Shown in pieces: positions 1 through 26,368 of a stretch of 26,368 bases of DNA. The notes under the pieces were generated by a model. That model worked only from the letters and a program-made list of their open reading frames with translations. It was not told the DNA's origin and searched no databases. A program made the position numbers and the translations under genes. This DNA is from a virus. Location of the stretch: IMG/VR virus record IMGVR_UViG_3300025099_000114, positions 1-26,368 of that record, one strand, 5' to 3'. Position 1 is the stretch's first letter, and every line of letters begins with the position of its first letter.

Positions 1-680
1 GAGGTGTCAGAATTGCTTATGCCGCCGCTGTCGTTGAGTGTGGTCTGAGAATAACCTGTGCTGTATCCACCCCACGTTCCTGCACCCCAACCGTTTCCGG
101 AAACCACGGTGCTGAGACCCGTATTGATCTGATACGTCGCTACAACAGAAGAACCGCCGCCAGCCGTGTCGCCGGAGGACGCGGTGCCAGCAGTTGTCAC
201 TGTATACGAATTTGAGTCAATGACTGTAATTTCGTGTTCGGTGTTTAACTGGGCCGCAGTAATTCCATCCGTTGTCGTTGCGCTACTCAGGGTCACAAAA
301 TCACCTGTTACAGCACCATGCGACGGTGCGGTGACGGTAATAACAGAAGAACCAGACGCGCCTGTTTTGAGCGGGTTTGTACCCAATGATGTGGTTGCTC
401 GAATAGGCGTTACGTCATTGTAACCGCCGCCCTCTTCAATATAAAACTTGGTTTCCGTGCCAAGGCCCATGTACTTGGAACCACTCAACGCGGCCCATAC
501 GTGCAGCGAACGGCCAGTGCCTTCAATTGTGTTGCTGCTAAGACGCGACCAGCCGCCCATTTTTTCAGGACGACCCTTGCGGAACCGAATTAAATCCGAA
601 TTAAACCAGCCGTTCTCATCACCGTAGGACGTAGTCTCGCGGTTTACTCCAGGGCGGAACTGTATCTTCGACAGAGGCAT
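1..680 (-). CDS. Tail hub / stabilisation-like protein (P22 gp10-like), 3' end outside window
   Basis: This is a partial gene. An ATG at 680 opens a frame that runs without a stop to base 1, giving about 226 residues. The product starts MPLSKIQFRPGVNRETTSYG and continues with an R-F-R-K-G-x-P-E-K-M-G-G-W motif. I recognise this beginning from a family common in marine phages and related to P22 gp10-type tail hub (nozzle) proteins that close the tail after the adaptor ring. Residues about 95-165 are a Ser/Thr/Gly-rich beta domain that also occurs in the protein at 7011-7538. A Gly/Trp-rich stretch (GNGWGAGTWGGYS) follows. The ATG directly abuts the TAA of the gene at 681-1244, which suggests translational coupling. 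Membership of a tail-hub family is by recalled similarity only; a tail-fibre role is the alternative. Confidence 0.7.
   Translation of the reverse strand, partial: MPLSKIQFRPGVNRETTSYGDENGWFNSDLIRFRKGRPEKMGGWSRLSSNTIEGTGRSLHVWAALSGSKYMGLGTETKFYIEEGGGYNDVTPIRATTSLGTNPLKTGASGSSVITVTAPSHGAVTGDFVTLSSATTTDGITAAQLNTEHEITVIDSNSYTVTTAGTASSGDTAGGGSSVVATYQINTGLSTVVSGNGWGAGTWGGYSTGYSQTTLNDSGGISNSDT
166..378 (-). other. Ser/Thr/Gly-rich beta domain inside the tail-hub gene
   Basis: Within the partial tail-hub protein, a segment reads G-S-S-V-I-T-V-x-x-P-x-H-G-x-x-T-G-D-x-V, then a D-G motif, alternating beta-type residues and a closing G-G-G. The same ordered motifs occur near the C-terminus of the 175-residue protein at 7011-7538. 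Boundaries are approximate. I do not know a name for the domain. Confidence 0.55.
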
Positions 681-1244
681 TTAGTCACCCAACTCAGGCC
701 AATCATAAAGAATACCGGACTTGTTTCCTTCTGCATCAAAGACAACAAACAGCGCAGCCACGGCAGCGGTATCAGCCGCGCCGTCAATGGCACTCTCCAT
801 CGCGGTGGCTTTAGCCCGGATTGCATCGCGCCAAGTCTGGATGTTTGAGGGGATCGCCGTTCCCTTGTCTGCCTTCCGAACCACAGCCCAATCGGTCCGT
901 GCAAGCAGCGAACCCTGCTGAGAATTTACTTCAGCCTTTAGCTGAGAGCGGACCCCCGGCTGCATGACCTGGTTGCCATCATCGTCGTTGACCGGGTTTC
1001 CATCGTCGTCTACCACGCCGACATCGGTCAGGCTTTTAGCTGTCTTGGAGATCGTCACTCCATCGGCTTGGTAACCCCATGTGTAAAGGCGGCTATCCGG
1101 CGGCGTCTCCGGTGTTACCTCAGTTAGGCCAGCAGCAGCCTTCTCGCTAGGCGACCAGATGTGCCAGTTCCGGGGGTGCGTGATGCCATTGTCATCGGTC
1201 CACGCTTTGTGTTCTTTGATAGTTCTGCCGGAGTATTTCCACAT
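681..1244 (-). CDS. Tail fibre assembly-like protein
   Basis: This 187-residue protein begins MWKYSGRTIKEHKAWTDDNG, an N-terminus typical of small phage proteins encoded beside tail-fibre genes. The C-terminal half (about residues 105-187) has the pattern L-L-A-R-T-D-W-x-V-V-R-K, then A-I-P-S-x-I-x-x-W-R-x-A-I-R, then a helical stretch with A-A-V-A-A-L-F. This resembles the C-terminal domain of fibre-assembly chaperones (DUF4376-like). Residues about 75-95 are rich in Asp, Gly and Asn. The gene lies directly after the large fibre gene ending at 1254. A plausible AGGA ribosome site sits 9-10 bases upstream of the ATG. The role would be folding or attaching the fibre, inferred from neighbourhood and recalled similarity. 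Confidence 0.6.
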   Translation of the reverse strand: MWKYSGRTIKEHKAWTDDNGITHPRNWHIWSPSEKAAAGLTEVTPETPPDSRLYTWGYQADGVTISKTAKSLTDVGVVDDDGNPVNDDDGNQVMQPGVRSQLKAEVNSQQGSLLARTDWAVVRKADKGTAIPSNIQTWRDAIRAKATAMESAIDGAADTAAVAALFVVFDAEGNKSGILYDWPELGD

Positions 1245-1253
1245 AATCTTATC

Positions 1254-3686
1254 CTATCTTGCTGTCGCTGGTGCTGCGCCATCACCGCCGAAGGGGTTTT
1301 CTGCAAATGCCATGTATATGTATGTTGAGCCGGAAGCATTGATGTTTGACTGCGTGCCACGAACCTTGAATCCGTTGCTTAAAAAATCGAACTTAATTGT
1401 AGAATAAGTTGTTTCCGCAGTGTTGTTGTCAGCATCTAAAACTGCATCCACCACATTGAACGGGTCACGCTTATTATCGAATATGTCCCAGTTACCTGTT
1501 CCGCCAACAGCACGTTTGACCAGTAACCAAGCGGGTCTGAATCCGGTATACACAAAAGGCCCATCCGTTGACCCATTGCCCGTGTAACTTCCGATAGAGC
1601 TATAGCCGGGAACTTCTGCAAAAACATACGCAACGTAAGTATTGCTGCTACCATTCGAGCCATTAGCAGTGCCGACTGAAAACACGCTGCTGGTAGGTGC
1701 AGTGCTATTCCAGACGGCTGCATCTGTTCCTGCTGCTGCGGTTTGATTTAGATAAATAACTTTAGCGGCATCCCCAATGCCTTTGTGGTATACGACCCAT
1801 GACCGGCTGTCACTTCGTTCTTTAACGATGATCATTTTAGGCACTGCACCCAAGCCATGTCCGACCGTGGCATTTGATCCTGTGCCTGTGTAGGTCGAGA
1901 GGGATATACCTGCCGTTTGATTAACAGATGTAGTGGTCGTGTTTATGCTGCCGTCTTCGTTGCTACTGCCAGCGCCGCCTTGTGTTTCCCACTGCCACGC
2001 GACATACGTTCTACCTGATCCGTTGAAGTTTGCATCCGTTGTATCTAGATCGAAGCCGTCAGTTTCAAACGTAATCTGCGCGGGGCTATCCGTATCCTCG
2101 GCGTCACTTGAGTTAGTTTTGAGTCTTTGTGTCTGGCCTCGGGCAACGTCAATGAAAACATGATTATCGCCGTTCGACCGGGGGGCAAGCCACCAAAGGT
2201 CCGGTTGAAAATCTCCTGCGTTCGCATCATTAGTAATAGCTAGGCCGCTGCTGCCGTTGCCCGTGTATAGCTGAGTGTGAAAATATGCTGACCCATCAGA
2301 GATTGTTGGTGTGGGTAAATTGGCTGTATTCCAAGCGTTAAAGCCAGTTGGAATCGTGTGTGCAAACGAGCTTGCGCCAAAGTTGAAAGTCTCACTGGTG
2401 CTAAGAAAGCAGCCGTACCACGGGGCAACGCTTTCTCCTATCGCAGCAGTCCACGTCCCAACCGGATTTGTGCCGTTTGCGGGATCGCCTGAGTTATACC
2501 AAGTTCCGTCAATGCCGACCCACATTTTCATGGTATCGACATCGATAGCCATCATAACAACATCGTTAAGTCCAAAAAGAGTAACAGAGGAGTCCGTTGT
2601 CCCATCGGCTATTTTGAACCCGGCACCGCCGGAACCTACGCCGCGATAATATGTGGTAGCAACGTCGCTTTCTTCTTCAACGTAATCATTGCCGGAAACA
2701 TTCAGCATCCAACCGGCCAGCGCATACGAGCCAGCAGTGGGTGTCCATTCGTAATACCACTTTCCGCTAGGAGCAAAAAGAGTACCTCTGCCGTGGTTCC
2801 AACTATTTGTGCTGGGATCTGTGACGACTAGATTGCCGTTACTCGTTGTTATCGCGGATGATTTATCTATTGGCGACATTACGCAGTAATTATTCGTCGG
2901 GCTGTCGGACATCTGATCCGCCGCTGCCAAGCCACTGCTGGTAAAGTCGTTGCCGTTGCCGCTACTGTCGTCACCAAGTGCAGAGCTATCTTGCCCTTTT
3001 AGGTAAAACCCATTAGTGCCATAAGCACCGCTGTACTTCGTGGGTATCCACACGCCTTCGTCGTTAGTTTCACCAAAACTAGCTGCGGTTAAAGCAGTGC
3101 CATCGATAAAGTTAATCTCGGCCATGTAACCGTCAAAATAATTCGTCGCATCGTCTCTCATCTTGCCAATGAGATTAGCACGGGCGGTATTCCAACGACT
3201 TTCATCGTTTAGACTTGGTTCAGTGATGGCAAACGCATCGGTCGTTGCTCGTTCACCGTTTATATAAAGCCTAAGTCTGTCTGCTGAAGTAGAGTTTGTC
3301 GTGTCCCAGACCAGCACAAAGTGCATCCAAGCGGAGGGATCACGAAACAATCTGCCGCCTGTTATTGAGCTAGAAAAACTTGTTATGCGACCACCTATCG
3401 TGCTGCTCTCACGAAAAAATATATCCAGCGTAGCTGCTTCACCGGCAGGGCCAAAGTAAAATAACATATCATTGGTGTTGTCCGCACCGGCGCTCATCAT
3501 TGTATAGCCACCGCTACCGACAGCGCCTCGCTTGAACCAGACGCTGTAAGTCCAAGTTTTTAGGTTCCCGTCAGACCCCGGAGTACGGGTCAAATAAGCA
3601 GCGTCGTCGTCGTTAAAACGGATCGACTGATCTATCTCGTACCCTGACCCAGCATTAGCCAGCCATTGTGAGGCAAACATCGTCAT
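1254..3686 (-). CDS. Large tail fibre: LamG-like, SPRY-like and three repeated C-terminal domains
   Basis: This 810-residue protein is likely a receptor-binding tail fibre or spike. Residues about 15-220 look like a concanavalin/LamG-type jelly roll (motifs W-x-Y-S-V-W-F-K-R, W-M-H-F-V-L-V-W-D, L-x-L-Y-I-N-G, G-Y-M-A-E-I-N-F-I-D-G). Residues about 290-440 look SPRY-like (G-K-W-Y-Y-E-W, V-V-M-M-A-I-D, M-K-M-W-V-G). Three related domains follow, at about 473-567, 598-692 and 700-801, each opening Y-T-G-x-G and closing with a T-Y-(V/I)-x-x-x-(F/W) strand. There is no signal peptide and no catalytic motif I recognise, so I read it as sugar or protein binding. The ATG at 3686 overlaps the upstream TAA (TAATG). 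It is the longest gene in the window. Confidence 0.75.
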   Translation of the reverse strand: MTMFASQWLANAGSGYEIDQSIRFNDDDAAYLTRTPGSDGNLKTWTYSVWFKRGAVGSGGYTMMSAGADNTNDMLFYFGPAGEAATLDIFFRESSTIGGRITSFSSSITGGRLFRDPSAWMHFVLVWDTTNSTSADRLRLYINGERATTDAFAITEPSLNDESRWNTARANLIGKMRDDATNYFDGYMAEINFIDGTALTAASFGETNDEGVWIPTKYSGAYGTNGFYLKGQDSSALGDDSSGNGNDFTSSGLAAADQMSDSPTNNYCVMSPIDKSSAITTSNGNLVVTDPSTNSWNHGRGTLFAPSGKWYYEWTPTAGSYALAGWMLNVSGNDYVEEESDVATTYYRGVGSGGAGFKIADGTTDSSVTLFGLNDVVMMAIDVDTMKMWVGIDGTWYNSGDPANGTNPVGTWTAAIGESVAPWYGCFLSTSETFNFGASSFAHTIPTGFNAWNTANLPTPTISDGSAYFHTQLYTGNGSSGLAITNDANAGDFQPDLWWLAPRSNGDNHVFIDVARGQTQRLKTNSSDAEDTDSPAQITFETDGFDLDTTDANFNGSGRTYVAWQWETQGGAGSSNEDGSINTTTTSVNQTAGISLSTYTGTGSNATVGHGLGAVPKMIIVKERSDSRSWVVYHKGIGDAAKVIYLNQTAAAGTDAAVWNSTAPTSSVFSVGTANGSNGSSNTYVAYVFAEVPGYSSIGSYTGNGSTDGPFVYTGFRPAWLLVKRAVGGTGNWDIFDNKRDPFNVVDAVLDADNNTAETTYSTIKFDFLSNGFKVRGTQSNINASGSTYIYMAFAENPFGGDGAAPATAR
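1284..2270 (-). repeat. Three divergent copies of a ~100-aa fibre domain
   Basis: Within the 810-residue fibre, three segments share order and spacing of motifs: Y-T-G-N-G-S / Y-T-G-T-G-S / Y-T-G-N-G-S at the start, a hydrophobic strand (D-L-W-W-L-A, K-M-I-I-V-K, A-W-L-L-V-K) about 22-26 residues later, and an end motif (G-R-T-Y-V-A-W, S-N-T-Y-V-A-Y, G-S-T-Y-I-Y-M). DNA identity between the copies is low, so the duplication is old. Confidence 0.6.
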
Positions 3687-5092
3687 TAGCTAAACGCCAA
3701 CTGCGGTGCGCCTAGCTGGATACTACCTGACGCCTTAACAAAGTATGGGACTACATCAACCGCACTTGCTGCGGTGCTAAGTGTAATGCCGCCCCCAGCG
3801 GGACTTTCGTAATCTGTTCCAAGGCTAATTGTACGGCTACCAGTGCCGTCTTGAATAAACACTATAACTCCGCACTGCCCGACTGATTCTGTACTTGGGT
3901 TGTTTAAAGTCACATTGTTCCCAAGAGTAAGAATAAAGTTCTGGTCGGCAGAAAAATCCAAGGTGATGCTCGTCCCGCTGATTGTATCGGTGTAGTTGTC
4001 TGCCAGAACAATGTCACCAACCGTCAAGGAACCTGCGACCGTCACATTCGTAGTGCCTGTCGGAATCTCAATGACATCCGCATCAGCATCGTTCTTGATT
4101 GTGACATCGTTGGTCGAGCCTTGGCCCGTTAGGATCAAGCCCTCCGCAGCGGTGTAGCCCATAGCCGCATTGTCACCGGCAGAGGTGTCGCCATCAGCGT
4201 TCACTGTAGCGGCTGTCACGTCGCCCACGATATCGACGTTGGTTGCTCCGGTCGCAATCGTGATTACATCAGCGTCAGCATCGTTCTTAATCGTGACATC
4301 GTTAGTCGAACCCTGCCCGGTAAGAATTAGACCTTCAGCAGCCGTGTACCCCATCGCAGCGTTATCGCCAGCGGAAGTGTCGCCATCAGCCTGTACGGTA
4401 GAGGCTGTTACATCTCCTACGATGTCAACGCTAGTACCACCTGTCGCAATCGTGATAACGTCCGCGTCCGCGTCATTCTTAATGGTAACGTCATTCGTGC
4501 TACCCTGGCCGGTTAGGATCAGACCTTCAGCAGCCGTATAACCCATTGCCGCTTTGTCGCTTGCGGCGGTATCCCCCAAAGCATTGAACGTACCGCTTGC
4601 AGTAACGTCCCCGGATGCGGTTAACGTAGCAATTTGCAAGTCCGATAGCGCATCTATAACCGCAGCACCGGAACCCGCGCCATCCATATACACAACCGCT
4701 GACTTTCCGTTGGCTACGGTTATATTTGCACCGGAACCCTGCGTCAGAATTACGGAATAGGGTCCGCTAGATCCAGAATCTGTGGTGGCGTTTATGATTA
4801 TGAAGAAGGCGGACGTTGTATTTGGAGCCACCGTAACCGTGTTGTTCGCTCCAAGGGCTCCCGTAAACTTTATAACACGGTACATGCCGTCCTGAAGATT
4901 CTCGGTGCCTGAACCAGGGGAGGCTTCCCGAACAGTCAGCGTATGAGTAGATCCAGAAAGCCCCACTGCTTTATAGGAAGCAATGCGGTCCAAAATATCT
5001 AGGTTGTGGTTCGTAGTATCGCCCCAAGCTCCAGACTGTTCTCCGGAGCCTATCTTTTCGATACCAAAGCTAGTTGTGTACGATGATGCCAT
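3686..5092 (-). CDS. Repeat-containing tail fibre / appendage protein
   Basis: This 468-residue structural protein starts MASSYTTSFGIEKIGSGEQS followed by G-A-W-G-D-T-T-N-H-N-L-D-I-L-D. That N-terminus is common in marine phage tail appendages and probably serves virion attachment. Residues about 50-165 form a beta-rich segment. Residues 173-364 consist of three 64-residue repeats containing M-G-Y-T-A-A-E-G-L-I-L-T-G-Q-G and T-I-K-N-D-A-D-A-D-V-I. Such Asp/Gly/Thr-rich repeats fit a trimeric beta-helical shaft. The C-terminal part (about 365-468) is beta-rich and non-repetitive and could be the tip. An AGGA sits about nine bases before the ATG. The stop overlaps the start of the next fibre gene, so the two are probably made together. 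No enzyme motif is seen. Confidence 0.75.
   Translation of the reverse strand: MASSYTTSFGIEKIGSGEQSGAWGDTTNHNLDILDRIASYKAVGLSGSTHTLTVREASPGSGTENLQDGMYRVIKFTGALGANNTVTVAPNTTSAFFIIINATTDSGSSGPYSVILTQGSGANITVANGKSAVVYMDGAGSGAAVIDALSDLQIATLTASGDVTASGTFNALGDTAASDKAAMGYTAAEGLILTGQGSTNDVTIKNDADADVITIATGGTSVDIVGDVTASTVQADGDTSAGDNAAMGYTAAEGLILTGQGSTNDVTIKNDADADVITIATGATNVDIVGDVTAATVNADGDTSAGDNAAMGYTAAEGLILTGQGSTNDVTIKNDADADVIEIPTGTTNVTVAGSLTVGDIVLADNYTDTISGTSITLDFSADQNFILTLGNNVTLNNPSTESVGQCGVIVFIQDGTGSRTISLGTDYESPAGGGITLSTAASAVDVVPYFVKASGSIQLGAPQLAFS
4001..4576 (-). repeat. Three tandem 192-bp coding repeats
   Basis: Three consecutive in-frame units of 192 bp (64 residues) begin at about 4576, 4384 and 4192 reading on the minus strand. 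The first two are nearly identical in protein. The third matches for its first 40 residues and then diverges after D-V-I. Synonymous base differences between copies are many, so this is not an assembly artefact of a recent duplication. Each unit opens G-D-T-(S/A)-A. Confidence 0.85.
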
Positions 5093-5102
5093 AATTTTAT
5101 TC

Positions 5103-5558
5103 CTATGCCGCTATCTTAGTCCAATTCGGCGTCTGCGTGTAAGTTATTGGATTCCAGCTTGCCGTTTGTCCGGGATCTATTTTCTCCCAAATAAGAACTC
5201 TGCCAACCGCAGTTGATGCCTGCACTCCCGTGACCGGAACCGTTATGTCTACCTGCGTGTTTCCGATTGCTGTGGCAGCAACGAGACCTGTTGCGGAGAA
5301 GTCTGCATCGACTGCTGCAACCGCAGTTCCGATAACAGCAGCCGCTTGGACCCCCGTGACCGGAACCGTTATGCCTACCTGTACGCTCCCAACCGCAGTG
5401 GCCGCAGAAACCCCTGTAACCGGAACCGTTATGTCTACTTGTACGCTTCCAACCGCAGTGGCCGCAGAAACCCCTGTAACCCCTACAGTACCCGGAGTAT
5501 TCCAAGCACCAGAGTTCCAAGTTCCCCGCCCCCAACCACCGATATTAGCGTTAGACAT
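5103..5558 (-). CDS. Repeat-rich virion protein (VTGVSAATAVG repeats)
   Basis: This 151-residue protein starts MSNANIGGWGRGTWNSGAWN. The Trp/Gly-rich head is followed by about five 20-residue units of the type V-T-G-V-S-A-A-T-A-V-G-S-V-Q-V-D-I-T-V-P. The tail repeats the head's style with W-N-P-I-T-Y-T-Q-T-P-N-W. I recognise this architecture from conserved marine phage proteins of unknown function. It is likely a beta-strand repeat fibre or tail decoration protein. It contains no Cys and no enzymatic motif. The ATG overlaps the TAA of the upstream gene (TAATG). Location inside the tail-fibre block supports a virion role, but the exact part of the particle is unknown. Confidence 0.65.
   Translation of the reverse strand: MSNANIGGWGRGTWNSGAWNTPGTVGVTGVSAATAVGSVQVDITVPVTGVSAATAVGSVQVGITVPVTGVQAAAVIGTAVAAVDADFSATGLVAATAIGNTQVDITVPVTGVQASTAVGRVLIWEKIDPGQTASWNPITYTQTPNWTKIAA
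5180..5490 (-). repeat. 60-bp coding repeats
   Basis: A 60-bp period is visible. Bases 5341-5400 and 5401-5460 are nearly identical, and 5221-5280 is a more diverged copy; partial copies flank them. Each encodes a 20-residue unit with T-G-V and A-V-G-S-V. The central pair is the most similar, suggesting recent duplication or homogenisation there. Confidence 0.8.
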
Positions 5559-6067
5559 TAAGCAATCCTAATCAATGCGTTATTGGCATCATTTGCAGGC
5601 ATTGTGATAGTGAAATCACCCGCGCTGGACGACTTGTCTGCGCCAAAGTTAATAACGCAGACCGAAGGTTTAGCGGCATGTGTGGTATCACCAGCCGTTC
5701 CCGCGTTTGCCAAAGTAGAGTTGTATATGAGAGCCCCTCTCGCACTACTAATTGTAGATGTTGAGAATGTCACATCAGCCATGTCAATAAACGCCGTGGG
5801 AACAGAACTACTGTTGTCGCCAAGTCCGATTGTGGCACTGGATATAGCAGCACCACCAGCCGAATAGTTAGTCCCACTGACTTCATTGCTCGTCGTATAC
5901 CCGGTGGTATCTACGTCAATAGACGAACTGTTTGTAAACATAGCCAGCTTAAACGTATCTGCTGCTATGGTACTTCCGTCTCCACGAGAATGTGATGTCC
6001 AAAAATGGATTCCCGCGTTAATTTCCCGTTTGTACGTGCCGCAAATACCAGATGTTCCTACAGCCAT
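5558..6067 (-). CDS. Beta-rich virion structural protein
   Basis: This is a 169-residue protein. It begins MAVGTSGICGTYKREINAGI and contains D-T-F-K-L-A-M-F-T and T-S-N-E-V-S-G-T-N-Y-S-A-G-G. I recognise this pattern from conserved phage structural proteins of unknown function, often near tail genes. The remainder is rich in Ser, Thr, Ala and Gly with alternating hydrophobics, as in beta-sandwich virion proteins. It has two Cys residues and no membrane segment or signal peptide. Start and stop are both overlapped with neighbours (TAATG at each end), so it belongs to the same translationally coupled string as 5103-5558 and 6067-6357. A tail-tip or fibre-associated role is inferred from position only. 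Confidence 0.6.
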   Translation of the reverse strand: MAVGTSGICGTYKREINAGIHFWTSHSRGDGSTIAADTFKLAMFTNSSSIDVDTTGYTTSNEVSGTNYSAGGAAISSATIGLGDNSSSVPTAFIDMADVTFSTSTISSARGALIYNSTLANAGTAGDTTHAAKPSVCVINFGADKSSSAGDFTITMPANDANNALIRIA

Positions 6068-6357
6068 TACAGCCTCCTTATAATCTCGGCCATGTCATCA
6101 TGGCCCTGTTGCTTCATCAAAGCCCAAATAGTCGTTCTTTCACTCTGACACATCTTGTTCATATAAAAGACTAACACTTCTTTTAAACGCTGTCTGTGGG
6201 CGTAAGCTTGATCCCGTATAACCGGGGGTGCCGTGTCAGAAACCGTCATTATTTTATTCAATGCCATTTCCGCAATTTGTTCCGGGGAATGACCCCGGTT
6301 GTCAGAAGTAAAGACTACAGCATCTCCTATTTCACTGGGGCTGACTGAACTTGACAT
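6067..6357 (-). CDS. Conserved small helical phage protein, function unknown
   Basis: This 96-residue protein is mostly alpha-helical in appearance. Key segments are S-P-E-Q-I-A-E-M-A-L-N-K-I near residue 25 and Q-A-Y-A-H-R-Q-R-L-K-E-V-L-V-F-Y-M near the middle, with a C-terminal G-H-D-D-M-A-E-I-I-R-R-L. I recall close relatives in other marine phages at the same place, between the adaptor and tail genes, but no characterised function. There is no signal peptide, membrane segment or metal motif. Its stop and start both overlap adjacent genes (TAATG and TGATG). It could be a chaperone or minor tail component; I cannot choose. Confidence 0.6.
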   Translation of the reverse strand: MSSSVSPSEIGDAVVFTSDNRGHSPEQIAEMALNKIMTVSDTAPPVIRDQAYAHRQRLKEVLVFYMNKMCQSERTTIWALMKQQGHDDMAEIIRRL

Positions 6358-7001
6358 CAGACAACGTCTCTTCGAACACGGTCATACCTGTACTGATCTC
6401 GCGTTTGCTTGCCTTCTCCAAGGTTCTTGAGCCATTGGATAGATTCAATGAAACGATCCGTGTACTGTTTCATAAGGTCGGGTTCGCCTTTAAGAAAAGT
6501 GTATGCCTCTGACAGGGAGCCGTACAACAGAGCTAATTCCGCGTTGTCCCCTAGCCAAGTAGTTCCACTAGCCGTCGTTGTTATAGAATCGGGGCGATAG
6601 AAATAATGAAGTTCCATCGTAAAGTCGTCGTTAGGCGTCGGAGCAAGTAAAAACGTGCTTTCGTCCCAGTCTCCGTAGTATTTAGGAACACCAGTTGTTG
6701 CAGGGTTGGGAGTAAAGTCTTGAAGAAGAGTAACTTGTTTGTATAAGAGAAACTCTTTATTAGATGAGTTAATAACACTTAGTGAGTTTTGGGACAGAAA
6801 ATCTGAGGGCTTTTGCAAATACGAGTTTCCGCTAGATGCCGTTCCTTGAGAGGACTTGCGGAACACATCTAGCTGACACTCTTTTAGGATACGTTCTTCT
6901 GCGTTAATAATAAACCTTGGAAGCTGGCTTACAAAAGTTGTCTCCGTACTTTGGACGTAGTCCTGTATAGCGGTCTTTAACGTGGTAAATGTGTATGCCA
7001 T
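6357..7001 (-). CDS. Head-to-tail connector / adaptor-like protein
   Basis: This 214-residue protein starts MAYTFTTLKTAIQDYVQSTE and has a helical N-terminus with F-I-I-N-A-E-E-R-I-L-K-E-C, resembling the alpha-helical ring of gp6/gp4-type phage adaptors. A beta middle follows (P-K-Y-Y-G-D-W, L-A-P-T-P-N-D-D-F-T-M-E-L-H-Y-F-Y-R-P-D). The C-terminal helix contains L-L-Y-G-S-L-S-E-A-Y-T-F-L-K-G and ends R-Y-D-R-V-R-R-D-V-V. The same helix-strand-helix plan with a short-chain W/L-x-P-x-P motif is seen in the 299-residue protein at 7538-8437, so both may be ring components below the portal. Its function is inferred from this architecture and from its place before the fibres. Confidence 0.6.
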   Translation of the reverse strand: MAYTFTTLKTAIQDYVQSTETTFVSQLPRFIINAEERILKECQLDVFRKSSQGTASSGNSYLQKPSDFLSQNSLSVINSSNKEFLLYKQVTLLQDFTPNPATTGVPKYYGDWDESTFLLAPTPNDDFTMELHYFYRPDSITTTASGTTWLGDNAELALLYGSLSEAYTFLKGEPDLMKQYTDRFIESIQWLKNLGEGKQTRDQYRYDRVRRDVV

Positions 7002-7010
7002 ATCAAAAAC

Positions 7011-7538
7011 TCATTTCGTAATGCTAACAGGACCGGCAGTAGAAACCGAACCGCCGCCCGATACATTCCCTACTGTGGATGTTCCGCTGCTAGCGGTAAA
7101 AGTGTAAAACGCAGATTGAAAATCAGTGCTAGCGTCTCCTGCAACCACGGTAATAGAATAACCGGAAGAAGATTCTAGAACGGCTTCTGTAAAGCCATCA
7201 AAAGCTTCTACAGTGCGAAATCTAACCGTGTCTCCAGTAGACCTACCGTGGCCGGGTTCTAAAACGGTAATCACCGCAGATCCGCTTGTAGAAGACGTGA
7301 AAGCGTTCATAGGCAACAAAACCTCTACCGCAGGTTCTGTCCGATCTGGTCTGGGATCCCGAAGAGCCTGGGGGTCGGCGGGGGTTTTTACAACCATCAA
7401 CTGAGGCTGTTTAGGCTCCCACTCGTCCTTCCCCACAAGCATACCGGTCCATTCTTTTCTCATATCGCGTAAGCGATACGCAGCACCTGAACGGTCTGAA
7501 ATGCCCATGGCATACTTATTTGAAGCATACCGCGCCAT
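7011..7538 (-). CDS. Structural protein with shared beta domain
   Basis: This 175-residue protein begins MARYASNKYAMGISDRSGAA, followed by a basic motif (R-L-R-D-M-R-K-E-W-T-G) and E-P-K-Q-P-Q-L. I recognise this N-terminus from conserved marine phage proteins beside connector genes. Residues about 85-160 form a Ser/Thr/Gly-rich beta domain that parallels one in the tail-hub protein at the left edge. The charged N-terminal part may attach to the connector while the beta domain is exposed. The ATG overlaps the upstream TAA. No Cys, membrane segment or enzyme motif is seen. Assignment as a virion component is by context. Confidence 0.55.
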   Translation of the reverse strand: MARYASNKYAMGISDRSGAAYRLRDMRKEWTGMLVGKDEWEPKQPQLMVVKTPADPQALRDPRPDRTEPAVEVLLPMNAFTSSTSGSAVITVLEPGHGRSTGDTVRFRTVEAFDGFTEAVLESSSGYSITVVAGDASTDFQSAFYTFTASSGTSTVGNVSGGGSVSTAGPVSITK

Positions 7539-8437
7539 TACGAGGTCGCACTTAAATAGTTGTACGATGGGAGGATACTGAAGCTAGCTCGGTCTCTGTC
7601 TTCTTCAGCCGCCCGGAGAAATTCTTCTTCGTAGATGCTTTTAAGAAGAGCCGTTCGCTCGGGAGATATCTTCAGGGACATGTAGTATGCCAAACCCGCA
7701 GCCAAGCAAGGATAAAAGCGGAAAGGAACTTCTACGGTATTAACAGAAGTATCAGCGTCATCTATCCGGGTAAGACGATCATAAATAAGTATGTCCGTGC
7801 TGTTTTCCGGAGTAGGCCATATCTTTAAAACTGGTGTAATTTGACGGTCTACATAGTACTGCGTGGGCCTGCCGGTAGTTGTTTTGGTAGGTATGCTTAG
7901 AAAATCATCTCTACTAACTCGGCTTATGGATATATCGGTCCCACTTCGACGCACAACGGAGGACAGAATATCTATCGTGCTTTGCACATCTGTTATACTT
8001 GGATTTGCAGATATCGTAGTAGTGATTCCAGACTCGTCGCTAGCAGTGCTAGATATAGTTTCTCCGGCGGTAAACGTACCGTTCGGTATGCTAACGGTTA
8101 TCGTAGTAGAACTCGGTTTTGTGAGCACCGTAGCCGTAGCGCCGCTGGTCTGCCCTGTTATTGCGTTACCAACAACAAGATTAGTAGAAGCGCCTACCGT
8201 GGCCGTTATAGTGCCGAGGGGGTATTCTGCCAGACCAGACACAACCGTCTGGTTAACTTGATTTATAGTCCATCGGTTGAGGCCGCGATTGGCCCAATCC
8301 GCAAAAAGAAAGTTTAAGGATCGACGCGCAGTAACCGCATCGTACCCTGTACGAAACTCAGAGCCGCAGCGTTCAAACGCTTCCTCAACGTAATCTGCTA
8401 CACTGGGCTCGAAATCCTTAGATCCTGAAACCGCCAT
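7538..8437 (-). CDS. Head-tail adaptor (P22 gp4-like) with inserted beta domain
   Basis: This 299-residue protein has two outer parts that match the gp4-like tail accessory pattern. Residues 1-75 are helical (V-E-E-A-F-E-R-C-G, A-R-R-S-L-N-F-L-F-A-D-W-A-N-R-G-L-N-R-W). Residues 149-299 carry S-R-V-S-R-D-D-F-L-S-I-P, K-T-T-T-G-R-P-T-Q-Y-Y-V-D-R, L-K-I-W-P-T-P, V-P-F-R-F-Y-P-C-L-A-A-G-L-A-Y-Y and Y-E-E-E-F-x-R-A-A-E-E-D-R-D-R. These are strongly reminiscent of adaptors that bind the portal in P22-like phages. Residues about 76-148 are a Thr/Ser/Gly-rich beta segment that I do not expect in the family. The gene sits between head decoration genes and tail genes, as expected for a connector. Confidence 0.75.
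   Translation of the reverse strand: MAVSGSKDFEPSVADYVEEAFERCGSEFRTGYDAVTARRSLNFLFADWANRGLNRWTINQVNQTVVSGLAEYPLGTITATVGASTNLVVGNAITGQTSGATATVLTKPSSTTITVSIPNGTFTAGETISSTASDESGITTTISANPSITDVQSTIDILSSVVRRSGTDISISRVSRDDFLSIPTKTTTGRPTQYYVDRQITPVLKIWPTPENSTDILIYDRLTRIDDADTSVNTVEVPFRFYPCLAAGLAYYMSLKISPERTALLKSIYEEEFLRAAEEDRDRASFSILPSYNYLSATS
7994..8212 (-). other. Inserted beta-rich domain in the adaptor
   Basis: Codons for residues about 76-148 of the adaptor encode a compact Thr/Ser/Gly-rich segment with N-A-I-T-G-Q-T-S-G-A-T-A-T-V and N-G-T-F-T-A-G-E-T-I. The conserved adaptor sequence resumes directly after it (D-I-L-S-S-V-V-R-R). It reads as an insertion into a loop of the fold. Boundaries are estimated by eye. 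Confidence 0.5.
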
Positions 8438-8456
8438 TGAACCAAAAACCTTTCAC

Positions 8457-8666
8457 CTAGCCCCAAAGAGCGGTTTTTACAGCAACTCCTAAATGACCAA
8501 GGACCAACAGTCCAACCGCCCATAAAACCCTTTGTATGCCATCTATAGCTTTTTGCAGATGGTGTAAATCGTTACCTTTTATCGTATCAAGCTTCTGATC
8601 TAGAAGCCTCAACTCCCCACGTATTTCCTGAATAGCTAGTTCATTTTTGTGGGAAGGCTCGACCAT
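8457..8666 (-). CDS. Small XhlA-like membrane protein (holin candidate)
   Basis: This 69-residue protein has an amphipathic, charged N-terminal helix (residues about 8-45, with I-R-G-E-L-R-L-L-D-Q-K-L-D-T-I) and one C-terminal membrane segment (about 46-65, V-L-W-A-V-G-L-L-V-L-G-H-L-G-V-A-V). The plan resembles XhlA-type haemolysin/holin accessory proteins, where a coiled helix precedes a short membrane anchor. It sits among virion genes, away from the main membrane-protein cassette. It could be a holin, a holin partner, or an ejected membrane protein. The ATG follows four bases after the TAG of the upstream gene. Confidence 0.5.
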   Translation of the reverse strand: MVEPSHKNELAIQEIRGELRLLDQKLDTIKGNDLHHLQKAIDGIQRVLWAVGLLVLGHLGVAVKTALWG

Positions 8667-8670
8667 TGTA

Positions 8671-9075
8671 CTAGTGCTGCTTCAAGCAGTGCAGAACAAT
8701 AGAGTACGTATCGCCGCTACTGTGACCTACAGTTGTAAGTTGGATGTCTCCGGTTTTGCCTCCGGAGGCAGCAACGTTCGGTAGTCCACTGAGTTCGCTA
8801 TAGTCTAAAGTATCCGAGTAATCAGCCGGAAGTTCGGCTGCTATAACATCCGTAGTGGCGTCCCAAAGAAGCTTCACGCCCATCCCAACGTTTGTAAACG
8901 TAATTCGTTTAATCCGGACGCCCGTGCAAGCAGTTCCGTCCTGCAAAGCTGAGAGTTCCGATACGTCTACTTTAGTCACGGCGCTTTCGCCCGTTCCATC
9001 GCTGGTATTTGTCAAATAGAACACAGCTTCTCTGGGGCCGTCCATTACCGTGGTTGCAGTTACTGCATCAGCCAT
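8671..9075 (-). CDS. Beta-rich virion protein, unknown
   Basis: This is a 134-residue protein. It begins MADAVTATTVMDGPREAVFY and contains alternating polar and hydrophobic residues with V-K-L-L-W-D-A-T-T-D-V-I-A near the middle and D-T-Y-S-I-V-L-H-C-L-K at the C-terminus. I recall similar proteins in marine phages next to capsid genes. A beta-sandwich head decoration or connector-associated protein is plausible. The start is well supported by a perfect AAGGAGG seven bases upstream of the ATG, the strongest ribosome site in the window, implying high expression. A terminator-like hairpin lies immediately before that site. No signal peptide or membrane segment is present. Confidence 0.55.
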   Translation of the reverse strand: MADAVTATTVMDGPREAVFYLTNTSDGTGESAVTKVDVSELSALQDGTACTGVRIKRITFTNVGMGVKLLWDATTDVIAAELPADYSDTLDYSELSGLPNVAASGGKTGDIQLTTVGHSSGDTYSIVLHCLKQH

Positions 9076-9084
9076 TTGATCCTC

Positions 9085-9113
9085 CTTAAAAGGGAGGAGT
9101 TTCCCCCTCCCTT
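9085..9113 (-). terminator. Hairpin between two virion genes, abutting a ribosome site
   Basis: Inverted repeats at 9090-9097 and 9106-9113 form a perfect 8-bp stem (AAGGGAGG with CCTCCCTT) with an 8-base loop. On the minus-strand transcript the stem is followed by only two more U residues and then AAGGAGG, the ribosome site of the next gene. It may attenuate transcription, protect the upstream mRNA, or compete with the ribosome site. A strong U tract is missing, so full termination is uncertain. Confidence 0.5.
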
Positions 9114-9119
9114 ATTCAA

Positions 9120-9668
9120 TTACGCAACCTGAACGTATTCAATAATGAACGTAAAGGATCCAGCGGTAGTCGCATCCACGGTGTTGGTGATGTTGCAGTA
9201 AATGGTCCGCTCTGCCGAGGTGTACTGAACAGAAGCAGGAGCGGTGGTCGCGTCCTGGGTTTGAAGAACCAGTGAAGTAACGGTCACGTTACCTACAACA
9301 ACCGTAGTGCCACCGTCTAGAATTTCGTCAGTCTGAGCCGCAACAATTTGAGCGCCAGAGCTAGACGTTCCGACTTCGTACCCGATGTCACCAGTCCCAA
9401 TCGTAGGGGCTGTGGCACAAAAAATCTTGATGTCAGTGATGATTGTATTGGCGGGCTGTGTAAACTCACCAATAGCTGGGCTGTCACCCGCCGTGGTGTT
9501 GACAGTAACACCGGTAGCAAAACCGACATGTTTGACATACTTGTCAGTGACAATGCCCGTCGAAGCAACATCAAAAACCGTGGTCTCCGCGCCCGTTCCA
9601 GCGGCTACGTTGATTACCTCAAAGCCGTTCTCAGAGCGAACAGGACCGTTAAAAGTCGTATTAGCCAT
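9120..9668 (-). CDS. Beta-rich virion protein, probable head decoration
   Basis: This 182-residue protein starts MANTTFNGPVRSENGFEVIN, an N-terminus I recognise from conserved marine phage structural proteins encoded right after the major capsid gene. The rest is rich in Thr, Val, Ala and Gly with regular beta-strand alternation, and ends F-T-F-I-I-E-Y-V-Q-V-A. It has an AAGGAG site before the ATG and lies between two hairpins, so it may be expressed at its own level. A trimeric capsid cement or decoration protein is the best inference from position, size and composition. A tail-tube protein is less likely because the neighbours suggest a short-tailed phage. Confidence 0.6.
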   Translation of the reverse strand: MANTTFNGPVRSENGFEVINVAAGTGAETTVFDVASTGIVTDKYVKHVGFATGVTVNTTAGDSPAIGEFTQPANTIITDIKIFCATAPTIGTGDIGYEVGTSSSGAQIVAAQTDEILDGGTTVVVGNVTVTSLVLQTQDATTAPASVQYTSAERTIYCNITNTVDATTAGSFTFIIEYVQVA

Positions 9669-9678
9669 TTGAGTTCTC

Positions 9679-9735
9679 CTTACAAGAGTGTGCCCTAGAG
9701 TCTTTGTAAGCGTCTGCTGGGACAGTCGCTAGGGC
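9679..9735 (-). promoter_or_regulatory. Possible pseudoknot in the leader of the 9120-9668 gene
   Basis: Two perfect 7-bp inverted repeats interlock. Bases 9692-9698 (GCCCTAG on the plus strand) pair with 9729-9735 (CTAGGGC). Bases 9679-9685 (CTTACAA) pair with 9704-9710 (TTGTAAG). The order of arms is that of an H-type pseudoknot, and the last arm runs into the AAGGAG ribosome site. It could control translation of the downstream virion protein. Two unrelated 7-bp repeats arising by chance in this small space is possible. Confidence 0.35.
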
Positions 9736-9756
9736 TATAATTCCCAGAAATAAGTT

Positions 9757-9778
9757 GGGGGAGGGTCTCCCCTCCCCC
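9757..9778 (-). terminator. Strong G/C hairpin after the major capsid gene
   Basis: A perfect 9-bp stem (GGGGGAGGG at 9757-9765 with CCCTCCCCC at 9770-9778) closes a 4-base loop. It begins six bases past the capsid stop codon. On the transcript the following bases are AACUUAUUU, a weak U tract. It fits an intrinsic terminator or an RNA 3' stabiliser that raises capsid mRNA relative to downstream genes. Confidence 0.65.
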
Positions 9779-9783
9779 CAGTC

Positions 9784-10695
9784 TTATGCGGCTCCGGGGG
9801 AGCCGAAGATGCCGCGTGGATCAGAGAACCCGAACGCATAGCGTTCGCGAGCCTTATACCTCACGTTACCCGTGTCGAAGTCGCCTTCCATAGAAGTCCG
9901 CACGGCTGTCCGGTTAAAACCTTTCATGCCGTTTGGCGCGTCTGTGATAATGAAGAACGCATCCGTGTCGTTGAGGAAGTGGTTAACGGCGTAACCTTCA
10001 GGAAGCATTCCCATGTTCCTAATGGCGTTTACGTCATTATCCGCACTACCGGGCCGAAGAGTGGACTCAAGAAGACGATCCGCAGTGAACTGAAGTTCTT
10101 TTGGAATAATCAGCTTCATGCCGCGAACAGCTACTTTGAGGCCGCGCTCATCTACAAAACTAGCAATATCAATGAGAGACTGCTCTAGGCTTGTCTCGTT
10201 AAGATCTGCCGCTGTAGTAAGCTCGTTACGGAAAGTGCTGCCGTTGACAAGAGGATGTGCCGTAGAACATAGCTCTACGCCATCTCCACCCGTGAAGCTG
10301 CTGTCAAACGCATTGTTAAGAACCGAAGCGGCCTTAACTTGTTTTGTCTGACTCATGCTACGGGCAAGAGCCCTCGTATACCGGCTCGCGAGCCGATCAT
10401 AGAGGTTGTCCTCAACCGCTTCTTCCGTAATTGAGAAAGCAAGCGCGATAGTCTCCATCGTGTAACGAGCAGTGTATGCTTCCTGCGCGTCATCGAAAGA
10501 TACTGCACTTCCTTCGCCCTTAGTCGGTGCTGCTCCAAAACCACTGAGCATCACTTCCTCTTCAAAAGCACGATCCGAAGTCTCCATCGTGAAGATTTCT
10601 TCGTGCTCACGATCATACTGATCGTACTCCATTCCGAACAATGCGTTCAGGCCGGGTTCCAACTCTTTTACAAGTTGTGCTCTACTGATAGCCAT
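9784..10695 (-). CDS. Major capsid protein (HK97-fold, Mu gpT-like family)
   Basis: This 303-residue protein is probably the head shell subunit. It shows the motif set of a capsid family: E-E-E-V-M-L-S-G-F-G near residue 45, Y-T-M-E-T-I-A-L-A-F-S-I-T-E-E-A-V-E-D-N-L-Y near residues 77-99, a helical stretch with A-R-S-M-S-Q-T-K, C-S-T-A-H-P-L-V-N-G-S-T-F, a helix and strand with L-I-I-P-K-E-L, and a C-terminal R-Y-K-A-R-E-R-Y-A-F-G-F-S-D-P-R-G. These are typical of HK97-like capsids resembling the Mu gpT group. Its position after the scaffold and before the decoration and adaptor genes agrees. There is an AGGAGG about ten bases before the ATG. No separate prohead protease or cleavable N-terminal delta domain is evident. 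Confidence 0.85.
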   Translation of the reverse strand: MAISRAQLVKELEPGLNALFGMEYDQYDREHEEIFTMETSDRAFEEEVMLSGFGAAPTKGEGSAVSFDDAQEAYTARYTMETIALAFSITEEAVEDNLYDRLASRYTRALARSMSQTKQVKAASVLNNAFDSSFTGGDGVELCSTAHPLVNGSTFRNELTTAADLNETSLEQSLIDIASFVDERGLKVAVRGMKLIIPKELQFTADRLLESTLRPGSADNDVNAIRNMGMLPEGYAVNHFLNDTDAFFIITDAPNGMKGFNRTAVRTSMEGDFDTGNVRYKARERYAFGFSDPRGIFGSPGAA

Positions 10696-10708
10696 TTTTC
10701 AAACCCTC

Positions 10709-11353
10709 CTATACGCCAGTGGTTGAAGGTGTGCCCGCAGCAATGGACCCAACCGGGGCATTGAAGGGGTTGTTCAACCGTACGATTGCAGGAATGCCAG
10801 CAGCAGTAAAATCCTCATTCATAGAATCTTCCAGCCAACCCATCAGCCGCAGAGTAAGGCTGTTCGTGGTGGCTAGAGTGCTGACGGCGAGACGACCATA
10901 GGAAACGCCAGAAGTATCACTACCCGTGATACCCGTGGACAAACTAGCGTTCAAAAACACGCTTGCACGGGCATTTGCTTTGCTAGTAATCGACGCATCC
11001 GTTGCAATTACATACAACTGATTAGGGTCATCGTTAATGAAGGCTTTTACTGGATGGTTGCTGTCCGCTCCGGACCCAGGCCAGTAGTTACTCCAAGTTG
11101 GTTTTCCAGTGGTGCTAGAGACATACTCGCAACCTTGAAAAACGCCTAGATGACTGACAGAACCACCAGCCGCATTAGCGGTGTGGTCAATAAATCCCGA
11201 AGCAAGGGGGATTACAACTTGACCGTGGTAGATTTTGTCAGAGTTATCTGAAGCGATTTCATAAGGAGTATAACCCGTAAGACCAGTGGAATTGGCTCCC
11301 CCGCCCAGTTTACTGAGCGGACGGAGGCCAAAGCTTCCGTTCGTGTTTGCCAT
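10709..11353 (-). CDS. Head-associated structural protein, probable decoration
   Basis: This 214-residue protein begins MANTNGSFGLRPLSKLGGGA. The pattern N-G-x-F-G-x-R-P followed by G-G-G is one I recall from a widespread phage family lying immediately upstream of the major capsid gene. Further motifs are I-Y-H-G-Q-V-V-I-P-L, H-L-G-V-F-Q-G-C-E-Y and D-P-N-Q-L-Y-V-I-A-T-D. The beta-rich body fits a capsid decoration or stabilisation protein. The ATG has GAGGAG upstream. No membrane segment or enzyme motif is seen. The alternative is a second, minor capsid subunit. Confidence 0.6.
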   Translation of the reverse strand: MANTNGSFGLRPLSKLGGGANSTGLTGYTPYEIASDNSDKIYHGQVVIPLASGFIDHTANAAGGSVSHLGVFQGCEYVSSTTGKPTWSNYWPGSGADSNHPVKAFINDDPNQLYVIATDASITSKANARASVFLNASLSTGITGSDTSGVSYGRLAVSTLATTNSLTLRLMGWLEDSMNEDFTAAGIPAIVRLNNPFNAPVGSIAAGTPSTTGV

Positions 11354-11399
11354 TTCTCATGCTCCTCAAAGCAATGGGGTTAAAACAGTAGTCCCCAAG

Positions 11400-11870
11400 T
11401 CATTCGACTTTAGGGCCTCCAAAAGTAACACGCGATTGGCGTTCAGGTTTCTGAATCGCCATCGAATGATGCTGGGTCTCTTTCATAAGATCGTTGTCTA
11501 CAGCCTGCATCGCATCATCACTCATTTGATTGAAATACGAATTACGCTCTTCGACAATCTCCAATGGAATACGAGCCAGCAACAAACCGCCCACGCCAAA
11601 TACTCCTTCGTATTTGCCAGTATCCAATGTGGGTGCTTCAAAATCCGGATACTCTTCTTTCCGTACCAACTCCCACCCTTCTCTCATGCGGGCAGATATG
11701 TTCTTACGGTCGTCAAAGCCTCGAACTTCGGAGCGAATCCACCTGTGGACATAGCCTTCTGGCGGGTCGGGTGCATCCAATAAGGATGGGGGTCTCCAAG
11801 GTTGCCTACGGGGTTTGGCCGCTCGGGTCTTAGAGGCGCGAGGAGCCCGATCAATTTCTCGTTCAGACAT
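11400..11870 (-). CDS. Conserved head-region protein, unknown
   Basis: I chose the ATG at 11870 (156 residues) over the GTG one codon earlier because GGAG lies six bases upstream. The N-terminus is basic and disordered (Arg, Lys, Pro, Ala). The middle has P-E-G-Y-V-H-R-W-I-R, D-D-R-K-N-I-S-A-R-M-R-E-G-W-E-L-V, G-V-F-G-V-G-G-L-L-L-A-R-I-P, and a C-terminal helix (M-S-D-D-A-M-Q-A-V-D-N-D-L). I recognise these motifs from marine phage genomes next to the scaffold gene, but know no function. The basic tail could touch DNA or the acidic scaffold. A role in head assembly is inferred from its place between scaffold and capsid genes. Confidence 0.6.
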   Translation of the reverse strand: MSEREIDRAPRASKTRAAKPRRQPWRPPSLLDAPDPPEGYVHRWIRSEVRGFDDRKNISARMREGWELVRKEEYPDFEAPTLDTGKYEGVFGVGGLLLARIPLEIVEERNSYFNQMSDDAMQAVDNDLMKETQHHSMAIQKPERQSRVTFGGPKVE

Positions 11871-11879
11871 CACATTCTC

Positions 11880-12767
11880 CTAGCGTTTGTGTTTCGCGTA
11901 CTGATCCAGAGGAACCCCAAGTTTTTTTGCAATAGCAACTTCACTTGGAGATAGTCTGACTGTTTTGCGCCCGGAAGATCCAGAGCGAGTGGCAGAAGCT
12001 ACGGACTGTTGTGGTCGGCGGCTAACTGTAGTCGAAGAGTTTCCATCAAATTTATGGGGAAACGCTTCTCGCATTCTTGCGTCTACTTCATCGTAATACT
12101 CCGTAGAGTCTGTGTCAAAGCCTTCTTCCTCTACAAGTTTCTTGTGGATTCCAAAGGCTGCAAAAGTCATGGCCTCGTCTTCGCCGAACCATTCGTTCCG
12201 GTCAGCCCACGCAACAGCTTCCGGATCAGGTCTTGTGGGGGCTTGAGCAGGCTGCTGCGTCTGCTGGTGTTGCTGTGCAGCTTGAACTTGCTGGGCTTGC
12301 TGGGCTTGCTGGGCCTGCTGCTGCTTTGCGGTTCTTACGCGCTCTTCTTCGATGGCTAACTGTGCCATCTTCTGGTTAAGCTCTACTTGAGCAGCGGTGT
12401 CGCTAGTCGCTATGGCAGTTTCTAGATCTTTAGCCAGAGATTCTGCTTGCGTTGCAACCCGGTCTCCGTATTCCGCAACATAACCCTGATCTAGGTTCTG
12501 TACCCTGTCTTTAAGCTGGTTGTTCTCAGCTTGGACGTTTTTTGCATACGCAATAGCCGCTTCTTGCTGACGTTCCGCCTCACGAGCTTTTTTAGTAAGC
12601 TTGTCTATGCGCTTTTTGACATTCTTACTGTAGTTCTCGTGCTCTTCAGAAGATTCCTCCAGTTCTCCTGGTTCTTCTGTTTCGGGGGAGGCGTCTATTT
12701 CAACGTCAATCTGACTTCCTGAGTCAGGTATATCAACGACTAAGTCGTCTTGGTTAGTCTCTGGCAT
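11880..12767 (-). CDS. Capsid assembly scaffolding protein
   Basis: This 295-residue protein has the composition expected of a phage scaffold. The N-terminus is very acidic (residues 1-45, rich in Asp and Glu), followed by a long coiled-coil region (about 45-150) and a Gln/Ala-rich linker (about 145-180). A small helical block with D-R-N-E-W-F-G-E-D follows, and then a basic C-terminus ending L-G-V-P-L-D-Q-Y-A-K-H-K-R. Basic C-terminal tails of scaffolds bind capsid subunits in other phages. The gene precedes the capsid gene and follows a GroES-like chaperone. The start has GGAGAG upstream. The linker is encoded by 9-bp repeats, which may vary in length. Confidence 0.75.
   Translation of the reverse strand: MPETNQDDLVVDIPDSGSQIDVEIDASPETEEPGELEESSEEHENYSKNVKKRIDKLTKKAREAERQQEAAIAYAKNVQAENNQLKDRVQNLDQGYVAEYGDRVATQAESLAKDLETAIATSDTAAQVELNQKMAQLAIEEERVRTAKQQQAQQAQQAQQVQAAQQHQQTQQPAQAPTRPDPEAVAWADRNEWFGEDEAMTFAAFGIHKKLVEEEGFDTDSTEYYDEVDARMREAFPHKFDGNSSTTVSRRPQQSVASATRSGSSGRKTVRLSPSEVAIAKKLGVPLDQYAKHKR
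12287..12313 (-). repeat. 9-bp tandem repeats encoding Gln/Ala linker
   Basis: Three perfect copies of a 9-base unit (CTTGCTGGG on the plus strand), plus a degenerate extension, encode repeated Q-Q-A in the scaffold linker. Short perfect repeats of this kind can slip and change linker length. Confidence 0.8.
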
Positions 12768-12781
12768 GGTAACTCTCCATG

Positions 12782-13216
12782 TTAAAAGTGCAGGATATCA
12801 TCCGGATCCTGTATAACGGCTATGACCTCATCGTCATTCAAAACGCGAACTTCGCCACCGTCTATCTTAAAACGAGCGCCCGCATATCTGCCAAAAATAA
12901 TCCAATCACCCTCTCGGCACCAAGCGCCACTGGGGAACTTGCCCTTGTCATCATAAGCAAGAGGACCGGTTTTAAGTACATAACCACATACCGTAGCTAC
13001 AGATTCCCGGTCCACAACAGAATCTGGGAGGAGAATGCCGCCTTCTGTGCGGCCTTTCCCGGCATAGGGGAGAATAAGAAGACGCCAGCCGGTAGGTTCC
13101 GGCAAACGTCCTAGAGTTTCTTCGGGAATTTTGGAGGGGTCAAGAACCCGTTCTTCAGGTTTTACGTAAGCTTCTTTGATCGACACGAGGTTGTCAGCTT
13201 GAGACTTTTCAGACAT
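12782..13216 (-). CDS. GroES-like co-chaperonin (Cpn10)
   Basis: This 144-residue protein contains a complete GroES-type fold signature. Residues about 42-52 read G-W-R-L-L-I-L-P-Y, followed by a mobile-loop-like segment with E-G-G-I-L-L-P-D-S-V, then A-T-V-C-G-Y-V-L-K-T-G-P, E-G-D-W-I-I-F-G-R-Y-A-G, and L-N-D-D-E-V-I-A-V-I. Bacterial GroES is about 97 residues; here there is an extra N-terminal stretch of about 40 residues. The product probably caps host GroEL to help fold phage proteins, as gp31 does in phage T4. Its place directly upstream of scaffold and capsid suggests the capsid protein is the client. The ATG is unambiguous and the stop lies just before the scaffold leader. Confidence 0.85.
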   Translation of the reverse strand: MSEKSQADNLVSIKEAYVKPEERVLDPSKIPEETLGRLPEPTGWRLLILPYAGKGRTEGGILLPDSVVDRESVATVCGYVLKTGPLAYDDKGKFPSGAWCREGDWIIFGRYAGARFKIDGGEVRVLNDDEVIAVIQDPDDILHF

Positions 13217-13401
13217 TAGTCCGCCTTTTCTAAGATTTCTCTCAACTCCTGTCCTATATAGTCTAAAGACTCCACGTTGCCAACAAGTTGTTTGTAATCT
13301 TCAAAGTCTTTTGCCGAACCACTGACCATGAGTTCACATATCCGCGAACGACGCTCTTCTATAGCCTTTAGAAGATGCTCGGCGAGGCTTATTCCGTCCA
13401 T
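13216..13401 (-). CDS. Small helical protein, unknown
   Basis: This 61-residue acidic helical protein (MDGISLAEHLLKAIEERRSR at its start) contains E-D-Y-K-Q-L-V-G-N-V-E-S-L-D-Y-I near the end. A good AAGGA precedes the ATG. Its stop overlaps the GroES-like start (TAATG), so the two are probably translated together. Similar small coiled proteins next to chaperonin or scaffold genes occur in marine phages, but I know no function. It may modulate head assembly; this is only a guess from the neighbourhood. Confidence 0.6.
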   Translation of the reverse strand: MDGISLAEHLLKAIEERRSRICELMVSGSAKDFEDYKQLVGNVESLDYIGQELREILEKAD

Positions 13402-13420
13402 AAAATATCCTTAGAGCCTG

Positions 13421-13735
13421 CTAATAATTCGTGTATTGCTTTCGGCGTCCCGCCATCACGGCACCACAGCCTTTTGTAAAATACCCGCCGTCACGAGCAT
13501 TTCTTACTTTCGCGGCTTTTGTATTAGCCACAACGGTTTTGCCTTTACCGCCCTCTCTCTTCTTCTTCTTTGCCGTGGAGGCGCGTTGGCTTTGAGATAG
13601 ACTGTTGGCTTTTGATCTAGGCAGACAGCGGTCAGGGTTCTTCTTGTCCTTAGACGTACCGCATTTCCCCTTAATAGACCCGTCAGACCCAATCCGGACC
13701 CAATCCTGTTTGACCCAGTCTTTTAAAGCACCCAT
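13421..13735 (-). CDS. Small basic Cys-containing protein
   Basis: This 104-residue Lys/Arg-rich protein starts MGALKDWVKQDWVRIGSDGS. It has G-K-C-G-T-S-K-D-K-K-N-P-D-R-C-L-P, a Lys/Arg block in the middle, and a C-terminal T-K-G-C-G-A-V-M. The pattern W-V-R-I-G-x-D-G-x-I-K-G-x-C-G-T-S-K is one I recall from cyanophage and other marine phage proteins of unknown function. Three cysteines plus the high positive charge suggest nucleic-acid contact or a virion-internal role. The ATG follows directly on the TAG of the upstream gene. There is no signal peptide. Confidence 0.65.
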   Translation of the reverse strand: MGALKDWVKQDWVRIGSDGSIKGKCGTSKDKKNPDRCLPRSKANSLSQSQRASTAKKKKREGGKGKTVVANTKAAKVRNARDGGYFTKGCGAVMAGRRKQYTNY

Positions 13736-13948
13736 CTAACGGCCTTTTCTCTTGCCGCCCTTAGACTTCTTGGCGTAGTTGGGGTCTTTACAATACTTGG
13801 AAGCTGCCAAGTTAGCATAAGCAGATGGATAAGTGTCAAAAGTCCTCTTCGCCCACGCTTTCCCTTCAGGGCATATCTTGCTGCCCTTACTCTTAGAACT
13901 CGCGGCACCACCTTTCCGGTAGTAGCTAAGTTTACCTAGTTTTGGCAT
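13736..13948 (-). CDS. Small basic protein with LSYYRKGG motif
   Basis: I start at the ATG at 13948 (70 residues), because the sequence MPKLGKLSYYRKGG begins there as in relatives I recall, and a GGA lies shortly upstream; the longer frame starting at 13987 adds unlikely residues. The body has K-I-C-P-E-G-K-A-W-A-K-R-T-F and Y-P-S-A-Y-A-N-L-A-A-S-K-Y-C, ending in Lys/Gly/Arg. It overlaps the end of the 233-residue gene by 17 bases. Two conserved Cys and many Lys suggest a small nucleic-acid-linked or virion protein. Function is unknown. Confidence 0.65.
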   Translation of the reverse strand: MPKLGKLSYYRKGGAASSKSKGSKICPEGKAWAKRTFDTYPSAYANLAASKYCKDPNYAKKSKGGKRKGR

Positions 13949-14633
13949 TTTTCCGTCCTTTGTCGTCTTTATTATACAGATTATCAAAGGTTACGGAAGG
14001 ATCCATGTAGCTTTCGTCAGACTCAGCATTGTGCATCCACTGACTGGGCTTAAAATCAGGTGCTCCTTCTCCAGTTTCCCACAAAGCTGGGCTTGTGGCT
14101 CGGACACGGTTATTGGGTAACGCCACTATATTACCGGTCCACGGACCTGCGTCGGTTAACTCAATTACATGACTTTGCTTATGCTGTGCAGGATCATCCG
14201 CTATGGAAGATTCAGTGTAGTCCACCGTAAACATGTATTTACCGGTATAGAAGTCGCCATCAATCTTGCATACCCACGGACTAGAGCTTGTCCGGTCGTA
14301 TTTAATTACAGAGTGGTGGTGGGAACTACAATCCCAGGGTTGCGCGTGGTGAGAAACCATGCGTTCGGGCCAGTCTTCTAACGGAGTGTCCGCAACCAGA
14401 GCGGTTATAGGCATCCTCGCCCACATAGCGCCACCATGAAGGTTCTCTTCATCTGAATCGTCACTCTCACAACCCGTGAAGATTAGCTGAAAACTTAGAG
14501 AACGATCCGGAACCGTCGTTACCGCAATAGCCATAGCATGGATAAACTCTCCATGGTACTTCTCGTGGTTATGCGTAAACTCTTTTCGCACCCAGCAATG
14601 AAAATGCGGGATGTTGCTTTGGAGATAGGGCAT
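13932..14633 (-). CDS. Conserved marine phage protein, unknown
   Basis: This 233-residue protein starts MPYLQSNIPHFHCWVRKEFT and has unusual motifs: F-T-G-C-E-S-D-D-S-D-E-E-N, G-G-A-M-W-A-R-M-P-I-T-A-L-V, A-Q-P-W-D-C-S-S-H-H-H-S-V-I and a Trp/Pro-rich middle. I recognise this combination from several marine phage and cyanophage genomes, where it is conserved but uncharacterised. The cluster of Cys and His (C-S-S-H-H-H, H-F-H-C) could bind a metal, although I cannot name a fold. There is no signal peptide or membrane segment. The start is close to the stop of the preceding small gene, and its ribosome site is weak. It may be a virion or enzyme component; I cannot tell which. Confidence 0.6.
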   Translation of the reverse strand: MPYLQSNIPHFHCWVRKEFTHNHEKYHGEFIHAMAIAVTTVPDRSLSFQLIFTGCESDDSDEENLHGGAMWARMPITALVADTPLEDWPERMVSHHAQPWDCSSHHHSVIKYDRTSSSPWVCKIDGDFYTGKYMFTVDYTESSIADDPAQHKQSHVIELTDAGPWTGNIVALPNNRVRATSPALWETGEGAPDFKPSQWMHNAESDESYMDPSVTFDNLYNKDDKGRKNAKTR

Positions 14634-14638
14634 TCAGC

Positions 14639-14785
14639 TTATTTTTTGCGCCTTACCGCTCCACCGCGAGCATAGCCTTTTTTCTTCATCATGCCGCCGC
14701 CGCGCTTCTTAACAACTCCACCGCGAGCAGAACCTTTTTTCTTCATCATGCCGCCGCCGCGCTTCTTAACAACTTTCTTAGCCAT
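14639..14785 (-). CDS. 48-aa Lys/Arg/Gly protein made of two 19-aa repeats
   Basis: An ATG at 14785, with AAAGGAGA ten bases or so upstream, opens a 48-residue frame ending in TAA at 14639. The protein is MAKK, then two copies of V-V-K-K-R-G-G-G-M-M-K-K-K-G-(S/Y)-A-R-G-G, then A-V-R-R-K-K. It is extremely basic and has no acidic residue at all. The composition fits a DNA-condensing or DNA-binding tail, but this is not proof. It is too short for ordinary gene callers, but the ribosome site, codon reading and placement in an otherwise filled gap support it. Confidence 0.7.
   Translation of the reverse strand: MAKKVVKKRGGGMMKKKGSARGGVVKKRGGGMMKKKGYARGGAVRRKK
14659..14772 (-). repeat. 57-bp tandem duplication
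   Basis: Two adjacent 57-bp copies (14659-14715 and 14716-14772) are nearly identical at the DNA level, with differences mainly near the Ser/Tyr codon. The phase is kept, so the protein repeat is exact except for one residue. The high identity indicates a recent duplication. Confidence 0.9.
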
Positions 14786-14797
14786 CACACTTCTCCT

Positions 14798-15097
14798 TTA
14801 GCATTTCCAACGTCGTCTAGCTTGTCTTATACGGGAATTTGGATCGTTTCGGGTCTTTGCAGAACTTCTCTTTAACTGACCTAGAGATCTTGCACAATAG
14901 CTCTTGCGTCGTTTAGCAGCCGCGCTGCCTTTTTTGACTTTGCCCGTAACCGCTGTTTTAAGCTTAGAACCAGGGTTGGCTTTTTTATACGCCGCCACAC
15001 CCTTCTTTGTCATACCAGCACCTTTGCTGGTTTTCCGGTAGTTAGCGCCCTTACCCTTCGTAGTCCGACGGATAGGCTTTTCTTTCTTTCGAGCCAT
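14798..15097 (-). CDS. Small very basic protein
   Basis: This 99-residue protein starts MARKKEKPIRRTTKGKGANY and is dominated by Lys, Arg, Gly and Ala. The middle reads G-V-A-A-Y-K-K-A-N-P-G-S-K-L-K-T-A-V-T; the C-terminus contains K-S-Y-C-A-R-S, K-R-S-S-A-K-T-R-N-D-P-N-S-R-I-R-Q-A and ends R-R-R-W-K-C. I recall this family from T4-like cyanophages and other marine phages, without a known function. The pair of Cys and the charge suggest contact with nucleic acid, possibly inside the virion. The ATG overlaps the TAA of the upstream spanin-like gene (TAATG), which places it in the same transcript as the lysis genes. Confidence 0.65.
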   Translation of the reverse strand: MARKKEKPIRRTTKGKGANYRKTSKGAGMTKKGVAAYKKANPGSKLKTAVTGKVKKGSAAAKRRKSYCARSLGQLKRSSAKTRNDPNSRIRQARRRWKC

Positions 15098-15498
15098 TAC
15101 TTTTCAACTTTTTCGGTTACTTTGGGTTTCGGAGCCACGGCTTTCTCGTAATATATTATAACCTGTTTTTGCTGTTCTATGAATCTCTTTATTTCAGCCA
15201 TGTTCAAAGCAAGGGTTTCGTAATCCCGAACGCTGATTGCATAGAAAAGCAAATCACCGTTTTCTTTTTCAAACCGCTTCTTAAACGCGGCGTAGGTATC
15301 TTCCGTTACAACATAGAAATGGATATCGTTGAGAGATAGCTGTCTTGGTCTAGTTTGAATCGGAACTCTACGCTCCACTTCAACGGTTTTTACCTCAACC
15401 GGGAGTACCTTCTTGAACTCCGCGCAGCTACTTAACAGCGGCAGGAGGGGGAGCGCCAGAAATAGCCTCCAACGACTTAAAAAGTTTAGATGTTCCAT
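15097..15498 (-). CDS. Outer-membrane lipoprotein, o-spanin-like (Rz1-type)
   Basis: This 133-residue protein has a signal sequence of about 24 residues ending in a lipobox (L-S-S-C, Cys25). The residue after Cys is Ala rather than Asp, which predicts the outer membrane. The mature part has P-R-Q-L-S-L-N-D-I-H-F-Y-V-V-T-E, N-G-D-L-L-F-Y-A-I-S and D-Y-E-T-L-A-L-N-M-A-E-I-K-R-F-I-E-Q-Q-K-Q, a set I recall from marine phage proteins near spanins. The gene starts 71 bases inside the 3' end of the upstream i-spanin-like gene in another frame, the classic Rz/Rz1 arrangement. It would connect to the inner spanin in the periplasm and help fuse or disrupt the outer membrane. It is longer than the small Rz1 of lambda. 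Confidence 0.65.
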   Translation of the reverse strand: MEHLNFLSRWRLFLALPLLPLLSSCAEFKKVLPVEVKTVEVERRVPIQTRPRQLSLNDIHFYVVTEDTYAAFKKRFEKENGDLLFYAISVRDYETLALNMAEIKRFIEQQKQVIIYYEKAVAPKPKVTEKVEK

Positions 15499-15826
15499 TG
15501 TTAATCTTCTTTTCTACCAGAAGGGGCTTCTTGAGGCTTAACTTAGCAAGATCATGTTTGCGAAGCTTGTTAATCAAAACGTCTTTATATGCGTTGGCTG
15601 CATTAAGCTTGGTCTGAAGACCTTTCGTTAACTCTTCAAACTTCTCACGATCTTCAATCATTGCATTTATCGTGTCATCTTGAAGCTGCTTTGCTGTTTC
15701 CAGCTTTGCTGTGTTCTCGGTTAGGATGCGAATGCGGTCTTGGCTATCCTTATAATAGTAATACGCTCCGTAGGCAGAGCCACCCACAAACCCCAGCACT
15801 AAAATTAAAAGATAGATCTTTAGCAT
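15428..15826 (-). CDS. Inner-membrane spanin-like protein (Rz-type)
   Basis: The ATG at 15826, overlapping the upstream TGA (TGATG), gives 132 residues; a GTG one codon earlier is possible but less likely. Residues about 4-24 form one membrane segment (I-Y-L-L-I-L-V-L-G-F-V-G-G). A coiled coil of about 60 residues follows (E-N-T-A-K-L-E-T-A-K-Q-L-Q) and the C-terminus is Pro/Ala-rich. This is the layout of the inner spanin of two-component spanin systems, which act last in Gram-negative host lysis. The overlap with the lipoprotein gene at the 3' end supports the pair. A non-lysis membrane role cannot be excluded, because identification is from architecture, not sequence identity. Confidence 0.65.
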   Translation of the reverse strand: MLKIYLLILVLGFVGGSAYGAYYYYKDSQDRIRILTENTAKLETAKQLQDDTINAMIEDREKFEELTKGLQTKLNAANAYKDVLINKLRKHDLAKLSLKKPLLVEKKINNGTSKLFKSLEAISGAPPPAAVK

Positions 15827-16137
15827 CACTTACCTTTCGCCATGTAAGCGGTCATGCCCATATAAGCACCTACAACACCAGCCTGTCCTATGTAAAACAA
15901 GCCAAACAGGTCGCTTAAAGCCTTTATACGAGCATCTGGAAAGATGGGCAGAAACACTGCCAGTGTAAACACTATCATAGACCCCATAGAGACCCAGGCC
16001 ATTCTTCTCTGAGCATCCGCTTTTTCATGCTGAGACAACGCTTCAGAAGCGGCAATTTCTGCATCCGAAACCACACCATCACCATCTAAATCCAGATCGT
16101 TGTGGGTGCTGTTCTTTTCCAGTTTTTTCTGTACCAT
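15826..16137 (-). CDS. Membrane protein with a canonical EF-hand loop
   Basis: This 103-residue protein has an EF-hand calcium loop at residues 16-27: Asp16, Asp18, Asp20, Gly21, hydrophobic Val23 and Glu27 occupy the standard coordinating positions. Two hydrophobic segments follow at about 48-66 and 75-99 (I-V-F-T-L-A-V-F-L-P-I-F; Y-I-G-Q-A-G-V-V-G-A-Y-M-G-M-T-A). A basic stretch (H-E-K-A-D-A-Q-R-R) lies between loop and membrane. It could be a calcium-sensitive membrane component, for example a holin or holin regulator, since the next genes are spanin-like. The order and spacing in this cassette suggest a role in the envelope. The function is not known. Confidence 0.65.
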   Translation of the reverse strand: MVQKKLEKNSTHNDLDLDGDGVVSDAEIAASEALSQHEKADAQRRMAWVSMGSMIVFTLAVFLPIFPDARIKALSDLFGLFYIGQAGVVGAYMGMTAYMAKGK

Positions 16138-16138
16138 T

Positions 16139-16672
16139 TTACTTCCTCAGTAGGGGGTTATCCAAAGCCCTTTGGAGTTTCTTGTCTTGACGCTTCTCAA
16201 AAGCGTCTAGTTTTGAGTCGATACCGTTTATTTTAGCGTCAAAACGCGCTGATGCCGAAGAAACAATGTCACGAATTGTCTTTTCGGCCTGCCTCAACGC
16301 CTCCCTCGTCTCTGCGTCCAACACTCTAGAGCGTTTATCTACGCCAGAAATGCCGGAATACAGTTTGGTGGCGTCATCGCGCACATCCTGACGTGTATCG
16401 CGCACAATTTCTTGTATTTCCTGCGTTCTGTCCCTTAAAGAAGACATTTCTCCGTCTAAAACCACCATCTTTTCATTCAAAACGGCTAGTTTTTTATCAA
16501 ATCCGCTTAAATCAGGCGCAGAATACGACGAAATCTTCTTTTTCATGTCCATGTAGTCTTTGTAGACCTCAAAAGCGCCGTACAAGCCACCAACTAGCGT
16601 AGATAACGCCAGAAATACGGCCACCATCTTGCCGCCTTTGAATTTCACCCCTGCAAATTCAACTTCAGCCAT
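16139..16672 (-). CDS. Membrane-anchored coiled-coil protein
   Basis: I place the start at the ATG at 16672 (177 residues), with GGAG eight bases upstream and the preceding gene's TGA two bases away; the TTG at 16690 is rejected. After a short charged leader, residues 16-34 form one membrane segment (M-V-A-V-F-L-A-L-S-T-L-V-G-G-L). A long coiled coil covers about residues 45-165, with D-R-T-Q-E-I-Q-E-I-V-R-D-T-R-Q-D-V near the middle. The end is basic (K-L-Q-R-A-L-D-N-P-L-L-R-K). The layout suits a protein that reaches from the inner membrane across the periplasm or into the cytoplasm. It could be a spanin-like or ejection-linked component; no direct relative is known to me. Confidence 0.6.
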   Translation of the reverse strand: MAEVEFAGVKFKGGKMVAVFLALSTLVGGLYGAFEVYKDYMDMKKKISSYSAPDLSGFDKKLAVLNEKMVVLDGEMSSLRDRTQEIQEIVRDTRQDVRDDATKLYSGISGVDKRSRVLDAETREALRQAEKTIRDIVSSASARFDAKINGIDSKLDAFEKRQDKKLQRALDNPLLRK

Positions 16673-16673
16673 A

Positions 16674-18026
16674 TCAGCGTCTCCACTCAAGCTCTACGAG
16701 AGCATTGTGCGCCCCGTTTGACCTACCAAACAAGGTGTAATTCTGCATCCGGTCAACCATGGAAGGCCCGTCGGGAACTTTTGTTCCCGTAAAGAACCCT
16801 GGTGTGTCCACTAATGCCGTTGGAGCCACGATTTTAGGCGATATCATGCCCATAGCCACCATAGTGGTGGTTTGAGACGCTGCTGAGTATCTCTGGGACG
16901 GAGCTATCTTTGCAACCGCCTTTTCAGCCGCTGCTTTAACCTTTTCCTGTCGGCTCTTGGGTTTTGGAGGAGCTTGCGCCTCTCTAGTCTCTGCCGGGGG
17001 TTCTACCGAAGGCTCCGGTTCTGGTTCAGGCTCGGAAGGCTGAGTCTCTGGCTGCGCTTCTGCTGGCTGTCCCTCTGGTTCGGGCTCTCGTTCAGAAGAC
17101 TGCTGCGGTTGCTCTGGTTCGGGCTCCGGTTCTGGTTCAGGCTCTCGTGCGCGAGGCTGCTCTACAGGGGGAGGCGCTATATCCTGTTCTATTTGAGCCT
17201 CAATGGTTGCTTCAGCTTGTGATTCCTGTTGCCGCTGTTCCATTGGAGGTGGGGGAAGATCAATCTGAATAGACACAATCTCCGGAGGAGGGGGCGGCTC
17301 GGACGGAGCCTGCGGGGCAACGGCAACAACAACGGGGGCCGCTGCTGGCGGAGGAGGTAAGTCAACCGGAGGAGGGGGAAGGTTAATCTGAACCGGTGGC
17401 GCAGCCGCTATAACATCGTTTTGCACGATCTGATCCAGAATCTGCTGCTCTACAACCTGCTCATGTGTAAACGTCAGGCTGGGATCAGAAAACTTTGGTC
17501 CAAAGAACCCTGAGTGAAATCCTGCGTCGATTCCAAATAGAGAAAAGGTTCCCGTCAAAATTCCAAAGTCGTTCTCTACCATCGTGTCCGAGAACGAAAA
17601 CAACTTCTCCCCAGTAAAGTCTAATTCTACCTCGTGAATAAACGCCTTCGCTACGGTTCCCCCGTCTAAAAGCGTGATGCCTAACGTAAAAAGATCACGG
17701 CAGTCCCCCGCCTGCGTGATGCTGGTGCATGTAGCAAGCGTAGCGTTACTCGGATGGCTGTCCACGGTAACCGCGCTGTTAATGGTAAAGCCTCTACGAA
17801 CCTCGCCCTCGGTCAATGGAACATCAAACGTGCTTGTATAAGTGCCGCCCCCAGCCGTAGCATTTCCTGTGCAAAACTCTCCGGCAGAGCAGCCTCTTGC
17901 AGAACCAGCCGATGTTGTGGATCCGCTTGTCGTAAATGTGGACAGGTTCGGAAGCACATTGGTTGTCGTTACCGTCTCGGCAACGGCAGATGATGACATA
18001 AGCAGGAATGCAATAAGCCAACGCAT
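16674..18026 (-). CDS. Exported Pro/Glu-rich protein (TonB-like linker)
   Basis: I choose the ATG at 18026 (450 residues), which overlaps the upstream TGA (TGATG); the TTG just before is rejected. The first ~17 residues (MRWLIAFLLMSSSAVA) form a signal peptide with a plausible A-x-A-like cleavage site. Residues to about 205 form a Ser/Thr-rich beta domain with Cys pairs (R-G-C-S-A-G-E-F-C, A-T-C-T-S, G-D-C-R-D). Residues about 210-360 are Pro-rich, with P-P-P-P-V-D-L runs and E-P-E-P-E-P repeats like TonB's periplasm-spanning segment. The rest is Lys/Ala-rich, then hydrophobic and beta-like. It is probably exported to the periplasm or surface. Similar signal-bearing marine phage proteins occur, but I know no function. 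Confidence 0.6.
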   Translation of the reverse strand: MRWLIAFLLMSSSAVAETVTTTNVLPNLSTFTTSGSTTSAGSARGCSAGEFCTGNATAGGGTYTSTFDVPLTEGEVRRGFTINSAVTVDSHPSNATLATCTSITQAGDCRDLFTLGITLLDGGTVAKAFIHEVELDFTGEKLFSFSDTMVENDFGILTGTFSLFGIDAGFHSGFFGPKFSDPSLTFTHEQVVEQQILDQIVQNDVIAAAPPVQINLPPPPVDLPPPPAAAPVVVAVAPQAPSEPPPPPEIVSIQIDLPPPPMEQRQQESQAEATIEAQIEQDIAPPPVEQPRAREPEPEPEPEPEQPQQSSEREPEPEGQPAEAQPETQPSEPEPEPEPSVEPPAETREAQAPPKPKSRQEKVKAAAEKAVAKIAPSQRYSAASQTTTMVAMGMISPKIVAPTALVDTPGFFTGTKVPDGPSMVDRMQNYTLFGRSNGAHNALVELEWRR

Positions 18027-18562
18027 CAATCACCCCCATACCATTCTTCTTGAGGGAAATTAACGTGAGGGTTCTGTTGAGATTGAGAAGATATCGTTTC
18101 CGCTTTTGCCTGCAACCGAACAATGGAACCTTCCGGCGCTTTCTCTGGGTTCTTAACCCACTCTTGCCTCGCCGCGTCCCCAATCTGGCCCATAAACGGG
18201 CAGGGCGTTCCAGCCATCCAAAGACCGTCAAATACACGAACCTCTTGGCAAAGGATACTAATGCCAGCAACCTTTAGTCCCATACCAAACACAGACCGCG
18301 CCAGCTTAATCCTCTCGCAGTTTAGATCACGAGTGGTGGTGCCACCGGACACACCAAAAAGACCAGTTTGCAAAGCGCCACTGGTTCCAACTTGACAGAT
18401 GTCGTTATTGTTAACGACTATCGAAGGGCTGGATGCTGTGGGTGGTGTTTTGTCAACTACTGTCGAACTGCTTACCGTGGCAGACGTTACAGTGTCCGCC
18501 GCATAAGCTGTTGCGGTAGACAGAACTAACGCAAATGCGACTAGCCCAATCCACCGTAACAT
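18026..18562 (-). CDS. Exported Cys-containing protein, conserved in marine phages
   Basis: This 178-residue protein has a signal peptide (MLRWIGLVAFALVLSTATAYA, likely cut after residue 21 or 22). The mature part begins with a Thr/Ser/Val stretch, then I-V-V-N-N-N-D-I-C, G-T-T-T-R-D-L-N-C-E-R-I-K-L-A-R, S-I-L-C-Q-E-V-R-V-F-D and M-A-G-T-P-C-P-F-M-G-Q-I-G. Four cysteines could form two disulphides in the periplasm. I recall the C-E-R-x-K-L and M-A-G-T-P-C-P motifs from marine phage proteins of unknown role. The stop overlaps the next signal-peptide gene (TGATG), so the two exported proteins are likely partners. The ribosome site is weak, suggesting coupling to the upstream holin-like gene. 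Confidence 0.65.
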   Translation of the reverse strand: MLRWIGLVAFALVLSTATAYAADTVTSATVSSSTVVDKTPPTASSPSIVVNNNDICQVGTSGALQTGLFGVSGGTTTRDLNCERIKLARSVFGMGLKVAGISILCQEVRVFDGLWMAGTPCPFMGQIGDAARQEWVKNPEKAPEGSIVRLQAKAETISSQSQQNPHVNFPQEEWYGGD

Positions 18563-18564
18563 AG

Positions 18565-18726
18565 CTAGATAACGCCTTTTTCCTTTAACAGGAAACCAAC
18601 CGCGCCACCTACAATACCGACCAAAATAACGACAGGTTGATTTACTAGTACACCTGCACCAACTACTGCTGCGCCAGCGGCGGCATAGCTGGAAGGTTCT
18701 TTCATTCGACTAAGAATCCAGTTCAT
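18565..18726 (-). CDS. 53-aa holin-like membrane protein
   Basis: The ATG at 18726 has AGGAG eight to ten bases upstream, so the real product is 53 residues; a longer frame upstream overlaps the gene at 18746-18925 in another phase and is not used. After M-N-W-I-L-S-R-M-K-E-P-S-S, two hydrophobic stretches cover about residues 14-30 and 30-47 (A-A-A-G-A-A-V-V-G-A-G-V-L-V; V-V-I-L-V-G-I-V-G-G-A-V-G-F-L-L), separated by N-Q-P. It ends in a short basic tail. The size, hairpin-like double hydrophobic plan and location just before the envelope genes fit a small holin. Direct proof is lacking. Confidence 0.55.
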   Translation of the reverse strand: MNWILSRMKEPSSYAAAGAAVVGAGVLVNQPVVILVGIVGGAVGFLLKEKGVI

Positions 18727-18745
18727 CTGTAGATCTCCTGTAAAA

Positions 18746-18925
18746 TTAAGAAATTTTGAAAGTGCCGCCCCGAATAGCTTCACCCATGCCACGGTTCTTA
18801 CCCGAAACCACGGAAGCTTTTGCAACATTCGGAGTTTTTTCATCCTTTGCATCGTTGTAAGGAACATAACCCTGGTCCTCGACTACAATGCCTTTCTTCG
18901 TAGCGTTTGAAGATTCCTTTGCCAT
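18746..18925 (-). CDS. 59-aa protein, unknown
   Basis: An ATG at 18925 with AGGAG six bases or so upstream opens a 59-residue frame to TAA at 18746. The sequence starts MAKESSNATKKGIVVEDQGY and ends G-M-G-E-A-I-R-G-G-T-F-K-I-S. It is hydrophilic, with Lys, Gly and Asn and no Cys or membrane segment. The G-x-A-x-R-G-G-x-F tail resembles short motifs in small phage proteins. It sits just after the portal gene and before the holin-like gene. It is not part of a longer neighbouring frame. Function is unknown. Confidence 0.65.
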   Translation of the reverse strand: MAKESSNATKKGIVVEDQGYVPYNDAKDEKTPNVAKASVVSGKNRGMGEAIRGGTFKIS

Positions 18926-18934
18926 AGCGATCTC

Positions 18935-21361
18935 CTATTGGCTTTGTTGTTTCATAAGTTCGCGTTCGCGAGCAGCTTGTATCCGCGCCGCCACGATATC
19001 TTCCTGAGACTGTATTCTTTCTGCACCCAACTGAGCCGTGTTCTGAGCTTTCTGCTGGTCGAGAGACAGACGAGCTTGGTCTATCTGGTTTTCGGCGGCA
19101 TCTCGTTGCGCCCGAAGTTCTAAATCCTGCTGCTTCAATGCAATAAGAGGATCTGGTTCCCCGCCACCGCTAATCTGTGCGCTTAACGATTTAACTTCTT
19201 GCATACCTTGAGCGACCAGTTCGGCTACCATACCTTCAATTTCCATGGCCTGTTGCTCGTTCGGAGGTTGGCCTTGAAGCTGCTGCTGCATCTGAGACGC
19301 AACCTGTTCTTTGGCCTTTACCGAAACGTGTTCCATGACATGTTTCTGTAAAGCCATGGCTACGACAGGCATTTGAGAAACCATGGGAGACGAACCAAAC
19401 ACAAGATGCGCCATGATATGGGCATCGTGGTTCTGACCCTGAAACACGGTTAGAGGCAGGTTCTCCAAAGATTCCGAGTTTTCCAGCGCCGGATCTTTAG
19501 GAGTGGGCTCCCCCTGTTCTACGGGTTTCAAAATAGCGTCTACGTCCTTGACACCAACCGCCCTATACATCCTGCGATACGCTTCGTACAAGTTGTGAAG
19601 CTCCGGCGCAGATTGCGCCAACTGTAGCTCTGTTTGCGCGAGTGTGACTCTTTGTGCCATTGAGAAGATATTTGGGTCTGACACAGGAACCACATCAACC
19701 CTATCATCAAAATCCTCCGCTTTTATGGTGCGTTCCGCACCAACAACGTTATATGGATATTCTGGCGGCAGATACTCTCCAAAAACGCTAGCCAGAAGCT
19801 CAAACTCTTCTTTTTGAGCATAGTGAAGCCGCTTGTGTATAGCGGACATTACTTTTGCGCCCTGCTCCAGCATGGCTATGGTTGTTCCAACCGCAGCCTG
19901 TTGGTTGCCGTCCCCTACTTGTAGATTAGAAACGGCTGCAAAACGCTGACCAGCCTCGACACAGAAGCCCATCAACTGGAACAGGGTCTGATCCGCACCC
20001 TTGTAGGGCAGGAGCATCAAGGATTCGCGGATAGCACCACCGGGAGAATCCACATCCCGGAACTCGCCCGGAGACAGTGGCTCATCGTCATTGCGTATGC
20101 GTAAACCGCGAGTTTTGAAACCCGCAGGAAGGTTGGAAAGCGTACCAGCGTCAATAAGCTGTCGAAGTGCGGCAGTTGCTGTACGGCTTAGACCACCAAT
20201 CATGTGGATCAGACCAAGACCGTAGAAACCAAATCCGGGCAGGAACTTGAAATGCACGAAGTACTGGTTCTTCTTACGCGCAGGATCGTCCGGTCTGTAG
20301 TTCCTACGGATACTTAGAATTTTTCCGTTGTTCTCGGATACCGTAACAACATAGGGAAGCTTTATGCCGGTGGGCTCTCCATCATCCCCTATGTCTTCAT
20401 AGCCCTCCAGATCTAGGTCAACGTGGCATTCCAGAAGCGTGACTTCTTGGTCCAGGTGATTGGGTGTAATGCCGGATATATCGTCCATCTCTTCTTGGAC
20501 ATCGGACGGGTCTGACTGGGACGCAGACACTTCTATATCGCGATAGAAGCCAGCTACCTGTTTCTTACGAAGTTCGTTCTCGCTAATCTGGATAACGTGC
20601 GTAACGTTCTCGGAGGTTTCCAGATCTGTCGCGGTGTACGGAACAATCAACTGTTCCGCAGGCACAAACTTGCTGACGGCGCGTTCCAGAAACTCGTCGT
20701 AGTAGACCTTTTTGAAGGTAGAACCCGACAACGGTAAATAGAACAGCATCTGGTCAAATTCCGGCGTATACTCTTTCATCACGCACGTAATCTGATAATT
20801 CATAAAGTGGCGAACGCGATCTGCTTGACTGTCTGCCTCCGGTGTAACCTCACCCAAAACCTCTGTGCGAACCGGTCCACCAGCGGGAAGAAGCTCTCCG
20901 AAAGCCTGCGCCTGAAACTGGGTCACAGCTTCTGCAAGAAGCGGATGCGTTACGCCGGTTGCGCCTCGAAAGGGCTCCGAACGCTCTTCATATTTGAAAC
21001 CAAGAAGCTCTAGTCCGGTACGATAGGCGTCTTCCCAATCCTTGCGACCGTCCTTGTTGGCTTCATACTGCTCCATAAGCTCCGAAGAAACCATGGACGA
21101 AACCCGATCTTCGATGGTCTCGGCTAGATTGTCGTAAAAGTCGCCCGTATCCGGCGCTTCCATGCGCGGATCGAAATCCACTACAACGCCGCCGTCGTCC
21201 TCCAGTTCAATATTAAGGCCGGGAGCCTCAATGACGGTAGAATCTGCTACGTCAACTTCCGCAGATTCTTCAACATCCAGATCGACAGGGGGTATTTCGT
21301 CGCGGCGCTCTACAAGCGAGGCCGTTCCAAAATTGCTGCGGGGAAGAGGGTTACGGGCCAT
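18935..21361 (-). CDS. Portal protein, P22-type
   Basis: This 808-residue protein would form the dodecameric portal ring through which DNA enters and leaves. The acidic N-terminus is followed by a core with G-A-T-G-V-T-H-P-L-L-A-E-A-V, L-S-G-S-T-F-K-K-V-Y-Y-D-E-F, F-V-P-A-E-Q-L-I-V-P-Y, C-H-V-D-L-D-L-E-G-Y, and a stretch with R-T-A-T-A-A-L-R-Q-L-I-D-A-G-T-L-S-N-L-P. These are characteristic of the P22-like portal family, of which P22 gp1 has 725 residues. The C-terminal ~150 residues are Gln/Ala/Glu-rich helix, matching the long barrel of P22-type portals. It is preceded by a short gene and the terminase region, in typical order. The start ATG lies three bases after an upstream TAG. Confidence 0.85.
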   Translation of the reverse strand: MARNPLPRSNFGTASLVERRDEIPPVDLDVEESAEVDVADSTVIEAPGLNIELEDDGGVVVDFDPRMEAPDTGDFYDNLAETIEDRVSSMVSSELMEQYEANKDGRKDWEDAYRTGLELLGFKYEERSEPFRGATGVTHPLLAEAVTQFQAQAFGELLPAGGPVRTEVLGEVTPEADSQADRVRHFMNYQITCVMKEYTPEFDQMLFYLPLSGSTFKKVYYDEFLERAVSKFVPAEQLIVPYTATDLETSENVTHVIQISENELRKKQVAGFYRDIEVSASQSDPSDVQEEMDDISGITPNHLDQEVTLLECHVDLDLEGYEDIGDDGEPTGIKLPYVVTVSENNGKILSIRRNYRPDDPARKKNQYFVHFKFLPGFGFYGLGLIHMIGGLSRTATAALRQLIDAGTLSNLPAGFKTRGLRIRNDDEPLSPGEFRDVDSPGGAIRESLMLLPYKGADQTLFQLMGFCVEAGQRFAAVSNLQVGDGNQQAAVGTTIAMLEQGAKVMSAIHKRLHYAQKEEFELLASVFGEYLPPEYPYNVVGAERTIKAEDFDDRVDVVPVSDPNIFSMAQRVTLAQTELQLAQSAPELHNLYEAYRRMYRAVGVKDVDAILKPVEQGEPTPKDPALENSESLENLPLTVFQGQNHDAHIMAHLVFGSSPMVSQMPVVAMALQKHVMEHVSVKAKEQVASQMQQQLQGQPPNEQQAMEIEGMVAELVAQGMQEVKSLSAQISGGGEPDPLIALKQQDLELRAQRDAAENQIDQARLSLDQQKAQNTAQLGAERIQSQEDIVAARIQAARERELMKQQSQ

Positions 21362-21363
21362 GA

Positions 21364-21807
21364 CTATCTACGCCCCAACGACATAATGCCAACACCGGCT
21401 CCAGCGGGAATGGCGGGAGTGCGCGGAATCAACATCTGGTCGCCGCCTTCCGGCGGAACACCCATAGTCGGCGGAAGCGTCCGTTCCATGCCGGTCTCGG
21501 GTGGGTAGTAGTCATAACCACCCATGTTATTCGGAACGACGCCGGGGAAATCCGGAATCGTAGGAGAAGACTGCTGTGTCTGCATCATCTTTTGCTGCTG
21601 TGCCGCAAGGGCGTTTTCCTCAACCCGCTGCCGCGCCATCAAAAGATCTTCATCCGGCAGGCCAAAAAGTGCCGCAGCAATAGAGTCAGATGTGTCGCCG
21701 GTCGTGCTCATAATGTAGTCTACTATTGCAGCCCGCGTCTGGTCGTCCATTGCAATGCCACCTTCGGCATACCCAAGGGGACGAAAGCCCATCATATTAC
21801 CCATCAT
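21364..21807 (-). CDS. Small protein upstream of portal, unknown
   Basis: This 147-residue protein starts MMGNMMGFRPLGYAEGGIAM, with GGAG eight bases upstream. The N-terminal G-Y-A-E-G-G motif appears in many uncharacterised phage proteins, and a similar G-G-M tag ends the 620-residue protein encoded two genes upstream. A short helical domain (about 22-75) follows, then Gln/Met-rich and Pro/Gly-rich sequence. No signal peptide, membrane segment or catalytic motif is seen. It may be a minor head or ejection component because it lies between packaging genes and the portal. I do not know its function. Confidence 0.6.
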   Translation of the reverse strand: MMGNMMGFRPLGYAEGGIAMDDQTRAAIVDYIMSTTGDTSDSIAAALFGLPDEDLLMARQRVEENALAAQQQKMMQTQQSSPTIPDFPGVVPNNMGGYDYYPPETGMERTLPPTMGVPPEGGDQMLIPRTPAIPAGAGVGIMSLGRR

Positions 21808-21839
21808 CTTAAAATCTCCTAGATGAAATTCTTATCATA

Positions 21840-22718
21840 CTATCTGCCGCCGCCAAACTTCAATCTATACCGAAGCATTGCTTCCGTCGCGCTTTTTCCG
21901 CCAATCGGGTTCTTGTAAGAACCCGTCGCGGAAAGGTTTCCGCCCAAACCAAAGGGGTCCTCTACGTTATACGAGCCTTCAACGGACTTGTTCGTGCCAA
22001 CGTTGCGAACGTCGGTCAAGTTGCCCTGCAAACCCAAACGACCCGGACCTACCTTACCCTCATAGCCCGCACTATACGTCGTTACATTTGGAGATTGGGC
22101 CGTGGGCCGTGTTTCCTGACGCAACTGCTGCGGACCCCGCTGCGTTCGAAACTCGCGACCAACGCCACCGGTTAACGCACCACTGCCCACGGGCAGACGA
22201 AGATTAAGACCTACGTTATCCGTCTGATTGTCGAAGCGAGTGTTTTGAAAATACTGCGCGAAACGCGGGTCTACTACATCCTGGCTGGAGCGGCTGCGGT
22301 TTGCATACACGTTTACGGGACCTAAATTTAGCTGACCGCCATAGGCCGTGGTCCGTGAGTCCCGATTACCGGGCTGCGTAGACTGCTGATAGTATCCTTT
22401 CAAAGGACCAACGCCACCCTCAACAGTGTCCATGGTCCGTGGGCCACCGGCATCTCTGTCTTTGTCCTCGAATGCTCGCGAGTAACGAAGAAGATCTGAA
22501 CCAACAGACAAGGATGCTCTGTCGGGCTGTCCAAGTTTTCGGGAAGCTTGCACAGCTACTTCAGGAAGGTTTGGATCTTTGGGGACAAGAGCAGCGGCAC
22601 CTTCCACGTTTGAAAGACTAGCCTCTAAGCGACCATGGCCCTCGTAAGCACGGGACGTAAACAGAAGGTATTCTGCCGCCGAAAGTTCTGTTAGATCAGG
22701 TTTTCCTTGGTCAGCCAT
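21840..22718 (-). CDS. Protein with beta-strand-rich, outer-membrane-barrel-like C-terminal part
   Basis: This 292-residue protein has a helical N-terminus (about 1-110, containing a TPR-like S-A-A-E-Y-L-L-F-T-S-R-A-Y-E-G). The rest shows regularly spaced strands such as T-A-Y-G-G-Q-L-N-L-G-P-V-N-V-Y-A-N-R, D-N-V-G-L-N-L-R-L-P-V, Y-S-A-G-Y-E-G-K-V-G-P-G-R-L-G-L-Q-G and A-M-L-R-Y-R-L-K-F-G-G-G-R. This amphipathic pattern resembles outer-membrane beta-barrel hairpins and ends in an aromatic strand. There is no signal peptide, so an ordinary export route is not expected. It might be an ejected internal protein that inserts into the outer membrane. That is inference. Confidence 0.55.
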   Translation of the reverse strand: MADQGKPDLTELSAAEYLLFTSRAYEGHGRLEASLSNVEGAAALVPKDPNLPEVAVQASRKLGQPDRASLSVGSDLLRYSRAFEDKDRDAGGPRTMDTVEGGVGPLKGYYQQSTQPGNRDSRTTAYGGQLNLGPVNVYANRSRSSQDVVDPRFAQYFQNTRFDNQTDNVGLNLRLPVGSGALTGGVGREFRTQRGPQQLRQETRPTAQSPNVTTYSAGYEGKVGPGRLGLQGNLTDVRNVGTNKSVEGSYNVEDPFGLGGNLSATGSYKNPIGGKSATEAMLRYRLKFGGGR

Positions 22719-22721
22719 AAT

Positions 22722-24584
22722 TTAACCTATCACTCTTGCGTTTCCGTACAAGGGTTTATCCACCATACCTCCGAAGGCTTTGCTCTGCACGCCAAGGTCT
22801 TTTCTTAAAATAAGGTCGTCCTCGCGTCGATCCAGACCGCCCTCCTCAGTCCAAGGAAATCTTTCGGCTCTTTCCTTGTCGGTTAAATCTCTGCGAGTAT
22901 CGGCGAGGCGAGCTTCCGCTTCTCCCAATGTCCGCATATATATCTCAGTCGCAGTCAATTTCTTCCCTGTTACACGATCTTTTACATTTGTTTTAAGAAA
23001 CTCTCGGCGGTTTGCACCGCCCTCAAAACCGGGCGTTCTGTGCTGAATGCTGTGCTGCCCCTCGTGAATCATGTCACTCCGAAAATGAAGGGCTGGGTCA
23101 TAGTCTTTTTTATAGTAAATAATTCCAAATTCCTGCAACTGGTCCCATTGTTTCTTCAAGTAATCGGGCAGTGTCTCCGGATTTATCGTATCTTCCGGAC
23201 CCCCTTTTCCGCCCCATTTACGCAACCTGTATTCTGTTTTACTTCCCGACAAAAAAGAATCCAGAGAGATACCAGCTTCCTTAAAGTCTTCGACAGCTTT
23301 GTCCAGAGCTTGTTTGTACTGGTAGGAACTAAACTGTTGGACGTACTTACCTTGCTCATCCCAAGGTATCTTCTCGCCTGAAGAAAACGTTAGCTCGGAG
23401 CCACCGGGTCGCTTCTTAGTTCCTATAGTATCCAGGTAGGGGCTGTAGTAGGCACCACCCCAAATTTTGCTGCTCATAGTTTTAAGAGGTATGTCTGAAA
23501 CGGGTCTTTCCATACGAGCTTCCCTGCCTCTAGAACCAGTAAAAGGAGGCTCAGATTTTACTGATGGGGGTAGGCCCGGAGCATCACTAGTGGGAGCGTT
23601 TAAGATATAAGCCTTTAAAAGATCCGCGTCTTCTTGCTGTAGCTTTTGGTATTCAGCAGCGTACTCATCAGGGTCTTTATTGCTGGCTTTTAGTGCCAAC
23701 AGTTTTTCTCGGATTGCAGCCCGGTCTTTTTCGAGTGAAGCCAGGGAAGAAGCGTCTACCTTATTCGTCTTTCCGGGAAACGCCTTGTAGAACTCGGAGT
23801 GCTGCAAAAGATCACTGAGAACGGGGTTTTCTTTTTCTCGCAACCGGCCCGTAGGAGTTTGAACCCTTGGATTAAACACAGCCTTGGACATTTCATCGGA
23901 AATTTCAAAACGCCAATCGCTTATGGGCTCCCCGTTCCGTTCCCAACGGAACAAACCGGTTTCTTTCCAGATGTCCTCTCGCGAACGACCTTTTTCGGCC
24001 ATTTTCTCGGCGCGGGCGAACTTCTTGGGGTCGGCGGTCGCGGCGTTTCGCCCTGCAAACATTCCCAAAACAGCGCCGGGACCTCTTACAGGGGCTAAAG
24101 CACCCGCCGCACCCATCGTCGCAGGCGTCAAAAGAGGGTCATAACTTACCACGCGCTTCTGTTCGGGGTCGTAAAACTGTAGGTCGCCACCCAAACCCGC
24201 GTTTATACCAGCGCGTTTCTGGTCTTCGAGCAACGTACCGATACCCTTTACAAGGGCGTCCGCCGTCTCGCCGCGCTTTTCGCCGCTGGATATCAGTTCT
24301 CCAAGGAAATCATACGCGGACTTTGCGCCTTGGACCACGGGCATGTACTCAACGCCCCGCTCTACAGGGCCATACACCGCAGGCGTTACAACTCTTTTAT
24401 AGCGTTCTTGTGCTTGATCTGGGATTAGTTCGTAGTCAACTTTTTCAGGACTTATAACTTCCCGTCGAGAGGGCGTGACCATGTCCACAAGAGGCCCGCT
24501 CATAAAATTAAAGAACCCAAGTATGCCGGGAGCGGTCTGCTCCGGGGTCCTTCCATACTCATACTGGGTATTGGGTTCAGCCAT
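22722..24584 (-). CDS. Large protein with HExxH metallopeptidase motif
   Basis: This 620-residue protein ends with a zincin-like domain. His507-Glu508-x-x-His511 forms an HExxH zinc motif, preceded by D-P-A-L-H-F-R-S-D-M-I and followed by S-I-Q-H-R-T-P-G-F-E-G-G. Glu555 or Glu557 in L-G-E-A-E-A-R could be the third ligand, as in gluzincins. This set recalls the large polyvalent protein associated (LPD) domains of phages. Residues about 25-90 are Pro/Lys-rich. Residues about 145-190 include an Ala/Gly-rich, possibly membrane-active stretch (A-T-M-G-A-A-G-A-L-A-P-V). The start overlaps the end of the terminase gene by 8 bases. It may be injected with DNA or mature a head protein. Without the third ligand confirmed, activity is uncertain. 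Confidence 0.6.
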   Translation of the reverse strand: MAEPNTQYEYGRTPEQTAPGILGFFNFMSGPLVDMVTPSRREVISPEKVDYELIPDQAQERYKRVVTPAVYGPVERGVEYMPVVQGAKSAYDFLGELISSGEKRGETADALVKGIGTLLEDQKRAGINAGLGGDLQFYDPEQKRVVSYDPLLTPATMGAAGALAPVRGPGAVLGMFAGRNAATADPKKFARAEKMAEKGRSREDIWKETGLFRWERNGEPISDWRFEISDEMSKAVFNPRVQTPTGRLREKENPVLSDLLQHSEFYKAFPGKTNKVDASSLASLEKDRAAIREKLLALKASNKDPDEYAAEYQKLQQEDADLLKAYILNAPTSDAPGLPPSVKSEPPFTGSRGREARMERPVSDIPLKTMSSKIWGGAYYSPYLDTIGTKKRPGGSELTFSSGEKIPWDEQGKYVQQFSSYQYKQALDKAVEDFKEAGISLDSFLSGSKTEYRLRKWGGKGGPEDTINPETLPDYLKKQWDQLQEFGIIYYKKDYDPALHFRSDMIHEGQHSIQHRTPGFEGGANRREFLKTNVKDRVTGKKLTATEIYMRTLGEAEARLADTRRDLTDKERAERFPWTEEGGLDRREDDLILRKDLGVQSKAFGGMVDKPLYGNARVIG

Positions 24585-26040
24585 AATAACTCCGGATGTA
24601 GGTGGACTCCTCTGAATCTACCCAATCGTCGCTCGGAAGTTGCACAAAATTTCCCTGACGATACCGCATCAGAGCCTGCGTCGTGCTGTCTACAAGGTCA
24701 TCGTAGTCGCCATTCGGAAATGCCGCGCATTCATCGATGACTTCGTCCGCCCAACGTTCATCCGGTGCCCATATCATTCCGCTTTCAAAAAGTGGTGATA
24801 CAGAATGGACCCGCGTCAGCTTATCGTTTCCTTTGCTGGGTGTAAAGTTAACAACGGGTATGCCCAATTGGCGAAGTTCATGCGTCAGTGGGGTCCCTGA
24901 CGCCTTGGCTTCAATAATGACCGTCTCGGGTTCCCAGAAGTTGTACTGATCCAGAGCCTCCTTCTTTAGCTCTGGAAAATCCCAGCGCCCCTTCTTGGAA
25001 TCCAGCAGTATCAAATTAGCTGGTCCGTCCTGTTTTGGGTAAAATACCCCCCACGTCGTGATTGCAGAGTAATCCGCAGTCGTCGCCTTGCTAAATGCCG
25101 TGTCGTAGCTTTGTATTACATATTCAAGCTGGGGAACCTCTTCCTCTTCCCAACGCTTCCACCACTCCTTCTTGATGATAGCGCCTTCAGCCGACGTAGG
25201 ATTCTGCTGCCACTGGGCGTTCCACTTGGAAACGGACAACGAAGCGCGGACACCTTCAAGCTCTTCTGTTTTCCAATACTCCGGCCAACACGCATTGCCA
25301 CTGGGCATGATTGCAGGGAACTCTATAACTTCCCACTTGTCCGCATTCTCATCATAGCCCTGGGCCTTGATTACTTTCTCGGTAAGATCCTTCAACGACC
25401 ACCTTGTCATAACAATGACAATCGCACCTCCGGGCTGCAAACGCTGCCGGGGACCCGAGGTGTACCATTCATAGGCATGTTCCATCGCCGTTTCAGAAAG
25501 CGCGTCCTGCTCTGAGTGCGGATCGTCAATGATAAGAAGGTCAGCACCGCGACCGGTTATCGCACCACCGACACCAGCAGCAAAGTACTCCCCACCATGG
25601 TTCGTGGACCATCGACCCGCAGCCTTGCTGTCGGACTGTAGGTCTACAGCATCAAATATATTTTGGTACTCCGTCGTTGCAATGAGATTACGAACTTTAC
25701 GGCCAAAGTTTACAGCTAGCTCCGCAGTGTGGGTGGTTTGGATTATTTTTGTTTTCGGAGCACGGCCAATGATCCAAGACGGAAACAGGTAACTTGCGAA
25801 CTCGGACTTCGTATGTCTCGGAGGCATGTTGATAATGAGACGCTTGTTCTTGCCTTTTGCGATGTCCTCGAACTTCTTCGCAATCATCTTGTGATGTGCG
25901 CCTGCAATGAACTCGGGCCAGACCTTGCGGACGTACTTTAGGAAATCTTCACGACAACCCTGAACCTCCTCCATCTGAGCCAGACGAAGTTCAAGCTTCA
26001 TTCTACGATCTTCAACTTCCGGGGTCTCTGTGCGCTTCAT
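24577..26040 (-). CDS. terL: Terminase large subunit
   Basis: This 487-residue protein is the packaging motor ATPase and nuclease. The Walker A-like motif is at residues 71-80 (N-M-P-P-R-H-T-K-S-E), Walker B at about 168-173 (L-L-I-I-D-D) followed by P-H-S-E, and a coupling motif at 210-214 (V-M-T-R-W). The C-terminal nuclease shows an RNase H-like acidic set: Asp313 (S-Y-D-T-A-F), Glu377 (I-I-E-A-K) and Asp447, Asp448 and Asp451 (Y-D-D-L-V-D-S). The length is normal. Together with the small subunit it would cut and pump DNA through the portal. No small-subunit gene is visible upstream, where the sequence is non-coding. The start ATG at 26040 is the only one in reach of the frame. Confidence 0.9.
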   Translation of the reverse strand: MKRTETPEVEDRRMKLELRLAQMEEVQGCREDFLKYVRKVWPEFIAGAHHKMIAKKFEDIAKGKNKRLIINMPPRHTKSEFASYLFPSWIIGRAPKTKIIQTTHTAELAVNFGRKVRNLIATTEYQNIFDAVDLQSDSKAAGRWSTNHGGEYFAAGVGGAITGRGADLLIIDDPHSEQDALSETAMEHAYEWYTSGPRQRLQPGGAIVIVMTRWSLKDLTEKVIKAQGYDENADKWEVIEFPAIMPSGNACWPEYWKTEELEGVRASLSVSKWNAQWQQNPTSAEGAIIKKEWWKRWEEEEVPQLEYVIQSYDTAFSKATTADYSAITTWGVFYPKQDGPANLILLDSKKGRWDFPELKKEALDQYNFWEPETVIIEAKASGTPLTHELRQLGIPVVNFTPSKGNDKLTRVHSVSPLFESGMIWAPDERWADEVIDECAAFPNGDYDDLVDSTTQALMRYRQGNFVQLPSDDWVDSEESTYIRSYYG

Positions 26041-26061
26041 GGAGCGGGAACCTTACTACAT

Positions 26062-26077
26062 TGTTTCACGTGAAACA
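26062..26077. promoter_or_regulatory. parS-type ParB-binding palindrome
   Basis: The sequence TGTTTCACGTGAAACA is a perfect 16-bp palindrome and equals the well-known bacterial chromosomal parS consensus. It begins 22 bases upstream of the terminase start codon, within its leader. In bacteria such sites load ParB for chromosome segregation. No parA or parB gene is seen in the window, so binding would rely on the host or on genes elsewhere. A role in terminase regulation by ParB-like binding is also possible. Confidence 0.85.
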
Positions 26078-26095
26078 TTAAGGGATATGGGACTT

Positions 26096-26101
26096 GTTAT
26101 A
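26096..26101 (-). promoter_or_regulatory. Weak -10-like element before terminase
   Basis: On the minus strand TATAAC matches five of six bases of the sigma70 -10 box and lies 56 bases before the terminase ATG. No credible -35 box is 16-18 bases upstream. If used, it would place the parS-type palindrome within the transcribed leader. The element is a possibility only. Confidence 0.2.
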
Positions 26102-26142
26102 GCAAAATACATACCCGTTAAGCCATATCATTTTTCCTGTAG

Positions 26143-26158
26143 TTATTCACGCGAAACA
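26143..26158. promoter_or_regulatory. Degenerate second parS-like site
   Basis: TTATTCACGCGAAACA matches the parS consensus at 13 of 16 positions, keeping the right half (GAAACA) intact. It starts 81 bases from the start of the perfect copy. Similar spacing of a strong and a weak site is common in parS clusters. It may be a weak ParB site or chance similarity. Confidence 0.45.
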
Positions 26159-26241
26159 AGGCCGGAGCCGCCGCCACTCCCCCCCATGGGGCGAGAATCG
26201 CGATTTTTGGCGGATTTCTGCGGTTTCTGGCACCTAAACCG

Positions 26242-26254
26242 GGGTCGAGGACCC
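26242..26254. other. Short perfect hairpin in GC-rich end
   Basis: GGGTC and GACCC pair perfectly around a GAG loop. It lies 16 bases before the GGACCAC repeats. Such hairpin-plus-repeat arrangements occur near packaging or replication sites, but a 5-bp stem in GC-rich DNA is weak evidence. Confidence 0.4.
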
Positions 26255-26270
26255 TTGCGCCATGGTGCGC

Positions 26271-26291
26271 GGACCACGGACCACGGACCAC
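26271..26291. repeat. Three tandem 7-bp repeats (GGACCAC)
   Basis: Three perfect consecutive copies of GGACCAC are followed by GGG. Iterated short sites of this type can bind a terminase small subunit or a replication initiator. A related 10-base string (GTGGTCCGTG, the reverse complement of part of the array) also occurs at 22348-22357 inside a coding gene. Confidence 0.7.
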
Positions 26292-26368
26292 GGGAGCCGA
26301 CGGCGGCGCACAACGGAATCGGGGCGATACGGGGCGCGGTCCATGCAGCGGGCGCATGGGGGCGAGCG

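Follow-up and report, generated by a model that had tools for sequence, protein, structure and literature searches.

Results

The locus and its gene neighborhood

The window, by which we mean the whole stretch of DNA analyzed here, is a linear virus record of 26,368 bp. Its late-gene module lies on the minus strand and encodes the terminase large subunit (TerL), an LPD23-domain protein, an SU10-type portal, a GroES-like protein, and the capsid and other structural proteins. The homologous TerL and the gene order TerL, large associated protein, portal, GroES, and capsid, compared by eye, place the window in the HTVC023P-type family of aquatic phages. Like the window, its close relatives are known from fragments, the longest examined measuring 29.9 kb. 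A G+C content of ∼50% suggests that the host is not SAR11; assignment of a host through TerL matches in bacterial bins was attempted and abandoned, the matches being scattered across many phyla, with one “Maricaulis” bin holding several phage contigs. The features of the window considered below are as follows.

12782–13216: gene for a GroES-like co-chaperonin, between structural genes, as in HTVC023P-type phages
22722–24584, minus strand: gene downstream of TerL, 620 aa, LPD23 domain; the sister-clade gene at the same position has a parS word in its coding sequence
24577–26040, minus strand: TerL, 487 aa; PHROG 38, E 4e-113; Pfam Terminase_6C
26062–26077, no strand assigned: parS, TGTTTCACGTGAAACA, a perfect 16-bp palindrome and by sequence a canonical chromosomal ParB site
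26083–26160, minus strand: second conserved block of the TerL leader; the minus strand reads GTTTCGC..GAATAA...GAAAAATGATATGGCTTAACGGG...TTGCTATAA, promoter-like by eye
26143–26158, minus strand: supposed degenerate parS copy, TGTTTCGCGTGAATAA, a 13/16 match to parS within the second leader block
26268–26300: short tandem repeats of a GGACCAC unit, upstream of the leader; many relatives carry other, lineage-specific short repeats there

The initial annotation had described the word at 26062–26077 as an exact bacterial parS consensus beside a phage terminase gene, in a window devoid of partition genes, and each of these points held. The word has 0 mismatches to the bacterial chromosomal consensus, given as the same 16 bp in a passage of PMC10197239 that cites Livny et al. 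2007; its end is separated from the TerL start codon by 21 nt; and neither ParB nor ParA was found among the window proteins scanned. Two matches to parS with three or fewer mismatches occur in the window, against 0.13 expected, and none of 100 shuffles gave two.

The second of the proposed sites fared differently. The 13/16 match at 26143–26158 exists, but it is not a parS: the palindrome is not conserved, relatives reading GTTTCGCAAAATAAT or GTTTCTCTCAAATAA at that spot. Because this segment belongs to a separate conserved block of the leader, the start-to-start offset of 81 bp to which attention had been drawn is without meaning. A σ70 promoter scan of the TerL leader recognized nothing.

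Conservation of the palindrome among close relatives

Relatives were drawn from the viral collection by TerL irrespective of the palindrome, and the close set comprises the 38 with at least 86% TerL identity in which the leader is present. The exact word stands in 33 of these, a version with one substitution in three (L133, L146, and L157), and a compensated C..G form, TGTTCCACGTGGAACG, in one (L155); one has lost it. The site is thus present in some form in 37/38 close relatives, contrary to the absence that the initial annotation had named as grounds for rejection. Most copies lie 30 to 63 nt from the TerL start codon; those of L150, L154, and L157 are at −286 to −198. When all perfect 16-bp palindromes were tallied, parS occurred in 34 of 42 close loci (window included) and the runner-up in 2. 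In an alignment of the leader the parS columns have a mean identity of 98.7%, against 56% for the other columns and 88% for the best other block of 16; no other stretch of this length in the leader is as well conserved. With tolerance at positions 5 and 12, the site was found in 33/41 close loci and in 22/39 loci at 68 to 72% TerL identity, whereas 400 half-site-shuffled control palindromes, searched with the same tolerance, had no occurrence in those TerL-selected loci.

One natural variant lacks the site.

L123, locus about 3294–3713: TerL leader without parS

The TerL of L123 is 96% identical to that of the window, of which it is the nearest relative after L122. Its parS segment has been replaced and the other leader block kept, so the site is either dispensable in at least one virus or located in a part of that genome that was not seen.

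Chance, joining of host DNA during assembly, or a by-product of coding could in principle place such a word in a phage contig. Exact palindromes do arise by chance: one control palindrome was found at 33 loci in the whole viral collection, where exact parS occurs at 120 loci or more, and a near-parS word in the SAR11 phage HTVC027P, described below, is probably a coding by-product. However, none of the 400 control palindromes recurs in the TerL-selected sets, whereas 37 of 38 contigs have parS at almost the same position, and genes of the window's phage family accompany 39 of the 120 exact-parS loci listed and none of the 33 control-palindrome loci. We give these explanations practically no chance, and on these comparisons they are refuted for the window's clade; a bacterial fragment joined in assembly, which the initial annotation had raised as a concern, is ruled out as the origin of the segment. 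The pattern of sequence retention indicates strong selection on the parS word in the window's phage lineage.

The same word inside coding DNA

At 68 to 72% TerL identity, the site of those 22 loci is either in the leader or inside the gene downstream of TerL. The most frequent perfect palindromes in these relatives are TGTTCCACGTGGAACA (10 loci) and TGTTTCACGTGAAACA (6 loci), the others being listed once each. Leader copies often read TGTTCCACGTGAAACA at −71, and in the TerL leaders of L097 and L263 TGTTTCACGTGAAACA and TGTTCCACGTGGAACA stand 24 bp apart. The coding copies of this sister clade lie 0.3 to 3.5 kb downstream of TerL, and all are read in one frame, as V[S/P]R[E/G]T; one of the two alternative frames would be interrupted by a stop codon in the TTT form. 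The SAR11 single cell AG-404-L13 likewise reads its word in the VSRET frame, within the rsmG gene next to parAB.

A codon-by-codon comparison within two homologous groups found synonymous change in none of 10 parS codon columns vs. 21 of 40 flanking columns with an invariant residue, for which the calculated chance is ∼0.002 if columns are exchangeable. In L194 the changes S to P and E to G occurred together and the palindrome was kept. The five-residue VSRET segment is present in the L055 and L084 proteins and missing from the L236 homolog. The lack of synonymous change and the paired substitution that preserves the palindrome show that selection acts on the DNA, rather than on a promoter or the peptide. 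In no locus examined of the window clade or sister clade do a leader copy and a downstream copy occur together. On a FastTree TerL tree the location of the site changes at least eight times over all site-bearing rows, a count that includes upstream rows possibly due to chance, so that weight is placed only on the contrast between leader and downstream positions in well-supported clades. AT-rich relatives with upstream sites (L014, L023, L088, L103, and L048) had been chosen for having the word and were left out of the evidence. The site shifts between noncoding and coding positions and stays near the terminase gene.

This relocation bears on the proposal that host ParB, bound in the TerL leader, represses or times late transcription of the terminase or late operon. 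In the window's clade the site does keep a nearly constant distance of 30 to 40 nt upstream of TerL, and the second conserved leader block adjoins it. However, leader control is impossible for the sister-clade word, which lies in coding sequence beyond TerL, and the outlying leader positions of L150, L154, and L157 fit poorly with it. Late-gene control, one of the uses of the site that had been put forward, is therefore disfavored as the general function and we consider it unlikely, although in the leader clade it may be an additional function.

Partition proteins and integrases in related records

Searches of related records gave no match to ParB_N (PF02195, 0/18), HTH_ParB (PF17762, 0/28), ParA-type AAA_31 (PF13614, 0/27), or tyrosine integrase (PF00589, 0/27), each of these models being positive in control genomes. 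Site-bearing records reach 61.5 kb (L055), 55.4 kb (L067), 49.0 kb (L093), and 42.1 kb. L055 and L067 were scanned for ParB_N and have none, and L093 was included in the ParA and integrase searches only. Terminal repeats are absent from three records of 55 to 62 kb, which are not proven to be complete. Thus, neither a ParB nor a ParA in cis, as in the parABS systems of phages and plasmids, was found in the related records, the genome of the window itself being incomplete. The parS word usually occurs once per genome stretch seen, close to the terminase, in genomes that gave no ParA or ParB match. The plasmid-like lysogenic state that had been suggested for this phage gained no positive support, with neither tyrosine integrase nor ParA, the only routes to persistence looked for, detected in the related records.

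A phage-encoded protein with ParB-like specificity, from a part of the genome not seen, might nevertheless be the true ligand, as part of the phage's own partition system or as a regulator. Neither the linear window nor its close relatives represent whole genomes, which leaves room for such a gene. Against it stand the negative searches in 18 to 28 related records, site-bearing ones of 42 to 62 kb among them, and the exact universal chromosomal word with its known tolerance at positions 5 and 12, which points to a chromosomal ParB. We regard a ligand of phage origin as improbable.

More broadly, ParB_N was matched in 4 of 50 parS-bearing virus records scanned. In a second set of phages, with TerL only 26 to 28% identical, the region upstream of the terminase holds two to five exact copies of parS, possibly an independent case.

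L017, 2657–3444: multicopy parS sites
L044, 10535–11462: multicopy parS sites
L053, 240–961: multicopy parS sites
L075, 1843 and 3092: multicopy parS sites

The bacterial word and its candidate ligand

The word also occurs near parB in bacteria: it is on the parB contig in genomes G015, G021, G026, and G023, with the C form in G024. In the SAR11 genome G015 it is located ∼1.5 kb from parB, inside rsmG, and the best match of the SAR11 ParB is Caulobacter ParB (6t1f, E 2e-59), ahead of nucleoid-occlusion proteins. From the shared word near bacterial parB and the similarity of the SAR11 ParB, we infer that host ParB may bind the phage site. Separately, a 2.2-kb stretch on a contig of a metagenome bin (G089, C826:5105–7258) holds ten parS-type words, eight of them exact and two with one mismatch; this cluster may be a host origin region or another mobile element.

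The phage site and the bacterial chromosomal parS share the identical 16-bp word, or, in phage relatives, its C..G form, or one of the position-5/12 variants, and both can be read as VSRET, as in the rsmG/gidB of AG-404-L13. They differ in setting: the bacterial site belongs to a chromosome and lies close to oriC and parAB, whereas the phage site sits beside a viral terminase gene, with no oriC and with neither parA nor parB found in cis.

Cultured and complete relatives

HTVC027P is a cultured, obligately lytic SAR11 phage (PMC12753301). It carries a near-perfect parS word, CGTTTCACGTGAAACA, at 16412–16427 of its record, also present in five relatives, and was tried and rejected as a cultured example of the site. 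The word lies inside a conserved ORF.

L204, 15701–16072 (HTVC027P): conserved unannotated ORF, 123 aa, between gp31 and gp32; nuclease-like by its ELK...SPHQ motif

The ORF reads SPHQ.AFHVKHP at this point, FHVKH being encoded by the word. In relatives the peptide is preserved but the palindrome is disrupted by synonymous codons, so the SAR11-infecting members give the site no support, and the HTVC027P word is, by this codon pattern, probably a coding accident. The HTVC023P-type SAR11 phages (HTVC027P and HTVC023P; PMC12753301, PMC9599517) belong to the same phage family by TerL, at 57 to 62% identity, but are without a DNA-conserved parS, and none was found in the SAR11-infecting members examined. 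The complete relatives HTVC023P, 023Pt_psg01, and DSL-LC04 have no site, nor do the cultured or complete relatives CRP-901, CRP-902, MW202675, MinM2, Pam1, Pkon1, and S0112; CRP-810 and ctsTn925 (MW202426) have one 1-mismatch word each.

Discussion

ParB is a CTP clamp that spreads along DNA and interacts with ParA and SMC (PMC8494293, PMC8367383). Within this framework, host chromosomal ParB would recognize the exact word in the phage genome, load as a CTP-dependent sliding clamp, and spread over neighboring phage DNA. An incoming or replicating phage genome would then resemble the host origin region to ParA and SMC condensin, and the likeliest benefit would be the placement, compaction, or partition of phage genomes in the infected cell. 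The proposal that a phage carries a chromosomal-type parS and could recruit host ParB is well supported by the conservation of the word, its compensatory changes, its relocation, and the absence of ParB and ParA matches in related records. Collectively, these observations suggest that the site is probably an orphan host-type centromere of the phage and, with similar confidence, that recruitment of host ParB is the function for which it has been selected. That this function is positioning or partition specifically is a more tentative proposal, to which we give somewhat less than even weight.

The same sequence pattern would, we reason, be predicted if the site were a decoy: many replicated genomes, each with one parS, would draw ParB off the host origin and so disrupt host segregation, for which one site per genome would suffice and no phage protein would be needed. 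A decoy would, however, favor many sites per genome, and most loci keep one; we think it very unlikely. We lean toward a model in which a broad phage lineage without detectable Par proteins exploits the host ParABS/SMC machinery for its own genome through an orphan host-type centromere, usually one per genome, mobile between noncoding and coding places yet near the terminase. The unrelated phages that have arrays of parS upstream of their own terminase may have arrived at this strategy as well.

Phages with their own partition systems are already known, but in the open-access literature searched we found no description of phages that conserve an orphan host-type parS and rely on host ParB. If the phages described here do so, chromosome segregation joins the host processes exploited by phages, and the question is raised of why infecting DNA would gain from ParB and SMC.

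The closest known systems differ in what the phage supplies. Phages P1 and N15 have their own parABS. So do the cluster A mycobacteriophages RedRock and CRB1, in which parABS serves extrachromosomal prophages and the RedRock centromere consists of eight copies of an 8-bp repeat (PMC7157519). In all of these, as proposed here, a centromere is used for the phage genome; however, they encode their own ParA and ParB and have their own type of centromere, whereas the lineage described here yielded no Par protein and carries the word of the host. A second parallel is the engineered λ-parS phage, which has been used with CFP-ParB as a reporter (PMC13190303). In the λ system ParB gathers on the parS of the infecting phage genome and is visible as foci. 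That arrangement is artificial, whereas the natural site in the present phages suggests that such recruitment may be something that phages themselves exploit.
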